Origin: Roseimicrobium sp. ORNL1
Lineage (GTDB): Bacteria; Verrucomicrobiota; Verrucomicrobiia; Verrucomicrobiales; Verrucomicrobiaceae
Reading direction: 5' to 3'
DNA: 64,000 nucleotides
Assembly (NCBI RefSeq): GCF_011044495.1
Contig: NZ_CP049143.1
Span: 5,704,001 to 5,768,000 of the forward strand
A program made the translations under genes and the position numbers. A model generated the notes under the pieces. The model had not been told where the DNA came from and did no database searches. It was given only the letters and a program-made list of their open reading frames with translations. Shown one piece after another: positions 1-64,000 of the stretch (its first letter is position 1; every line of letters begins with the position of its first letter).

Positions 1-44
1 ATGCTTTCCGAAGGCGCACGTCACCACGGGCAGCGAGCCTGCCC

Positions 45-626
45 CTACCTCTTCGAATCCCAACCGGCGGGAATCAGTCCGGCATCAAACATGGCGTTCA
101 GAGTCTTTCCAATGTCCCAGTCTCTTCCTGGGCCTCGTTGCCAAAAGGCCACTTCTGTGATGTCCCCTGTACGATTCTGGTAGAGCACAAGACGGTAGGG
201 CTCTTCCTGGCCGGATCCCGTTTGTTGATAAACATCCACTGCGCCAAATTTCACAGGCAGGCTCTGGAGGTGCGTCAGTTTCACCTTGGCGATGGCATGT
301 CCATAGGGTTGCTGCCGCATGCGCACTATCTCCTCACGCGAAAACGCCCTGTCGGAAGCCTCGGCATTGATTCCTCCCACGACGGAGACGTTTCTATAGC
401 GATCAGAGGTTTTGTAATGGTGGTCAGCCCACCCGTGCAACCAGTGTTTGCGCCACCTCTTTCCATCAACGCGAACCCATTCGGGTTTCGGCACGGGTGG
501 CCAAGGGGCCGCGTTCTTCTTGCCCCAAATGGTGGAATCCTCCATCACACTGCAAGACGTCGAAACTTGCACAAGGAAGCAACATGCGATGATGAAGAGA
601 AGTCTCGACGGGAGCAGCATTTTCAT
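45..626 (-). CDS. Hypothetical secreted lipoprotein
   Basis: This encodes 193 residues that I do not recognise as a named family. The N-terminus has a short basic start, a hydrophobic stretch (LLFIIACCFLVQV) and a lipobox-like STSC near residue 25, so export and lipid anchoring are likely. The rest is polar, with a repeated W/H-rich patch around residues 48-72 (WVRVDGKRWRKHWLHGWADHH) and no visible catalytic motif. It lies about 115 bp downstream of a response-regulator gene on the same strand, but I see no sign that the two are co-transcribed. The function is unknown; the gene call itself is fairly secure because of the signal sequence and clean ATG. Confidence 0.65.
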   Translation of the reverse strand: MKMLLPSRLLFIIACCFLVQVSTSCSVMEDSTIWGKKNAAPWPPVPKPEWVRVDGKRWRKHWLHGWADHHYKTSDRYRNVSVVGGINAEASDRAFSREEIVRMRQQPYGHAIAKVKLTHLQSLPVKFGAVDVYQQTGSGQEEPYRLVLYQNRTGDITEVAFWQRGPGRDWDIGKTLNAMFDAGLIPAGWDSKR

Positions 627-742
627 GGTGTTTCAGCACTCGCCTTGGATTCGCAATCCGCAACGAACACAGGATATAAACACACTTGTCCAGCTCGCTC
701 CCCCGGAATTCGCCGAACACCCAACAAAGTGGTGGAGAGGCC

Positions 743-1516
743 TCAATGCTGAGACTGCTCAGGACCCCTGACGAGTCCGCCCGTTTCCACCCAGCGCATG
801 GCCATTCTCACCACATCGGCCGCATACTTGTAGTCGAGCTTCTTTTTGATTTTGCCCCGGTGCACGTCGACCGTCTTGGGACTGATGCCCAGGTGGGAAC
901 TGATTCTCGCGGTGTTCAGCCCCTTCCCCAGAAGCTGCAGCACTTCGAACTCGCGGTCGCTCAGGAGGTGCAGGCCGCCATCCGCACCTCGACGATGCCC
1001 CTCATAGTAGGCGGTCAGCAGATGCTCGGACACGGCGGAGGTGACAAAGGGCCTGCCAGTGCTGACGGTCCTCAAGGCGCTCTCGAAGGATTCGGCCTCG
1101 CTGTCTTTCTTCAGATAACCTCTGGCTCCCGCTTTCAAGACCCGATCCGTATACAGCATTTCGTCATAGACGGAGATGACCAGAATCTTGAGCTGGGGAT
1201 ACCTGACATGCAGAGCACGAACGAAGTCGAGACCATTGCTGTCAGGCAGAACGACATCGACCAGCAAGATGTCCGGCACACGCAGCTTCAACTTTTCCTC
1301 CGCGTGCGCCGCCGCGTGCGCACACCACACACAGCGGAATCCCTCCAGGCTGGCCGTGAGAGCCTTCAGCCCTGCTCGTGAGAGGAAGTGGCCATCCACA
1401 ATGCCTACTGTGCACACGAGCAGTTGCGGCTCGTGCTCCTGCTGTTGTTGTTGCGGTTCTTGCGGCGGCAACTCTTTCATAGGAGCGCAGGCGCTTTGCT
1501 TGAAACTGAAGTGCAT
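743..1516 (-). CDS. NarL/FixJ-family response regulator
   Basis: This is a two-domain response regulator of 257 residues. A receiver domain (about residues 33-155) carries the acidic residue D41, the phosphoacceptor D87 in DILLVDVVLPD and the conserved lysine in GYLKKD near residue 135. A LuxR-type helix-turn-helix follows (about 185-245; LSDREFEVLQLLGKGL and SPKTVDVHRGKIKKKL). It should bind DNA as a phosphorylated dimer. A 30-residue tail rich in Q, P and E precedes the receiver, and an alternative ATG at residue 13 (position 1480) would shorten it. No histidine kinase is adjacent, so its partner is elsewhere. It is divergent from nothing obvious; the region 1517-1766 has no gene. Confidence 0.92.
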   Translation of the reverse strand: MHFSFKQSACAPMKELPPQEPQQQQQEHEPQLLVCTVGIVDGHFLSRAGLKALTASLEGFRCVWCAHAAAHAEEKLKLRVPDILLVDVVLPDSNGLDFVRALHVRYPQLKILVISVYDEMLYTDRVLKAGARGYLKKDSEAESFESALRTVSTGRPFVTSAVSEHLLTAYYEGHRRGADGGLHLLSDREFEVLQLLGKGLNTARISSHLGISPKTVDVHRGKIKKKLDYKYAADVVRMAMRWVETGGLVRGPEQSQH

Positions 1517-1766
1517 CGCTTTGGGGGAAAAGTTCGATGAAGGGTCCCCGGCGAGTCGACTCGAAGCTGACGCCTGCCTATTCGCCGGGGTAACAACGCC
1601 AGCATGCCACCGCCAAGATGAAGCAAGCGTGAAGCGTGAAATGATTCCGAAGAATATTAATACGTGCGACTAGGCATCGCTTCACCCTCAGCAAAGAGCA
1701 GGCCAGGGAATCACGGCATCCTCACCATAGAAGGTGCCACGTGATATCGATAGGCGTCGTTGCGGC

Positions 1767-2216
1767 TTATCGGGATTCCACATGAATCCTCGCCGCCTCA
1801 ATCATCACCTTCAGATCTTTCTGCCGTCGCAGGTGCTCCAGAACGCCCCAGTAGCTGATGTTGTCCGCATGGAGCGTTATCGTCTTCGAACCGCTACTTC
1901 CAATTTTATAAGTTAGGGCAGGAACACGGATGCCTTGCGTTTGAAGGGCCTCCATTTTGAGCTTCAGGAATTCGAGCACGTCATCCAGCGTTTCATCGTT
2001 CCAGTCTACACGGGGAACATGCAGGGACTTCAGAAGCTGCACCATTTCGTGATTGTCGGACTTCGCGTCCAGCATGCGCGGCGGGGCCACTGCGTGCTTC
2101 TCTCGCAGTTCCGTGGCAAGGACGTGGCCATGAGTGGCAAGCATCGTAGTCAAGACGATGGCCAGCGCCATGGCGCTCCCACATCGACGCACGTACGCGT
2201 TGGCGACCCTTCTCAT
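1767..2216 (-). CDS. Secreted STN-like (secretin/TonB short N-terminal) domain protein
   Basis: This encodes about 149 residues with an N-terminal hydrophobic segment (MALAIVLTTMLATHG). The mature part follows the pattern of verrucomicrobial STN-like orphan domains: a VPRVDWNDETLDDVLEFLKLK start, then a beta segment (ITLHADNISYWGVLEHL) and a final strand (LKVMIEAARIHVES). In secretins and TonB receptors this fold mediates periplasmic contacts, but here it stands alone with no secretin barrel. An in-frame ATG at 2231 would add five residues. I prefer 2216 because it lies one base after the stop of the truncated upstream gene, the spacing expected for an old two-gene operon. The role is unknown. 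Confidence 0.7.
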   Translation of the reverse strand: MRRVANAYVRRCGSAMALAIVLTTMLATHGHVLATELREKHAVAPPRMLDAKSDNHEMVQLLKSLHVPRVDWNDETLDDVLEFLKLKMEALQTQGIRVPALTYKIGSSGSKTITLHADNISYWGVLEHLRRQKDLKVMIEAARIHVESR

Positions 2217-2217
2217 T

Positions 2218-2376
2218 CTACTCCTTGGCATTCTTGATCGACTCCGAAATCATGGCATTCACCCGCTCACGGCGCTCGGCAGCCAGTTGCTCCTCAAGCT
2301 GGACCAGTTCGTCGTATCTGTCGAGTCCCACGATCACGAACACGCGAACGGGTGAATCCGATTTTGCCCTCTGGCA
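2218..2376 (-). pseudogene. C-terminal remnant of a truncated gene
   Basis: On the minus strand there is an open frame of about 50 codons that reads like real protein (DSPVRVFVIVGLDRYDELVQ, then an E/R-rich helix ending SIKNAKE) and stops at 2218-2220. It has no plausible start, and its frame closes upstream exactly where the tmRNA-like fragment begins (about 2380). It ends one base before the next start codon, as the last gene of an operon pair would. I infer that the 5' part was lost when the tmRNA-derived sequence became joined here. The original family is not recognisable from what remains. Confidence 0.55.
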
Positions 2377-2380
2377 ATTC

Positions 2381-2468
2381 AACCCCTGTCCGAATCGCCA
2401 TCAATGAAAGTGTCTCCGTGCGTAGTAAGTCATTTGGTCTCGGAGTGGCGGCTGCGAGTCACGGCACC
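2381..2468 (-). repeat. Decayed copy of the tmRNA 3' region (probable att-site scar)
   Basis: This 88-bp stretch matches 4752-4839 inside the tmRNA gene in the same orientation, with about six mismatches visible, and diverges at both ends. It covers the T-arm 5' side and part of the adjoining 3' helices of tmRNA. The T-loop is altered (TTGAATT instead of TTCAACT) and the acceptor stem is missing, so it cannot be functional tmRNA. A 3' fragment lying downstream of the intact gene in the same direction is the classic footprint of an element that integrates at the 3' end of ssrA. The interval between the copies is 2371 bp and contains no integrase. Confidence 0.8.
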
Positions 2469-2480
2469 CCATACCGAAGC

Positions 2481-4322
2481 CTACCGTCTCTCGTATGCCA
2501 CCTGAATCTCCTCCCACCTCTTGGCTCTTGTCCTCTCCACCCATTCATGAAAGAACATGAGCTTCGCGGGGGGCAGCACACCTTCTCCACCGGCACGCAG
2601 GGCGTCGTATTCACCATGGTGCCATTGGCGCCTGTCTTCCTGTGCCAGGATTTTCCCATCTTCGACGCGATGGGTTTGATAGAATTGGTTCATGTGATGG
2701 CTGACGGACCGGATCAGAGCCTTCTTCTCGTCAGCGGTCAGTGACTGTCCCTTGCGCACGCTCAGGTATTGGCCGACCCAGTTTTTGCCAGTGTTAAGCT
2801 TATCCATCTCCAGGAACAATTGGAACGCTTGCTCGCCCAACACCATCTTCGCTTGTTTCTCGAAGTCCTCACCTGCGGCGCGAAGGGAAGCAGTATAGGC
2901 GGCGTTGGAAGGGAAACTGGAGTTGGCGACGGCAATCTCCGCATCCTCCCGCTGCACCAATGCCGTGATAAATGACTCCTCCTTCTCCGATGGAAGCGAC
3001 GCCTCCTTCAGGAACTCCGCGTGACGTTTCCGGAAAGTCTGACGCCTCATTTCCTCCTGCCATGTCTTCGAGTCCTTCCAGACCAGGTCGATCTTCATGT
3101 CATGCACGTCTCCTTCGAGTGTGCCCTCAATGCTCAGATTGGGGGCATCGATCTCAAAACCTCGATTGACGCTCCTGGCGTAGTGATCTTCTGGCGAATC
3201 AGGGAAGCGCATGGCGATGACTTCACCCTTCGGAAGTCCACCGCATTCGAACCGGCCATCCGGACTCAGATCGACAATCTTCGAGTCCCACGCCACATCG
3301 CGACCGATGATGATGCGGGAGTTCGCCGGAAACTTTTTTCCATCTGGAAGCAAAAACTGCCCACTCAATGTGCAAGCCCGCTGAATGACGAGGTCATTCG
3401 TCTGCACCGTCTCCTCATCGGCCCCGGTGTTGACGATACAAACCGGCAAGGCACCTCTGCCGGTGAGACTTTCCATCTTGCCATACACTGCCAGCTCATC
3501 CTGCGCCGGCACGTTGAACAAGTAGAAGGAGCCGTCCTTCCCCGTCTCAGCCTCCACGAACGGGAGGTCCTTTTCAAAAGAACGTTGCGCCTGGATGGCG
3601 CCCATCTTCACTCCGGGAGCGGGCTGCCCCTTTTCGTCCAGCACCCGCCCCGTGATGGTGACACCTCGCGAAAGTTTGATTTCCAGCGGCTGCGGAATCC
3701 CATCACGGCCCAGCGATGACTCAGCCTGCGCGGAACCCCAGCCCTCTGCCGAAATGCGCAGCCACATCGTCTGCGCGGGTTTGGACCAGACGAGCGCGAA
3801 CTTTCCCTCCGCATCCGTCAGGGCCATGCGGTCCACTCCAGGAGCCGCGACGGTTCTGATTCGTGCTCCGGCAATCGAGTGACCATCGGAGCCCACCACG
3901 TGTCCATGGGTCACTTGCTTCGGAGGAATCGATGCCAGATCACGCGATTTCAGCGACGCATTCGCTGGGGTGGGCTTGGCGGGATCCACATCCTCCACGA
4001 ACACGGGCGCATGACCATCCGCCAGCACCAGCAGTTCGAAGACAAGGTCATCACTCACACCCTCGATGCGATAACGCCCGTCCGCCCCCGTGCGCACCGA
4101 CTTCTGGCAGTCCACCCAGCACGTCGGGCACATCGGTGAAGAACCCCTACGCATCCAGGCCGCGTGGACCCTGACCGTGGCGCCTTCGATGGGCTTTGCC
4201 CCCTTCCCTTCCCCAGTCACCACGCCTGAAATCTCCCCCGCAGAAACAAGACCAGTTACAGCGAAGGCAAATGCGATAGCAAAAGCAAACGGGACGGGCG
4301 GGAACGAGAACGTCGTTTTCAT
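2481..4322 (-). CDS. Secreted protein with carboxypeptidase-regulatory-like repeats
   Basis: This encodes 613 residues when started at the ATG at 4322, which gives a good signal peptide (MKTTFSFPPVPFAFAIAFAF, then AVTGLVSAG). The open frame extends 38 codons further upstream, but that part lacks signal-peptide character. After the signal come repeated beta-sandwich modules of the CarboxypepD_reg type, with turns such as SGVVTGEGKGAKPIEGATVR, the repeated ADGRYRIEGV / AEGKFALVW / KDGSFYLFNVP pattern and GRVLDEKGQPAPGV, over roughly residues 30-400. A charged helical C-terminus follows (about 430-613). No catalytic domain is seen. Such repeats usually serve as extracellular scaffolds. It is the only full gene between the two tmRNA-derived copies. 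Confidence 0.8.
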   Translation of the reverse strand: MKTTFSFPPVPFAFAIAFAFAVTGLVSAGEISGVVTGEGKGAKPIEGATVRVHAAWMRRGSSPMCPTCWVDCQKSVRTGADGRYRIEGVSDDLVFELLVLADGHAPVFVEDVDPAKPTPANASLKSRDLASIPPKQVTHGHVVGSDGHSIAGARIRTVAAPGVDRMALTDAEGKFALVWSKPAQTMWLRISAEGWGSAQAESSLGRDGIPQPLEIKLSRGVTITGRVLDEKGQPAPGVKMGAIQAQRSFEKDLPFVEAETGKDGSFYLFNVPAQDELAVYGKMESLTGRGALPVCIVNTGADEETVQTNDLVIQRACTLSGQFLLPDGKKFPANSRIIIGRDVAWDSKIVDLSPDGRFECGGLPKGEVIAMRFPDSPEDHYARSVNRGFEIDAPNLSIEGTLEGDVHDMKIDLVWKDSKTWQEEMRRQTFRKRHAEFLKEASLPSEKEESFITALVQREDAEIAVANSSFPSNAAYTASLRAAGEDFEKQAKMVLGEQAFQLFLEMDKLNTGKNWVGQYLSVRKGQSLTADEKKALIRSVSHHMNQFYQTHRVEDGKILAQEDRRQWHHGEYDALRAGGEGVLPPAKLMFFHEWVERTRAKRWEEIQVAYERR

Positions 4323-4733
4323 GAGGCTCGAACAACACGTGGAACGGAACGTCACCAGCATCCTACAAGCAGAGCGGTTTGAACCACAAGACGAAACGCA
4401 ATGAAATCCCGTGGAAAAATTCGACCTCACCTTCATGGTAAAGATTCAACCGCAAGCCGATGACTTCGATCGCCTTCGTCTATCGAGTACGCATCCAGAT
4501 TCCGAACCAGAAGGTGAGGGTAGTGGCCGATTGCTACAGCACCGGGAGCCATGAGTGGCCTGCGGGAGAGGCAGGGTGAGTGCCATCAATGCGCAAATGA
4601 GCAGCAGCAGCGGCATCCAGCGCTCCTCCCCGCCGCTCCCTACAGAAGGTTCATGGTCGGTCCCGGGAAGCGGAACTCACACAACACGAGTCCTCCTTCG
4701 GCACTCGCTGTAGATGAGATGAAATAAAAATAG
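4323..4733. other. Gene-poor stretch next to tmRNA
   Basis: No secure gene is seen in these 411 bp. Two overlapping short frames read somewhat like protein. One on the minus strand (4446-4616, 56 codons) opens with a signal-peptide-like stretch (MPLLLLICALMALTLPLPQA). One on the plus strand (4460-4579, 39 codons) contains IPNQKVRVVADCYSTGSHEW. Either could be a decayed gene end, which would fit the scar model for this interval, but neither is convincing. Confidence 0.4.
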
Positions 4734-5081
4734 TGGAGGCGAGGGGAGTTGAACCCCTGTCCGAATCGCCATCAATGAAAGCGTCTCCATGCGTAGTAAG
4801 TCATTTGATTTCGGAGTGGCGGCTGCGACTCACAGCATCCTCCACACCTAGCGTCCTGTAGATCTCGCCTTGGGGCCGTTCGCCCGCCCGTCAGGCCAGC
4901 CTGTAAGTAGTCGCACACCCGGCTCACAGACTTCACCGGGTACACGTCGGGGCACTTAGGCCGCGAGGGCTAGCTCGTTAGAGTTCGCATTTATGGTTTT
5001 GATACGATTGTTACGCGGTGACGCATCGTCCGCGGCATGCAGCCCCCACCTCAGACCATCCGTCGAAACCAGGACGCCCCC
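4734..5081 (-). ncRNA. ssrA: Transfer-messenger RNA (tmRNA)
   Basis: The RNA rescues stalled ribosomes together with SmpB. The 5' end GGGGGCG (5081-5075) pairs with CGCCTCC (4741-4735) to form the 7-bp acceptor stem, followed by A at 4734; CCA is not encoded. The 5' tRNA-like half reads TCCTGGTTTCGACGG, and the 3' half has a normal T arm with loop TTCAACT. The resume codon GCG at 4988-4986 opens the tag ORF, which encodes ANSNELALAA and ends with TAA at 4956-4958. The length of about 348 nt is normal for one-piece tmRNA. Its 3' part is duplicated at 2381-2468. Confidence 0.97.
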
Positions 5082-5688
5082 GAAATGAAAGTCACTAAGG
5101 GAGAACGTAACACGGATGATCAAGGACGCCAGTAATTTCGTGTGACGGATCATTTCGAGAAGAATGAATTCCAACCCTTTTGAGGATGGCCGCCTTCGTG
5201 CTACCTTCCCGCCAGATGAAACAACAAGACCTACTGCGTAGGACGACGGGAAGGCTCCGTCTCCCCGCAGCCAATCAGACAACAAGACAAGATACGCTTG
5301 CTCCGACTGCAACCCGTCCCATCAACCTCTCCACCCTGGCCACCGCCACCGCCGCAGTTCCTGCTGCAACGGGCTGGGAACCCAATGTGCAGTGGAGAGC
5401 AGGCCTGGTGAAGCGCGTGAGCAGCCTGATGAGCCGGTGAGCGAAATGGAATCGCGCCAGATCAGACGCGATATCCATCCTCATCACAGCACGCTCATCC
5501 ATATGCCTATTGGCAGGCACCCTTGATGTGCCCTGCACCGCAGGAGGCGTGACATCACCCACCCACCTGCCGAGACACTCGTTCGTCCCGACCTGAGACG
5601 CGGAGGGCACTCTCATGCCCCTCGCGTCCTCTTGTTCGGGACGTCTTGGACTTGTGGCAAACCCAATGCCGAAACCCTCTTCCTCGAG
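5082..5688. other. Gene-free stretch between tmRNA and the helicase gene
   Basis: I see no supported gene in these 607 bp. A minus-strand frame at 5275-5616 (113 codons) has an Ala/Arg/Val-rich composition, no domain and no signal. The tmRNA promoter should lie just above 5081, but I could not pick out convincing -35 and -10 boxes. Confidence 0.5.
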
Positions 5689-8600
5689 CTATAACTCAAG
5701 TGAACCTTGAACTACAGAGTCAGCATCGAATCCTATTTCGCTGCAGACCTTTCTCCACGATCTCTGGGGAATCAAAGCTCTCATCTTTGGCAGCCTCAAG
5801 TGATTTGCATGCACTTTTGTTCGGTGCCCAGGCCTCTGACCACACGAACACAGCCAATGCGGAACCTCGCCCCAATAGCCAAAGACAGGCGAGGATTCGC
5901 ATCGCATAGTGATCATTCCGTTCACGGGTGCAGGAGTTGTTAAATCGCGTGTATAACACCCCTGCTCAATGCATCTCCAATAGTAAGGATGCCCTTCACG
6001 CGCTTCCGCGGCTACCATCTCCCTTCTGCAGACAGGACACAGATGGTCGGGCTGATATGCGCCAATCATCTGCTCGGTGCAGTAAAGGTCCCGGACCTCG
6101 GTGGAGAACTTGACACTTTCACGCCTGATCGCGAACCCCTGGGGCGAAGGTTTGCACAGCACGGGAAAAGTCGAGGCCCAGACTATGCGATCGTCTATCA
6201 GACATAATTTGTCGCGCATCTTAATCTTATGAACAACGACAACACCCACCTCCCGTAGCAAGGTTTCCCCCTTCTCATGAGAAGAGCCCTCTCGGCGTTG
6301 TTCTCCCACGGTTTGTGTCACCACGAATGCACGAGCACCCTTTGCGACAAAGGCTCTCAATGATGGCGCAAGAAACTGGACAACGGCAGCATCCAACAAA
6401 GGGCTAAAGAGTATCACACACTCGTTCGCAGTATTTATCTCCTCCAAGATTCGAGTCGCAAACTCCCTCCCAAATGCAACCTGCTTTCGTTCGCCACAGC
6501 TCGCCATAGCCTCCATAGCGTTGGTGACGCCGTAGCGTTTGTTCATCCATGGCAATAGTTTGCCGCCTACAAATGCACCACCCCCCTTTGACTGCAGCCA
6601 GTTTAGGTCTGCAAGGATCACAAGCTTCCTTCTTGCACGCGTAATCGCAACGTTTAGAAGCCTTGAAATATCCTCGCTTGCCGCCGGAGTCATCAGGTTG
6701 GCACTGAAGTGTGGTTCATCGACCACGAGATCGAGCAATACAGCGTCTGCTTCATTACCTTGAAAGCTGTGAGCCGTGTTTACGGCAATCTCTGCCTCCA
6801 AGCCTTCTTCCCTTACCAATAAATCAATAATCTTCGCGTGAGGACGGTAAGGGGATATGATGAGAACTCTCTTCTTGTCTGCTGTGGACGCGCTGGGCCT
6901 GTCCGCACGTAACCAGAGTTTCAATAACTCCAGGCATACCATGGCTGACAGCAGGTTGAAGCGACTTCGGTCTGCTGTTGTATTCCATGCATCGAGACTC
7001 CCGGAATCGAGAAGCGTAACCCTTCTCACATCATCTGCAATTCCGGCATGCCATTGCATGATGGATGCGTCGGCACCCTTCTCGCTCACACTGCCGCCAT
7101 TACGCAGCAGCCCGTCATAGATCAACGCATTCACAATCGCGCTAATGTCGGGATGCATGCGATGCTGCTCCTTGAGCGCGACGAAGTGATGCTGGAACTC
7201 CTTGCGTTCATAGGCACCCTGGACACCAGAAGCCTCAAAAATGTCCCTCCCCAGCCAACGCAAAGCAACAGGTTCATCAGATTGAACTATGGGAGGCAAC
7301 TGCTTGAAGTCTCCAACCGCAACGACCGCTCTGTCAGCCACCGTCGCCGAAGCCCATAGTGCTGGAATTGGCGCCATAGATGCTTCATCAAGCAAGACCG
7401 TGTCAAACCTCCTCTCTTGAATCCCATTTCGCATGTACGCACGTGTGAGAGTTGTCGCCAGCACTTTCACTTTGGCCAACAACTCTGCCTCAATCGTCTT
7501 CAGGCTTTCTTCGATGGCCTTAATTTCCTCAATGAACTGAGCTACCTGTGCACTCAAGCGATTTCGCTCCGTCACCAACGCGTCATAATCCTTCGAACCA
7601 ACCTCCCTTTGCGCCTCGGTCCGTGCTCGCGTGATCGAAGACATCTGGCCAAAGACTGTATTCCCGGAGCCAGAACACAATTTCCATTCGACCAACACCT
7701 TCACAAGGTGGTCAAGGTCTTGCTTAAGAGCACCCTCCTCTCTGCGCACCTGCGAACGGAGTCTCTCGAGCTCTTCCTTCGACGCCTCATGGCGCCTCAT
7801 TTGAAGATCGACCGATGTCACAACTTCGTCTGGAAGCCCTCCATTTTCTGACATAAAGCCAGCCACCTCTGCTTCGATGCTGGCCATTTTGCTGCTAAAG
7901 CCATTGACCGTGGCCTCGCACTTTTCGACATTTTCCTTCTGGATTTCTAGATAGGATTGACACTCGCTCCTGTAGTGTTGTGACGCCGGCAAGTCTGGAA
8001 TCGAGGAATACCTCTCCAAACTCTTGATGAGTTCATGTATCTCGTTGAGCATTTGCTCCGAGGCAGCAGCTCTTCTTTCACAGTCCGCAACTACCTCAGC
8101 CAGCTTATTCACCTCATTTCTGAGCCCTGACATTTCTTGCTCCTGCTCCTCTGGCTTTGGCAACTTTAGCCACATGCGCTTGATAGATCCGACCGCAAGT
8201 GTCTTCTCCAAAAGTTGAGAACTCGAATCCAGTTCCTTCATTTTTTGTTGGTACGCGGCCAAGGCTTCGTTGGCAGTCAGACGCATGGTCGACGCCCTGC
8301 CGGTCGCGACTTCAAGCTGAGGCAATGCTCTCAACCGATTTCTCAGCGGTTCACATTCCGCGGCCGACTGGCACATACCATCGGCTTCTCGAAGCTGTGC
8401 CGCCGATTCTCCTTCTGCTTTTCGGAGTTCTGGAAGAGTCGCTTTTAAAGAGTCACATTCCCTCTTAAGGCGTAATAATTCTTTAACAGACTCCTGCGCT
8501 CTTAAAGCCCTGGTCCTTAGTTCGACCAGGCCCGAAACATCCTTCGCCGACTCCTTCTGATATCGCTCCAGAGCGTCAAGCTTGCCTCGTTTCTCCTCAA

Positions 8601-9816
8601 TTGAGTCAAACCGTGACTTGAATGCATCAAGCTCAGTCGCCATTTCCGCAAGCCACTGAGCAATATCGACCTTTCGATGAACAGCCTGGAGTTCTTTCAG
8701 AGCTCTATCTTTCGCATCCTCTGTGCGCTTCTTTTTTTCCTCAAGCTCCCGAGCTCGCTTCTCCGCTACTCGTTTGAGAATTAAGCTGGGTTGGGCTGCC
8801 AAGTCAGAACGAACAGGCTCCCCCAGGCGAAGCACATCTCCCTCTTCAAATTTTCCCTTAAGGGCATCTGCGATTCTCAACAACGCCTCGTCGACGGCGG
8901 TGTTTGTATGGGAAACAATGAGAAGCGTCTTATTTCGAGTGTAGAGTTGCGCACCGATTTCCCCAATTGTCTGAGTCTTGCCGGTCCCAGGCGGCCCCCA
9001 AATGAACGTCGTGTCTCTTCCAAGGACGCTGGCCACCGCATCGCTCTGCTCTACGTTTAGTTGACGGTTGAACCTCTGGAAGTCGACCGGGGAGCCGCTT
9101 GGTGCGACCAATCCCAGAATCCTTTCTGCTGCGGGATGTGGAGTTTCTCCTTTTTCCTCGATTCTGCTAATCAGCTTCTCGAGCAGCATCGTCAGATTCG
9201 TTATCAGCTTGGCGTTGGGCACTATTCTCCCAAAGTTTACGGGAACATCCAGCGTGACCTCGGTCTCGGTCGACTCTACGATTATGACATTTACATTCTG
9301 GCCACTGTCGAGGCGCAACTCACCGGGAGTGTCCGGCGGCACTCGGAGTTGTCTTTGAGTCTGGAATTCGTAATGAAAGCTGCTCCCAATGGGGGCAATC
9401 AACTTTCCTTGCGAAAGCAAAACCGCAGTACTTGCGAGGTTCTTTTTTGCGGCCTCAATCTCCTCTCTCAAGGCGACCTTGAATTCTTGAAGATATTCAG
9501 GCAATCCCGAGCTGCGTCGTTGGTCAGGAGCACAAACCTCCTGAGGTGAGTGAATGGCTGAACTCCGAGCAGAAGGTCTCTTCTGGGCAGTCACCTCTTT
9601 TGTGTCACCGCGAACCTCCAAACCGGTTGTACTTAACTGCGGTTTCTCTGCCAAACGTTCTTGAAGGTTTTTCTGAAGTGTGGCGGCGCGTTTCGACGAC
9701 CGCGACTTTAGCTCGGCGGCAATCCGACGAAGTTCCTTCACATTTTCCGAGTTTTCTGCTGCAGCTATTTCAAGCTGCTCGACCGAGTGCTGCTGATATG
9801 GTCGTCGAGTTGCCAT
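5689..9816 (-). CDS. SF1 helicase with coiled coil, PLD-like domain and zinc ribbon (Mokosh II-like)
   Basis: This 1375-residue protein combines several parts. The N-terminal region (1-250) is followed by a DNA2/UPF1-type SF1 helicase core split by a long insert. Walker A GPPGTGKT is at 274-281. A charged coiled coil fills about 340-790. Motif II DEAS is at 810-813, followed by GDFKQLPPI, a motif V-like HSFQGNEADAVLLD and motif VI NVAITRARRK. A phospholipase-D-like domain follows (about 1090-1240), whose HxKxxxxD box is degenerate: R1201-D-K1203 with D1208. A zinc ribbon has C1260, C1263, C1282 and C1287. Helicase-PLD fusion in one protein is the reported layout of type II Mokosh (MkoC) anti-phage proteins; the assignment here is inference. 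The gene stands alone and is less GC-rich than its flanks, which suggests transfer. Confidence 0.85.
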   Translation of the reverse strand: MATRRPYQQHSVEQLEIAAAENSENVKELRRIAAELKSRSSKRAATLQKNLQERLAEKPQLSTTGLEVRGDTKEVTAQKRPSARSSAIHSPQEVCAPDQRRSSGLPEYLQEFKVALREEIEAAKKNLASTAVLLSQGKLIAPIGSSFHYEFQTQRQLRVPPDTPGELRLDSGQNVNVIIVESTETEVTLDVPVNFGRIVPNAKLITNLTMLLEKLISRIEEKGETPHPAAERILGLVAPSGSPVDFQRFNRQLNVEQSDAVASVLGRDTTFIWGPPGTGKTQTIGEIGAQLYTRNKTLLIVSHTNTAVDEALLRIADALKGKFEEGDVLRLGEPVRSDLAAQPSLILKRVAEKRARELEEKKKRTEDAKDRALKELQAVHRKVDIAQWLAEMATELDAFKSRFDSIEEKRGKLDALERYQKESAKDVSGLVELRTRALRAQESVKELLRLKRECDSLKATLPELRKAEGESAAQLREADGMCQSAAECEPLRNRLRALPQLEVATGRASTMRLTANEALAAYQQKMKELDSSSQLLEKTLAVGSIKRMWLKLPKPEEQEQEMSGLRNEVNKLAEVVADCERRAAASEQMLNEIHELIKSLERYSSIPDLPASQHYRSECQSYLEIQKENVEKCEATVNGFSSKMASIEAEVAGFMSENGGLPDEVVTSVDLQMRRHEASKEELERLRSQVRREEGALKQDLDHLVKVLVEWKLCSGSGNTVFGQMSSITRARTEAQREVGSKDYDALVTERNRLSAQVAQFIEEIKAIEESLKTIEAELLAKVKVLATTLTRAYMRNGIQERRFDTVLLDEASMAPIPALWASATVADRAVVAVGDFKQLPPIVQSDEPVALRWLGRDIFEASGVQGAYERKEFQHHFVALKEQHRMHPDISAIVNALIYDGLLRNGGSVSEKGADASIMQWHAGIADDVRRVTLLDSGSLDAWNTTADRSRFNLLSAMVCLELLKLWLRADRPSASTADKKRVLIISPYRPHAKIIDLLVREEGLEAEIAVNTAHSFQGNEADAVLLDLVVDEPHFSANLMTPAASEDISRLLNVAITRARRKLVILADLNWLQSKGGGAFVGGKLLPWMNKRYGVTNAMEAMASCGERKQVAFGREFATRILEEINTANECVILFSPLLDAAVVQFLAPSLRAFVAKGARAFVVTQTVGEQRREGSSHEKGETLLREVGVVVVHKIKMRDKLCLIDDRIVWASTFPVLCKPSPQGFAIRRESVKFSTEVRDLYCTEQMIGAYQPDHLCPVCRREMVAAEAREGHPYYWRCIEQGCYTRDLTTPAPVNGMITMRCESSPVFGYWGEVPHWLCSCGQRPGHRTKVHANHLRLPKMRALIPQRSWRKVCSEIGFDADSVVQGSLEL

Positions 9817-9940
9817 CCGGATATCACGTAGACTAGCTACCTAAGTCTTACAGTTTCAGCAAGCATACTTTGCGCGATACCGTACCAGTGTCCACAAACA
9901 TGCACACCGTGGAAGTGGGGTACGATTTTAGCCCCACTAG

Positions 9941-10075
9941 ATCTCAACCCCCACCCCGCGCCTGCTCGCGCTGCGACACATCCGCAAGCGTCAACGCGCA
10001 GAGTTTTGCTGGATGTCCTCATTCAGCTCGCGGAAGGAAGGCGGAGAGGAGGCCGGGGGAGATGGTGTTGGCTCC
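9941..10075 (-). pseudogene. Partial duplicate of the 3' end of the Rrf2 gene
   Basis: About 125 bp here closely match 10349-10472, the C-terminal coding part of the neighbouring Rrf2-family gene, in the same orientation about 397 bp away. The shared blocks include GCCTGCTCGCGCT and GAGGAGGCCGGGGGAGATGG. Scattered substitutions and a 4-bp insertion (GGAAGGAAGGCGG against GGAAGGCGG) break the frame. It is therefore a decayed tandem duplicate or the residue of a second Rrf2 gene whose 5' part was deleted. Confidence 0.8.
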
Positions 10076-10082
10076 AGGCATC

Positions 10083-10131
10083 GTCAGGCCGGAGGCCTAA
10101 CGACCGCTGTCAGGCGGGACGCCTAACCTCC
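10083..10131. repeat. REP-like palindromic repeat (GTCAGGC family)
   Basis: This is one copy of a dispersed ~50-bp repeat with the ends GTCAGGCCGGAGGCCTAACG and TGTCAGGCGGGACGCCTAAC. Related copies lie at 23571-23619, 23648-23695, 46618-46669, 53656-53709 and 54081-54135, always between genes. Each half can form its own hairpin. Confidence 0.85.
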
Positions 10132-10194
10132 GAAACACGAATATCATTGGGCGATATCGCATCCATATCCCGTGGGCCGAAGGGTCACGCGACT

Positions 10195-10237
10195 CCAGCC
10201 CAGGGCAAGGGAGTCTCGACGACCGACGCCCTGGGTA
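10195..10237. repeat. Dispersed repeat (CCCAGGG...CCCTGGG family)
   Basis: This copy of a 43-bp repeat contains CCAGCCCAGGG, a short middle and GACCGACGCCCTGGG, so its ends can pair. Two further copies in inverted orientation lie at 36732-36775 and 36923-36966. With the preceding Rrf2 remnant and REP copy it fills the gene-free region 9817-10328, where I see no gene. Confidence 0.75.
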
Positions 10238-10328
10238 CACGCAACCTTTAGCATGGCGGCCTGAAAGGTCGCACGAACGGCTGCGAAGGCCACCTCGCCA
10301 GCATCACCGGCGTCAGATCGCAATCTTC

Positions 10329-10751
10329 TCAAATCTCAAAACTCACTGCACCCCGTGCCTGCTCGCGCTGGAGGATATCCGCCAGAGTCAGCGCACTGAG
10401 TTTTTGCTGGATGTCCTCGTTCAACTCGCGGAAGGCGGAGAGGAGGCCGGGGGAGATGGTGTTGGTGCCCTCGCCGCCGGGGAGGAGTTGCAGGGGGCCG
10501 TCGATGAGCTCGAGAATCTCGCCCACGGAGATGCGGGAGGCGGCGCGGGCGAGCTGGTAGCCACCGCCGGCGCCGCGCCTGCTGTGGAGGATGCCGCCCT
10601 TGCGCAGGACGAGGAGGATTTGCTCCAGGAACTTCAGCGGGATGCTCTCCTCCGAGGCCAGGGTCTGGATGGAGAAGACGGTGCCCACGCTGCTGCGGCT
10701 CATGGCCACCAGTGCGCGCAGGGCATATTCCGCCTTCTTGGAGATTTTCAT
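10329..10751 (-). CDS. Rrf2-family transcriptional regulator
   Basis: This encodes 140 residues from the ATG at 10751. The open frame runs 35 codons further upstream, but homologues begin at the MKISKKAEYALRAL motif. A winged helix-turn-helix occupies about residues 1-65 (SIQTLASEESIPLKFLEQIL as the recognition region), followed by the family signature RRGAGGGYQLAR and a dimerisation helix. There are no cysteines, so the protein cannot carry the Fe-S cluster of IscR or NsrR. It is more like the cluster-free CymR branch or an unassigned group. It is divergent from the secreted-protein gene at 10945, and the shared 190-bp gap could hold its operator. Its 3' end is partly duplicated at 9941-10075. 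Confidence 0.9.
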   Translation of the reverse strand: MKISKKAEYALRALVAMSRSSVGTVFSIQTLASEESIPLKFLEQILLVLRKGGILHSRRGAGGGYQLARAASRISVGEILELIDGPLQLLPGGEGTNTISPGLLSAFRELNEDIQQKLSALTLADILQREQARGAVSFEI

Positions 10752-10944
10752 CGCCCTTTGGTTAGTACGGGGAGCGGCACGGGGCAAGGGGGAAGAGGAG
10801 TTTGCGGTGGGTGAGCGGTGGTTGGCAGTGGTTGAGCCGTTGTTGGGGAGAGACAAGGGTAGGTGGCGGGGTCAGGTTACGTCTGGTTGCTGATGCAAAA
10901 TTAAACCACGAAACCATTGAGCAAAATGCGGCGGGCACATACCA

Positions 10945-12063
10945 ATGCGGGCAATGCACCACCTCATCCGGGTCCTTGGTATCTTCTTGCTGGTCCTCAG
11001 CGTGAGTTTCCGTACCGCACCGGCATGGGCCCAGGAGGTCATCGGCACGGTCAAGGATGCCGCGGAGCGCAGCACGCTGGCGGCTCGCGCGCAGGGGTTG
11101 CTGTCCGGCCTCGTCCCCCAACCGCAGCAGGGTCAGGGCAAGGACACGGCGGAGGGCAGCACGCAGATGAAAGAGGGCCAGTACCTGCTCTGGGGTGAGC
11201 TCTTCGAAAAGGGACGCACGCACGCGGTGGTGGACCTGAGTGAGCACATCGCCTTGGCCGACTGGGACGCGACGAAAGCCGCCTGGACGGTGCGGCAAGT
11301 CATCAAGGCACCCATCTACTGGAAATACCCCGGCTTCCCGCAAGCGGAGTTGGACGTGACGCCGGATGACCTGCCCACCCGCCCCTTCTGGGTGAAGCAA
11401 CTCTCCTCTACCGCACCCCGCCTGCTGGTCATCTCCACAGGGTACACGCGGTACCATGCGGCGCGTTTCATCTTCGTGTACGACACCAAGACTCACCAAC
11501 TGGACGCGGACGACGGACTCTACAGTGTGGCCGAGCCCGTGCTGCGCGAGGGCCATGTGGTGCTCACCGATGACTCCGGCAGGAAGGCGTGGTGGGGGGA
11601 GGACTCCTTCTACCAAGTGGAGAAGGGCCGGCTGCACTTCCGCGGGTCCCTACGTGAGGGCAGTTACCGTGGAGATGATAGTCACATCCATGTGACCTTC
11701 CTGAAACCCGGCTCGCCCGAGGAGATCACCTGGCGCTTCAATGCCACTGCCGAAGACCAGTCGACCTACAAGATTCGGGCTGGGGAAGAGGGACCCGACG
11801 AGGAGAAAGCACCGGTCATCGGTCACATCCGCTTCCGGGAGTCCGGAGCCGACTCCCCGGAAAATTGGGGAGCCTTCCTCCTGCACAAGCTCACCGGTCT
11901 GCCCTCCTCTGTGGCGAACCCCAATCCCTTTGTCGGCACCAGTTCCGAAACACCGGCCCCCCCACTCACCGACCGCGATGTGGAACTGACCGGGAATGCG
12001 GAGGTGCTGCGACTGCTGGGCCCGGGGAAGGCGGCTGCAAAGCCGGAGGGAAAAGGAAAATAG
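10945..12063 (+). CDS. Hypothetical secreted protein
   Basis: This encodes 372 residues of unknown family. A signal peptide is clear (HLIRVLGIFLLVLSVSF, cleavage expected after AWA near residue 29). The next part is an alpha-helical linker with a Q-rich patch (PQPQQGQGK), and from about residue 75 a beta-rich region begins (YLLWGELFEKGRTHAVVDL). Stretches such as RLLVISTGYTRYHAARFIFV and EEITWRFNATAEDQ suggest a soluble globular domain, and the lysine-rich tail KAAAKPEGKGK ends it. I see no catalytic motif. An alternative ATG at 10954 keeps the same signal sequence. It is transcribed away from the Rrf2 gene, which may or may not control it. Confidence 0.7.
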   Translation: MRAMHHLIRVLGIFLLVLSVSFRTAPAWAQEVIGTVKDAAERSTLAARAQGLLSGLVPQPQQGQGKDTAEGSTQMKEGQYLLWGELFEKGRTHAVVDLSEHIALADWDATKAAWTVRQVIKAPIYWKYPGFPQAELDVTPDDLPTRPFWVKQLSSTAPRLLVISTGYTRYHAARFIFVYDTKTHQLDADDGLYSVAEPVLREGHVVLTDDSGRKAWWGEDSFYQVEKGRLHFRGSLREGSYRGDDSHIHVTFLKPGSPEEITWRFNATAEDQSTYKIRAGEEGPDEEKAPVIGHIRFRESGADSPENWGAFLLHKLTGLPSSVANPNPFVGTSSETPAPPLTDRDVELTGNAEVLRLLGPGKAAAKPEGKGK

Positions 12064-12146
12064 GCTCGCATGCAGAAGGTAGAAGGCCGCTCCAGAAGCC
12101 TTGGGTCAGTGGAAGGTGAAGTCAGGGGGGGTAGTAGCAGTTGGGG

Positions 12147-12251
12147 AACCACGAATAGGCACTAACGGGACACTAATATTTGGGAACGGTGTGGTGAGCG
12201 GGCGGCTTTGCATGAGGATTCGGACCGCTAATAGTCGCTAACGGACGCTAA
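12147..12251. repeat. Decamer repeat blocks, T-type then C-type (reverse orientation)
   Basis: Two short blocks of 10-bp units lie here: 12147-12177 (units ending CACTAAT) and 12223-12251 (units ending CGCTAA). They belong to the family seen complete at 43243-43573. Each is followed by GGAACGGTGTGG, whose reverse complement CCACACCGTTCC lies at 12405-12416 before the forward block. The order here, T before C, is the reverse of the canonical element. Confidence 0.85.
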
Positions 12252-12420
12252 ATTGAGGAACGGTGTGGCTGGCTAGTGGGTCGAGTGTGCGGAGGGAGGT
12301 GGGACCCCACGAGCTGGCCCTTGATTACAGTGGACCGTGTGACTCTTGCCGTTTGCATTCCCGCCTGCACCTGCCCTTCGGCAATTTTCCTCCCCCCACA
12401 CTGTCCACACCGTTCCCAAC

Positions 12421-12503
12421 ATTAGCGTTCATTAGCGTTCATTAGCGTTCATTAGCGTTCATTAGCGTTCATTAGCGTCAATTAGCGTCAATTAGCGGTC
12501 CCC
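12421..12503. repeat. Eight-unit tandem decamer array (ATTAGCGTTC)
   Basis: Eight perfect-register 10-bp units run from 12421 to 12500: five ATTAGCGTTC, two ATTAGCGTCA and a final ATTAGCGGTC, followed by CCC. Canonical copies of the same block have only three units, so this is an expansion. There are no spacers, so it is not a CRISPR array. It lies 130 bp before the rarA start. Confidence 0.95.
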
Positions 12504-12631
12504 TTCATAGAAGTCCCCTTCAGCCCATTGCTTGCCGGGTTTGCCAATACCAGCCGGGCGCGGTAGCTTGCTTTTCCCGCGCGTATCCAGTGTCCTGCAC
12601 TCACACGCGCGATTCCGCCTGTGCCCTGCCC

Positions 12632-14059
12632 ATGGACGACGACTTCTTCACCAGCGACAGCTCTGCTTCTGCCTCCGCTCCCCCGCCCCGCTTTCCCGGA
12701 GCGAATGGGGGCACTGGTGATGCAGGCGGCGGCACGCGGAAGGTGAGCCGGGCCATCCCGCTCGCCGCGCGCATGCGGCCACGCACGCTGGAGGAGTATG
12801 CTGGGCAGAAGCACATCCTCGGTGAGGGGAAGCTGCTGCGCCGCGCCATCAAGGCAGACCGGTTTTCCTCGCTCATCTTCTACGGGCCACCGGGCATCGG
12901 GAAGACGACGCTGGCCACCATCATCTCGCAGGAGACGCAGTCACGCTTCGTCACGCTGAGCGGGGTGGAGAGCAATGTGGGGGACATCCGCGCTGTGGCG
13001 GACACCGCGGAGAAGCTGCAGCGCCTGCACAATCAAACCACGGTGCTCTTCGTGGATGAGATCCACCGCTTCAACAAGGCGCAGCAGGACGTGCTCCTGC
13101 CCCACCTGGAGCGCGGCACGCTGCGCTTCATCGGCGCGACCACGCACAATCCCTTCTTCTACATCAACAGCCCGCTCGTCTCGCGCTCCCAGGTCTTCAC
13201 GCTGGAGCCGCTGACCATCGAGGACCTGGAGTGGCTTCTGCAGCAGGCGCTCAAGGATGAAGCGCGCGGCCTGGGCGACCTGCCCCTCACGCTCACGCCG
13301 GAGGCCTCTAAACATCTCGCCACGTTTGCCGATGGCGATGCGCGCAAGGCACTCAGCGCACTGGAGCTTGCCGCACTCACCACGCCACCCGGCGAGGACG
13401 GACGCATCACCATCGACCTCGCCGTGGCGGAGGAGAGCGTACAGCAAAAGACCATCGTGTATGACGGCGATGGCGATGCGCACTACGATACCATTAGCGC
13501 CTTCATTAAGAGTATCCGCGGCAGCGACCCGGATGCCGCCTTGTACTGGCTCGCGAAGATGCTCCACGCTGGGGAGGACATCCGCTTTATCGCGCGACGC
13601 ATCGTCATTTCCGCGAGTGAAGATATCGGCATGGCAGATAGCAATGGCATCCGCGTCGCCGTGGCCGCGCAGCAGGCCGTGGAATTCATCGGCATGCCTG
13701 AGGCCCGCATCCCTCTCGCCCACGCCACTGTCTATCTCGCCACCGCGCCGAAGAGCAATCGCGCGTATGTCGCCCTCGATGCCGCGCTGAAGGACATCCA
13801 GGAAGGCCGCACCCTCGCCGTGCCCAAGCACCTGCGCACCAAGACCAGGAAGAAACTCGCCGCCGCCTCCGGTGCCACCGCCGAGGAGATGGACTACAAG
13901 TATTCCCACGACAGCGAGACCGGCTACATCCCCCAGGCTTATCTCCCGGAAGGAAGAAGGTACTACGAACCTTCCAACAACGGCATGGAGCTAAAAGTAA
14001 AAGAGCGGCTCGACCACTGGCGGAGGTTGTTTGAGGAGAGTGGCGGGAAGGGAAAGTAG
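12632..14059 (+). CDS. rarA: Replication-associated recombination protein A (RarA/MgsA), AAA+ ATPase
   Basis: RarA is a clamp-loader-like ATPase that acts at stalled replication forks. From the ATG at 12632 it has 475 residues, slightly longer than usual because of a ~45-residue Ser/Ala/Gly-rich N-terminal tail. The core begins at [16 protein letters not shown]. Walker A is GPPGIGKTT, Walker [16 protein letters not shown], sensor 1 [11 protein letters not shown], and sensor 2 is [12 protein letters not shown]. The C-terminal MgsA oligomerisation region follows ([20 protein letters not shown] and [15 protein letters not shown]). All key ATPase residues are present. A longer reading from GTG at 12590 exists but has no conserved sequence. 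An expanded decamer repeat sits directly upstream. Confidence 0.97.
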
Positions 14060-14100
14060 TCCTCCGAGCCTCGGCGGCGAAGCGTCTCGCGATTTCGTCC

Positions 14101-14505
14101 TCATCCAATTCTCATAGACTCGACCCTTTTATTGGGCTGTCCCTCAAAGTGGTCCTGCAAGCGGTCTTCCACATGTTCGGCGCTCCAAACAGCGGCACAC
14201 TCCAGATTTCTGCATTCCTCGATGCTCGCAGGGACCTCCTTTCCACCGACGTGGATACAAAAGGCCTTGGAGATGACATCCTGTTTTGCGAACGCGACAG
14301 GTTTGAGAAGTTCATCACTTAGCGGGATGTGACCAATAACGGGCCAGCGCCCGGACCTCGTCGCCTTATTCATCACCCAGATTTTGAAGACCACCGTGCT
14401 TTCGAGGACAGCGGACACCCCCACGGCCTTGATGCGCTTCATGATCGTGGTCTTTTTTCTGCTAACCGCAAACGCTTCACCCTGTTTCAAAACTACGGAG
14501 ACCAC
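14101..14505 (-). CDS. Imm26-like immunity protein candidate
   Basis: This 134-residue protein starts at GTG 14505, which is needed to keep the N-terminal LKQGEAFAV motif. The pattern of a K-x-G-x-x-F start, a beta-rich middle and the block SGRWPVIGHIPLSDEL matches what I know of the Imm26 immunity family, which neutralises polymorphic toxins. The C-terminal third (SIEECRNLECAAVWSAEHVE) is typical of the helix after that block. No toxin gene is next to it, so it would be an orphan immunity gene. The gene is less GC-rich than rarA or algI beside it. The family call is a moderate-confidence inference. Confidence 0.5.
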   Translation of the reverse strand: MVSVVLKQGEAFAVSRKKTTIMKRIKAVGVSAVLESTVVFKIWVMNKATRSGRWPVIGHIPLSDELLKPVAFAKQDVISKAFCIHVGGKEVPASIEECRNLECAAVWSAEHVEDRLQDHFEGQPNKRVESMRIG

Positions 14506-14595
14506 AAGTTTGAAACAGGTGGCAAACGGTGACTAAAGTCGCCGCTCGTTGTTAGGTCGCCGAAGCGATTGAAGGACATTTGTGCCGAAGGCCCT

Positions 14596-14762
14596 GGACT
14601 GCGTGCAGCCCTGCTGCCGCTTTCTAGAGTCCACAGCCTGCTGTGGCGATGGTAATACTCACTCGTAGTGTCATGCGTCCAGAGAAACTTGGCGACTTCG
14701 TCGCGGTGCGGCGTGCAGCAGGCTGCACTTTAGGAAAGCGGCAGCAGGGCTGCACGCAGTCC
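14596..14762. repeat. Palindromic intergenic element with 28-bp perfect arms
   Basis: The left arm 14596-14623 (starting GGACTGCGTGCAGCCCTGCT) and the right arm 14735-14762 are exact reverse complements over 28 bp. Between them sits a smaller hairpin, CCACAGCCTGCTGTGG (14631-14646). The whole 167 bp could fold into a long stem. It lies in the gene-free region 14506-14862 just before the O-acetylation operon. Confidence 0.92.
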
Positions 14763-14862
14763 GGGGAGGCTTCGCCTCAGAACTCCACCCCACACGAGAA
14801 ACCCATAGCACCCTCCCCTCCTCTCGCTATAAGCCCAGTCGTCCCGTGGTGGCCGCCTGCGC

Positions 14863-16326
14863 ATGCTGTTTTCTTCAGTCACGTTTCTCTTCTACTTCCT
14901 GCCCGTGCTGCTCGGGCTGTACTTCCTGACGCCGGGGAAGTTGAAGAATGCGCTGCTGCTCGTGGCGAGCCTCGTGTTCTATACCTGGGGCGAGCCATCC
15001 AGCTTCTGGGTGCTGCCGCTTTCGGTAGTGGTGAACTACATTGCGGCGTTCTTCGTCTCACCCACCTCTACCGGCGACAACAACAAGGACAACACCTCGC
15101 GTCGCAAGTGGGTGCTTGGCATCGCGGTGGTGCTGAATCTCGCGCTGCTGGCGGGATACAAATATGTGGCGTTCGTCATCTCCAACTGGAATGAACTCGC
15201 CATGGCCGCGGAGTGGAAGACCTTCACGGTGCCGCCCACGCATCTGCCGCTGGGCATTTCCTTCTTCACGTTCCAGGCCATCTCGTATGTGGTGGATGTC
15301 TATCGCGGCACCACGCAGGTGCAGCGGCGGTTCGTGGACTACGCGCTCTATGCGTGCCTGTTTCCGCACCTGCTGGCAGGCCCCATCGTGCGATATGCAG
15401 ACCTCGCGCGTGAGCTCAGTTCGCGCAGTCATGCGGCGGGTGTGTTCGCGTCCGGTGTGCGACGCTTCATCATTGGTCTGGCGAAGAAGGTGCTGGTGGC
15501 AAATCCCATCGCGGTCTTCGTGGATGAGCAGTTCGCGCTGCCCTCACATGACATCTCTGTCGGTGTGGCATGGATGGCGGTGATTGGATACGGGCTCCAG
15601 ATCTACTGCGACTTCTCCGCGTACTCAGACATGGCCATCGGACTCGGCCGCATGTTTGGCTTCCATTTCATGGAGAACTTCAACCAGCCCTACCATGCGC
15701 GCTCCATGCGTGACTTCTGGCGGCGGTGGCACATCTCCCTTTCCTCGTGGTTCCGCGACTATGTGTACATCCCGCTGGGAGGCAGCCGCCATGGTCCCGT
15801 GCGCGAGCTCTTCGCGCTGGTGAGTGTCTTCCTCCTGTGCGGCCTGTGGCACGGGGCAAACTGGACCTTTGTCCTGTGGGGGCTGTGGCACGGGGTGCTA
15901 CTGCTCTGCGAACGTCTGGGCATGGAGAATCTCCTCCCCCGTCTGTGGCGTCCGCTGCAGCACGTGTATCTGCTCCTTGCCGTGTCCCTCGGCTGGGTGC
16001 TCTTCCGCTGCCAGAGCGTGACGCAGGCCGTGGCACATATGAAGGCGATGTGCGGGCTCGGTCCTGTGGAGCATCCGCCGGTGGACCTCATCCTCTTCAT
16101 GACACCGCAGCACCTCATCTCGCTGGCCGCAGGTGTGCTGGTGGCGATATCGCCCGTCGCGCTTCTACAGCGCTGGATACAACAACGCCAGTCCCTCTCC
16201 GGCTCGCCCCTTTCGCAGTTTGCCTTCCAGAGTGGCGAGCTGGCCGGACTCGCCGCGCTCTTCCTGCTGTCTGTCACGCATCTCGCGGCGACCAGCTATA
16301 ACCCCTTTATCTATTTCCGCTTCTGA
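14863..16326 (+). CDS. MBOAT-family O-acyltransferase (AlgI-like)
   Basis: This 487-residue polytopic inner-membrane protein resembles AlgI, which moves acetyl groups across the membrane for polysaccharide O-acetylation. It opens with the family start MLFSSVTFLFYFLPV and has about eleven hydrophobic segments. It contains the MBOAT signatures RYADLARELS, YSDMAIGLGRMFGF, NFNQPYHARSMRDFWRRWHI and SLSSWFRDYVYIPLGGSR. The catalytic-type histidine is H330 in CGLWHGANWTF. It is followed after 2 bp by an AlgJ/AlgX-like gene, so the two form an operon. No alginate synthesis genes are visible, so the acceptor polymer (exopolysaccharide, peptidoglycan or other glycan) cannot be stated. Confidence 0.95.
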   Translation: MLFSSVTFLFYFLPVLLGLYFLTPGKLKNALLLVASLVFYTWGEPSSFWVLPLSVVVNYIAAFFVSPTSTGDNNKDNTSRRKWVLGIAVVLNLALLAGYKYVAFVISNWNELAMAAEWKTFTVPPTHLPLGISFFTFQAISYVVDVYRGTTQVQRRFVDYALYACLFPHLLAGPIVRYADLARELSSRSHAAGVFASGVRRFIIGLAKKVLVANPIAVFVDEQFALPSHDISVGVAWMAVIGYGLQIYCDFSAYSDMAIGLGRMFGFHFMENFNQPYHARSMRDFWRRWHISLSSWFRDYVYIPLGGSRHGPVRELFALVSVFLLCGLWHGANWTFVLWGLWHGVLLLCERLGMENLLPRLWRPLQHVYLLLAVSLGWVLFRCQSVTQAVAHMKAMCGLGPVEHPPVDLILFMTPQHLISLAAGVLVAISPVALLQRWIQQRQSLSGSPLSQFAFQSGELAGLAALFLLSVTHLAATSYNPFIYFRF

Positions 16327-16328
16327 AG

Positions 16329-17999
16329 ATGTCTGCGAGCGAGATGACATCCTCCAGCACCGGCACCAACAACGCCGCGGAGAAACCCACCTGGGCCTCG
16401 TGGGTTCTCAATGTCCTCTTCTGTGGAGTCATCGCGCTTCCGCTCGTCGGCACCCTGTGGCGGAAATCGGATAACGACAACGAGATTGCGAAACTTGAGA
16501 ATCGCAATGCCACCACGCTGCCAGCAGTTCCAAAAACGTTTGCAGAGTGGAAGCAGTATCCACCCCTGGTGGAGGCGTTTGCCAATGATCACTTCACCTT
16601 CCGCGAGCAACTCCTGGATCAGCATCATGCGCTGAAGGCGAGTCTCGGCATCTCGCCCTCGCCCATGGTGGCCATCGGGAAAGACGGCTGGCACTTCCTC
16701 CGCCGGCCGGAGGAGTGGCACGATGTCACCGGTCGCCACCGGCTCTCCACTCTGGAAAAGGTACGCTGCCTGGCGTATCTCAATAAGCTCCACGACCGCC
16801 TCAAGGAACAAGGCATTCCCTTTCTCATCGTCCTTGCCCCGGACAAGTCCTCCATCTACACGGAGTACCTCCCGATTTCAGGTGTGCGCGGAACACGCAA
16901 GGAGCGGCTCAATGAGTTGCTGGCATTCCTTGAGGAAAACCACTGCAGGGCCAGCATTCTGGATTTGCGAGAACCTCTTCGCTCCCGGAGGCAGGAGGGC
17001 CAGCTCTTCCTGAAACACGACACCCACTGGAACTGCTTCGGCGGCGCGATTGGCACACAGAGCATCTTCCAGAGACTGCATGAACTGGGTGTGCCCGTGC
17101 CCCATCCATGGCCGCCAGTCTCGGCCAAAGATTTCGACTGGGTTCCTACGGTCTTGCGCTACGACTTGAGCCTGACCCCAGGCGATATGGAGCTGCTCCC
17201 CTCCCCGAAGCCGCAGCCAGGGAATGACTTCCAGAGGGAAGAGAATTCCGCCAGGCTGCGCTCCGTGTATCCGGAGATGGCGGAGTACTCAAAGTTTCGC
17301 ATCACGACACACAGCGACACCGGCAAAGGTCGCCTCCTGATGTTTCGTGACTCCTTCGGCGCGGCCCTCGTCGACTTGATGTCCCGTTACTTCGAGCACG
17401 CCGACTACGTCTGGCTGTGTCCTTCCGAAGAGCAACTCATGCATGGCGTGCAAGAGCTCAAGCCGACCGTGGTGGTCTGGGAGCTGGTGGAGAGAAACCT
17501 CCAGGTGTTGGGAGGCTCGGGACCAGGATATGAAGAGGGCACTCTTGTCCCGCAGTTCCTGCAGGAAGATATCTATACGCTGACGAAAAAGAAGCTGGAA
17601 AACCTGCGAGTGGCGGCGGGACACGCCACGCTGGAGCCCTATAAATCAGGCTTCGCCGTGAATCACCAGGGCGGCACACCTGAAATCCGCCTGGATCGAC
17701 TGCCCCCGCTACGCAAGGGCCTGAAAGCGTTCCAGTGCATCGTGAAGAGCCCCGATGCGTGCGTCTTCCAGCTTCGAGATTTTTCCGGGCTCTCGCTTGG
17801 TGAGGTTCCGCTGCTCCCGGGCAACAACGAAGTGGCCATGTTCCTCCCGTATGGAGACATCAAGGGGCCGCTCATCATCCGGTTGGGGAATGCACGAGGC
17901 GAGTACACCTTCAGACAACTCTCCATCCTGGGAGGGAAGGTAGGGGCGACTGCGACTGCGGCGGCATCAGAAGTGAAACCGGCGGCGGCGGGTGAGTGA
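16329..17999 (+). CDS. AlgJ/AlgX-like SGNH acetyltransferase
   Basis: This 556-residue protein has one N-terminal membrane anchor (VLNVLFCGVIALPLVGTLW) and a periplasmic SGNH-hydrolase-like domain. The family markers are GKDGWHF near residue 118, the D231-x-H233 pair in KHDTHWN and the nucleophile S342 in FRDSFGAAL, matching the Asp-His-Ser triad of AlgJ/AlgX. It should place the acetyl group delivered by the upstream MBOAT protein onto a polysaccharide. The C-terminal ~150 residues (from about 420) form a beta-rich region that could be carbohydrate-binding, ending in an Ala/Pro-rich tail. The 2-bp gap to the AlgI-like gene indicates translational coupling. Confidence 0.9.
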   Translation: MSASEMTSSSTGTNNAAEKPTWASWVLNVLFCGVIALPLVGTLWRKSDNDNEIAKLENRNATTLPAVPKTFAEWKQYPPLVEAFANDHFTFREQLLDQHHALKASLGISPSPMVAIGKDGWHFLRRPEEWHDVTGRHRLSTLEKVRCLAYLNKLHDRLKEQGIPFLIVLAPDKSSIYTEYLPISGVRGTRKERLNELLAFLEENHCRASILDLREPLRSRRQEGQLFLKHDTHWNCFGGAIGTQSIFQRLHELGVPVPHPWPPVSAKDFDWVPTVLRYDLSLTPGDMELLPSPKPQPGNDFQREENSARLRSVYPEMAEYSKFRITTHSDTGKGRLLMFRDSFGAALVDLMSRYFEHADYVWLCPSEEQLMHGVQELKPTVVVWELVERNLQVLGGSGPGYEEGTLVPQFLQEDIYTLTKKKLENLRVAAGHATLEPYKSGFAVNHQGGTPEIRLDRLPPLRKGLKAFQCIVKSPDACVFQLRDFSGLSLGEVPLLPGNNEVAMFLPYGDIKGPLIIRLGNARGEYTFRQLSILGGKVGATATAAASEVKPAAAGE

Positions 18000-18101
18000 G
18001 TCCGGGGCAGCGGGATGCTTATTGTTTCGCGACGAGGATGCGCTTCGTGTCGTTGCTTAACCATAAGATGGCATCGCATACGGCCACGATTCTTGGTCAT
18101 T

Positions 18102-18358
18102 CCTACGCCGAAGGCGTTGCACATGCATAGCCCAGGGTCAGCCCGCGAAGCGGGCGCCACCCTGGGATGACACGATGATGCATGAACGCCGAAGGTGTTC
18201 CACAAAGACGGTCAAACGGTACGCCCTGTTCTCCCGGCCTTTGCTGGCTGCTTGTGGAACACCTTCGGCGTTCGATGGGTTTCTGACGTCTACCCAAGGT
18301 GGCGCTTGCTTCGCAAGCTGACCTTGGGCTGGACAATGTGCAACGCCTACGGCGTAAA
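18102..18358. repeat. Nested palindromic repeat region
   Basis: Two imperfect ~68-bp arms (18102-18170 and 18291-18358) are inverted copies; both carry GCGTTGCACA and a GCGCCACC motif inside a hairpin. Between them lies a second, perfect 22-bp inverted pair, GAACGCCGAAGGTGTTCC... at 18184-18205 and its complement at 18252-18273. This fills the gene-free stretch 18000-18390, where no gene is seen. Confidence 0.9.
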
Positions 18359-18390
18359 AGCCCCCATCGTCACGCCTCTCACATGCCCCC

Positions 18391-18990
18391 TCACTCCACC
18401 CCAGGCGGCGGCGGGTCGGGCTTCACACGGCGGTGGGTGAGCATGAGCATCACGTCCCATAACATATAGGACAACGCATAACCCACGGGCGCGATAAGGA
18501 GCCCCAGCAACACGCCGCCCGCATAGAGGGAGGCTATCCACGGCTTGAAATGCGCCAGGATTTCCCGGTAGCGGGTGTAGTCGCTCGTGATTCGCCGCAG
18601 CATCTCCTTCAGGTCATGCCAGTCGAGCGGCGGTGGATTCCCCAGATGGAGCGTGGTGATGAACCAGTTCCCAAACTCAATCTCCCACCAGGCGACGGGC
18701 GGCATGGTCACTGGGTTCGTCACCCAGGTGACCAGCATGGCGATGGGGATATTCACCCGCAGGAGGGCGGCGAGGGCGAAGGCGATGCCCATCTGCCCAG
18801 GCAGCACCAGCATCATGGCAAAGGCCCCCACGGCAATGCCGCCGGCGAAGGTGTGCCGCGTGGGCTTCCACACCGTCTTGTCCAGAAAGTGCCGCGCGAA
18901 CCAGCGGCGGAAGCGATTCTGCTTGAGCACGCGCGGATGCCGGAATTTCCGGTACATCGCGAGAACAAATTTACGGTAGCGCTTATGCAT
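18391..18990 (-). CDS. DUF2062 domain membrane protein
   Basis: This encodes 199 residues from the ATG at 18990; a GTG at 19005 is also in frame. The N-terminus is highly basic (HKRYRKFVLAMYRKFRHPR) and is followed by membrane segments typical of DUF2062: the glycine-rich GGIAVGAFAMMLVLPGQMG, then AFALAALLRVNIPIAMLVTW, the signature TNPVTMPPVAWWEIE, and a C-terminal pair (YAGGVLLGLLIAPVGYAL). The family is common and its function undefined, though it is often near glycan or lipid genes. The C-terminus is proline-rich (KPDPPPPG). It is divergent from the P-II gene. Confidence 0.9.
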   Translation of the reverse strand: MHKRYRKFVLAMYRKFRHPRVLKQNRFRRWFARHFLDKTVWKPTRHTFAGGIAVGAFAMMLVLPGQMGIAFALAALLRVNIPIAMLVTWVTNPVTMPPVAWWEIEFGNWFITTLHLGNPPPLDWHDLKEMLRRITSDYTRYREILAHFKPWIASLYAGGVLLGLLIAPVGYALSYMLWDVMLMLTHRRVKPDPPPPGVE

Positions 18991-19089
18991 GCGGTCGGCG
19001 GGCACGAAATAAAGCTGCCCGCGGGATCAAGGATTCTTTTATCTTGCCACTGGAGGCCGCAGCCGCTTTAAGCAGTGAAACGGAATTGA

Positions 19090-19449
<360 letters not shown>

Positions 19450-19556
19450 GCGTGAGCGGGCCAGCCGGGTGCTGGAGTGGAAATTCGGGAACGTCATGCG
19501 TAAAAATCTACGGCGGACCTGCGCTGTGTGCCAACAACGCAGTCGCGGGATGTCGA

Positions 19557-20342
19557 TCAGTTGTTAAACCAAACGAGCAGCACCACGCCAAGGATGAAAC
19601 GGTAAATGGCGAAACCGTTGAAGTTGTGATTCTGCACGAACCGCAGAAGCCACTTCACCACGATGAAGGCGGAGACGGCCGCCGCCACAAAGCCCAGGGT
19701 GAGGTCCAGCGCACCCGCGCCGTGGAGCTCGCCATCCTTCCAGGCATCGAGGAGCTTGTACCCCCCGGCCGCAGTCAGGGTGATCATGCCCAGGATGAAG
19801 GAGAACTCCGCCGCGGCAGGCCGGGCCAGGCCGAGCGCCAGTGCCGCCATGATGGTGGCCCCGGAACGTGAGGTGCCTGGGAAGACAGCGGCGAGGAGTT
19901 GGGCCAGACCACACACGATGGCGATGGTCCAGGTGACGGAGGGATTGCCCTGGGGCGACTTCCTCCAGAACTCAATCCCCCAGATGACAAAGGCGCCAAT
20001 CAGCGTGGCCCAAGCGACCGGGCCCACGGTATCCGGCAGCTCGAAGTTCAGCTTGTCCAGAATCACCCCGCCCACACCCGTGATGAAGAAGGCGAGCATG
20101 AGCTTCAGCAGATAGTCGCGGGACTCCGGCTTCTGCCAGCCGATGAGCAGGCCCATGAGCTTGTTCCAGAAGATGGGCAGCAGCGCCAGCGCCGCCCCCA
20201 CCTGGATGAAGACGGTGAACCAGTCCGGACGGTGGCCCAGCCACTTCTCAGCGATGAGGAGGTGGCCCGTGGAGGAGACGGGGATGAACTCGGTGAGGCC
20301 CTCGATGAGGCCCAGCAGGATGGCAGTGAGCCAGTCAGGCAT
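19557..20342 (-). CDS. uppP: Undecaprenyl-diphosphate phosphatase
   Basis: UppP (BacA) dephosphorylates undecaprenyl pyrophosphate at the inner membrane, recycling the lipid carrier for peptidoglycan and O-antigen-type polymers. From the ATG at 20342 the protein has 261 residues, the usual size, with eight or so hydrophobic segments. It contains both catalytic signatures: GLTEFIPVSSTGHLL near residue 16 and PGTSRSGATIMAAL near residue 160. The frame extends 13 codons further upstream, but family members begin at MPDWLTAILLGLIEG. It is convergent with the P-II gene and divergent from an M23 peptidase gene, a neighbour with a related cell-wall role. Confidence 0.96.
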   Translation of the reverse strand: MPDWLTAILLGLIEGLTEFIPVSSTGHLLIAEKWLGHRPDWFTVFIQVGAALALLPIFWNKLMGLLIGWQKPESRDYLLKLMLAFFITGVGGVILDKLNFELPDTVGPVAWATLIGAFVIWGIEFWRKSPQGNPSVTWTIAIVCGLAQLLAAVFPGTSRSGATIMAALALGLARPAAAEFSFILGMITLTAAGGYKLLDAWKDGELHGAGALDLTLGFVAAAVSAFIVVKWLLRFVQNHNFNGFAIYRFILGVVLLVWFNN

Positions 20343-20545
20343 GCAGAAGTGGGGGTGGGGGTTCGAGCTTGGCGCGCGCACCTTGGCGGCGGTCCGGGGG
20401 CACGCAACTCCTATCCGGGGATTTCATGGCGCGCATTTTGAGAAACTTGCCGTGGCATTTCCTAAAGCTCTGTCTAGGGTAGCGGTCCGCGGGATGGCGG
20501 CCATGTTGTTTCAACGCGGCCTCACCTCCCGCTGTCGCACGCCGA

Positions 20546-21568
20546 ATGCCCCGTCGCTTTTCCAGACCCTCCCCTGCCCTTCCCCGCCTCGCCCTGTACC
20601 TCCAGGTAGCGCTGGTGGCTTGCCTGTGGTGGAGCACCACGAGTACGGGATTGGCCTTCAACACCATCCGCTGCCAGCTCGCGGACGGCTTCGACTTTCC
20701 TGTGGGCAAGCCCGAGGGCGACGGCTACTACAAGGCTCGCGGCTTCTGGCCCAATGGCCACCTCGGTGAGGACTGGAATGGCAGCGGCGGCGGCGACAGC
20801 GATCTGGGCGACCCCATCTACTGCATCGGCCGCGGCGTCGTGGTCCTCTCGGAGGACGTGCGCGTCGGCTGGGGAAATGTGGTGATCATCCGGCATGCCT
20901 ACCGTGAGATCACCGGGAAGATTGAGATGGTGGACTCCCTCTACGGCCACCTCCAGCAGCGGAATCTGAAGGTGGGTCAGGTGGTGGAGCGCGGAACGCT
21001 CGTGGGCCTCATGGGCGGGAACAACGGGATGTACCCTGTCCATTTGCACCTCGAGGTGCGGAAGAATCTCGCCATCGGCATGAACCGCAGCCGGTTCGCC
21101 CGCGACTACTCGAACTACCACAGCCCCACCGCCTTCATCAATGCGCATCGCCGCCTCGCGGTGGACCTGCGGAAGTATGATGTCCCCATCGACACCTTCG
21201 CGCCCTATGGTGGCGAGCTGAGCGATGCCCAGGAGTTGGTGTCCCGCGCCACCTCCCCCTCCACCTACACGCACAAGTCTCCCTCCGCACGGGCCTCCCT
21301 GCCGGACTCCAGCGGCGTCATTCGCACCGGGCGCGGCCTGCGCATCCCGGTCGTGGGTGGAACGGCGAGGCCGACGGTCACGACTCCCACCACCCCGCCC
21401 TCGTCCGCACCGGCACCCAGTGGCACAGGCACGCCGACTCCAGGTGGCACCCCCGCACCTGCACCCGCTCCGGGTAGCAGCGCGGACAAGACCAGCGACT
21501 TCTGGACCCGCCTGAAAGGCAAGCTCAAGGATGGCCAGGTGACGCCGGGTATTGAGGAGAAGAAGTAG
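20546..21568 (+). CDS. Secreted M23-family (LytM) peptidase
   Basis: This 340-residue exported protein has a signal peptide (LALYLQVALVACLWWSTTS) and one M23 zinc-peptidase domain. Zinc ligands are seen in HLGEDWNG (H and D, near residue 72) and in the late HLHLEVRKN motif; the GHL box (YGHLQQRNLKVGQVV) is also present. The domain would cut peptidoglycan cross-links or stem peptides, or serve as a catalytic adaptor. A long linker rich in Pro, Thr and Gly (about residues 260-310) precedes a short charged tail. All metal ligands appear intact, so activity is likely. It is divergent from uppP. Confidence 0.92.
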   Translation: MPRRFSRPSPALPRLALYLQVALVACLWWSTTSTGLAFNTIRCQLADGFDFPVGKPEGDGYYKARGFWPNGHLGEDWNGSGGGDSDLGDPIYCIGRGVVVLSEDVRVGWGNVVIIRHAYREITGKIEMVDSLYGHLQQRNLKVGQVVERGTLVGLMGGNNGMYPVHLHLEVRKNLAIGMNRSRFARDYSNYHSPTAFINAHRRLAVDLRKYDVPIDTFAPYGGELSDAQELVSRATSPSTYTHKSPSARASLPDSSGVIRTGRGLRIPVVGGTARPTVTTPTTPPSSAPAPSGTGTPTPGGTPAPAPAPGSSADKTSDFWTRLKGKLKDGQVTPGIEEKK

Positions 21569-21611
21569 GAAGCTTCAAAGGAAGAGGCTCCGCTCCCCAT
21601 TTGCCAACCGC

Positions 21612-21748
21612 CGGGACTTGGCAAGTCCCGCTCCTTGAACAGGGGCACTTCACGTTTCATAGCAAGGTAACGCCTGCCTTGCTGCATGTTCGCAGCCGAG
21701 CATGTCGCGGCACGACAGTTCAAGGAGCGGCACTAGCCTAGTGCCGTC
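21612..21748. repeat. Palindromic element (GGGACTTGGCAAGTCCC / CGGCACTAGCCTAGTGCCG)
   Basis: Two small hairpins, GGGACTTGGCAAGTCCC and CGGCACTAGCCTAGTGCCG, flank the inverted pair GCTCCTTGAAC (21630-21640) and GTTCAAGGAGC (21718-21728). The same element in a different arrangement occurs at 46040-46344, where it sits inside a decamer-type element. Confidence 0.85.
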
Positions 21749-21855
21749 ATTGCAGGTGAACTCGCAGATGCGGGAGAAGCCTTCCGCTCCAGCCACCACA
21801 TTGCCAAATTCCGCATTGCCTCTGGCAAACCGCTGCGCACCTGCAAATTTAGCGA

Positions 21856-22125
21856 ATGGGACTGGAATACAAAATCGAGACGTATGATGCGGCTCGCACA
21901 GGGTGGCGGGATGTCCTCAGAAAACGGCCCGATTTCCTCTTCGAGGAGGACGGATTCTGCCATTGGGGCCCGGCCCGTGAACAGCCTCTCATCTCTATAA
22001 AAGAGGAAGTGGATCACCTCTACCTGTGCCAGCACGTCGCGTCCCCAGAGAGCGACGCCCTGTTGGGCTCGCTCATCCGGCGTCTGCTTTCACTCAACGA
22101 TCACGTGGTAATCTCTGAGTTGTAG
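21856..22125 (+). CDS. Small conserved-looking hypothetical protein
   Basis: This encodes 89 residues, acidic and soluble, with no signal peptide or membrane segment. It begins MGLEYKIETYDAARTGWRDV and contains a W/H-rich turn (DGFCHWGPAREQPLISIKEE) followed by a helical C-terminus. I do not recognise the family; the composition and balanced codon use look like a real protein. It ends 20 bp before the convergent rimO gene. Confidence 0.55.
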   Translation: MGLEYKIETYDAARTGWRDVLRKRPDFLFEEDGFCHWGPAREQPLISIKEEVDHLYLCQHVASPESDALLGSLIRRLLSLNDHVVISEL

Positions 22126-22144
22126 GTAAAAAGGATCCGTCGCC

Positions 22145-23518
22145 CTACCGCTTCGCCACCAGGTCGTATCCACGCCAGTCCTGAATGGTGACATCCGCGA
22201 ACTCGCCCACAGGCAGGTCCGCATCCACGAACACGGTGCCGTCAATATCCGGAGCATCCATGTAAGTGCGGCCCTCGCCGGGCTTCTCCACGAGCACGCG
22301 GACGGTCTTGCCCACCATGCTGGCGTTGAACTCTTCCGCACGATGCTGCAGGGCGCGCATCGCTTCATTCCAGCGACGCTGACGCGTGCTGTGGTGGATG
22401 TGCCCTTCCATCTTGTAGGCACGGGTGCCTTCCTCCTTGGAGTAATTGAAGACGCCGGCGCGCTCGAACTTGGATTCGTCGATGAACTGGACGAGCTCTT
22501 CGAAATCCGCCTCCGTCTCGCCGGGGAAACCGACGATGAAGGTGGTGCGAATCGCCAGTCCGGGAATGCCCGCACGCATGCGCTTCACGAGGTCACGGAT
22601 GTAGTTTCCATCCGTCTCGCGCTTCATGAGCGTCAGCATGTTGTCGCTGATGTGCTGCAGCGGGATGTCGATGTAACGTGCCACCTTCGGGCTTTCGGCC
22701 ACGGCCTTGATGAGTTCATCACTCCAGTGCGCGGGGTGCGTGTAGAGCAGGCGAATCCAGAAGTCACCTTCGATGGTGTTCAGCTCACGGATGAGTGTGG
22801 CAAGGCTCTCGCCACGGGTGCTGTCCACGCCGCTGCGGGGGTTTGGGCGCTGGCCCTCCCACTTGTCCATGCCGAAGTAGGTCGTGTCCTGGGAGATGAG
22901 GTTGATTTCCTTCACCCCGCTTTTCACCAGGGCCTGCACTTCCTTCACCACGCTCTCCTGCGTGCGGCTGCGGTGGCGGCCACGGATTTTCGGGATGATG
23001 CAGAAGCTGCACGGGTGATTGCAGCCCTCGGCAATCTTCACATACGCGGAGTGCTTCGGCGTGAGGCGGAAGCGGGGCGTGTCGTAATCCGGAATCCACT
23101 GCGGCTTTTCCGTCACATGGTTCTCAGGCGCCTCGTCCTCCGTGCGCTTCTTGCCCATGAGACCCTCGATGACCGGGGCCACCTTCGTGAGCTGGTCCAG
23201 GCCGATGAAGGCATCCACCTCAGGCATGAGGTTCGGCAGCTCTTGGGAGAAGCGCTGGGCCATGCAACCGGCCACGATGATCTTCTGCTTCGCGCGCTTC
23301 TTGCCCCCGTCCGCACGGCCATCCACGGCCTCGTGCACGCTGGCGATGCTCTCCTTCTTCGCCATGTCGATGAAGGAGCAGGTATTGATGATGAGCACAT
23401 CGGCAAGATCGGGCTCCGGAGTCATGGCCATGCCCGCCTGCTGGAGGTGGCCAATCATGATTTCCGAATCAATGAGGTTCTTGGCACAGCCAAGGGAGAC
23501 GAGTCCGACTTTGATCAT
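22145..23518 (-). CDS. rimO: Ribosomal protein S12 methylthiotransferase RimO
   Basis: RimO is a radical-SAM enzyme that adds a methylthio group to the conserved aspartate of ribosomal protein S12. The 457 residues show an N-terminal UPF0004 domain (MIKVGLVSLGCAKNLIDSE with a cluster-binding cysteine, plus NTCSFI and VAGCMAQRF), the radical-SAM motif C166-x3-C170-x2-C173 in GCNHPCSFCIIP, and a C-terminal TRAM domain (about 390-457). LVSLGCAKNLIDSE and the short length place it in RimO rather than MiaB. Both [4Fe-4S] ligand sets are complete. Confidence 0.96.
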   Translation of the reverse strand: MIKVGLVSLGCAKNLIDSEIMIGHLQQAGMAMTPEPDLADVLIINTCSFIDMAKKESIASVHEAVDGRADGGKKRAKQKIIVAGCMAQRFSQELPNLMPEVDAFIGLDQLTKVAPVIEGLMGKKRTEDEAPENHVTEKPQWIPDYDTPRFRLTPKHSAYVKIAEGCNHPCSFCIIPKIRGRHRSRTQESVVKEVQALVKSGVKEINLISQDTTYFGMDKWEGQRPNPRSGVDSTRGESLATLIRELNTIEGDFWIRLLYTHPAHWSDELIKAVAESPKVARYIDIPLQHISDNMLTLMKRETDGNYIRDLVKRMRAGIPGLAIRTTFIVGFPGETEADFEELVQFIDESKFERAGVFNYSKEEGTRAYKMEGHIHHSTRQRRWNEAMRALQHRAEEFNASMVGKTVRVLVEKPGEGRTYMDAPDIDGTVFVDADLPVGEFADVTIQDWRGYDLVAKR

Positions 23519-23570
23519 GGGGGGCGGAGTCTAGCACGAATCCCGGAATGGGAAAGCAATTCGTCATTAG

Positions 23571-23695
23571 GGAGGTTAGGCGTCCCGCCTGACAGCGGGC
23601 GTTAGGCCTCCGGCCTGACCGTCATTCTGTATTTCAATGTGATTTGGTCAGGCCAGAGGCCCAACCACCTCCGTCAGGCGGGACGCCTAACCTCC
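23571..23695. repeat. Inverted pair of REP-like repeats
   Basis: Two copies of the GTCAGGC family face each other, GGAGGTTAGGCGTCCCGCCT... at 23571-23619 and the opposite orientation at 23648-23695, separated by 28 bp. The whole can fold as one long stem-loop between the rimO start and the first paralogue gene. Confidence 0.9.
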
Positions 23696-23765
23696 TTGCT
23701 ACGAACGATGACGAAAGAAATCTCGACGCCGCAGGTCGCTTCAGCAAAAAATCGGCCTCCCCCCA

Positions 23766-25157
23766 ATGCACGAAACCTCCACGACCCCTGACAACCTTCC
23801 AAAGCCACGCCGCCGCCCGTGGCTCATCGTATCCGGTTGCATCGTCGTCGCAGTCGTCGTGCTGCTGATGCTGGTGGTGCTGCCCGTAGTGGTGTTCCGG
23901 CAGATGGCCTTCCGTGACGATCCGCGGCCCGATGACTCACGCATGACTCCCCAATGGTCGGAAAGGGATCCCGCGACCAACCCCTTGATTCTCTTCTGCC
24001 ATGCAATCCCCCAAACGCCAGCCAGGAAGCAGTCCCTCCTGCCAAAGGAGGTGAAGAACCTGGAGGCCGTAACGATGGCACGCGCGAAGGAGTTTCTCGC
24101 AGAGCAATCCGCCACCCTCGCTGCCTTTGACCAGCTCCGGCAGACCGACTCCACCACATGGCTCTGGCCGGATGGAAAGGCCATCGTCGACCCCAACTAT
24201 TCCGTGGGCTATCTGGGAGACTGCCAGGGCGCCATGCAAGTAGTACTGCTGAAAGCGAAGGTACTGGCTCGGGAGGGAAAATGGGATGAAGCGATGCGGC
24301 TCAGCCTGGACATCGCCAGGGTGGGACTAGGCATGCAACACGCGGAGAGTGCCCCCATACCTCTGCTGGTGGGTATTAGCTTTCAAACGCTGGGGGAAAA
24401 TCAGTATCTCGCCCTTGCCACCTCTGACGGGGTGACACGTGCGCAACTCCTGCACGCGCTGCAAGAGCTCTCCGCCATGGAAGGTCCGCGTCGTGAGGAT
24501 CTGAAATTCTCCCTGCAGACAGACTACCAGTTCTTCCTGCATTGTCTCGAACTCGTTCACCAGGGGAAAGGCTCCACCGGCACCACGGGAATTCCACCAC
24601 GAGCGCCCAAGTTTCTCCTCAAGCGCCATCGTACCATGAACATGCGCTTGAAGCAGGACCTCCCGATCATCGAGGGACTCGACCAGGGATGGCGGGAGGG
24701 ATTTGCCGCAGCCGTCCGTGCCGAGGAAGCCTATGACGAAATCACGGCGAACAAAGGCTCGATCAGCTTCTTTCTGGATTCCAATTTCGTGGGCAAAACC
24801 ATCTACATCTTGACCGCATCGACGCCGGTGACACTCACCCAGGGCATGATGAATAACGTCGTCAGCCGGGAACAGCGCAAGGTGCTCCTTGCCCTCCGCC
24901 TCCACGAGTTGGACCATGGCCACCTTCCCCCATCCCTGGAAGCACTCGTGCCGGCATACCTGCCCGCTGTGCCTGAGGACATCTATACCGGCAAGCCCAT
25001 GCTCTGGAATGCCAGGGACAAGGTGGTCTATTCCACCGGAGGAAATGGCATCGACGATGGAGGAAAAATCGACAAAGAACAACCTCGCAAAGGGCTCGAT
25101 TTTGGCATGGCATACCCCTGGAAAACTACGCCCCCAACCTCGCCTCCGCATGAGTGA
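23766..25157 (+). CDS. Tandem paralogue 1 (type A), membrane-anchored protein of unknown function
   Basis: This encodes 463 residues and is the first of five related genes. A short cytoplasmic stretch (KPRRRPWL) precedes one membrane segment (residues 20-45), then DDPRPDDSRMTPQW and NPLILF, a motif set shared by all five. The large C-terminal part is alpha-helical. It ends with the type A module: LRLHELDHGHLPPSLEALVP, AYLPAVPEDIYTGKPMLWNA and a GNGIDDGGKID turn. That last module resembles the end of some planctomycete/verrucomicrobial pilin-like or secreted proteins, but no enzyme motif is visible. The stop overlaps the start of paralogue 2 by 8 bp, so the two are co-translated. Confidence 0.8.
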   Translation: MHETSTTPDNLPKPRRRPWLIVSGCIVVAVVVLLMLVVLPVVVFRQMAFRDDPRPDDSRMTPQWSERDPATNPLILFCHAIPQTPARKQSLLPKEVKNLEAVTMARAKEFLAEQSATLAAFDQLRQTDSTTWLWPDGKAIVDPNYSVGYLGDCQGAMQVVLLKAKVLAREGKWDEAMRLSLDIARVGLGMQHAESAPIPLLVGISFQTLGENQYLALATSDGVTRAQLLHALQELSAMEGPRREDLKFSLQTDYQFFLHCLELVHQGKGSTGTTGIPPRAPKFLLKRHRTMNMRLKQDLPIIEGLDQGWREGFAAAVRAEEAYDEITANKGSISFFLDSNFVGKTIYILTASTPVTLTQGMMNNVVSREQRKVLLALRLHELDHGHLPPSLEALVPAYLPAVPEDIYTGKPMLWNARDKVVYSTGGNGIDDGGKIDKEQPRKGLDFGMAYPWKTTPPTSPPHE

Positions 25158-26538
25158 GAATCTCTCCCCTGCTGGGCTCGTTGAAGGGGATAAGAAGCCG
25201 CACCGCCGCCCCCTGCTCATCCTGGGTGGGCTCGTGCTGCTACTGCTGGGGGTGATGGCGTTCCTCTACCTGAGGGATGATGCTCCCGCGGACGATTCGG
25301 ATTTTCTTATCGTGTGGGGCGACAAAGCTCTCACCAATCCACTGGTGGAGTTCATGAAGGAACTCGGACCGGCGCATCCGGAGCAGTTGCCGTCTGAGAT
25401 GTGGATGATGGAGCACACCATTTCCGAAGAGCTTCTTGCCAGGAACACCTCTCTCCTCCCCGCCTTTCACAAGCTGATGGCTACAGATGCCTCGTCATGG
25501 AGTCTGATAGACATCAACGCTTCGGCCTTCCACGTGTGGAGTTTCCCATCTCTGTTTTGTTTTGGGTCGAGGGTGCTGCCCGAAATAATTGAAGACCATG
25601 TGCGCCGGGGTGAGCGTCAGGAGGCCGTGACACTGGCACTTGAGATGCACCAGTTCGCACACCGGCTCCTCAAGGCAGAGGCTGGCCTTCATGTCTACAA
25701 AGAGACCCTGGATCTTCAGGAAAACGCCAGCGAGCTTCTGTTGAAGGCTCTCGAAGGCACGACCTCGCCCGACTTGCTGAAGCAGGCTCAAGAGCAACTT
25801 TCAGGTCGGGATCCCACACCTCAGGATCTCATCCTCGCCCTGAAGGATCAATATGCCGCCGAGAAGGCGTACTTGCTGGACGCCGTAAATGATACCGGGA
25901 GCTTCGAGGTGGTATTCCGTGATGAAGACCCTTCATTCATCAAGCGATGGTACCGCCCCCAACGCACCATCAATCAGCACCTGGAATTTTGCCGGCAGAT
26001 GGTCGCTGGCCTCGACCAGGGCTGGGCAGGCGCCCAAGCGAAAGCAGATGCGTGGGCAGGGACCATCGAGAAGAGAACCGGCGGAAAATGGGCGCGTTAT
26101 GCCAATCCCAATTTCGCAGGAGACGGGATTTTGCTGCACGTGGCTCCCAGAAGGATTGCGTGTGATACGGCAATCCACATCACGGTTCAGCGCATGTTGA
26201 TGACGTCGCTGGCCATCCGGCGCTATGAGCTCGCGCACCACACGTCTCCGCGTACCTTGGAAGAACTGGTGCCAGCGTTTCTGTCTGCCGTGCCGGTGGA
26301 TGCGATGAACCACACCCCGCTGGAATGGGATGCCACCAACCACACCCTCCAAGCAGCATCCCCCTGGCCGCTCGATTCCCCGTGGAACCTGAAACTCCAT
26401 GTACTTCCGGGTGAGCTCCCCCCACTCCTCGGAGGGAAGGTAACCTTCGGCAAAGATGATGCCAGGATTCGCTTCCTGCTGGGTCCGGAAGCCCCCGGCG
26501 AAAAATCCGGGAGTGCAGATACACCATCGCCGCGATGA
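25150..26538 (+). CDS. Tandem paralogue 2 (type B), membrane-anchored protein of unknown function
   Basis: This encodes 462 residues. The ATG at 25150 is chosen because it restores the shared N-terminus (HRRPLLILGGLVLLLLGVMAF membrane anchor, then DDAPADDSDF and NPLVEF); the open frame runs 87 codons further upstream inside the previous gene. The middle is helical (VTLALEMHQFAHRLLKAEAG). It ends with the type B module: MLMTSLAIRRYELAHHTSPR, TLEELVPAFLSAVPVDAMN and PLEWDATNHTL, lacking the DDGG turn of type A. It overlaps paralogue 1 by 8 bp and is 7 bp before paralogue 3. The function is unknown. Confidence 0.8.
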   Translation: MSENLSPAGLVEGDKKPHRRPLLILGGLVLLLLGVMAFLYLRDDAPADDSDFLIVWGDKALTNPLVEFMKELGPAHPEQLPSEMWMMEHTISEELLARNTSLLPAFHKLMATDASSWSLIDINASAFHVWSFPSLFCFGSRVLPEIIEDHVRRGERQEAVTLALEMHQFAHRLLKAEAGLHVYKETLDLQENASELLLKALEGTTSPDLLKQAQEQLSGRDPTPQDLILALKDQYAAEKAYLLDAVNDTGSFEVVFRDEDPSFIKRWYRPQRTINQHLEFCRQMVAGLDQGWAGAQAKADAWAGTIEKRTGGKWARYANPNFAGDGILLHVAPRRIACDTAIHITVQRMLMTSLAIRRYELAHHTSPRTLEELVPAFLSAVPVDAMNHTPLEWDATNHTLQAASPWPLDSPWNLKLHVLPGELPPLLGGKVTFGKDDARIRFLLGPEAPGEKSGSADTPSPR

Positions 26539-26545
26539 GCCACCC

Positions 26546-27886
26546 ATGAACGCTGAAGACGCCACGAAAAAGCACCGCCGCCCCCTGCTCATCCTGGGTG
26601 GTCTGGTGCTGCTGATGCTTGGCGTGCTGGCGTATATGCTCCTCTTCCATGACGGCCCGCCGCCAGATGATGCGCATCTCATGCCCACGTGGTCCGAGCG
26701 CGGTGGCAATGCCAATCCGCTGGCGGTCTTCTGCAGGACACTGCAGGCCAGTTCCATCAAGCACTGGGAGAAGCTGCCCTACGAGTTGAGAGACCTCGAT
26801 GAAAAGTCCACTCCAGAGGCGCGGAAGTTCGTCGCTGCGCACTCCTCGGAGATTGAAGCCTTTGAGTCGCTGATGCTCACAGATCCTGGTACGTGGCAGT
26901 GGCCGGATGCTGCGGACATGGCCATATACAAGACGCCCTACTCAGACGGGGGCGCCTCCGAATGCCGAACGCTGTCCGTTGTGCTACGCTCCAAAGCCCT
27001 CCAGTTGTCTGAAGATGGAAAGGCGGAAGAAGCAATCGCCCTTTGTTTAAAAATGGCTCGCTGGGGAGATGGTGTTTATGGAGCGGAGGGCAATACCCTG
27101 CACCTTTTGGATTCGGGAAGTATTCACTATGGCGCCCTGCACACCTTCGGGAAAGTGTTGCAAGCTGGAGGGCCTACCCCGGCGATGCTGCGGGACGCTT
27201 CGCTGCAACTGCGCACGCTGAAGGGACCCGAAACGGAACAATACAAAAGAGCTCTGAAAGTTAACTACGCCCGGATGAAAGACTTCACAGGGAAACTTTC
27301 CAGCAAGGACCTCCAGTATATCGGAAATCTGCCGAGGGCTCTCCGGTTCCTGGCTCCGCGATACTTCAAGCGAAACCAGACCCTTACCACGCGCGTGCAA
27401 CTGGACGCTCCGCTGATCAGCGCACTCGACCAGGGTTGGACGTCCGCCTGCTCCGCCCTGGATGCTCGGGAGGCGAAAGTCGCAGCTATGTATGCCCCAA
27501 AGACCTTGGCGTGTCTCATGGATCCAAACTTCATCGGCAAATCCTCTTTGTTCTATGAGATGGGCCTGCCAAAGACTCGTCAACTCTGGAGCCGGCGGGA
27601 TGCACTCACGCTGCAACTCGCCCTCCGGCTGCATGAACTGGAGCGCGGCCACCTTCCAGCCACACTCGATGCTCTTGTACCCACGTATCTTCCAGCGGTG
27701 CCCGTGGATGTCATCACCGGAACACCCTTCCTCTGGAATGCGAAGCTGCAAGCGCTCTACACCGTGGGGAAGAATGGCAAGGACGATGGAGGCAGAATCG
27801 ATGAGGAACGCATCGAACGCGGACTGGACTGGGGAGTGAAGTATCTGTGGAATCCAGCGAGCAACAGTCAACCTGCCGCCCCATGA
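26546..27886 (+). CDS. Tandem paralogue 3 (type A), membrane-anchored protein of unknown function
   Basis: This encodes 446 residues from the ATG at 26546, which aligns the anchor (HRRPLLILGGLVLLMLGVLAY) with paralogue 2 almost residue for residue; the DNA of this part is also nearly identical, suggesting recent conversion between copies. DGPPPDDAHLMPTW and NPLAVF follow. The helical middle includes KRNQTLTTRVQLDAPLISAL and DQGWTSACSAL. The type A end is LRLHELERGHLPATLDALVP, TYLPAVPVDVITGTPFLWNA and KNGKDDGGRID. It overlaps paralogue 4 by 4 bp (ATGA). Confidence 0.8.
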   Translation: MNAEDATKKHRRPLLILGGLVLLMLGVLAYMLLFHDGPPPDDAHLMPTWSERGGNANPLAVFCRTLQASSIKHWEKLPYELRDLDEKSTPEARKFVAAHSSEIEAFESLMLTDPGTWQWPDAADMAIYKTPYSDGGASECRTLSVVLRSKALQLSEDGKAEEAIALCLKMARWGDGVYGAEGNTLHLLDSGSIHYGALHTFGKVLQAGGPTPAMLRDASLQLRTLKGPETEQYKRALKVNYARMKDFTGKLSSKDLQYIGNLPRALRFLAPRYFKRNQTLTTRVQLDAPLISALDQGWTSACSALDAREAKVAAMYAPKTLACLMDPNFIGKSSLFYEMGLPKTRQLWSRRDALTLQLALRLHELERGHLPATLDALVPTYLPAVPVDVITGTPFLWNAKLQALYTVGKNGKDDGGRIDEERIERGLDWGVKYLWNPASNSQPAAP

Positions 27887-29187
27887 CCATGAGTGAGACT
27901 CCGGCTACTCCACAGAAGGAGCGCAGCCTCCGTCGCCGCCCCTGGCTCATCGCCGGCGTCATCGTCATCATGCTGCTCGGCGCACTGGTTTATTTTTTCC
28001 TCAGGGATGAGGTGCCGCCGGAGGATGCGGACTTCAAACCTGCATGGACCGCAGGCGGTGGCCCGCGGAATCCGCTGGTCATTTTCATGGAAGAGACCAG
28101 TCCGCTATACAGAAGGGAATATTACGGCCACTACCAGCCGGGCACTCCGGAGGAGGCTCAGCGGCTCGAGGTACTCGTGGCAAAGAATGCGTTTGTCTTT
28201 CCTGCCTTTGAAAAACTGATGGCCACAGACAGTTCCCTGTGGCGATGGCCAGACGACCGGGGGACATCCTTTCCCCTTCGTGACGATTGCTACATCTGCC
28301 AGGAAGTCGCGGAAATCGCCCTCGCGACCAAGGTGGAGTTTCTGGTTCACCACGGACAGCGCCGGGAGGCTGCCATGCTGGCCGTGGCCATGCATCGCTT
28401 CGGACATGGCCTGAACCAGGCGGAAGGCGGCAGCTTGTATTACTCGCAGGTGCTGAAGATTCAGGAAGTTGCAAGAGACGAGCTGGTGCTCGCCTTGGAG
28501 AGTGAAACCTCGCCAGAAATTCTGGAGCAGGTTCAAGAAGAGCTGACCGGCATAGAACAGCAAACCTCAGATCTGATTCCGGTGATCAAGAGAGGTCACC
28601 TTCTCATGACGTCCGTCTTCCACACGATGGCCCATGATGAGGCGGCCTTTGCCGATCTCACCCAAAGGCATCCATCTTATTTCAAAATATGGCTGCGCCC
28701 CAATCGCACCCTGTGGTTGGACTTGCAGTACCGGCGAGATCTCATTGCATCCCTGGAAAGCGGTGACTGGCGCAAGGCACACACGCAATCCGAAGCCTTC
28801 CTCGACGCGGTGTTCGCGAGACACAGAAAGTTCTGGCACTGGATGACGAATCCCAATGCCTTCGGAAGAGGCCAATGGTACGAATGGCTCAACAAAGATC
28901 TGGTGCTGGATACTGCGACGGAGGTCAACAAACATCGGATGCTCATCACGTCCCTTGCCATCCGCCGCTATGAGTTGTCCCACAATACCCTGCCGAAGAC
29001 GCTGCAGGATCTGGTGCCGGAGTTTTTACCCGCCGTGCCGGTGGATGCCATGAACAGCCTCTCCATCGAGTGGGATCCCGCGAAACGTGTACTTCTCGCA
29101 CGAGGGTTCCGCTCACCCGGCTCCATCGTCATTCATCGCAGCTGGGACGGCGACATCACCTTCCCTCTCTGGTGGAAGGCACCATGA
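27883..29187 (+). CDS. Tandem paralogue 4 (type B), membrane-anchored protein of unknown function
   Basis: This encodes 434 residues from the ATG at 27883, which forms an ATGA overlap with the preceding stop; a second ATG at 27889 is equally in frame. The N-terminus is RRRPWLIAGVIVIMLLGALV (anchor), then DEVPPEDADFKPAW and NPLVIF. The middle shares LAVAMHRFGHGLNQAEGG and VQEELTGIEQQ with paralogue 2. The type B end is MLITSLAIRRYELSHNTLPK, TLQDLVPEFLPAVPVDAMN and IEWDPAKRVLLARG. Its C-terminus after this block is short and hydrophobic (ITFPLWWKAP). Confidence 0.8.
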   Translation: MTMSETPATPQKERSLRRRPWLIAGVIVIMLLGALVYFFLRDEVPPEDADFKPAWTAGGGPRNPLVIFMEETSPLYRREYYGHYQPGTPEEAQRLEVLVAKNAFVFPAFEKLMATDSSLWRWPDDRGTSFPLRDDCYICQEVAEIALATKVEFLVHHGQRREAAMLAVAMHRFGHGLNQAEGGSLYYSQVLKIQEVARDELVLALESETSPEILEQVQEELTGIEQQTSDLIPVIKRGHLLMTSVFHTMAHDEAAFADLTQRHPSYFKIWLRPNRTLWLDLQYRRDLIASLESGDWRKAHTQSEAFLDAVFARHRKFWHWMTNPNAFGRGQWYEWLNKDLVLDTATEVNKHRMLITSLAIRRYELSHNTLPKTLQDLVPEFLPAVPVDAMNSLSIEWDPAKRVLLARGFRSPGSIVIHRSWDGDITFPLWWKAP

Positions 29188-29263
29188 CCCGTGCGCCACC
29201 GCACACTCGCAAAACAAACCTCGACGTCCACGCTCTCTTGAGCCAAAAAGTCAGTTTCCCTCC

Positions 29264-30694
29264 ATGCACGCATCCGATTCCCCCACCTCCCCTGACCTAG
29301 AGAAAAAGGAACGCCGCCGTCCGTGGTTGGTGATGGGTGGCATCACGCTGCTGGTGCTCGGTGTTCTCTTTGCGCTCATCGTCTGGTATGATGGCCCAGC
29401 TCCGGACGACTCCATGATGGTGGTGCCACCGTCCATGCAGGTAGCAGCGTCCGCCAATCCGCTGTCTGAGTTTTGCCGTGAGCTGGAAAAGTCTACTGTC
29501 GGCGGCCTTCCGGAAGTCAGGGATGAATGTCGCTATGCCGGGCTTGCCTCGCAAGCGAACCGGCAACCGGACACACGCCCTGCCGCTGTGAAGAAGGACA
29601 CGCTCAGGAGACAGCAGGTGGAAGACTTCCTGCAAAAGCACGAACCGTTTGTGGCAACGTTCACGAAATTTCTACAAACGAACGCCGACACCTGGCAATG
29701 GCCGGAGCAATCCTCCATTCGCACCCTTGCCAGCCCCGGATACCTCATCAAGCTCAATACCCTTCGCTACGTGCTGTACATGAAAGTGGAGATGCTCATG
29801 TGGCAGGGGCGCACGCAGGAAGCTGTCACCCTGAGCCTCGATATGTGCCGCCTGGGGAAGGGGTTGTGCGGGGCGAAAGGTGGCACCGCGCAGTTGCTGG
29901 CCGGCATCAATATGGCGAAAACGGGACAGTGTGCGCTCGAGCACGCCCTGACCGCAGCGGAGCCCTCACCGCAACTCCTGCGCCAATGCATCACGGAACT
30001 GGCCGCCCTGGAGGCGCCGCAACTGGAGGCCGTGCTCCTGAGCGTGAAGACAGACTACCAGGACTTCAAAAGTCGCGTCCTCCGCAAAGACTTCCTTTCC
30101 GCCTTGGGCGATGGCAGAACCCCTGGAACGGGCGAGAAACTCATCGGCACCTTCTTCTTCAAACCCAATCAAACCCTGGCGGAATTGCTTTCTCATGAGC
30201 TTCCTGTCATGGAAGGCCTGTCCAAGGACTGGCATGCAGCCATAGCCGCTGCAAGCACCCAGGAAAGCATCCGGCGAAAGGAAAGGAGTCGAGGAGTACT
30301 TGTCTTTGCCCACCCGAACTTCGGAGGCAGGGCCGCCGCATGGAATGCCGCCTACGGCAGTGTGTATAAACTTGAGGACTCCCTCGGCTATCTCACGCGA
30401 AACCGGCAAATCCGGCTGGTGCTCGCCCTGCGGCTGCATGCGTTGGACAAGGGTAACCTGCCACCGAACTTGGAAGAACTCATACCAGCATATCTGCCCG
30501 AAGTGCCGGAAGACGCCTACTCGGGCAAACCCATGCTATGGAACGCTGCGAAGGAGATCGTCTATGCCGTGGGTAACGACATGCGGGATGACGGAGGCAG
30601 CGGCAGGTCGGACATCCGCAACTCCAGAGATTTTATCATGCCTTACTGGTGGGCGGCTACCCCACAGGCCGCCGGCAAGGCATTTGGCAGGTGA
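29264..30694 (+). CDS. Tandem paralogue 5 (type A), membrane-anchored protein of unknown function
   Basis: This encodes 476 residues from the ATG at 29264. The frame is open 59 codons further upstream, but only this start gives the shared layout: a charged start, RRRPWLVMGGITLLVLGVLF (anchor), DGPAPDDSMMVVPP and NPLSEF. It is the longest member, with an extra ~25-residue insert (about 80-105, rich in R and Q). The middle contains FKPNQTLAELLSHELPVMEG. The type A end is LRLHALDKGNLPPNLEELIP, AYLPEVPEDAYSGKPMLWNA and GNDMRDDGGSG. The gap to paralogue 4 is 76 bp, the largest in the cluster, so it may have its own translation signal. Confidence 0.8.
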   Translation: MHASDSPTSPDLEKKERRRPWLVMGGITLLVLGVLFALIVWYDGPAPDDSMMVVPPSMQVAASANPLSEFCRELEKSTVGGLPEVRDECRYAGLASQANRQPDTRPAAVKKDTLRRQQVEDFLQKHEPFVATFTKFLQTNADTWQWPEQSSIRTLASPGYLIKLNTLRYVLYMKVEMLMWQGRTQEAVTLSLDMCRLGKGLCGAKGGTAQLLAGINMAKTGQCALEHALTAAEPSPQLLRQCITELAALEAPQLEAVLLSVKTDYQDFKSRVLRKDFLSALGDGRTPGTGEKLIGTFFFKPNQTLAELLSHELPVMEGLSKDWHAAIAAASTQESIRRKERSRGVLVFAHPNFGGRAAAWNAAYGSVYKLEDSLGYLTRNRQIRLVLALRLHALDKGNLPPNLEELIPAYLPEVPEDAYSGKPMLWNAAKEIVYAVGNDMRDDGGSGRSDIRNSRDFIMPYWWAATPQAAGKAFGR

Positions 30695-30761
30695 TTTCCA
30701 CTTGCCTACGTCCAACGACGGCGCTTAGGAAAAGCCGTCATTGGTCCGTCGATCTGCCCTG

Positions 30762-31556
30762 ATGAGCATTGAGCAACTGGCACTATCTGTCGTAATCCCC
30801 GCCTATAACGAGGAGAAGACGATTTGCCGCGTGGTGACCAGGGTGCTGGAGTTGGGCTTTGTGAAGGAAGTCATCGTGGTGGATGACGCCTCGAAGGACA
30901 ACACCGCCGAGACGGTCAGAAGCCTGACCCAAGGTGATGCACGTGTGCGACTGGAAAGGCACGCAACCAATCAGGGCAAGGGAGCCGCGCTACGCACCGG
31001 TTTCAGCGCGGCCACAGGCGGTGTGGTTATCGTGCAAGATGCAGACCTGGAATATGATCCTGGTGAATATCATCTCGTGCTCGATCCCATTGCCAAGGGA
31101 CATGCGCACGTGGTGTACGGATCCCGTTTCGCCGGTGGCCGCGCTCATCGCGTGCTCTACTTCTGGCACAGCGTGGGAAACAAGTGCCTCACGACGCTCT
31201 CCAACTGCTTCACAAACCTGAATCTCACGGACATGGAGACCGGGATGAAGGCCTTTCGCAAGCACGTGCTCGACCAGATTCATATTGAAGAGAACCGCTT
31301 CGGCTTTGAGCCGGAGATCACGGCGAAAGTGGCACGGCTCGGCGTGCCCATGTATGAGGTGCCGATTTCCTACTACGGTCGAACCTATCTGGAGGGCAAA
31401 AAGATAGGTTGGAAGGACGGCGTGCGCGCCGTGTGGTGCATCGTAAAATACGGTCTGCTTCCTCACGGCGGGAAGAGGCTTCTCGCCACCGCTGCAGATG
31501 CCGACAATACCGCCATTCAAAAGCCCTCCGCCATTACTCCAGACTCCGCTTCATGA
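30762..31556 (+). CDS. Family 2 glycosyltransferase (polyprenyl-phosphate type)
   Basis: This 264-residue GT2 enzyme begins at [20 protein letters not shown]; the frame is open seven codons earlier. The nucleotide-sugar site is [14 protein letters not shown], with the metal-binding [12 protein letters not shown] (DxD-like) near residue 100. The later blocks [20 protein letters not shown] and [11 protein letters not shown] are typical of dolichyl/polyprenyl-phosphate mannose or glucose synthases. There is no C-terminal membrane pair, so it would act at the cytoplasmic face as a soluble or peripheral enzyme. It overlaps the next gene by 4 bp. Confidence 0.92.
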
Positions 31557-32269
31557 GTGATCCATCAGAAGCATATTTCGCCCAGGACTTGGAGGCGATG
31601 GATCAGGCCGAGAACTACTTCGACTGGATCTTTGAAGGCTTTGGTCCCTACATCGGGAAAGACATCCTGGAGGTGGGCGCCGGTACGGGAAACCTGTCCA
31701 AGCGGCTGCTGAAATTCAAGCCTGACCGCGTGGTGGGAGTGGAACCCTCCAGCAATGTTTACCAGATTTTGGAAAAACGTCTCGGCGCAGAGCCGGGATT
31801 CACGCCCGTGCGCGGCTGCCTTTCCGACCACCATGCGAAGTGGCAGCGGGCCTTTGACACCGTGATGTATGTCAATGTGATGGAGCACGTGGAAAAGGAC
31901 CGGGAGGAGGTGGAGCTTGCCTCATCCTGCCTGCGCGCCGGAGGGCACCTGCTCATCTTTGTTCCTGCACAGCCCTGGCTTTACGGCAGTGCTGATGAAC
32001 TCTTCGGCCACTACCGGCGCTACACCAAGGAATCGCTCTCCGCTCTTCTTCCTGCAGCCGATTGGGAAGTCGTGGACCTGCGTTACTTTGACGTCCTCGG
32101 CATGCTGCCGTGGTGGGTGAGCTTTGTCTTGCTGCGGTCCAAGAAGATGAGTCCCGGAGGCGTGAAGTTGTATGACCGCTATGCCGTTCCCGTCATGAGG
32201 CGCGTCGAAAACGCCCTTCCTCCAGCCGTCGGGAAAAACCTGCTGCTGGTGGCCCGCAGGAAAGGCTAG
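31553..32269 (+). CDS. Class I SAM-dependent methyltransferase
   Basis: This encodes 238 residues. The ATG at 31553 overlaps the glycosyltransferase stop (ATGA). Motif I is [17 protein letters not shown] (about residue 42), motif post-[10 protein letters not shown], and motif [21 protein letters not shown]; the following [20 protein letters not shown] and [10 protein letters not shown] blocks are typical of small-molecule or glycolipid methyltransferases near polysaccharide genes. The C-terminal part has one moderately hydrophobic segment ([15 protein letters not shown]), which could dock it to the membrane. The substrate cannot be deduced; context suggests a lipid-linked sugar or quinone-like lipid. 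Confidence 0.88.
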
Positions 32270-32286
32270 CCAGCGCCGCTGCATTC

Positions 32287-34176
32287 ATGATCCGCATCGC
32301 CTTGTATCTTCTGCTGCAAGTGGCCGTGCTGCTTGGCTGGGGATGCCTCGTGCAGCGGCTTTTCATCCGGGGCACGAGCCGGGGAATGGGGCCCTTCATG
32401 CTGGTGTGGCTCGGTTGGGCCGGGCTGGTGGCTCTTCTCCAAATCCTGCACTTGCTGTTGCCCATCCAGGGCTGGATGCAGGCCCTGGTGATCATGACCG
32501 GCCTGGGGGGACTGTGGCTGGGTAGACGGGAACTCGTGACCACGCTGCATCTCCTGGATGCCGCGCCGCAGGGAATGCGACGTCTGGCAGGCTGGTCCTT
32601 GCTGGCAATCCTGCTCGCTCTATTCACAGGCTACCTGGTGCTCGGACCGGACCAGCGCGCCCTTTCCTATGATACGGAGCTGTATCATCTCGGCATTGTG
32701 CGGTGGAACAATGAATACCCCACCGTCCCGGGCGTGGCCAATCTGCATCTGCGGCTGGGGGTGAACTCCACTTTCCTGCTATATGCCTCCCTGTGGAATA
32801 CGGGACCAGGCGAGGGGCGCACCGCATGGATTGTAGCGGGTTTCCCGGCATTTCTTTTGTGCATCCACTGGCTGGCGGTGATCCTTCTGGACCGGTCTCG
32901 TGGCTGGGCATGGAGAAGCGCCTACTGCCTCCTCACGCTGCCCTATGCTATTCGGTTGCTCGCTCATACCGAGGCTTCGCTCTACTTTGACAAGGTGGCG
33001 CTCATCGGCGCACTGGTGACGGGACTGTGGCTCCTTCACCTAGGCTGGCTCTGGCTCGGAGAGGGGCAGCGCCAACCGAACGAGCGAGAAGGACCTTCCG
33101 CCCCCACCCCATCTGACTCCGGGACAGGCCATCTCCTCGTCCCTCTTCTTTCCGTGCTGGTGCTGAACTTCACCTTCAAACAATCACTGGCATTTCATGC
33201 CGCGTTGGCGGGCCTGCTGGCGATTGGCCTCGGTATCCTCCAGTTACGTCGGCAACGCATCCCCATGGCATCGGGAGTTCGCATCGTTCTCGGATGGGGC
33301 GTGCTGCCAAGCCTCCTGCTGGCCGCATATCTTATCAACAATGCCTTCCTTTCCGGGTGGCTCTTCTTCCCCGCACCCGTCCTGCGACTTCCCGTCCAGT
33401 GGGCGGTGCCTGTAGCTGACACCCAGGACCTTTATCTTCAGATCAAGAGCTGGGCGCGCTCCATTGGACGACTGGATCTGGGTGAAGCCAGCGTTGGGGA
33501 ATGGATTGAGCCGTGGAAGAAAGGCTTTCTTCGCTCGCAGGAATATCAGCTCTTGGCGGCCGCCCTCGCCGCCCTGGCAATTTTGATTTGGAAAGGGTGG
33601 ACCGGAAGCAGGTTCATCACGAGGACTGGCGGTGTTCGCTGGGTTCTGGCTCTCGGGGTGGTATCCCTGTGCAATCTCGCCGCCTGGTTCTTCACCGCAC
33701 CGGACCTGCGCTTTGCCGATGGACTGTTCTGGATGTTTTTCGGATGGATGGGGACCTTCCTGCTGGCCGCCCTTCTGGAACAGGCCCGGACGGTGCAGAC
33801 TGTTGCGCTTGGCATCGGCCTTGTGTTTTTCCTCACGGTCTCCGGCAATCTGTTCCCGCGGTATTCCCCGGGTCAGCTATGGTCTATTCCACACGCACGC
33901 GCCACGGCAACGGTGCCCTATCCGGGCCCTGGGGATGCACTGGCAGAAAATCGCGACCCTCACATTCCCACGGTGCTCGTGCCGAAGGACCCATCCTCCG
34001 ATCAGGTGGCGAATGCTCCCCTGCCCTCAACTCCCTATCGCAATGACCGGCTGCGCATTCGGACCCCCGGCAATCTGCGAGATGGCTTCTACATGGTCGA
34101 GTTTCTGCCCACTGCCTCAAAAGCGCCTCAGGACAGCGGCTCGAAGCTTGAATCTCGCGAGAGCTCTCCACAGTAG
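32287..34176 (+). CDS. Polytopic membrane protein, LIC_10190-like (probable GT-C-type)
   Basis: This encodes 629 residues with a dozen or more membrane segments. The extracytoplasmic loop after the third or fourth segment has DTELYHLGIVRWNNEYPTVP and GVANLHLRLGVNSTFLLYAS, a block characteristic of the LIC_10190 family and reminiscent of the acidic first loop in GT-C glycosyltransferases. The C-terminal ~90 residues are soluble and Pro/Ser-rich. It follows the glycosyltransferase and methyltransferase genes by 17 bp. The simplest reading is a three-gene module that makes a polyprenyl-linked sugar and uses it outside the membrane. Glycosyltransferase activity is inferred, not shown. Confidence 0.75.
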   Translation: MIRIALYLLLQVAVLLGWGCLVQRLFIRGTSRGMGPFMLVWLGWAGLVALLQILHLLLPIQGWMQALVIMTGLGGLWLGRRELVTTLHLLDAAPQGMRRLAGWSLLAILLALFTGYLVLGPDQRALSYDTELYHLGIVRWNNEYPTVPGVANLHLRLGVNSTFLLYASLWNTGPGEGRTAWIVAGFPAFLLCIHWLAVILLDRSRGWAWRSAYCLLTLPYAIRLLAHTEASLYFDKVALIGALVTGLWLLHLGWLWLGEGQRQPNEREGPSAPTPSDSGTGHLLVPLLSVLVLNFTFKQSLAFHAALAGLLAIGLGILQLRRQRIPMASGVRIVLGWGVLPSLLLAAYLINNAFLSGWLFFPAPVLRLPVQWAVPVADTQDLYLQIKSWARSIGRLDLGEASVGEWIEPWKKGFLRSQEYQLLAAALAALAILIWKGWTGSRFITRTGGVRWVLALGVVSLCNLAAWFFTAPDLRFADGLFWMFFGWMGTFLLAALLEQARTVQTVALGIGLVFFLTVSGNLFPRYSPGQLWSIPHARATATVPYPGPGDALAENRDPHIPTVLVPKDPSSDQVANAPLPSTPYRNDRLRIRTPGNLRDGFYMVEFLPTASKAPQDSGSKLESRESSPQ

Positions 34177-34214
34177 AGCCGTCCAGCCCAGCTCATTCTT
34201 CGCCCGCATTCATC

Positions 34215-34703
34215 ATGCCCACCATCCGTCCTGCCACTGAGGCTGATCTGCCTGCCATCAATGCCATTTATAATCACTACGTGCTGCACTCCACGTGCAC
34301 CTATCAAACAGAGCCGAGCACGGCAGAGGAACGACTGGAGTGGTTCCGGCAGCATGGAGAGAAGCATCCCGTCATCGTGGCCGAGGAAGATGGGCAGGTG
34401 GTCGGCTGGGGCTCACTGAGCCGGTTTCACCCACGCGCGGCGTATGGACACAGCGTGGAGGATTCTGTGTACCTGCATCATGAGTGGCAGGGTCGCGGAC
34501 TGGGTGGCATCCTTCTGGGAGAGCTTCTGCGTCTCGCGAAGGAACTGGGCCATCACACCGTGCTCGGCGGCATCGATGCCGACCAGGCCGCAAGCGTGGC
34601 GCTGCATGCGAAGTTCGGCTTTGTGAAAGTATCCCACCTCAAGGAAGTGGGCTACAAGCAGGACCGCTGGCTGGATGTGATCTGGATGCAGAAGATGCTG
34701 TGA
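34215..34703 (+). CDS. GNAT-family N-acetyltransferase (phosphinothricin acetyltransferase-like)
   Basis: This encodes 162 residues over the full GNAT fold. The start IRPATEADLPAINAIYNHYV, the EEDGQVVGWGSLSRFHPRAA strand and VEDSVYLHHEWQGRGLGGIL (acetyl-CoA loop, Q-x-x-G-x-G type) match the PAT/YncA subfamily, which acetylates amino-acid-like amines. The substrate cannot be assigned. It lies 38 bp after the LIC_10190-like gene and could be read from the same transcript; a half-copy of the decamer element follows. Confidence 0.92.
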   Translation: MPTIRPATEADLPAINAIYNHYVLHSTCTYQTEPSTAEERLEWFRQHGEKHPVIVAEEDGQVVGWGSLSRFHPRAAYGHSVEDSVYLHHEWQGRGLGGILLGELLRLAKELGHHTVLGGIDADQAASVALHAKFGFVKVSHLKEVGYKQDRWLDVIWMQKML

Positions 34704-34721
34704 GGGGTGGCTACTTTTTGG

Positions 34722-34830
34722 GACCGCTGATGGGCGCTGACATTCGCTAATTGGATGAGGCGTGGGGTGGTTTTTGATCAGGGGGGCAGTGGCGATTGGA
34801 AACCACTAATGGACACTAATTGGCACTAAT
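34722..34830. repeat. Half decamer element (C-block then T-block)
   Basis: Three CGCTRAY-type decamers (34722-34752) and three CACTAAT-type decamers (34801-34830) are separated by about 48 bp. This is one ~110-bp arm of the palindromic element found complete at 43243-43573; the mirror arm is missing. It sits after the acetyltransferase gene and before a convergent gene. Confidence 0.9.
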
Positions 34831-34904
34831 GTCTGAGGGTGCTTGGGTAGCATCGGCGGTATGCGGGGTGGAGAATCCAACGAAGAGTCGCGACTGCTCG
34901 GAGC

Positions 34905-35270
34905 TCAAAAATCTTCCTCCAGGCTGCCTCTCAGGTAGCGCGCGAGTTTTACGATACCCGCGACTACAAACGCTGGTGCCGCGAGGAAGGCGGCGAATGT
35001 CACAAGCCCCCAGAGAAATGCTCCCGCACTCGGCGTCTGCTCCGCCATCATCGCGTGCCTGACATTCACCGACACGGCCATGACCACGCCCGGCACGAAG
35101 GCCAGCAGCATGACGTGCCGTTTGGCGATAAGGCTCACGATCAGCGGAGCCGCCACGGAACATCCCAGCACCATGCGGGCAATCTCACTGCCGGTGATGG
35201 CAGAGGATGTCATGGGAGTGAGACCCAGCACGAGTCCCACGGCAGCGGCAATCCAATCCCTGCGTGTCAT
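34905..35270 (-). CDS. Small four-helix membrane protein, paralogue of the next gene
   Basis: This encodes 121 residues with three to four hydrophobic helices (AAAVGLVLGLTPM, VLGCSVAAPLIVSLIA, VMLLAFVPGVVMAVSV, LVTFAAFLAAPAFVVAGIV) and a short charged tail. It shares layout and the pattern PxFVVAGIV / PAFIIGGVV with the gene at 35336-35698, so the two are probably tandem paralogues. I do not recognise the family. The ATG at 35270 is preferred to a TTG one codon upstream. Confidence 0.55.
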   Translation of the reverse strand: MTRRDWIAAAVGLVLGLTPMTSSAITGSEIARMVLGCSVAAPLIVSLIAKRHVMLLAFVPGVVMAVSVNVRHAMMAEQTPSAGAFLWGLVTFAAFLAAPAFVVAGIVKLARYLRGSLEEDF

Positions 35271-35335
35271 CAATTAGCCTAACAACGCAGCAGTCATGCC
35301 ATGACGGCTGCTGCCAACCCCTTTCTCTCATGGCA

Positions 35336-35698
35336 TCAGGCCTGGTCCGCCACCGGAAGCCTCGGGCGGAGCGCACTCACCACCCCGCCGATGATGAAGG
35401 CGGGGATGGCGGTGACTGCAAGGAACAGCAGGAATACGATAAAGAGTTCATCCAGCGGCCGGCACGTTCCGCGCAGGGTCGCCCCTGCCACCAGCGTGGC
35501 TATGCTCAGAAGAACGTTGTGCAGGAGAGCCACCAGCAGGGGCCTCCGCCGGGACACGCCGGCCACCAGCGCCGGCCCGGCCAAGACACACACGAGCATG
35601 GTGAATGGACCACCCATCTCTGGCTGTACGGACAGTACGCCACCGAGGAACGCCATGACGAAGGCGGCCACATAGGCCAGTCGATCCCGCGAATTCAT
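35336..35698 (-). CDS. Small four-helix membrane protein, paralogue of the preceding gene
   Basis: This encodes 120 residues, almost entirely hydrophobic: YVAAFVMAFLGGVLSV, FTMLVCVLAGPALVAGV, LLVALLHNVLLSIATLVA and LFIVFLLFLAVTAIPAFIIG. The order of helices, the small basic loop after helix two (SRRRPL against AKRHVM) and the length match the neighbour at 34905-35270, 65 bp downstream on the same strand. No motif suggests a transport or enzymatic role. Confidence 0.55.
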   Translation of the reverse strand: MNSRDRLAYVAAFVMAFLGGVLSVQPEMGGPFTMLVCVLAGPALVAGVSRRRPLLVALLHNVLLSIATLVAGATLRGTCRPLDELFIVFLLFLAVTAIPAFIIGGVVSALRPRLPVADQA

Positions 35699-35754
35699 GC
35701 TGGCGGTTTTTTACCATGCCGCCCAAAAAGATGCTACCATGAAAATGCACACCC

Positions 35755-36219
35755 ATGTCTGCTTCCGCTGATCTCTCCAGCCTCGTCATCCGCGAGCTGA
35801 CCGTGGATGAGTTTCCACAGATCCTGCCGCTGATTGCACAGCACAATTCCAAGCTGGATCCCGCGGAGCTGCAGCGGCGATTGCAGTCCATGATTCCCCG
35901 CGACTACCACTGCATCGCCGCCTTCCTCGAAGATCGCATGGTGGGTGTGGCAGGCTACTGGATCAGCACCCGCTTCTACTCGGGTGAATACATGGATGTG
36001 GACAATGTCTTCGTGCTGCCGGAACTGCGCTCCCATGGCATCGGCTGGCGCATGATGGACTGGCTCCATGAGAAGGCGCAGGAACTCCGCTGCAAGGTCG
36101 TGATGCTGGACTCCTACACGAGCTATGTGGATGCACACCGCTTCTACCTGCGCATGGGATATGAAATCCTGGGCTATCATTTCATCAAACGCCTGCCCGA
36201 ATCTCCCCAGCCCGCGTAG
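35755..36219 (+). CDS. GNAT-family N-acetyltransferase
   Basis: This encodes 154 residues. The N-terminal region reads LVIRELTVDEFPQILPLIAQ, the acetyl-CoA-binding part is VDNVFVLPELRSHGIGWRMM (R-x-x-G-I-G in place of Q-x-x-G-x-G/A), and the closing block is SYTSYVDAHRFYLRMGYEIL, all typical of GNAT enzymes. The substrate is unknown. It is divergent from the small membrane protein gene and 18 bp ahead of a monooxygenase-fold gene with which it may form an operon. Confidence 0.9.
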   Translation: MSASADLSSLVIRELTVDEFPQILPLIAQHNSKLDPAELQRRLQSMIPRDYHCIAAFLEDRMVGVAGYWISTRFYSGEYMDVDNVFVLPELRSHGIGWRMMDWLHEKAQELRCKVVMLDSYTSYVDAHRFYLRMGYEILGYHFIKRLPESPQPA

Positions 36220-36237
36220 TCTCTTGAAACGAACAAC

Positions 36238-36570
36238 ATGAGCGCGATCGCCACGACTCCCGAGCCTCCCTACTACGCCGTCATCTTCACCAGTGCCCGC
36301 ACGGACGACGACCGTGGTTACGGACACATGGCCGACCGCATGGTTGAGCTCGCCCGTGAGCAGCCCGGCTTCCTGGGCGTAGAGAGCGTGCGCGGAGCGG
36401 ATGGTGTGGGCATCACCGTGAGTTATTGGGAAAGCGAGGATGCCATCCGCCACTGGAAGGCGAACGCAGAACATCAGGCCGCGCAACGTGGTGGCCAGAC
36501 GACGTGGTACGCAGATTACTTCCTCCGCGTGGCCAAGGTGGAGCGGCAGTATGGGAAGGTTAAGAACTAA
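36238..36570 (+). CDS. Antibiotic biosynthesis monooxygenase (ABM) fold protein
   Basis: This encodes 110 residues forming one dimeric alpha/beta ABM domain: YYAVIFTSARTDDDRGYGHM, MVELAREQPGFLGVESVRGA and VSYWESEDAIRHWKANAEHQ. Members of this fold oxidise small aromatics, degrade haem or have no known activity, so the name is structural only. It ends with YADYFLRVAKVERQYG, the usual last strand. It follows the GNAT gene by 18 bp. Confidence 0.88.
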   Translation: MSAIATTPEPPYYAVIFTSARTDDDRGYGHMADRMVELAREQPGFLGVESVRGADGVGITVSYWESEDAIRHWKANAEHQAAQRGGQTTWYADYFLRVAKVERQYGKVKN

Positions 36571-37178
36571 AGAGTGCTATCGGCACGTCTCGTGATGCGT
36601 CCGACGCGACTCGGCCAGGAGCTTCCATGAATGGGCACCGCTCTAGAGTCGTGTTCCCTCCGTCAGGGTCGCTTATTGAGTCTTGCACAATAGGCTGACG
36701 TGTTGGAACTCGTGCCCTGAAGGGCACAGGAGCCCAGCCCAGGGTTAGGGAGCCTTGGCGACCGACACCCTGGGTCGCATTGGAATTGGTGGCCGCCCTG
36801 AAGGGGCGGAGGAGAGTTGACCATTCAGGTATTACTATCGCCGCTACGGTTGGGAGGTGCAGCCTTGCACTCGCTGCCACGTACTCCTCCACCCCTTCAG
36901 GGTGGGATACATTCTCATACACCACCCAGGGTGTCGGTCGCTAAAGCTCCCTAACCCTGGGCTGGACTCTTGCAGCCCTTCAGGCTGCAACTTCGGGAAC
37001 GGACCAAGACAATAAGTTGGAGAGATTTGTCAGTTTATTGCGCAACCATCAATAGATCACGAGACGTCTCCAAAGGAACTCACTTTCCAATGCTGCCACA
37101 ACGCCCACACGGCAATGACCTTCATGACAAACTCTTCGGTGATGCCCATCCCATGACTGAAAGGCTTATCCTCATCTA
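36571..37178. repeat. Gene-free stretch with an inverted repeat pair
   Basis: Two copies of the CCCAGGG family face each other: 36732-36775 (AGCCCAGCCCAGGGTTAGGG...) and 36923-36966 in opposite orientation, 147 bp apart. Shorter matching hairpins (CCCTGAAGGG, CTGAAGGGG) lie nearby. The remaining ~200 bp before the FGE-like gene contain only a doubtful minus-strand frame of about 30 codons. No gene is supported. Confidence 0.85.
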
Positions 37179-38099
37179 TCACTTCGTCACATCCACCACC
37201 ACCCGGAATCCTTGATTCGCCAGTGAACCGTGGCGGTCCATCTGGCCGATATCCACCAGGTTGAAAAAGCTGCACGTGTTGGAGGAGCACCACCAGGAGC
37301 CACCACGTCCGGCGACCAGGCGTTTCTCTTCGCCAGGCCGCGCACCGGCGGGGAGACCGGTGCAATATTCAAACACATTTCCTATCACATCATACAGACC
37401 CCACGCATTGGGCGGGAAGGATTTCACAGGGGCGGTGTAGAGGTGACCATCTTCCTTCGTGTCCTTCAGGTGACTCTCGCCATTCCAGGTGTTGGCCAGC
37501 TTCATGTCGTACTTATTGCCCCAGGGATAGCGCGTCGTCTTCCCGGCGCGCGCGGCGACTTCCCACTCCGGTAATGTCGGCAGGCGGCCACCCAGCCACG
37601 CGCAGTAGGCAGCGGCATCGGTGCCGCTGATTTGCGTGACGGGATGGTCCTTGAGTTCGTCCCATGATTTGCCTCTGTCGCCAAAGGGCTTGCGCCAGTG
37701 CGCGCCGGGAATCTGGTCCCACGCCCAGTCGGGCATGCCTTCCACAGCCACCTTGCCGCTGCCGCGCTTCTCCGCATCCGTCACATAGCCGGTGGCTTCC
37801 ACGAAGGCGGCGAACTGTGCATTGGTCGTCTCCGCCTCCGCAATGGCATAGCTCTTCAGCGTGACGGTGCGCAGCGGATTGCGCTCGTGGCCTTTGGCTC
37901 CGATTTCGTAGGAGCCTTCCGGCACGATGATGAAGACGTGGCCGTTCTTCCCCGTGATGCGTGCGGGTGCTTTGGTCTCGGCGAGCAAGGAGGCAGCTCC
38001 CTGCATGCCGAAGAGGAATACGGCAACACTCAGCAACGCAACCGACCGCACACGGAGTGTGCGGACCCCATCAAAGCGCATGCCGACCGTTCGTGTCAT
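37179..38099 (-). CDS. Formylglycine-generating-enzyme (SUMF1) family protein, secreted
   Basis: This encodes 306 residues from the ATG at 38099; the frame is open far upstream but overlaps the next gene. A membrane/signal segment (VALLSVAVFLFGMQGAASLL) precedes the FGE-sulfatase domain: GSYEIGAKGHERNPLRTVTL, ETTNAQFAAFVEATGYVTDA, QISGTDAAAYCAWLGGRLPT, PWGNKYD and NVFEYC. Both catalytic-type cysteines are present, C271 and C276 in GGSWWCSSNTC, with the same five-residue spacing as human FGE C336/C341. It could therefore be a true copper-dependent oxidase that converts Cys to formylglycine in sulfatases, which Verrucomicrobiota encode in numbers; no sulfatase is in the window. Confidence 0.9.
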   Translation of the reverse strand: MTRTVGMRFDGVRTLRVRSVALLSVAVFLFGMQGAASLLAETKAPARITGKNGHVFIIVPEGSYEIGAKGHERNPLRTVTLKSYAIAEAETTNAQFAAFVEATGYVTDAEKRGSGKVAVEGMPDWAWDQIPGAHWRKPFGDRGKSWDELKDHPVTQISGTDAAAYCAWLGGRLPTLPEWEVAARAGKTTRYPWGNKYDMKLANTWNGESHLKDTKEDGHLYTAPVKSFPPNAWGLYDVIGNVFEYCTGLPAGARPGEEKRLVAGRGGSWWCSSNTCSFFNLVDIGQMDRHGSLANQGFRVVVDVTK

Positions 38100-38109
38100 G
38101 TTTACTGAA

Positions 38110-39987
38110 CTACAGACCATCCGGCTCAGGAGCCACGGGCATGACCTTGGCACCAAGACGCTTCTCCGGTGGCACGGTGGTGAGATAGTCAGCTGCCACC
38201 TTGCGCAGTTCACCACGCACCTCCTCCGTATAGGGCACTCTCACGATGGTGCCATGGACATACACAGGAATGTTCAGGGCTTTATTCCACGTGATCCAGT
38301 GGCGGGATTCCCACGGGATATCATCGGCGGACTTGAAGTCCTTCAACTCCTTGTCCTGCGCCGCCTTCTTCAGCCCTTCCACATAAGCCTTCTCCACCGT
38401 GGTGCTATCCAGCGCGGGGAACGCTTCCTTGCGCAGCAGGCGGCCAATCAACCCCAGCAATTCGCGTTGATAGATGCGGCAGGCATAGATTTGCCCCTTC
38501 CGCGCATCGGTCCCTTCTTTCGAGCCGAGTTCTCTCCACGAGACAGGACTATCCAATTCCAAAAGTGGCAGTGGCGCGGTGGCATCCTTCTCCGCCGCGA
38601 GGAGCAACGCATGCAGCTGTTCTTCGAGGCGCAGCAGCTCCGGCAGGCACTCTACCCCTTGCAACACCTGCACCGCCTGTAGCAAGGGCCCGGAAAGCGC
38701 TTCGGGATTCAGCCCGCTCTTCTGTATGTCAAACCTGCGCTCCGCTGACTTGGTCCCTTGCTTAGCAAGCTTCGCCATATCGATATTCTTCAAGCGCTCC
38801 AGCAGCACAGGAATCACCTCCGCTCGATACGACTGCAGCTTTATGATGCTGTCTGCGTCCAGAAAGAAGTGACGTGGAGCGAGGAGGTTGTACGCAGGCA
38901 GCGGCACATCAAAGTCGATAGGACCCGGTGATATGCACATCTGGTTGTAGCTTCCCGGCTGGGCGATGGCTTCATCCAGCACCTGCGCACCGGTGAGCGC
39001 GGGAACTTCCTTCTTATCGAGATATGCCTGCACCAGACTGCGTGTTTCGTTTCGCAGGTCCTCCGTGTAAGGCACCCGCACAATTCGCCAGCGCCAGTAG
39101 GGCACACCCGCATCCTTATCGAAGGCCATGCTTTGCTTCTGGTCCTCCGGGATATCCGCCACACTGCGCACCTTCTGCAAATCTTCATCCAGCTTGCGAT
39201 GCTGCAGAATCAGCGTGCGCACACGCCCCAGTGTAGACCCGGAGAGTGAGGCATAGCCTTTCCGATGCAGCAACTCCACCATCACTCCGAGCATCTCGCG
39301 GTCGAACACCATCGAGTCGAAGAGCTGCTGTTTGCGTTTCAGCTTGGGCGGCATCTTGCTCCAGTCCTCCACGTCCTTGAAGTCTTCGCCCGAGCCTTCC
39401 CAGGTCGTGCCGCCGCCGGCATCAATCACCGGGATGGGAGCCTTGTCATCACGTGAGGCCGCCACATTGAGCTGCTGGAGTTGCTCCTCCAGTCGCAGCA
39501 GATGCGGCAGCAGTTCCACGGCATCCAGGTCCAGCACCATGCTCAGCATCACGCCACCGAGCGTGCGCGGGTTCTGATCCGTCTCTGTTTCGAAGTCGAC
39601 CTCATCCGGTTTCGCCGGGGGGTAGAGAGGAGGCAGCAGCGGCTTCTTGCGCTTCGCCGGAGCCTTGGGCGGATTCAACAGGTCCAGCTTCTCCAGCCGG
39701 CGGCCCAGCTCCTGTACCACTTCATCGCGACGCTCGTGCAGGAGCTTCTTCATGGGCTCCGAGAGGAAGGTGCTCTGCCAGACAGAGATTCCGTAGGCGG
39801 GGATGGGCGGGCGTGAGTAGGGCACCGGTGGCGGAGCATCGCAGATCTGCGCGCCGTCCCCGGGACGCTGGATGGCCTCATCCACAAGGACCTCGATGGA
39901 CACGGTCGCTGACCCAGGACCGGACGCGCCCGACACAGGCAGCGCCCAAGAAAGCAGGGCCAGAGCGACCCAGAAAAGTGGCTTCAT
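38110..39987 (-). CDS. Secreted protein with two-fold internal repeat, unknown function
   Basis: This encodes 625 residues with a clear signal peptide (FWVALALLSWALPVSG). It consists of two homologous halves of about 290 residues. Each begins VLVDEAIQRPGDGAQICDAP / VLDEAIAQPGSYNQMCISPG, continues with a P-rich IPAYG/LPAYN turn, then LLPHLLRLEEQLQQL / CLPELLRLEEQLHAL, YDREMLG/YQRELLGL, and ends RWRIVRVPYTEDLRNETRSL / HGTIVRVPYTEEVRGELRKV. The family is not recognised and no catalytic motif is seen. Its stop lies 11 bp before the FGE-like gene, so the two are almost certainly co-transcribed. Confidence 0.8.
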   Translation of the reverse strand: MKPLFWVALALLSWALPVSGASGPGSATVSIEVLVDEAIQRPGDGAQICDAPPPVPYSRPPIPAYGISVWQSTFLSEPMKKLLHERRDEVVQELGRRLEKLDLLNPPKAPAKRKKPLLPPLYPPAKPDEVDFETETDQNPRTLGGVMLSMVLDLDAVELLPHLLRLEEQLQQLNVAASRDDKAPIPVIDAGGGTTWEGSGEDFKDVEDWSKMPPKLKRKQQLFDSMVFDREMLGVMVELLHRKGYASLSGSTLGRVRTLILQHRKLDEDLQKVRSVADIPEDQKQSMAFDKDAGVPYWRWRIVRVPYTEDLRNETRSLVQAYLDKKEVPALTGAQVLDEAIAQPGSYNQMCISPGPIDFDVPLPAYNLLAPRHFFLDADSIIKLQSYRAEVIPVLLERLKNIDMAKLAKQGTKSAERRFDIQKSGLNPEALSGPLLQAVQVLQGVECLPELLRLEEQLHALLLAAEKDATAPLPLLELDSPVSWRELGSKEGTDARKGQIYACRIYQRELLGLIGRLLRKEAFPALDSTTVEKAYVEGLKKAAQDKELKDFKSADDIPWESRHWITWNKALNIPVYVHGTIVRVPYTEEVRGELRKVAADYLTTVPPEKRLGAKVMPVAPEPDGL

Positions 39988-40147
39988 GTGCGTGCAGCTT
40001 CGCGTGAGCTTCGCACAAAATCAATCACCGCCCCGTTTACATGATGCCCAATCAAGAAATGAGCCTTCATCACGACGCCGACGAGAAATGATGCATTCGA
40101 AAAATAAGTGTTGGTAATCTGCAACCCCTCGGCACATCCTCAGGCCC

Positions 40148-40441
40148 ATGCCGATACAGGTATGCATCGAAGAGTTCTCGCGTCACGATGAAGACGGAGC
40201 CCGTCGCCCGGTGACCACTCATGAGACGCGCGGTGAAGCGCTCGAGGCAGCCATGGCACTGGTAGACTCCGGACTCCTGGAACTGTGGAGCCCCGGCATG
40301 GCCCCGGAACACCTGTTCACCCAATGGTCCCTGTTTGGCGAAGATGTGTATCTGACACCTGACGAGGGGGAGCCTAAATTCTCCGCCATGGAGTATGCCA
40401 AAAGACGCGCCCGCGAGCTGGCCTACCGGCGGCATCTGTAG
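40148..40441 (+). CDS. Small hypothetical protein
   Basis: This encodes 97 residues, soluble, acidic at first and basic at the end. It begins MPIQVCIEEFSRHDEDGARR, has a helix TRGEALEAAMALVDSGLLEL, then a loop with FTQWSLFGEDVYLTPDEG, and ends in an Arg-rich helix (EYAKRRARELAYRR). I do not recognise it; coding character is good and the length is stable between ATG and stop. The gene stands alone between repeats. Confidence 0.6.
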   Translation: MPIQVCIEEFSRHDEDGARRPVTTHETRGEALEAAMALVDSGLLELWSPGMAPEHLFTQWSLFGEDVYLTPDEGEPKFSAMEYAKRRARELAYRRHL

Positions 40442-40459
40442 GGAGGGAATGATGGAGGG

Positions 40460-40605
40460 GACCGCTAACGTTCGCTAATGAAGAAGGCATCTCCGGAAGC
40501 CTGGTTCAGGGGGCGAATAATGGATTCCTCCACGCGCCATCCTCTTACTCTTAACTACCCTGACCCTCATCCTTTAGCGAACATTAGCGCCCGTTAGCGG
40601 TCCCC
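40460..40605. repeat. Short decamer element (two C-type blocks, no T-type)
   Basis: A two-unit reverse C-block (40460-40479, CGCTAA units) and a three-unit forward C-block (40573-40605, TTTAGCGAAC, ATTAGCGCCC, GTTAGCGGTC) face each other. The inner T-blocks present in full elements are missing. A related AAGAAGGCATCTCCGGAAGC hairpin follows the first block. Confidence 0.9.
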
Positions 40606-40652
40606 TCGTTTCCCCTCCCCTCCCACGACTCCGCGCTGGCGCTCAAGGCGGA

Positions 40653-41957
40653 ATGGTGGTAGCGCAGGAGGTGCCCCAGCCTCCTCCGCAGAAACTTCCC
40701 CACCTCATCATCGACCAGGTCATCGAAGCGCTCGCCGATGTCTTCCTGGACGGGTATCACGCGGACAAGGTGATCGAGCGCCGCTTCCGTGCACATCCGA
40801 AGTGGGGCTCACGGGACCGCCGCCTCTTTGCCGAGAGCGTGTATGACACCATCCGCTGGTGGCGCTGGTACTGGCACCTCGCCGGCCTGCCCCCAGAGGA
40901 GTACCTGCAAAAGGATGCGCTGGATGCCTCCCGCCTCTGGCAGGTCTGGTCGGTCTATTGGTTTGAGAAGCACGGCAGCCTCCCCGCGTGGGAGGAATGC
41001 CGGGAGATCAACACAGACAAACTCCAGCGCCGCCGCGCCCGCACCGTGCCCCCCGCCCTCCGCGCCTCCTTCCCCGACTGGCTGCATGATCGGGGCGCTG
41101 CCGAACTCGGCGAGGACTGGCCGCATGCGCTGGCCATGCTGAATGAGCCCGCACCCGTCTTCCTCCGAGCCAACACCCTGAAAGCCGCGGCGGGCAAGGT
41201 CTGCCACACCCTCGCTGAGGAGGGCTACGAATCCCGCCCCTTGGGCGAGGAGTTGCCAGACGCGCTGGTGCTCACCAAGCGGCAGAATGTCTTCCAGACA
41301 CAGGCCTTCAAAGATGGTCTCTTCGAAGTGCAGGACGCCGGTTCGCAACGCATCGCACCCTTCCTTCAGGTCGCACCCGGCATGCGTGTAGTGGATGGTT
41401 GCGCTGGCGCCGGCGGAAAGAGCCTGCACCTCGCCGCGCTCATGAAGAACAAGGGCCGCATCGTCGCCCTGGACACCGTCGAATGGAAACTCAAGGAACT
41501 GCGCAAGCGCGCCGCACGCGCCGGAGCGGACACCATCGAGACCCGAGTCATCGAGGGCTCCCAGACCATCAAACGCCTCCGTGCCACCGCCGACCGTGTG
41601 CTGCTGGATGTGCCGTGCAGCGGTCTCGGCGTCATCCGCCGGAATCCGGATGCGAAATGGAAGCTGCATGAGGAGGAACTCACCCGCCTGACCCTGCTCC
41701 AGGCAGACATCCTCGAGCGCTACTCCCGCATGACACGCCCGGGCGGCAAGCTGGTGTACGCCACGTGCAGCATCTTCCGCAGCGAGAACGAAGACCAGGT
41801 GCGCGCCTTTTTGCAAAAGCATGGCGATGAGTGGACCCTGGAGGAAGAATTCCGCCTGCAGCCCGGCGATGACGGCGGGGATGGTTTCTACGCGGCAAGG
41901 CTCGCGAAGTCCGAGACGGCGAAAAAGGAATCCGCAGATTCTGAGTCGGATGAGTAA
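40653..41957 (+). CDS. RsmB/NOP-family RNA (cytosine-C5) methyltransferase
   Basis: This 434-residue SAM-dependent enzyme methylates C5 of a cytosine in rRNA or tRNA. It has an N-terminal NusB-like helical region (about 10-150) and a catalytic core with motif I VVDGCAGAGGKSLHLAAL, motif IV LLDVPCSGLGVIRRNPDAKW carrying C322, and motif VI KLVYATCSIFRSENEDQ carrying the second catalytic cysteine C372. The pair of cysteines defines the family. RsmB itself targets 16S C967, but the N-terminal part is divergent, so the exact target is not certain. A decamer element lies just upstream. Confidence 0.92.
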   Translation: MVVAQEVPQPPPQKLPHLIIDQVIEALADVFLDGYHADKVIERRFRAHPKWGSRDRRLFAESVYDTIRWWRWYWHLAGLPPEEYLQKDALDASRLWQVWSVYWFEKHGSLPAWEECREINTDKLQRRRARTVPPALRASFPDWLHDRGAAELGEDWPHALAMLNEPAPVFLRANTLKAAAGKVCHTLAEEGYESRPLGEELPDALVLTKRQNVFQTQAFKDGLFEVQDAGSQRIAPFLQVAPGMRVVDGCAGAGGKSLHLAALMKNKGRIVALDTVEWKLKELRKRAARAGADTIETRVIEGSQTIKRLRATADRVLLDVPCSGLGVIRRNPDAKWKLHEEELTRLTLLQADILERYSRMTRPGGKLVYATCSIFRSENEDQVRAFLQKHGDEWTLEEEFRLQPGDDGGDGFYAARLAKSETAKKESADSESDE

Positions 41958-42058
41958 AAACGACACTGCCCGGGTCTAATCCTGCGTCCGCATTGCAAGT
42001 TTCGTGCAATCGGCTCGACACTGTGCGCCGATTGCATTGATATCGGCGGATTCATTCC

Positions 42059-43234
42059 ATGATTTATCTCGACTCCAACGCCACCACGCAAATCGACCCC
42101 CGCGTGGTGGAGGCGATGCTGCCCTTCCTCACGGAGCACTACGCCAATCCCTCCGCCTCCTACCGGGCAGCGCGGCATGTGCGACAGGCCGTGGACCATG
42201 CGCGTGAGCAGGTGGCCGCCCTCATTGGTTGCGAGCCGGGCGAACTCATCTTCATGAGCAGCGGCACAGAGGCGAACAACGCCGCGCTCTTCTCCGCACT
42301 CACCCTGCACACACCGCATCGTCGCCACCTCGTCTCCGCGAAGACTGAGCACAGCGCGGTTCTGGAAGTCGCCCGCCGCTGGATGGAAGAGGGCAATCCC
42401 ACCACCTTCCTGGATGTGGATGAAGGCGGCACCGTGCACCCTGCATCATGGTCCCGCTGCGTGCAGCCCGGCCAGACTGCGGTGGTGAGCGTGATGTGGG
42501 TGAACAACGAAACCGGCACCATCCAGCCCATCGAGGAGATTGTGAAGTTCGTGCATGATCGCGGCGTGCTCTTCCACACGGACGCAGTGCAGGCCGTGGG
42601 CAAGCTGCCCATCTCGCTGAAGGATCTGCCCGTGGACTATCTCAGCCTCGCCGGGCACAAGTTTCATGCGCCCAAGGGCATCGGCGCGCTGTATGTGAGC
42701 AAGCGCGTGCGCTTCAAGCCCTGGATGCTCGGTGGTGGCCAGGAAATGGGACGCCGCAGTGGCACGGAGAACGTGCCTCACATCGTGGCCATCGGCAAAG
42801 CCGCCGAACTCATGCGCGAAGAACTCGCCACCGGTGGCGATGCCAAGGTGCGCGAGATGCGCGATGCCTTTGAGCACCAGGTCCGCACCGCGCTGCCGGA
42901 GACGGTGGTGAACAGCATCACCGCGAATCGCCTCGGCACCACCAGCAGCCTCACCTTCCCCGGCATCGATGCGCCCGGACTCCTCATCCTGCTGGATGAA
43001 CGCGGCGTCGCCTGCTCCGCTGGTTCTGCCTGCCACACCGGCGCGCTGCATCCTTCCCACGTGCTCGAAGCCATGGGCTACGACGCGCAACATGCCAACA
43101 GCACCCTGCGCTTCTCCTGGTCACGCCTCAATACCATGGAGGAAACGCAGAAGGCTGCCGACCTTGTCATCCAGTCTGTGCACAAAATGCGCGAACTTGG
43201 CGCTGGCAGTGGGGATGTGGTGATACGGGGGTAG
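42059..43234 (+). CDS. Cysteine desulfurase (NifS/IscS-type, PLP-dependent)
   Basis: This 391-residue aminotransferase-class-V enzyme should release sulfur from cysteine as a persulfide for Fe-S clusters or thiolation. It begins MIYLDSNATTQIDPRVVEAM, has the SSGTEANNAALFSA pocket, the PLP lysine K201 in SLAGHKFHAPKG, RRSGTENV, and the active-site cysteine C325 in GSACHTG. The short persulfide loop places it with the IscS/NifS group rather than SufS. There is no iscU, iscA or Rrf2/IscR gene next to it. It is followed by a complete decamer element. Confidence 0.93.
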   Translation: MIYLDSNATTQIDPRVVEAMLPFLTEHYANPSASYRAARHVRQAVDHAREQVAALIGCEPGELIFMSSGTEANNAALFSALTLHTPHRRHLVSAKTEHSAVLEVARRWMEEGNPTTFLDVDEGGTVHPASWSRCVQPGQTAVVSVMWVNNETGTIQPIEEIVKFVHDRGVLFHTDAVQAVGKLPISLKDLPVDYLSLAGHKFHAPKGIGALYVSKRVRFKPWMLGGGQEMGRRSGTENVPHIVAIGKAAELMREELATGGDAKVREMRDAFEHQVRTALPETVVNSITANRLGTTSSLTFPGIDAPGLLILLDERGVACSAGSACHTGALHPSHVLEAMGYDAQHANSTLRFSWSRLNTMEETQKAADLVIQSVHKMRELGAGSGDVVIRG

Positions 43235-43242
43235 TGATCGAG

Positions 43243-43573
43243 GGACCGCTAATGGGCGCTAACATTCGCTAATGGATGAGGGAATCAGCGGTGGTGTGCG
43301 TGCAGCGTGAATGGTTCGCTGGGGAAACCACTAATGAACACTAATGTTTGAGCCCAGGTAGATCGCTGCGAGGCCGTTTGGATGTACATGGAGAAGCGCC
43401 CTCACTTCCCATCGCATCCCACCCCACACGCCGACGACCGACCCTTCCGCCCTCAGAAAAATTAGTGTTCGTTAGTGTCCATTAGTGGTTTCCCAAACAC
43501 CACCATCCTCCCTGACACACACCACCCTTCCAGCCGCGCTCAATTAGCGAATGTTAGCGCCCATTAGCGGTCC
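43243..43573. repeat. Near-complete decamer palindromic element
   Basis: Mirror arrangement: C-block reverse 43243-43272 (ACCGCTAAT, GGGCGCTAAC, ATTCGCTAAT), T-block reverse 43325-43345, centre of about 115 bp, T-block forward 43461-43490 (ATTAGTGTTC, GTTAGTGTCC, ATTAGTGGTT), C-block forward 43543-43573. Distances between C and T blocks are 52-53 bp on both sides. The symmetry axis computed from outer and inner blocks coincides at about 43408. The left inner block has two units instead of three. It fills the gap between convergent genes (43235-43628). Confidence 0.95.
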
Positions 43574-43628
43574 CTTCACTACCACCGCCTTGCCGCCTAC
43601 TGAATTCGGCTGAAGCCTTCTACTTTCA

Positions 43629-44648
43629 TTAATACCCCGCCACCGTCTCCTTCAGTCCCGCGGCCACGGTGTACTCCGGCTCGAAGCCGAGCATTTCCTT
43701 CACCTTGCTCACATCGGCACACGAGTGGCGGATGTCTCCGGGGCGGAACTCGCGGAAGACCGGGCCCGGCACTTCCACACCGGCCTGAGCCTGCACTTCG
43801 GTTTGCAGCGCGGCGAAGAGTTCATTCAGACTCGTCGCCTTGCCCAAGCCCACGTTGAAGACTTCGCCATAGGCCGCTTCATTCTCCGTGGTCGCAGCGA
43901 GCAGGAGGGCCTGCACCACGTCCCGCACAAAACAGAAATCGCGCGTGTTCTCGCCATCGCCATTGATGAAGACATTGCGTCCTGCCTTCATCGCGGAGAT
44001 CCACTGCGGGATCACTGCGGCATAGGCGCCCTTCGGATTCTGACGAGGACCGAAGACATTGAAAAATCGCAGGCCCACCGTCTGCAGCCCATACGCCATG
44101 AAGAAGGTCTGCGCCTCGATCTCGTTGATGTGCTTGCTCGCGGCATAGGGCGAGAGCGGGCGGCCGATGTTCTTTTCCACCTTCGAGTCCGCCACGATAT
44201 CGCCATACACCGCGCTGCTGCTGGCAAAGACGAAGCGCTTCACGCCAGCCTTCCGCGCGGCGAGCAGCATGTTCAGCGTGCCGGTCGCGTTCGTGTCATG
44301 ACACTGGTCCGGCTTCTCCATCGAGGTGGGCACCGAGCCCATGGCGGCGAGATGGATCACGTAGTCCATGCCCTGGATGACATGCTGGCATTTCGCCTCG
44401 TCCGTGATGTCACCCTCCACGAAGTGCGCCATGCGCCGAGTGCCCCCGTCATCCCCCGCCGCGGCGGCCGCGAGTTGCAGGCGCTCCTTGGTGCCTGCGC
44501 TCAGGTCATCCAGCACCGTCACCCGCTGGCCCAGGCGCAGCAACTGCTCCACCACGTGCGAGCCGATGAAGCCCGCCCCTCCCGTGACCAGCCAGTGCTG
44601 GGCATTGCCTTGCAGGTCGGACTTCAGGGTCTGGTAGGCGTTGGGCAT
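43629..44648 (-). CDS. NAD-dependent sugar epimerase (UDP-GlcNAc 4-epimerase-like)
   Basis: This 339-residue extended-SDR protein interconverts nucleotide sugars. The N-terminus YQTLKSDLQGNAQHWLVTG-GAGFIG resembles WbpP/TviC-type UDP-N-acetylglucosamine(uronic acid) 4-epimerases, in which a short helix precedes the Rossmann loop. The catalytic pair is YAASK (YxxxK), with SSSAVYGD before it. RFFNVFGPRQNPKGAYAAVI and the late NVGLGKATSLNELFA fit substrate binding. GalE-type UDP-glucose activity cannot be excluded. It would feed surface polysaccharide synthesis. Confidence 0.88.
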   Translation of the reverse strand: MPNAYQTLKSDLQGNAQHWLVTGGAGFIGSHVVEQLLRLGQRVTVLDDLSAGTKERLQLAAAAAGDDGGTRRMAHFVEGDITDEAKCQHVIQGMDYVIHLAAMGSVPTSMEKPDQCHDTNATGTLNMLLAARKAGVKRFVFASSSAVYGDIVADSKVEKNIGRPLSPYAASKHINEIEAQTFFMAYGLQTVGLRFFNVFGPRQNPKGAYAAVIPQWISAMKAGRNVFINGDGENTRDFCFVRDVVQALLLAATTENEAAYGEVFNVGLGKATSLNELFAALQTEVQAQAGVEVPGPVFREFRPGDIRHSCADVSKVKEMLGFEPEYTVAAGLKETVAGY

Positions 44649-44814
44649 TTTTTCCTCTTTGGTTTTTTTTCTGCGGGGAAAAGGGAATCGCGCGACTCTG
44701 GCACAAGTCGCGAATTGCGCGCCATTTTTTCCACGGCGAATCGCCCGGGTTGAAAGGATTTTTCATCCCTTCCCGTTGCCTTGGCCTGATCTCCCGCCTC
44801 TACTCTTCCTCCTC

Positions 44815-45780
44815 ATGCGACGCCTACACCCCCTGCCCCTTGTTGCAGCCGCTTTCGGCTTGCTCGCCCTGGCCTCCAGCGCCCTCGCCCAGACCGTCAC
44901 CCTCACGCAGAGCGATACCGGCGTGCGTGTGGACATCGACGGCAAGCTCTTCACCGAGTACGTGACCAAGGACGTGCCGCGTCCCTTCTTCTACCCCGTC
45001 ATCGGCGGCGCGGGTGAGAACATTGTGCGAAACTTCCCCATGAAGACGGACGTGGCCGGCGAGCCGCAGGACCACCCGCACCATCGCGGCCTCTGGTTCG
45101 CGCACGGCTCCATCAATGGCATGGATTTCTGGAGCGAGATGAAGGACTTCGGCAAGCAGCAGTCCACCGGCGTGAGCGACCTCAAGGCCGAGGGGAACAA
45201 GGGCTCCTTCACCGCCACCACCAAGTGGGTCTCCGCCGACGGCAAGCCCGTGCTGAGCGACACCCGCAAGTTCACCATCACCGCCCTGCCGAACGGCGAG
45301 AAGCTGCTCGACTTCGACATCACCCTGCAGGCCACCGAAGGCGAAGTGACCTTCGGCGACACCAAGGAAGGCACCATGGCCATCCGCCTCTGCCCGCAGC
45401 TGACCTTCAAGGACAAGGAAGGCACCGGCAACGCCTACAACACGCAAAACGACAAGAAGAAGGACATCTGGGGCAAGCGCGCCCCGTGGGTCGCCTACTT
45501 TGGCCCGGATCCGAAGGGCAACGTCGTCGGCGTCGCCATGTTCGAGCACCCCAAGAACTTCCGCGCACCCACCTACTGGCACGCCCGCGACTACGGCCTC
45601 TTCGCCGCGAACCCCTTCGGCGTCCACGACTTCGAGGGCAAGAAGGACGAAGAACACCTCGGCGACCACAAGATGGCCAAGGGCGACACCCTGCAGCTCC
45701 GCTACCGCTTCTTCTTCGGCAAAGGCAAGCCCATGCCCAAGGCCATGGCCGCGAGGTATGACGAGTACGTGAAGGAGTAG
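44815..45780 (+). CDS. PmoA-family (DUF6807) secreted protein
   Basis: This encodes 321 residues from the ATG at 44815, giving a signal peptide (LPLVAAAFGLLALASSALAQ). Family hallmarks are the early GKLFTEYVTKDVPRPFFYPV, the histidine-rich EPQDHPHHRGLWFAHGSING, and late PFGVHDFEGKKDEEHLGDHK. PmoA-like proteins are abundant in Planctomycetes and Verrucomicrobiota and often sit with sugar dehydrogenases; their activity is unproved, and the name does not imply methane oxidation. Here a Gfo/Idh/MocA oxidoreductase follows, beyond a 1.1-kb repeat region. The gene is very GC-rich with strong C-ending codon bias, suggesting good expression. Confidence 0.9.
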   Translation: MRRLHPLPLVAAAFGLLALASSALAQTVTLTQSDTGVRVDIDGKLFTEYVTKDVPRPFFYPVIGGAGENIVRNFPMKTDVAGEPQDHPHHRGLWFAHGSINGMDFWSEMKDFGKQQSTGVSDLKAEGNKGSFTATTKWVSADGKPVLSDTRKFTITALPNGEKLLDFDITLQATEGEVTFGDTKEGTMAIRLCPQLTFKDKEGTGNAYNTQNDKKKDIWGKRAPWVAYFGPDPKGNVVGVAMFEHPKNFRAPTYWHARDYGLFAANPFGVHDFEGKKDEEHLGDHKMAKGDTLQLRYRFFFGKGKPMPKAMAARYDEYVKE

Positions 45781-45786
45781 ATTCCC

Positions 45787-46669
45787 GTGCGACGGTGAGC
45801 GGTGGGACGGTGGTCTCACGCGGACCGCCAATCAGCGCTAACGGTCGCTAATGTAGAAGCCTTCTCCAGAAGCCTTTCATCGGGGGAGGGGATGGTGGTG
45901 TTTGGGAAACCACTAATAGGCACTAACGAACACTAATTTTGGGGAGCTGCAGCTCCCCCCTCAAGGAGTGGGGGCATTCCTGCCCCCATTTTGCGTGGCA
46001 TGTCTCCTGATGCCTCTCCTCCCAAGACCCGGCCCATCTTCGCAGGGAGCGGCACTAGCCTAGTGCCGTCCTTGCCGGTGAAAAGACCCACCCGCGCGCG
46101 CCCTGGTCATTCGCTCGAACCCACGACAAAACCGGTAGGGGGCCGCGGCGCCGGCCTCCTAATTTTGAGGGCGGAGGGGGTGTGGAACCCCTTGGGAGGT
46201 GACGCTGCCTCCAACGGGTCGCAACACCCCGGCTCCGCACCGCCCGCCGCCTTTGCCCCGCCGCGAAATTTGGGTGCCGACGCAGCAGCACCCTACCAAC
46301 TGAAACTGAAATGACGGGACTTCGGCGAGTCTCGCTCCCTGCGAATGGTGCGATGCCTTGGAGGTGATGCTGCTCAGGAGACCTGCCACCTCCAATTGGG
46401 GGCAAGAGTGCCCCCGATCCTTGGGGAATCGCGGCTCCCGCGCTCAATCACCCACCGACTCACCACCGCCCAGCCGGCTTCAACAATTAGTGTTCGTTAG
46501 TGTCCATTAGTGGTTACCCACCGCGCCATCCTCCCCGACCCAAGGCTTCTGGAGAAGCCTTCTACATTAGCGAACATTAGCGCCGATTAGCGGTCTCCCC
46601 TCCGTCCGTCCTCCCTTCGTCAGGCCAGGAGGCCCAACGACCGCTGTCAGGCCGGGAGCCCTAACCTCC
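45787..46669. repeat. Decamer palindromic element with a second element nested inside
   Basis: Outer C-blocks (45823-45852 and 46566-46595) and inner T-blocks (45907-45937 and 46486-46515) are mirror-symmetric about 46210. The centre is about 550 bp instead of ~115 bp because it holds a copy of the CGGCACTAG/GGGACTT element (46040-46050 pairs with 46334-46344) and smaller hairpins. TAGAAGCCTTCTCCAGAAGC (about 45854) and its partner AAGGCTTCTGGAGAAGCCTT (46542-46561) flank it. A REP-like copy follows at 46618-46669. No gene is seen in the whole gap 45781-46879. Confidence 0.93.
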
Positions 46670-46879
46670 TCCCCCTGCAATTTGCCTAGTCACAAACCAC
46701 AGGCTTCCGGTGACAATTCCGCCGAAATAAGCGCTTTTCACCCCCGTTTCCCTTCCCTAGTCTACTGGCACGCCGGTCGGACATTTCGTCCCTTCAATCA
46801 GGAGCCGAAGCTGTCCATTACTCCAGCATTCCACCTTTCCATTACTCCATCCCCGTCAGCTAGTATCGTAATCCAACTC

Positions 46880-48397
46880 ATGAACACCCATACCTCCATC
46901 AAGCGTCGCGATGTTCTTCGCAGCTCGCTCTACGCAGGCACGGCCATGGCCCTGCCCATCTGGTCCCGCGCCGAAGGCTCCAACAGCGACATCCGGGTGG
47001 CCGTGATTGGCTTCAACGGCCGCGGCAAAGGCCACATCGGCAGCCTCGCCAAGATCAAGGGCGTGCGCCTCGTCGCTCTTTGCGATGTCGACTCCGGCGT
47101 GCTCGACAAGGAAATCGCCGACCAGAAGAAAAAGGGCAATACCGACATCAAGGCGTACACCGATTACCGCAAGCTTGTTGAAGACAAGGACATCGACGCG
47201 GTGACCATCGCCACGCCAAACCATACGCACACCCTCATCGCCATGACCGCCATCGCGGCTGGCAAGCACGTGTACGTGGAAAAGCCCACCAACCACAACC
47301 TCTGGGAAGGCTCCGAGCTCGTGAAGGCCGCCGCCAAGGTGGAAGGCAAGCAGATCGTCCAGCACGGCATGCAGCGCCGTTCGGACCTCGGCTGGGCCGC
47401 TGCGCAGGAGTACATCAAGTCCGGCGCGCTGGGCAAGACCCTCCTCTCCCGTGGCGTGAACTACAAGGCCCGCCAGAGCATCGGCAAGGTCAGCGAAGGC
47501 AAGAGCGCCGGTGCGGATGGCACCTTCGCCGCAGGCACCTTCAAGGACACCAAGGGCACCGTGGACTACAACCTCTGGGCTGGTCCCCGCGAAATGTCCC
47601 CCATCAACCGCGAGAAGTTCCACTATGACTGGCACTGGCAGTGGGCTTACGGCAACGGTGACATCGGCAACCAGGGACCGCACCAGCTCGACGTCGCCCG
47701 CTGGATGATCGGCAACCCCGAGAAGCTTCCCGTCCGCGTCATGAGCTTCGGCAACCGCTGGGGTTATGTCGACGACGGCCAGACCGCCAACAACCAGATG
47801 GCGCTCTATGATTACGGCAAAGGCAACGTGCCGATCCTGTTCGACAACCGCGGCCTTCCCCGCAAGGACATGGACTGGACGAAAGGCAATGAGCCTGTGT
47901 TCAAGCAGGTCGTGCGCATCGGCAACGTCGTGCATTGCGAAGGCGGCTACGTGGCCGAGTCCAAGGCGTATGACAACGAAGGCAAGTGGAATGGCACCAA
48001 GTTCACCATACAGGACGGTCCTGAGCACATGGCGAACTTCATCTCCTCGATCCGCGCCGGCAAGCTGATCAACCCGAACTTGCACGTGAGCCACGGCTTC
48101 CAGGCCGCCTCCCTGGCGATTCTGTCCAACATCAGCTACCGCCTTGGCAAGAAGGTCTCCCCTGCGGAAGTGAAAGAGCGTCTCTCCGGCGACAAGTTCG
48201 CCACCGAGACCTTCGAAGACTTCGCCGCGAACCTGCAGGCCAACAAGATCGACATCGGTGTCGATCAAGTCGCCCTCGGACCCTGGCTCTCCTTCAACCC
48301 CGACAGCTTGAAGTTCGAAGGCGAATTCGCCGAAGAAGCCAACAAGCTCGCCACGGACGAATACCGCAAGGAATTCGAACTGCCGAAGATTGGGTAA
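46880..48397 (+). CDS. Tat-exported Gfo/Idh/MocA-family oxidoreductase
   Basis: This encodes 505 residues from the ATG at 46880; the upstream extension of the frame runs through non-coding sequence. A twin-arginine signal (SIKRRDVLRSSLYAGTAMAL) indicates export with cofactor bound. The Rossmann part is DIRVAVIGFNGRGKGHIGSL (GxGxxG-like), then ALCDVDSG, ATPNHTHTLIAMTAIAAGKH and VYVEKPTNHN with the EKP lysine. The C-terminal beta-sheet domain has GDIGNQGPHQLDVARWMIGN. Such exported dehydrogenases act on sugars or cyclitols in these phyla. A strong terminator follows at 48471-48500. Confidence 0.93.
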   Translation: MNTHTSIKRRDVLRSSLYAGTAMALPIWSRAEGSNSDIRVAVIGFNGRGKGHIGSLAKIKGVRLVALCDVDSGVLDKEIADQKKKGNTDIKAYTDYRKLVEDKDIDAVTIATPNHTHTLIAMTAIAAGKHVYVEKPTNHNLWEGSELVKAAAKVEGKQIVQHGMQRRSDLGWAAAQEYIKSGALGKTLLSRGVNYKARQSIGKVSEGKSAGADGTFAAGTFKDTKGTVDYNLWAGPREMSPINREKFHYDWHWQWAYGNGDIGNQGPHQLDVARWMIGNPEKLPVRVMSFGNRWGYVDDGQTANNQMALYDYGKGNVPILFDNRGLPRKDMDWTKGNEPVFKQVVRIGNVVHCEGGYVAESKAYDNEGKWNGTKFTIQDGPEHMANFISSIRAGKLINPNLHVSHGFQAASLAILSNISYRLGKKVSPAEVKERLSGDKFATETFEDFAANLQANKIDIGVDQVALGPWLSFNPDSLKFEGEFAEEANKLATDEYRKEFELPKIG

Positions 48398-48470
48398 GTT
48401 GAGCGAAGCGAGAGGCTGGCTGCTTGACGCGGCTGGCTAGCTAGCTAGCGATACAGAACGATTGCACGAG

Positions 48471-48500
48471 AACGCCCCGGGAAACCCGGGGCGTTTTTTT
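48471..48500 (+). terminator. Rho-independent terminator
   Basis: The 11-bp stem AACGCCCCGGG / CCCGGGGCGTT with an AAA loop is followed by a run of T, a textbook intrinsic terminator 74 bp after the oxidoreductase stop. It separates that gene from the NACHT gene. Confidence 0.95.
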
Positions 48501-48624
48501 GCCTTTCGGGTTTACGTGTGTTTCCTAGCTAGCTATTGTGTTTTTCCACTGTCTGCCAAACGGATGTTCCGTGGGAACGAAACCGAAGGACTAAGACCCC
48601 CGTACTGCAAACAATTCGCGAACA

Positions 48625-51600
48625 ATGGACTATCCAATTGAAAACCTCGGACCCGAAAAGTTCCAGATGTTCAGCCAGGCTCTCTTGCTGACGGAATACC
48701 CTGGCCTCCAATGTTTCCCAGTTGGTCAACCAGACGGAGGAAGGGACGCCACGCAAATTCCTTATGACGTTATTGCATCGAAGCGCTTCATCATGTTCCA
48801 AGTAAAATTTGCGCGCCATCCCTTGAAAGAATCTGACCCGCACAAATGGTTGCTCGAGATCATCAAAGACGAAATTCCTAAGGTCAAGAAACAGATTGTC
48901 CAAGGCGCGCGCCAGTTCGTTTTGATCACGAATATCCCGGGAACCGCGCATCCTGAGGTCGGAAGTATCGACATAGCAAACAAACTACTGACTGAAGCGC
49001 TCGAACTCCCGTCGATCGCATGGTGGCGTGACGATGTAAATAGGAGACTTGATAACGCTTGGAACCTCAAATGGGCCTATCCCGAGCTCATGACCGGGCC
49101 GGACTTGATTAGGGCCATTGTCGAAAATAACTTAACAGAGGACCAGGAGAGACGTTCATCAGTTTTAAGGACATTTATTGCAGCTCAATATCGCGCGGAG
49201 CAAAATGTAAAATTCAAGCAAGTTGATTTAAACAATAAGCTTCTCGACTTGTTTATTGACGTCCCTCTACGCAGGATACGTGGCTTTAACGAACCTACAG
49301 TGTACTCCGGAAACTATAGTTTTCATCCAGAGTCTCTCATTACATCTTCACACGAATTGTTCGAGACAGAAGAGGAGCTCCAGCACCACTATCAACGAAC
49401 TGGAACCCCCCAGACCGGAGCCGCATCATTTGTCTTAGGTCAATCCCCAATCCACAACAGCTTCCTAGTCTTGGAAGGAGCTCCGGGCCAAGGAAAATCG
49501 ACAATCACGCAGTATATATGCCAGGTACACAGGATGCGCCTTCTCAACAAGACTTCAGAGCTCCGACTCGTTGAGCCAAGTCACCGTGAAGCTCCTGTCC
49601 GACTACCAATCAAAGTGGATCTAAGGGACTTCGCGATGTGGCTAGCCCGACGAAATCCGTTCTTAGCAGATTCGCCTGAGCTGCCAGCGAAGAGGTGGAT
49701 GCCCTCTTTGGAGGCATTCCTCGCGGCCCTTCTAGAGTTTCAATCTGGGGGGGCATTTTTCAATGTTACTGACCTGCATGCTGTAGCAAGTTTAAGTTCT
49801 ATATTGCTGGTTCTGGACGGCCTCGATGAAGTCGCTGAAATCAACGTTCGCTCGGATGTCGTTAAAGCCATTGAAGAAGGCGCAGAGCGCCTCGCCTCTA
49901 TTTCTGCGTCACTAAGTGTCGTAGTAGCCAGCAGGCCAACAGCATTCGAAAACTCACCAGGTCTATCACGTGAGTTATTCCGCCATGAGAGCCTTGACCA
50001 CATCACGCCTGATCTGATTGAGTCCTATGCAAAAAAATGGGTCAGAGCAAGGTTACTGACTGAGAAGGAAGGTTCTGAAGTTAAGAAGATCTTACGCCAC
50101 AAGCTCGACCAGCCCCATCTAAGGGACCTTGCTCGAAACCCCATGCAATTGGCAATTCTGCTTAGTTTGGTCCATACTCGAGGAGTCTCTCTACCTGACA
50201 AGCGCACCGCGTTGTACGATAGCTACGTTGAGTTATTCTTCAATCGTGAAGCAGAAAAAGCCTCTATTGTGCGGGACAATAGGGACCTATTGATAGACAT
50301 CCACCAATACCTCGCATGGTTGCTACATGTCGAATCGGAGCAAGCAAGTGGAGAAGGCCACCGCCCATCGGCTGGGGCAATAGAAGAGACTCGCCTGAAG
50401 TCAGTACTCCGAGATTATCTCATTTCTCAAGGCACCGATCCGTCTTTGACTGAAGCCATCTTCACCGGCGTTGTCGAACGGGTGGTGGCAATAGTCTCTC
50501 GAGTCCAAGGGACATTTGAGTTTGAAGTCCAACCCCTGAGAGAATATTTTGCTGCACGTTTCCTCCATGAAACGGCACCCTATTCTCCTTCGGGGTTTGA
50601 GAGACGAGGCACACTTCCGGATCGCTTCGACGCCCTTTCTCGAAACTTTTATTGGTTAAATGTGACACGATTCTACGCAGGTTGCTACAGCAAGGGAGAG
50701 CTAGCATCCTTGATCGACAGGCTCAAAGAATTGATTCAAGATCCTGATTTCGCGCACCTTAGTCATCCTCGTATTCTTGCCGCAACTCTACTTAGTGATT
50801 GGGTCTTCAAACAACACCCGAAATCGGTACCCGAGGTAATTAGGCTCGTATTGGATGGGATTGGCCTTCGATTCTTACTCTCAACGACTAGTCGACGACA
50901 AGAAAATTCACAGCCTTTGGTTCTCCCCGACGAGTGCGGCCGAAAAGAGCTCGTGAATCACTGTTTTTCGATGATTTCAAATTCGACCCCGCACGATTTT
51001 GCTTTAGACGTGATTGACCTGCTTCGTGCAAACGGAACTCGCGAAGAAATCGCGCTCAAATGGAAAGAAATGATATCAAGCGAAGACGGCCTAACCTGGT
51101 TCAGGTATGGTTCTCACCTCGGATGTATGCATCTATGCGACCTTGAGACGTTGTCACATTTTTTGGATCGCACGCAACTAACATCTGAACTCATGGAGTG
51201 CCTGATTCGCGCCAGACGATTTGACTACATCGAACAATCGGAACAAACTTTTGATTTGGCTATCCATGCTTTGCTAGATAGAGCCGTTGACATTGGGACC
51301 CCAGGGAAGAAGCTTGGGATGTGTGAGAAGTTCGGCCTTGCCATAGATGCATCACGCTATGCATACACATTAACCAGTCCAAGCCATGCTCCGCTCGGTA
51401 GTTCCCTGAAACGTCAGTTGGCCAAAGGCGCTAACATTAACTTTGAAAAGAACTTCCTCACGAAGCAGTGGCCTGCTTGGACCAAAGCAAAGTTCGTTGT
51501 GGAAAACACGATTGAAGCGCTCAAGGTACCGGTATCTGTTTGGCGGACCAACCTGGCCCCATGGGACACGGTTGTGTCGTCAATTCAAGCGTCTTTCGGA

Positions 51601-52422
51601 TTCTCATGGTCTGCTATTCATCTGGCGGTACTGAGCGGAGCTATTAAGTCATCCAGCGAAAAGGGCACGGACTGCTCAGATCTTTTTGACGAGGAGAAGT
51701 CCCTCTGCCACCGCACTCGCTACGCAAGGCTTAGAAAGGGCGTTCCGGGATGGTGGGCCCGAACTTGCATCCAAGCCAAGACAGTGGAGCAGAAAATGCT
51801 CTTTATCACCACATACTTCGTCTGGGCAAGCCATGGCTCTATATCTCAAACAATTGGTGATGTGCTGCCTATCGTGGATTCGCTGCCAGATGAATCTTGG
51901 GCGAAAGTGTTCGACTCTGTAGTCGCAATCACCAGAATCGTTTATTCCGGCTATAAAGAACGAGGCGTTTATTTCCACGAAGAGGACATTGCTGCGGTGC
52001 AGCATTCACCGCGGGTCTTAGGTCTTTTTCAAACGCGCGTCCGCAGCTACGTCAATTACGGGTTATACGTCGCTTGGAGGTCGCATTTGGACTGCAACGA
52101 CCTAAGATTGCACGCTATTTTTCAGAATGACGCAGCGGAGAGTCTCTTTGGTATGGACAATGATCGCCGGGAGAGTTTACGCCTCATCTCAAGAGGGTTT
52201 CAGCTCGGTGTGCCTTCCCAGAGATTCGCCTCCCAAACTTACTTTAGACAGCGGAAACGCGATGGGTTTCCGTTGGAATTGGCCGAGGAAGTTCTCAATC
52301 ACGCGGAGAAGTATCCCACATTTATTGTAGCAGCAGCCGAAATGCGGTTTCGCGAAGAAACTTCAAAAAAAGTCCGGCGGGTTGGCGAGGTTGCGCAACA
52401 CGAAGGTTGGTTTGAAGAATAA
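48625..52422 (+). CDS. NACHT NTPase with N-terminal PD-(D/E)xK nuclease domain (NLR-like defence protein)
   Basis: This encodes 1265 residues. The N-terminal ~150 residues look like an Mrr-type PD-(D/E)xK nuclease: PDGGRDA with D41, then FQVKF with Q59 and K61. A NACHT/STAND NTPase follows: Walker A GAPGQGKS at 285-292, Walker B LLVLDGLDEV at 395-403, and the sensor strand VVVASRPTAFE near 434. The winged-helix part and a long (~700-residue) C-terminal region without recognisable repeats would be the sensor. The layout effector-NACHT-sensor is that of bacterial NLR-like (bNACHT/Avs-type) anti-phage proteins, which degrade DNA after sensing a phage product. The gene stands alone, ends in its own small gap, and is clearly AT-richer than its flanks, in line with recent transfer. 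Confidence 0.88.
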   Translation: MDYPIENLGPEKFQMFSQALLLTEYPGLQCFPVGQPDGGRDATQIPYDVIASKRFIMFQVKFARHPLKESDPHKWLLEIIKDEIPKVKKQIVQGARQFVLITNIPGTAHPEVGSIDIANKLLTEALELPSIAWWRDDVNRRLDNAWNLKWAYPELMTGPDLIRAIVENNLTEDQERRSSVLRTFIAAQYRAEQNVKFKQVDLNNKLLDLFIDVPLRRIRGFNEPTVYSGNYSFHPESLITSSHELFETEEELQHHYQRTGTPQTGAASFVLGQSPIHNSFLVLEGAPGQGKSTITQYICQVHRMRLLNKTSELRLVEPSHREAPVRLPIKVDLRDFAMWLARRNPFLADSPELPAKRWMPSLEAFLAALLEFQSGGAFFNVTDLHAVASLSSILLVLDGLDEVAEINVRSDVVKAIEEGAERLASISASLSVVVASRPTAFENSPGLSRELFRHESLDHITPDLIESYAKKWVRARLLTEKEGSEVKKILRHKLDQPHLRDLARNPMQLAILLSLVHTRGVSLPDKRTALYDSYVELFFNREAEKASIVRDNRDLLIDIHQYLAWLLHVESEQASGEGHRPSAGAIEETRLKSVLRDYLISQGTDPSLTEAIFTGVVERVVAIVSRVQGTFEFEVQPLREYFAARFLHETAPYSPSGFERRGTLPDRFDALSRNFYWLNVTRFYAGCYSKGELASLIDRLKELIQDPDFAHLSHPRILAATLLSDWVFKQHPKSVPEVIRLVLDGIGLRFLLSTTSRRQENSQPLVLPDECGRKELVNHCFSMISNSTPHDFALDVIDLLRANGTREEIALKWKEMISSEDGLTWFRYGSHLGCMHLCDLETLSHFLDRTQLTSELMECLIRARRFDYIEQSEQTFDLAIHALLDRAVDIGTPGKKLGMCEKFGLAIDASRYAYTLTSPSHAPLGSSLKRQLAKGANINFEKNFLTKQWPAWTKAKFVVENTIEALKVPVSVWRTNLAPWDTVVSSIQASFGFSWSAIHLAVLSGAIKSSSEKGTDCSDLFDEEKSLCHRTRYARLRKGVPGWWARTCIQAKTVEQKMLFITTYFVWASHGSISQTIGDVLPIVDSLPDESWAKVFDSVVAITRIVYSGYKERGVYFHEEDIAAVQHSPRVLGLFQTRVRSYVNYGLYVAWRSHLDCNDLRLHAIFQNDAAESLFGMDNDRRESLRLISRGFQLGVPSQRFASQTYFRQRKRDGFPLELAEEVLNHAEKYPTFIVAAAEMRFREETSKKVRRVGEVAQHEGWFEE

Positions 52423-52542
52423 CTCTCGGGTCCAGATCATGACTTGAATCGAGAAAATGATGGCCTCGATGGCGGGAACGCACACGCAGATCCGGCGCAA
52501 TCATCTTGCACAACACCCCTTGACCATCCATCTCTCCCCTTC

Positions 52543-53535
52543 ATGAACCGCCGCCATTTCCTTTCCCTCGCGCCTGCTGCTCTTTCTGTGGCTGGCGGTG
52601 CCGTCGTCAGTTCCTCGCTCACCGGGTGCAAGGAGAAGGTGGATGCGCAGGTCTTGCGCTTCGGCCATTTCCCGAACATCACGCATGTGCAGGGCCTCGT
52701 GGCGCATCAGCTTTCCCGGCAGGGGAAGGGGTGGTATGAGGAGAAGGTGGGGGTGAAGGTGGAGTGGTTCACGTACAACGCGGGGCCGTCGGCGACGGAG
52801 GCGATTTTCTCCGGGGCGCTGGATGTGACGTACATCGGCCCGAGCCCGGTGCTCAATGCGTACTCGAAGAGCAAGGGCACGGAGATGCGCGTGCTGGCCG
52901 GCGGCGCGAACGGCGGGAACTCCCTGGTGGTGCGCCCGGCGGCAAACATCAACACGCCCGCGGACTTCAAGGGGAAGAAGATTGCCTCCCCGCAGCTCGG
53001 CAACACCCAGGACATCCAGCTCCGCGCCTTCCTGGCAGAGAACGGCCTGAACATCACCCAGACCGGCGGGGATGCCTCCATCCTGCCGACACAGAATCCG
53101 GACCAGCTCTCGCTCTTCCAGAGCGGTGACCTGGATGCCGTGTGGACCGTGGAACCCTGGGTCACCCGCCTGGAACTCGAGGCCGGCGGCAAAATCTTCC
53201 TGGAGGACAAGGACACCAATGTGACCCTGCTGGCCGCCAGCGCCGCCTTTGTGAAGGATCGCCCCGAGCAGGCCAAGAAACTCGCCACCGCCCACGCGGA
53301 ACTCACCGCCTGGATCAAGGCCAATGCGGATGAGGCGAAGAAACTCATCTCCGCCGAGCTGAAGGAACTCATGGGCAAGGCTCCGAGTGATGAGCTGCTG
53401 ACAAAAGCGCTGAGCCGCACGGTCATCACCGATACCGTGTCCCGCGAGTCGATGGACAAGATGGTGGCCAGCGCGCAGAAGGTGGGGTTCCTGAAGGATA
53501 TCCCGGGGTTGGATCAGTTGTTCCCGAAGCTGTAG
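52543..53535 (+). CDS. ABC transporter substrate-binding lipoprotein (sulfonate/nitrate/taurine type)
   Basis: This encodes 330 residues from the ATG at 52543. The leader has a twin-arginine-like start (NRRHFLSLAPAALSVAGG) and ends with a lipobox LTGC at residue 29. The mature protein is an NMT1/SsuA-type binding protein: LRFGHFPNITHVQGLVAHQL, YNAGPSATEAIFSGALDVTY, IGPSPVLNAY, ASPQLGNTQDIQLRAFLAEN and AVWTVEPWVTRLE. It should collect an alkanesulfonate, taurine, nitrate or similar anion; the exact ligand cannot be read. Its ATPase and permease genes lie 0.9 kb downstream, after a palindromic repeat cluster. Confidence 0.92.
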   Translation: MNRRHFLSLAPAALSVAGGAVVSSSLTGCKEKVDAQVLRFGHFPNITHVQGLVAHQLSRQGKGWYEEKVGVKVEWFTYNAGPSATEAIFSGALDVTYIGPSPVLNAYSKSKGTEMRVLAGGANGGNSLVVRPAANINTPADFKGKKIASPQLGNTQDIQLRAFLAENGLNITQTGGDASILPTQNPDQLSLFQSGDLDAVWTVEPWVTRLELEAGGKIFLEDKDTNVTLLAASAAFVKDRPEQAKKLATAHAELTAWIKANADEAKKLISAELKELMGKAPSDELLTKALSRTVITDTVSRESMDKMVASAQKVGFLKDIPGLDQLFPKL

Positions 53536-53551
53536 GCGAAGCCGGTAGACG

Positions 53552-54172
53552 GTGAGCGGTAAGCGGTGCGACGGTAGGAGCTGCCGGTGCTGGGTGTGCT
53601 CGCGTGCTGTGGATTCAACACAGAGGCACGGAGACGCAGAGACACGAAGGAGGTAGGAGGTTAGGCGTCCCGCCTGACAGTGGACGTTGGGCCTCTGGCC
53701 TGACGTGGGTGCGGGGTTGGGACCGCTAATGGGCGCTAATGTTCGCTAATTGGGAGAGGGTGCTGGGGTGGTGTGGGTCAGGGGGGTGGTGGTTTTTAGG
53801 AACCACTAATGAACACTAACGGACACTAATGTTGAGGGTTGGAGGGAGAGGTTGGAGGCCCGTGAGGTGGGGCATCACAAGGGGCAGAGCGCTTTGCGAT
53901 GCAGGTACGAGTTGCCCATGAGCAAGCCATTCAGGCTCAAAAATTAGTGCCAATTAGTGTTCATTAGTGGTTTCCGAATCGCGACTACCCCCTCCCGCAC
54001 GACACAGCCTCGGAGCCTCCTCAAATTAGCGAACATTAGCGCCCATTAGCGGTCCCAACCTGTCGCTCACCTGCCCTCCCCCCACGTCAGGCCAGAGGCC
54101 CAACGTCCACTGTCAGGCGGGGACGCCTAACCTCCGGGATGCGGCTTCCACCGTCGCACTGCTTACCGCTCA
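53552..54172. repeat. 621-bp nested palindrome with a complete decamer element at its core
   Basis: From outside in: a 24-bp inverted pair (53552-53575 and 54149-54172, one mismatch); a 54-bp REP-like inverted pair (53656-53709 and 54081-54135, one inserted G); C-blocks (53721-53750 and 54025-54054); T-blocks (53801-53830 and 53943-53972). Each block has three decamers. The axis is about 53887 for the decamer blocks. A dispersed CACAGAGGCACGG repeat (53613-53653) also occurs at 57231-57272. The gap 53536-54436 has no gene. Confidence 0.95.
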
Positions 54173-54436
54173 CTGTCCCACCGGCATTTCCGTCCTCCAC
54201 CACCCCTCGGCCCCGCTGCGGCCCCAAAACCCTCGAACTGCCACCAGCAACTTCTTGATCCGGTGACTTGCATGGTTCATAGCCTTGGTTCGCGGTTGTC
54301 GACCTGCGGCTGCTTTCTTTGCCTGAGCTTGAATGCTCCCGGGTGATGAGGGGATGCCTCGGGGACGGGCCTTTCAGTTTCAGCTTCAAGACCTTGCTTT
54401 GAATTGATTTCCTCACCACCACCGGAAACCCCGATC

Positions 54437-55252
54437 ATGTCGATCGACTCAGAACTCGAAAACATCGTCCCCTCCAAGCTGGTGGTGGAGGGTGTGTCGA
54501 AGTCATTCAAGTCGCGCAGCGGCGTGGTGCTGGCGCTGGACAATGTGAGCCTGGAAATCGGTGAAGGTGAGTTCGTGTGCCTGGTGGGGCCGTCCGGCTG
54601 TGGCAAGAGCACCCTGCTGAACCTCATCGCAGGGCTGGACAAGCCGGACTCGGGTCGTGTGCTGGCAGATGGCAAGCTGGTGACGGGTACGGGCCGCGAG
54701 CGCATGGTGATGTTCCAGGAGCATGCCCTTTTTCCCTGGCTGGATGTGATGGGGAACCTGATGTTCTCCCTGAAGCTGAAGCCGGGTCTCACGGATGCGG
54801 AGCGCAAGGATGTGGCCCGCTACTACCTGAAGCTGGTGGGGCTGGAGCGCTTCACGCATGCGAACATCCACGAGCTCTCCGGCGGCATGAAGCAGCGTGT
54901 GGCCCTGGCGCGCGCGCTGGCGCCGAATCCGCGCGTGCTGCTGATGGATGAACCCTTCGCCGCGCTGGATGCGATGACGCGCGAGCAGCTGTACGAGGAC
55001 CTTCAGAAAATCTGGGCCGCGCGCCGCAAGACGATTGTCTTCGTGACGCACAACGTGCGCGAGGCCGCGTGCCTGGGCGACCGTGTGGTGCTCTTCAGCC
55101 CGCACCCGGGTCGCGTGCGTGAGCAGTTCAAGGTGACGCTGGATCGTCCGCGAGACATCAGCAGCATCCAACTGGCGGAAAAGGCCACGGAAATCACGAG
55201 AGCGCTCAAGGCGCATCACACAAGCAGCCAGGCAGTGGGGACGAAGGCATGA
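54437..55252 (+). CDS. ABC transporter ATP-binding protein (SsuB/TauB type)
   Basis: This 271-residue nucleotide-binding subunit starts at the ATG at 54437 (an 11-codon longer frame has no conserved residues). Walker A GPSGCGKST, the Q-loop FQEHALFPW, signature LSGGMKQRVALARAL, Walker B VLLMDEPFAALDA and switch histidine VFVTHN are all intact. It powers the permease whose start overlaps its stop by 4 bp. Together with the binding protein at 52543 it forms a sulfonate/nitrate-type importer. Confidence 0.95.
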   Translation: MSIDSELENIVPSKLVVEGVSKSFKSRSGVVLALDNVSLEIGEGEFVCLVGPSGCGKSTLLNLIAGLDKPDSGRVLADGKLVTGTGRERMVMFQEHALFPWLDVMGNLMFSLKLKPGLTDAERKDVARYYLKLVGLERFTHANIHELSGGMKQRVALARALAPNPRVLLMDEPFAALDAMTREQLYEDLQKIWAARRKTIVFVTHNVREAACLGDRVVLFSPHPGRVREQFKVTLDRPRDISSIQLAEKATEITRALKAHHTSSQAVGTKA

Positions 55253-56016
55253 AGCGCGCGGCGATTGTTATTCTTTTCTTCGGCCTTCTCGTGGGCATCT
55301 GGCAGGCCTTTTACATGGCGGGCGTGTGGTCCCCTGTGCTGCTGCCGAGCCCGCTGACCGTGGGCAAGTACCTGTGGGGCTCGCTCCTGGACGGCAGTCT
55401 GGCGGAGTCCTCCTGGGTGACGATGAAGCGCCTGCTCATCGGCTATGGCATCGGCTGTGTGATTGGATTGCCGCTGGGCCTGATGACGGCGCGCAGCAAG
55501 GTGATGAGCGATACCGTGGGTGTGCTGGCGCTGGGTCTGCAGACGCTGCCGAGTGTGTGCTGGGTGCCGCTGGCGCTGCTGTGGTTTGGCCAGAGTGAGG
55601 GCGCGATGCTTTTCGTGGTGGTGATGGGTACGCTGTGGTCGGTGCTGATTGCCGTGGACAATGGCGTGCGGAACATGCCGCCGATTTACGTGCGCGCTGC
55701 GCGGACCATGGGCTCGAGCGGATTCCACACGCTGCGTGCGGTGATTCTGCCTTCGTCCCTTCCCTTTGTGGTGAGCGGCATGAAGCAGGGCTGGGCCTTT
55801 GCCTGGCGCTCACTGATGGCGGCGGAAATCTATGTGACGGTGCTCACGGGTTACGGCCTGGGGCATCTCTTGCACTTCGGTCGTGAGTTGCACGCCATGG
55901 ATCAGGTCATCGGCGTGATGCTGGTGATCGTGGTGATTGGCTTGCTGGCGGACCGGGTGATGTTCTCTCCGTGGGAGAGGTTTTTGCATCATCGCTGGGG
56001 GACGGCGAAGCAGTAG
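55249..56016 (+). CDS. ABC transporter permease (SsuC/TauC type)
   Basis: This 255-residue inner-membrane subunit has six hydrophobic segments. The first is IVILFFGLLVGIWQAFYMAG; the coupling-helix EAA-like loop is YVRAARTMGSSGFHTLRAVI followed by LPSSLPFVVSGMKQGWAFAW, typical of the taurine/sulfonate/nitrate importer permeases. The ATGA overlap with the ATPase gene shows co-translation. After the stop a further decamer element begins. Confidence 0.95.
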   Translation: MKRAAIVILFFGLLVGIWQAFYMAGVWSPVLLPSPLTVGKYLWGSLLDGSLAESSWVTMKRLLIGYGIGCVIGLPLGLMTARSKVMSDTVGVLALGLQTLPSVCWVPLALLWFGQSEGAMLFVVVMGTLWSVLIAVDNGVRNMPPIYVRAARTMGSSGFHTLRAVILPSSLPFVVSGMKQGWAFAWRSLMAAEIYVTVLTGYGLGHLLHFGRELHAMDQVIGVMLVIVVIGLLADRVMFSPWERFLHHRWGTAKQ

Positions 56017-56017
56017 A

Positions 56018-56393
56018 GCCGGTGGGACGGTAAGCAGTGCGACGGTGGTGAAGTGGCGAAGACCGCTAATGGGCGCTAACGTTCGCTAATGGGAAGCGGG
56101 CGAAAGGGCGGTGTGTGTCAGGGGGAAAGGTGGTTTTTTGGAACCACTAATGGACACTAACTGACACTAATTTTTGAGGGTGGAAGGGTGCTGTCGATGG
56201 ACTGCGGGGTGGCATGTCACGAGCAGTGAGATCGCTTCATCGATGCAGGTTCAAGCTTACCTGGTCGCGAGCTACCCGCCCTCCCGCCTCCGAACATTAG
56301 TGCCAATTAGTGTTCATTAGTGGTTTCCTCCACGCACCACACCCCTGATCCAAGGCTTCTGGAGAAGCCTTCTACATTAGCTCACTGTCGCAC
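56018..56393. repeat. Decamer palindromic element with truncated right arm
   Basis: C-block reverse 56061-56090, T-block reverse 56142-56171, centre of about 124 bp, T-block forward 56296-56325, then AAGGCTTCTGGAGAAGCCTT (about 56352-56371) and only the first few bases of a forward C-block (56376-56381). The element breaks off into TCACTGTCGCACCGGCT, which inversely matches GAGCCGGTG at 56016-56024. The amidase gene begins immediately beyond, so the missing arm would run into its 3' end. Confidence 0.92.
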
Positions 56394-56396
56394 CGG

Positions 56397-57137
56397 CTAG
56401 ATTCGCGGCGCTGGGCCGGCGACGATGCGGTCGTAGTGGGCTTGCACGCGGGACTTGAACCATTTCCAGGTGGGGCCGGGTTTGCCGTTGTCGAGGAGGA
56501 AGTGGGGGCAGTCCTTGTTCGGAGGATTCACGCCGCGGCGGGGCCAGTGGTAGTGGGGCACGACGCGGTCGATGCTGAGGCCGTGCTCGTACATGAGGTA
56601 GGCGGTGAGCTTGGCGGTGCGGTCGATGGTTTCCGCGAGGTTGTTGCCGCGATGCTCGCACATCTCGATGCCGATGCTGTAGTTGTTCCCCGGGCCATCG
56701 AAGTCGGCGTGCTCGCCCTGTTCATTGGTGGGCAGGTGCTGGATGGCGACGTCGTCCTGCACGGTGAAATGCCAGGTGAGGAAGCCGATGCGATTGCCGC
56801 CGGGACGTTTGTGCGCACGCAGGGCGCCGCGCTTCAGGGCGAGGGCGTGGTTGTAGGCGTTGCCGGTGTAGTTCTGCGTGCTGTGGATGGTGATGTAGCG
56901 CACGTTCATGGGGCGCTTGTAGCGACGGCCCACGGTGCCGGGACGGATCATGTCCTGCCGGAGAGTGACTTCACTGAGCAGGGCGACGGGGGTGACCTTG
57001 CGATCGACGGGCACGGCGCCCAACTGGGCCTGCCAGTTCCTGCCTCGCGGGCTGGGGCCGGAGGATGATTGACAACTGACGATGACAACCAGAACAGCCA
57101 GAACGGCCAAGGGCAGCACGAGGCGGAGGGGGCGCAT
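56397..57137 (-). CDS. N-acetylmuramoyl-L-alanine amidase, Amidase_2 domain lipoprotein
   Basis: This 246-residue secreted peptidoglycan hydrolase has a leader VLPLAVLAVLVVIVSC ending in a lipobox-like VSC. The amidase_2 (T7-lysozyme-like) domain covers about 70-240: the zinc-binding ITIHSTQNYTG, the H-x-x-F segment LTWHFTVQDD, the HLPTNEQGEHADFDGPGNNY loop, IGIEMCEHRGN, and the second zinc site VVPHYHWPRRGVNPPNKDCP with H and C. All ligands are present, so it should cleave the muramoyl-alanine amide bond. It is convergent with the ABC permease gene. Confidence 0.93.
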   Translation of the reverse strand: MRPLRLVLPLAVLAVLVVIVSCQSSSGPSPRGRNWQAQLGAVPVDRKVTPVALLSEVTLRQDMIRPGTVGRRYKRPMNVRYITIHSTQNYTGNAYNHALALKRGALRAHKRPGGNRIGFLTWHFTVQDDVAIQHLPTNEQGEHADFDGPGNNYSIGIEMCEHRGNNLAETIDRTAKLTAYLMYEHGLSIDRVVPHYHWPRRGVNPPNKDCPHFLLDNGKPGPTWKWFKSRVQAHYDRIVAGPAPRI

Positions 57138-57230
57138 CCGTATCCCTTAGCGCAAGGCGAAGCCATGACAAGCAGCCTTGTGCCCTGATAAGGTTCTCGG
57201 GGAAATGGAAGTGAGGTGGTGAATCAGGGA

Positions 57231-57272
57231 ATTCAACACAGAGGCACGGAGACGCAGAGACACGGAGGAGGG
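57231..57272. repeat. Dispersed CACAGAGGCACGG repeat
   Basis: This 42-bp stretch (ATTCAACACAGAGGCACGGA..., then GACGCAGAGACACGGAGGAGG) is a near-identical copy of 53613-53653, about 3.6 kb away in the same orientation. It lies just ahead of the CehA/McbA gene. Confidence 0.85.
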
Positions 57273-57308
57273 TTGAAAATTTTAGGGTGAGAGGGGCGTA
57301 GAGTGCGC

Positions 57309-59654
57309 ATGAGCACGCGCTTCTGCTTCTCCTGCTTCGCGGTCGTCCAGGTGCTGACATGCGCCTCCCTTGTCTCGGCGGAGGTGCCGGTGGTGACTGT
57401 GGAGCCGCAGCCGTTTCTGGCGGCGACGCGGCAGGTTATGGAGGCGACGGCGTTTCTGGGCTCGGCGTTTACGGCGGAGGAGACGGCGGCGCTGCAGCAG
57501 TGTATTCAGCAAAATGATGCCGCGGCGGTGGAGAAGGCCCAGCGCATTCTGGACGCGCGCACGCTTTTCCTGGTAACCATCAACCCGGAGCAGCGGGTGA
57601 AGGTGGCGGCCACGCAATCCCTGCCGAAGCTGGATGAAGCGGGCTGGCATCAATACCTGGTGAAGGTGGTGAATGAAGCGGGCACCACCGCGCCGCTGAA
57701 GGTGAACAGCCCGGAGGCGGGGCAGGTGTTTTTCCGATACTATCCGCAACCTGGAAAGGCGGACCCTCCACCGCCCTCCCCTCCCCTCTCCGCGCGGTGG
57801 CTGGATGCGCAGATGTGGGATGCGCCACCGATGCGACCGGCGCTCAGCGGGCTGAATGTGGAGTACCGCATCATCGGCCTCTACAGCCGGGATGCGGGCA
57901 AGCGAGAGGCGAGGTTCAGCTTTGATACGGGCCAGGGCACGCAGGACCTGGGGTTTCGCGCGGAGGCGAGTGTGCTCTTCGACTGCAAGCCTGCGCCGGA
58001 AGTCACGCTGCGCGTGAAGGATGAACATGGCGAGCCGTGCATGGCCTCCTTCACCATCCGCGATGCGGCGGGGCGCGTGCATCCTTCGCAGTTCAAGAGG
58101 CTCGCGCCGGACTTTGGTTTCCAGCAGCAGATCTATCGCGAGGATGGAGAGAAGTTGAAGCTGCCCCATGGGGTGTATCAGATCCTATTTCAGCGTGGAC
58201 CGGAGTCGCTGCCGGAGAAGCGTGAGGTGACGGTGGATGCGAACACGAAGGAACTCGCCTTCCAGGTGAAACGCTGGATCGATCCCGCGAAGCTCGGGTG
58301 GTGGAGCGGCGACCACCACATTCATGCTGCCGGGTGTGCGCACTACACGAGTCCCACCGAGGGCGTGCATGCGCCGGACATGGCGCGGCATTGTCAGGGT
58401 GAAGATCTGAAGGTCGGCGCGAACCTCACGTGGGGACCGTGCTTTGACTACCAGAAGCAATTCTTCACGGGCCAGGAGGACAAGACCTCGCGGCATCCAT
58501 TTCTCCTACGCTATGACATTGAGGTCAGCGGCTTTGGCTCGCACAAGAGCGGCCATCTCTGCCTGCTGCGGCTGAAGGACCAGATGTATCCCGGGGGCGA
58601 CTCCAGCAATCACTGGCCGACTCTAGGACTCAATACACTGCGCTGGGCACAGAAGCAGGGCGCGGTCTGTGGTCCAGCGCATTCCGCCACGGGGCTTCAG
58701 GTGAGTTCCACGGAACTGCCGAACTACGAGATACCGCCCTTCGACGGCATCGGGGCGAATGAGTACATCGTGGATGTGACGCATGAGGTGGAGGGGCCGG
58801 ATGGCAAGCCGGTGCCGGCGGTCGATTTCATGTCGACTGTGGATACGGCGCCGCTGTGGGAGTTGAACATCTGGTACCACACGCTGAATGCAGGATTCCG
58901 CACACGCATCAGCGGCGAGACGGACTTCCCCTGCATCTATGGCGAGCGCGTGGGCCTGGGCCGCAGCTATGCGAAGGTGGATGGCCGCCTCACATACGAT
59001 GCATGGTGCGATGCGATTGAGAAAGGGCGCTGCTATGTGAGCGATGGCTTCAGCCACCTGATGGAATTCAGTGCGAATGGAGTACCCGTGGGCGAGAAGA
59101 ACAGCGAGGTGCATCTCGCGAAGCCCGGCAAGGTCACGCTGAAGGCGCAGGTCGCCTCGCTTCTTGCAGAGAATCCCCTGCCGGAATTCTACGGACAGAA
59201 AGCACCGCCCGGATCTGAAAATCTAAAAAACTGGGGCAGGCACTATGACGCCTTCTACCGCAAGCCGTACTGGCATGTGGAGCGTGCGCGCATTCCAGGC
59301 ACACGCGAGGTGCCGGTGGAGGTGATCGTGAATGGCAAACCAGTCGCGAAGAGAACTCTCAAAGCGGATGGCAACGTGAATGATGTCAGCTTCGACGTGG
59401 ACATCCCGCACAGCAGTTGGGTGGCTTTGCGCATCCTGCCAAGCGCGCATACAAATCCCATCTTCGTGGTGGTGGATGAGAAGCCCATCCGCTCCAGCCG
59501 GCGCAGCGTGGAGTGGTGCCTGAAGTGTGTGGACCAGTGCTGGACCTCCAAAGAGCCGACGTATGATGAGGACGAAAAGGAGGACGCGCGCGCTGCCTAT
59601 GAACACGCGCGCGTGGTGTACCGGAAGCGGCTGGAGGAAAGTGTGGCGGAGTGA
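57309..59654 (+). CDS. CehA/McbA-family metallohydrolase, secreted
   Basis: This encodes 781 residues from the ATG at 57309; a GTG two codons earlier is possible. After a signal peptide (FCFSCFAVVQVLTCASLVSA) there is a helical N-terminal region, a carboxypeptidase-regulatory-like beta-domain (about 215-320; VTLRVKDEHGEPCMASFTIR), and a PHP-like metal-dependent hydrolase: GWWSGDHHIHAAGCAHY with the metal histidines, GANLTWGPC, FGSHKSGHL and CGPAHSATGLQ. This family includes CehA and McbA (carbaryl hydrolases), but most members have unknown substrates, probably phosphoesters or amides. The metal ligands appear complete. Confidence 0.9.
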   Translation: MSTRFCFSCFAVVQVLTCASLVSAEVPVVTVEPQPFLAATRQVMEATAFLGSAFTAEETAALQQCIQQNDAAAVEKAQRILDARTLFLVTINPEQRVKVAATQSLPKLDEAGWHQYLVKVVNEAGTTAPLKVNSPEAGQVFFRYYPQPGKADPPPPSPPLSARWLDAQMWDAPPMRPALSGLNVEYRIIGLYSRDAGKREARFSFDTGQGTQDLGFRAEASVLFDCKPAPEVTLRVKDEHGEPCMASFTIRDAAGRVHPSQFKRLAPDFGFQQQIYREDGEKLKLPHGVYQILFQRGPESLPEKREVTVDANTKELAFQVKRWIDPAKLGWWSGDHHIHAAGCAHYTSPTEGVHAPDMARHCQGEDLKVGANLTWGPCFDYQKQFFTGQEDKTSRHPFLLRYDIEVSGFGSHKSGHLCLLRLKDQMYPGGDSSNHWPTLGLNTLRWAQKQGAVCGPAHSATGLQVSSTELPNYEIPPFDGIGANEYIVDVTHEVEGPDGKPVPAVDFMSTVDTAPLWELNIWYHTLNAGFRTRISGETDFPCIYGERVGLGRSYAKVDGRLTYDAWCDAIEKGRCYVSDGFSHLMEFSANGVPVGEKNSEVHLAKPGKVTLKAQVASLLAENPLPEFYGQKAPPGSENLKNWGRHYDAFYRKPYWHVERARIPGTREVPVEVIVNGKPVAKRTLKADGNVNDVSFDVDIPHSSWVALRILPSAHTNPIFVVVDEKPIRSSRRSVEWCLKCVDQCWTSKEPTYDEDEKEDARAAYEHARVVYRKRLEESVAE

Positions 59655-59669
59655 GCAGGAGGCTTCATT

Positions 59670-60599
59670 CTACAGCCGCATCTGCAGGGCGTAGTAAAGT
59701 GGCGAGTGATTGTAAAAAGCGCTGGGGCTCAAGGCCCACAACAAGCCATGGCGAAAGATGCCGCTGGCAGTCACAAAAGCTCCAAGCTGAGCCTCGATAA
59801 GATTCCCAGCCTCAGTCCACAGATCGGGATTGGTCTGAATGCCCCCATAGCTGTCAATCAACACAAACTCTCCGACATGCTTGTAGAGCCCGACTTCAAC
59901 CCGAGGTGGAACAAAGCTGCTGTAAATGGGCACCCTCGTAATAATGTCATCTTGATGCACAATCCGAAAGGTCGGCACGTGATAGTCTGCGTGAAAGCTG
60001 GCGTCGCCAACTCGTGGTGATCCGAAAGTATAAACTCCTTTCACGTGTCCCAAACGAGCAGCCGCAAGAGTTGCGAGTGCTGCACCCAAGCTATGACCAG
60101 TCATCCAAATCGGACGATTAGGCTCATCCCTCAGCAGAGACATAATTGACTCGCGGAGAGGCTCCCAAATCACGCCCAGAGCATCCTTGAAACCGAGATG
60201 GACAAAGCCTCCGTGAGAAGATTCCGCAAGTGCGAATCTGAGATCGGTAATCCAGTCTGCGACTACATTTTTGAACTCTTCTGAGGAGAACCGTTTGGCC
60301 ACCCGAGTCCCCCTGAAACTCACTATGGCCACATTTCTACTAGAGGCAATGTACGCCTGGGTACCATGGTTATTTAAAGCCATAACGTCAGCAAAGCCTG
60401 CCTTGCGATACACTTCACGCACGACCGACTCTTCAGAGTATGCCAACAGAGAGGCGTCTGCCAACCAAGAGGCGTTGACTTTGCTGTATGACGTCGCACT
60501 GGCATCAAAAGGGTGCGCCTCGCAAGTCCTGAAGAAGTCAAACGAATCGCATGGTGGGAAGAGCACGTCTTCGGTAGGAGGAGGGAGTTGGCCTGGCAT
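59670..60599 (-). CDS. Class 3 lipase (alpha/beta hydrolase)
   Basis: This encodes 309 residues of the fungal-type Lipase_3 fold. The oxyanion region is VAIVSFRGTRVAKRFSSEEF, the nucleophile elbow is GHSLG with S170, followed by AALATLAAARLGHVKGVYTF, then GSPRVGD with the acidic residue and a late RIVHQDDIITRVP; H280-range histidines complete the triad. No signal peptide is visible, so it may be cytoplasmic or released otherwise. It is less GC-rich than the flanking genes, which suggests separate ancestry. It is convergent with the metallohydrolase gene. Confidence 0.9.
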   Translation of the reverse strand: MPGQLPPPTEDVLFPPCDSFDFFRTCEAHPFDASATSYSKVNASWLADASLLAYSEESVVREVYRKAGFADVMALNNHGTQAYIASSRNVAIVSFRGTRVAKRFSSEEFKNVVADWITDLRFALAESSHGGFVHLGFKDALGVIWEPLRESIMSLLRDEPNRPIWMTGHSLGAALATLAAARLGHVKGVYTFGSPRVGDASFHADYHVPTFRIVHQDDIITRVPIYSSFVPPRVEVGLYKHVGEFVLIDSYGGIQTNPDLWTEAGNLIEAQLGAFVTASGIFRHGLLWALSPSAFYNHSPLYYALQMRL

Positions 60600-60738
60600 A
60601 GGGTGGCGCTCTCAGAAGATTCGGACATGCTGAACTGGTGACGACGGCTTCAGCAGGGCCGCACATCATTATCAAGACCACAGACACAGGTCAATGGAGA
60701 GAGAATGACCCGAACGCCTACAGGCAGCGTGGACCAAA

Positions 60739-61752
60739 TCATTGCTTCAGAAAGCCACGGCGGAGTTGCTCCCATTCATCATCCGTCATTTCCCACTCTG
60801 AGTAGATGGCGATGCCCTGATACACGGGCAGCAGGCCGGTGTCACCGAGGCCACGGTGGATGCCTTGGAGGGCGTTCTCGATGTTCTCCACTCTGGGATG
60901 GTGATAGCCCACGCCTGTGTCATCGTAGGCCGGCACGCCAAGTAACACCCGGGAGCCTTCGCTCCACTGCAGGACCTCACGCGTCCAGTCACGCATGAGG
61001 TGCTGGTAGGGCTTCCCAAGATCCTGGCCGGCATCGTACATCATCACCACCATCTGGTCGCAGCGGCGGCTCACTTCGCGGAAGTAACTTTCCTCCCAGT
61101 GAATTTCTGGGAAGGGATGCCAGCGGGTGGGCGGGGGATAAGCGGCGACGGAGAGGACCTTACCCACGGGCATGGCGGCGCGGACCTCCTCCAGCAAGAG
61201 GAGGAACTCCGGGGTGCCGGAAGGCAAAGGCTCCACATTCACCTGCACTCCAGCGAGACGCGGGTGATCCGCCATGAATTTGGCAATGCTTGCGGCGAAT
61301 GTCTTCCGCCAGGCAGGGTCTGTCATCCGGACGCTGACGCCCTTCACGCCACCGACCCAGGGAATCACCCGAAAACCGTCGAAAGCATCCAGAAAAGCCT
61401 CCACATGCATGGGGCTCACGGGAGCAAGCTCACCCTTGTAGCTGGTGGGACAGAGATGAGGAAAGACATCCGTGACGCCGTGCCTGCGCAGCTTTTCAGC
61501 GAGGGCCTTTACGTTGTCAGGATCACGGTAGCGCGGCATCTCCGCTTGCTTGCCATGCTCGATGAACCAGGAGTCTGCTCCCAGCCATCCATGCGCGAGC
61601 CAGATGCCATTGGTTTGCCGGTCATGCCTGCCATCCGTGATTACCATGCCAGGATGCCAGAGCTGATAGGCCACCCACGCCACGGCTCCGAGCGTCAGCA
61701 AGGCGGCAGCGATGCGCCGCACGGAGTTCAGGAGTCGTTTCCACCAGGTCAT
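60739..61752 (-). CDS. Membrane-anchored glycoside-hydrolase-18-like protein
   Basis: This encodes 337 residues. An N-terminal anchor (IAAALLTLGAVAWVAYQLW) is followed by a TIM-barrel-like domain. The pattern GIWLAHGWLGADSWFIEHG, VTDVFPHLCPTSYKGELAPV, FRVIPWVGGVKGVSVRM, LAGVQVNVEPLPSGTPEFLL (beta-4 strand with an acidic residue) and DQMVVMMYDAGQDLGKPYQH matches spore-germination YaaH-like GH18 proteins, where the DxxDxDxE motif is relaxed. The catalytic glutamate is probably in NVEP. Substrate unknown, perhaps peptidoglycan or another glycan. It is divergent from the second glycosidase-like gene. Confidence 0.75.
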   Translation of the reverse strand: MTWWKRLLNSVRRIAAALLTLGAVAWVAYQLWHPGMVITDGRHDRQTNGIWLAHGWLGADSWFIEHGKQAEMPRYRDPDNVKALAEKLRRHGVTDVFPHLCPTSYKGELAPVSPMHVEAFLDAFDGFRVIPWVGGVKGVSVRMTDPAWRKTFAASIAKFMADHPRLAGVQVNVEPLPSGTPEFLLLLEEVRAAMPVGKVLSVAAYPPPTRWHPFPEIHWEESYFREVSRRCDQMVVMMYDAGQDLGKPYQHLMRDWTREVLQWSEGSRVLLGVPAYDDTGVGYHHPRVENIENALQGIHRGLGDTGLLPVYQGIAIYSEWEMTDDEWEQLRRGFLKQ

Positions 61753-61866
61753 GCACGCGATCGATTGCTATTCGACAAGCATCCAATCAGAAGCGCCGCA
61801 TTGTGGAAACAGTAAACCGATGAGCGCTTCTCGATACAACCGCAAGGCACTCGCCGTTTGTGTGCT

Positions 61867-62991
61867 ATGCCATGCTCCTCCACTTCGCCGCTGAGCCGCT
61901 GCCTCCGCGCATGGATACTGACGGCCGGCGTGCTTGGGATGCTTCGCGCATTCGCACCGGGTCAGACCACGGTCACGATTTCAGGTGAGGATTTCCATAT
62001 CAATGGCAAGCCCACCTACGAAGGCCGCATGTGGAAGGGACATCGAATTGAAGGCCTGCTCATGAATGCTCGCATGGTGCAGGGAACGTTCGACGACCTC
62101 AATCCCGACACGGTCGGTATGTGGGCGTACCCAGACACGGGCAAGTGGGATGCAGAGCGAAATGTGAATGAGTTCATCGCCGCCATGCCCGAGTGGCGCA
62201 CACATGGCATGCTATCCTTTACCCTGAATCTGCAGGGCGGTTCACCGCAGGGCTATTCCAACAAACAACCGTGGCACAACTCCGCCTTCGAAAGCGATGG
62301 CAGTCTGCGACCCGAGTTCATGGCGCGCACGGAGCGCATCTTGCACAAGTCGGATGAACTGGGGATGGTGGTCATCCTGGGCTACTACTACTTCGGCCAG
62401 GATGAGCGACTGAAGGATGAAGAAGCGGTGAAACGCGGTGTGGATCTGGCGACGCAATGGGTGCTGGCGAAGGGCTTCCACAATGTGCTCATTGAGGTGA
62501 ACAATGAGTGCAACGTCGCGAAGTACGATCACGCCATTCTGAAGGCGGATCGTATCCATGAATTGATCGACCGCGTGAAGTCACACACGAAGGATGGTCG
62601 CCGGCTGCTGGTGGGCACCTCTTATGGTGGTGGCACGGTGCCAAAGGCGAATGTGGTGAGGGTGTCCGACTTCCTCCTGATGCATGGCAATGGCGTGAAG
62701 GAGCCGGAGCGCATCGCAGAAATGGTGCGCAAGGCGAGGAAGGTAGAGGGATGGCGGCCCATGCCCATCCTCTTCAATGAGGACGACCACTTCGAGTTTG
62801 ACCAGCCCATGAACAACTTCACCGCCGCTGTGAGTGAACACGCGAGCTGGGGATTCTTTGATTTCAGGTTCAAGGGTGAAGAATCGAAGCTCAACGAAGG
62901 CTACCAGAGCGTGCCGGTGAACTGGGGTATTTCCAGCGAGAGGAAGAAGGGATTCTTCAACCTGATGAAGGAGATGACAGGAGCAAAATAG
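61867..62991 (+). CDS. Secreted glycoside-hydrolase-like (TIM-barrel) protein
   Basis: This encodes 374 residues from the ATG at 61867 (a TTG three codons earlier is possible). A hydrophobic leader (LRAWILTAGVLGMLRAFAPG) precedes a domain with a clan A-like pattern: ISGEDFHINGKPTYEGRMWK, then strand and helix repeats, KGFHNVLIEVNNECN (possible acid/base glutamate) near residue 215, and MPILFNEDDHFEFDQP (possible nucleophile glutamate) near residue 300. It reads as a distant GH5/GH39-like enzyme; no firm family can be assigned. The start lies 114 bp after the start of the opposite-strand gene, so the two share a promoter region. Confidence 0.75.
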   Translation: MPCSSTSPLSRCLRAWILTAGVLGMLRAFAPGQTTVTISGEDFHINGKPTYEGRMWKGHRIEGLLMNARMVQGTFDDLNPDTVGMWAYPDTGKWDAERNVNEFIAAMPEWRTHGMLSFTLNLQGGSPQGYSNKQPWHNSAFESDGSLRPEFMARTERILHKSDELGMVVILGYYYFGQDERLKDEEAVKRGVDLATQWVLAKGFHNVLIEVNNECNVAKYDHAILKADRIHELIDRVKSHTKDGRRLLVGTSYGGGTVPKANVVRVSDFLLMHGNGVKEPERIAEMVRKARKVEGWRPMPILFNEDDHFEFDQPMNNFTAAVSEHASWGFFDFRFKGEESKLNEGYQSVPVNWGISSERKKGFFNLMKEMTGAK

Positions 62992-63036
62992 CGCCCGCGC
63001 GAGAGGATGCGTGTCGAACCGGAGATGGAAAACGAA

Positions 63037-63066
63037 GAAGGCCGGAGCTTTGATGCCCCGGCCTTC
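63037..63066. terminator. Probable bidirectional terminator hairpin
   Basis: A 9-bp stem GAAGGCCGG / CCGGCCTTC (63037-63045 and 63058-63066) lies between convergent genes ending at 62991 and 63110. There is no long T run on either side, so it is a weaker candidate than the one at 48471. Confidence 0.6.
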
Positions 63067-63109
63067 GGTAGTGATTTTCAAAGATTGGGTTCGATGAACG
63101 AGAAGCGGA

Positions 63110-63856
63110 CTACTTCAGCTCGATCTTGACGGAGTCCTTGCCCTCGATCTTCACACCGTCCACGTTCTTGAACTTGGCAGCGGCTTCAGCGTTGCCCTCC
63201 TCCAATGAGCCGAGCACCTTGAGCAGGTTGTCGTCATTCTTGGCAACTTTGTCCAGGTCGAGTTCCATGAGGGTGATGGTGTCACCCGCCACGTGAGTAG
63301 CGTCAGTGCTGGCAATGCCGCCGGGCGCCTTGATCTCCATGGTGAAGTGCAGTCCGGCAAGCATGGGCTTGAACATGGCAAGCTGGGCCTTCTTTGCCTC
63401 ATCGGGCAATTCAGGCTGCTCGGGCTTGTTCTTCTTGTTGTCGGGATTGGTGACGGTGATCGTGTTACCAGCACGGGTGAAGGTCATGGGCTTCGCCTGG
63501 CCTTGAGCACCCTCGGCGGCATACTGCAGCTTGGTGACATCCGCCACGGTGTAGACGACCTTGGCGCCCTTCTTTCCATCCGGTGAGGACACTTCCTCAT
63601 GGGACTTCAGCGTGACGCCTTCACCGAGCGACTTCGCGCGAGCTTCAGCCTTGGCCTTGTCCATTACGGCTCCCTGGAGACCTCCGGAGGCATCACCACC
63701 ACCCAGGCCGGCCAGGAGGGAAGTATTTACGAGAGAGGTCTCTTCAAGGACGGCGGAACCATCCTTGTTGAGTGTGAGGACGCCTTTGTATTCGAGGCAT
63801 GAGGACATGCCGAGAGCGGCGATAGCAAGAGTAAGAAGAGAAAATAGTTTCTTCAT
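63110..63856 (-). CDS. Hypothetical lipoprotein
   Basis: This encodes 248 residues. The signal LFSLLTLAIAALGMSSC ends in a clear lipobox with C20, so it is lipid-anchored. The mature start YKGVLTLNKDGSAVLEETS and the later TMEIKAPGGIASTDATHVAG, DTITLMELDLDKVAKNDDN resemble LppM-type or DUF3153-like bacterial lipoproteins in which a beta-rich fold surrounds a charged middle, but I cannot name the family. The sequence is Lys/Ala-rich, with a K/P/E linker (KKNKPEQPELPDEAKK, about residues 140-155). The remaining 144 bp to the window end hold no gene. Confidence 0.7.
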   Translation of the reverse strand: MKKLFSLLTLAIAALGMSSCLEYKGVLTLNKDGSAVLEETSLVNTSLLAGLGGGDASGGLQGAVMDKAKAEARAKSLGEGVTLKSHEEVSSPDGKKGAKVVYTVADVTKLQYAAEGAQGQAKPMTFTRAGNTITVTNPDNKKNKPEQPELPDEAKKAQLAMFKPMLAGLHFTMEIKAPGGIASTDATHVAGDTITLMELDLDKVAKNDDNLLKVLGSLEEGNAEAAAKFKNVDGVKIEGKDSVKIELK

Positions 63857-64000
63857 GGGGCGTTACTCTAGGCTCTTCCAGGCATGGAACACAAAGGGAA
63901 TACCAAAGTATAGTTTACGACGTTCCTGTCACACCTCCCGAAATCCTTACAATGACAGTCTCCCATCTCCCTGGCAGCATCCAGTTCCGCTCGCCGGATC

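Follow-up and report, generated by a model that had tools for sequence, protein, structure and literature searches.

A tandem array of membrane-anchored proteins with predicted GspG-like head domains beside rimO in Roseimicrobium sp. ORNL1

A domain of the pilin fold is normally made with a prepilin leader and assembles into polymers. In modular type IV pilins of the S. sanguinis PilB type, the pilin end is reportedly N-terminal and carries grafted cargo. S. sanguinis PilB is presented as a modular type IV pilin, in which a pilin module is joined to another module (PMC8179133). In GspG, the major pseudopilin of type II secretion systems (T2SS), the calcium site follows the motif G-x-D-G-x(5)-D-D, as given in PMC3396595, and PMC5131608 and PMC3396595, together with a reference title in PMC6211770, indicate that calcium is important to this pseudopilin.

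The locus described here lies in a window of 64,000 nt (the whole stretch of DNA that was analysed) of Roseimicrobium sp. ORNL1, NZ_CP049143.1. A preliminary description, made from the sequence letters alone, had recognised in it five tandem paralogous open reading frames (ORFs) on the forward strand, alternating between an A and a B type. Their coordinates were borne out (Table 1), with the ATG starts of genes 2–5 picked to fit the alignment, and the proteins align along their length. The first four genes do overlap or nearly touch, as had been claimed, with overlaps of 8 nt (genes 1/2) and 4 nt (genes 3/4) and a gap of 7 nt (genes 2/3), while 76 nt separate genes 4 and 5. The other four array proteins match A1 at E ≤ 2e-27. 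In Pfam and NCBIfam scans of the five proteins no family rose above its cut-off, weak scattered matches (Wzz, YjfB, CbiN, and others) being all that was returned, and a Pfam scan of ten relatives likewise gave weak or other-domain matches only. Among titles and abstract openings in the open-licence part of PMC, a scope that makes this a weak negative, no description of the family was found. The five array proteins belong to a large family that is apparently unnamed.

Table 1. Features of the array, its surroundings and selected related loci. Coordinates refer to the window unless a locus is named.
Feature	Coordinates	Strand	Description
rimO-like radical SAM/TRAM gene	22145..23518	-	Divergent from the array; conserved landmark adjoining it in relatives
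19-bp inverted repeat, first arm	23575-23593	+	Between rimO and A1
19-bp inverted repeat, second arm	23673-23691	-	Between rimO and A1
A1	23766..25157	+	Transmembrane anchor, helical arm, GspG-like head with DDGG loop
A1 GspG-like head	24789..25154	+	Homologous region
A1 loop	25029..25064	+	YSTGGNGIDDGG; aligned with the GspG calcium-loop region
B1	25150..26538	+	A1-type architecture by alignment; head without DDGG loop
B1 head region	26110..26535	+	No DDGG loop; by alignment
A2	26546..27886	+	A1-type architecture; AF2 model ma1bbb4c079f7, mean pLDDT 87, pTM 0.88
A2 head, residues 336-446	27551..27883	+	Modelled alone: long helix, short helix, three-stranded sheet
A2 loop	27758..27793	+	YTVGKNGKDDGG; aligned with the GspG calcium-loop region
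B2	27883..29187	+	A1-type architecture by alignment; head without DDGG loop
B2 head region	28849..29184	+	No DDGG loop; by alignment
A3	29264..30694	+	A1-type architecture
A3 GspG-like head	30326..30691	+	Homologous region
A3 loop	30563..30598	+	YAVGNDMRDDGG; aligned with the GspG calcium-loop region
GT2, methyltransferase, 629-aa protein (no Pfam match)	30741..34176	+	Neighbours, judged outside the system
L168, sigma-linked locus, own genome	L168 7119-11474		ECF sigma gene, small protein gene, two family genes
L168 small protein	L168 10450-10941		No Pfam match
Fimbriiglobus ABC-2-like + family ORF	L094 4968-8450		ABC-2-permease-like region (below Pfam cut-off), then the family region
Fimbriiglobus ABC-2-like + family ORF	L110 3635-6904		ABC-2-permease-like region (below Pfam cut-off), then the family region; ABC ATPase gene upstream

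The head domain and its helical arm

In all five proteins the basic start and the one membrane anchor of the preliminary description were recovered as a single hydrophobic segment near the N-terminus, and past residue 60 no 19-residue window exceeds 1.6 on the Kyte-Doolittle scale; a basic N-terminus followed by one anchor suggests an N-in, C-out orientation. Of two motifs said to run through the whole set, NPLxxF is present in five of five, while P-x-DD is literal in B1 and A2 but reads PDD in A1 and A3 and PPED in B2. In the full A2 model an all-helical arm of approximately 300 residues lies between the anchor and the head. With the whole model as query, Foldseek returned nothing under E 0.46, and the best matches in VIA were designed helical proteins at Z 8.2, below the level of approximately 13 recommended for models of this helical kind; no known fold is therefore claimed for the arm.

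The head itself resembles GspG in structure. Modelled alone from 46 sequences (pLDDT 86.6), the A2 head consists of a 25-residue helix, a second, short helix, and three strands. In Foldseek its six best PDB matches were all major pseudopilins (EpsG and PulG, probability 0.98–1.00), the best at E 0.027 and none reaching E 0.001. In VIA, the A2 head matched PulG at Z 10.4 (2.8 Å over 87 residues), EpsG at Z 9.1–9.4 (2.1–2.2 Å over 85 residues), and E. coli GspG at Z 9.2 (2.7 Å over 86 residues). Two GspG NMR entries scored Z 7.9 and 5.4, level with or below the type IV pilin PilA1 (Z 7.8), so GspG is favoured over other pilins rather than proven.

Sequence comparison points the same way. A profile of 40 heads, hand-picked from 179 listed and including overlapping loci, had one significant match among PDB sequences, XcpT (2kep), the GspG of P. 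aeruginosa, at E 7e-4; the next entries, 5wda (E 0.87) and 1t92 (E 1.0), are both GspG, neither significant by itself, and were followed by unrelated chains. Searched singly, 11 of the 40 heads matched the Pfam model T2SSG at E ≤ 1 (best 2e-4), three matched ComP_DUS, another pilin model, and six other families were hit by one head each. None of the five full-length proteins matched T2SSG at E ≤ 5 or reached its Pfam gathering score. An hhalign comparison of the head profile with Verrucomicrobiota GspG, a one-template run against an unclean GspG set, aligned only 17 columns at a probability of 3.4% and counts against the link, perhaps because at least one row resembles another pseudopilin and the alpha-beta loop of GspG is longer. 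An alignment labelled A2 (not to be confused with protein A2) comprised 66 of 84 listed relatives plus the five window proteins, and a head alignment (A4) comprised 41 relatives plus the same five. Overall, it is well supported that the C-terminal module has the predicted fold and a residual sequence signature of the head of GspG, as modelled on A2 and extended to the other copies by alignment. Shared with GspG are, in the C-terminal domain, the long helix, the short helix, and the three-stranded sheet, together with a motif of the (L/V)PxDP type and an acidic loop that precedes the last strand. Short ORFs (223–366 aa), some of them in tandem, at four other loci (L093, L106, L108, and L125) match only the helix of the head and its LVPxYLPxVP part.

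However, the proteins differ from GspG in the absence of both the prepilin-peptidase site and the N-terminal pilin spine. A site of the G-F-T-x-x-E type at the start of a transmembrane spine is absent from all five, and a loose prepilin pattern occurred in two of 149 full-length ORFs (138 distinct), both times in a charged stretch ahead of the anchor. The head is instead placed on an ordinary anchor and the helical arm. The missing prepilin signature and the helical arm together argue that these are not pseudopilins but bearers of a pseudopilin-type head. Modular type IV pilins (PMC8179133) are similar in combining a pilin module with another module; they differ in that the pilin-like head of the array family is itself the C-terminal part.

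The acidic loop is also shorter than its counterpart. In the A copies it takes the form G-x-N-G-x-D-D-G-G or G-x-D-x-x-D-D-G-G, about four residues shorter than G-x-D-G-x(5)-D-D, so calcium binding can be proposed for the family only hypothetically. The B copies have no calcium-type motif. The pattern used to score loops misses some true loop ends (A3, and genes of L064, L069, L089, L168, and L175), which were corrected by eye.

Two head types and the history of the array

The preliminary description had assigned different C-terminal modules to the A proteins (LHxLxxGxLP..LWNA..DDGG) and to the B proteins (LAIRRYELxH..LVPxFLxAVPVDAMN). This reading did not hold, as the two endings occupy the same alignment columns and form one homologous module, in which the B copies lack the final Y(S/T/A)xG...DDGG stretch and have other sequence in its place. 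The division into two types is nevertheless real at the level of the tree. Pairwise identities are 31–34% between A proteins, 36% between the two B proteins, and 22–27% between A and B, and in a tree of 30 full-length proteins, from which pieces were dropped, B (support 100/100) and A (85/82, below the program's starred level) form the separate clades expected of them. The outcome that would have spoken against two types, with neighbouring genes as closest relatives, was rejected by the approximately unbiased (AU) test for A1+B1 (p 4.6e-7) and for A2+B2 (p 3.8e-5). The same test did not resolve the relations among A1, A2, and A3, and did not reject a single clade of the eight proteins of the genus (p 0.14).

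The B clade is narrow. It holds three of the 30 tree proteins, all from the window and from G001, a genome of the same genus, whose B protein groups with B2 (100/97); 14 array proteins of genus g2 fall outside it. The A/B split, as judged from the tree, is older than the split between the two species. Lack of the loop occurs beyond the B clade too, since in the tandem genes of L188 and L190 every member is without it. At L089, L115, and L116 one loop-lacking member stands among loop-bearing ones, with no alternation.

The alternating order had been taken to imply duplication of a two-gene unit and retention of both types as a pair. Neither proposal was borne out. In G001, the only other genome of the genus compared, the array at the rimO locus reads B-A1-A2, and the B clade contains no protein of other genera; the relations among the three A genes do not reveal a duplicated unit, and an alternating arrangement is one of the ten possible orders of three A and two B genes, so that chance alone would yield it a tenth of the time. 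Among 19 other loci with at least two family genes no clear alternation was found; L097 is ambiguous, since one of its loops is a variant and one of its genes is truncated where the locus ends. The A-B-A-B-A order therefore looks local to this genome rather than the mark of a conserved two-part machine, and the pairing reading rests on one genome.

Selection on the genes, by contrast with their pairing, was confirmed. Three pairs compared with G001 (A1, A2, and B2) are under purifying selection, with dN/dS of 0.23–0.25. Array pairs are 50–65% identical, whereas four flanking genes are 86–96% identical with dN/dS of 0.04–0.14, and dS is 1.09–1.71 (near saturation) for the array pairs versus 0.47–0.66 for the flanking genes. 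In the pairs tested, array genes evolve fast yet under purifying selection. With dS higher than in the flanks, simple vertical descent looks less likely than turnover, recombination, or hidden paralogy.

Relatives, neighbouring genes and possible roles

Family members are widespread. Of 193 genomes drawn from across the phylum Verrucomicrobiota (each at least 90% complete, with at most nine candidates scored per genome), 76 have matches at E ≤ 1e-6, and 75 loci were collected from named records, many of them metagenome-assembled genomes (MAGs), including Planctomycetota, Kiritimatiellae, Lentisphaerae, and a few other phyla. Tandem arrays recur across these loci. The genome of Roseimicrobium sp. 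ORNL1 has six further family genes besides the five of the array, one of which encodes a short protein containing just a portion of the head. A family gene or array adjoins rimO (82–96% identical to that of the window) in G001, in G002, G012, and G018 (all of genus g2), and in G006, with copy numbers at this locus ranging from one in G006 through three in G001 and five in the window to eight full copies and a broken one in G018; broken copies are also present at the rimO loci of G002 and G012.

Downstream of the array, the gene order in the window continues with the GT2 glycosyltransferase, the methyltransferase, the 629-aa protein, and a GNAT gene, which had suggested glycosylated or envelope-exposed products. 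In G001, however, the array runs straight into the GNAT gene and the three-gene module is absent (L114), and the 629-aa protein was found in only two of 19 genomes, its own and G004. The glycosylation link is therefore not conserved, and the proposed partnership was rejected on synteny. Other recurrent neighbours looked like close-relative background or common gene families.

Some members elsewhere are associated with ECF sigma factors. In a count restricted to loci whose family gene still covers more than 200 model positions (68 of 75), an ECF sigma gene lies within 1.2 kb upstream on the same strand at 10 of the 56 loci with at least 1 kb of upstream flank, versus 0 of 62 downstream and none on the opposite strand. 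At the remaining 46 loci no sigma gene occurs within this distance, and the ten come from few lineages (for example L045/L075/L090 and L101/L112), so they are not ten independent events. Two sigma-linked loci lie in the Roseimicrobium genome itself. In L168 an ECF sigma gene, a small protein, and two family genes follow one another, an order repeated in G001 (L175); the small protein has one moderately hydrophobic stretch (best window 1.46) and may be an unrecognised anti-sigma factor. In L170 a family gene is preceded, at a distance of roughly 2 kb, by an ECF sigma gene, and an alpha/beta hydrolase gene stands between the two. The sigma regions were confirmed with Pfam, which also identified an RskA-type anti-sigma factor (RskA_C, PF10099) in the G012 locus that corresponds to them. 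These loci, and those of relatives, resemble ECF sigma/RskA_C operons in having family members downstream of the sigma gene. The array differs in that its five proteins match no anti-sigma model (RskA or similar) in Pfam or NCBIfam, and no sigma factor was found within the 64-kb window. In addition, two single ORFs of Fimbriiglobus have an ABC-2-permease-like region, below Pfam cut-offs, ahead of the family region, and at L110 an ABC ATPase gene lies upstream.

The reading that we prefer, with a probability of about 0.4, is a lineage-specific expansion of an extracytoplasmic envelope-signalling or adaptor family with a head-and-arm architecture, the function of which we infer from its relatives. 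On this view, an uncharacterised protein family that is PVC-wide would have undergone birth-and-death expansion at the rimO locus in one family of Verrucomicrobiota, with the array as the outcome. Carried by the arm, the GspG-like head would sit in the periplasm and bind or sense without polymerising, and the family may serve as an extracytoplasmic sensor or adaptor in envelope-stress circuits, because members elsewhere follow ECF sigma genes (in at least one operon with an anti-sigma gene) and because of the two ABC-2-like regions of Fimbriiglobus. The rimO-linked branch, lacking a sigma partner within the window, would have diversified by tandem duplication, with A and B as presumed loop-bearing and loop-lacking versions of the head protein. 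The lasting result is that a large family is predicted to combine a GspG-type head with an architecture other than that of a pilin; naming this domain provides a structural handle on many hypothetical proteins, and the sigma-factor and ABC-2 links render a role in envelope signalling directly testable.

Several other explanations draw on the same data. The quick shifts in copy number, the broken copies in G018, G002, and G012, and the turnover or hidden paralogy suggested by the dS of apparent orthologues (1.09–1.71 versus 0.47–0.66 in the flanks) would fit a largely neutral or dosage-driven tandem expansion, in which the paralogues are redundant and A and B have no separate tasks; we consider this rather unlikely, as the dN/dS of 0.23–0.25 indicates constraint and the A/B split appears to predate the species split. 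The resemblance of the head to GspG could instead mean that these proteins are T2SS accessories, with tethered heads docking onto pseudopilus or secretin and acting there as regulators or receivers. A T2SSG match is indeed found in 73 of 76 family-positive versus 84 of 117 family-negative genomes (Fisher p 8.6e-6, uncorrected for phylogeny), but the association falls to p 0.013, still uncorrected, when 17 double-negative genomes of genus g12 are left out, three family-positive genomes (G203, G213, and G222) have no T2SSG match, and a scan of seven neighbours in the window turned up no T2SS gene. This explanation is, in our judgement, unlikely.

It has also been proposed that A and B form an obligate hetero-oligomeric assembly of the envelope or surface, with B as the structural partner that has no calcium-type loop. 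Both types are kept in the window and in G001, after a split that apparently predates the two species; gene overlaps suggest co-expression; purifying selection acts on the pairs; and the mixed arrays of L089, L115, and L116, each with a single loop-lacking member, would be in keeping with such an assembly. However, ratio and order vary within the genus (3A:2B alternating versus 2A:1B as B-A-A), B-clade proteins are confined to it, and the 19 other multi-gene loci offer no clear alternation (L097 being ambiguous), which makes the obligate complex quite improbable. Equally doubtful is a more far-reaching extension of the preferred sensor or adaptor reading, by which the pseudopilin head of the T2SS would have become, in PVC bacteria, a periplasmic receptor that is tethered and does not polymerise; across a large family the calcium-type loop would switch the arm-borne head, the receptor would report to an ECF sigma factor or to ABC-2 or T2SS machinery, and B proteins would be loop-dead partners that tune the A receptors.

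The intergenic region between rimO and A1 contains a 19-bp inverted repeat, which may be a REP/BIME-like or MITE-like element. Within one mismatch the genome has 64 copies of it, versus 0 for a reversed-pattern control; many copies occur in close pairs, and many lie at 2.28–2.86 Mb.
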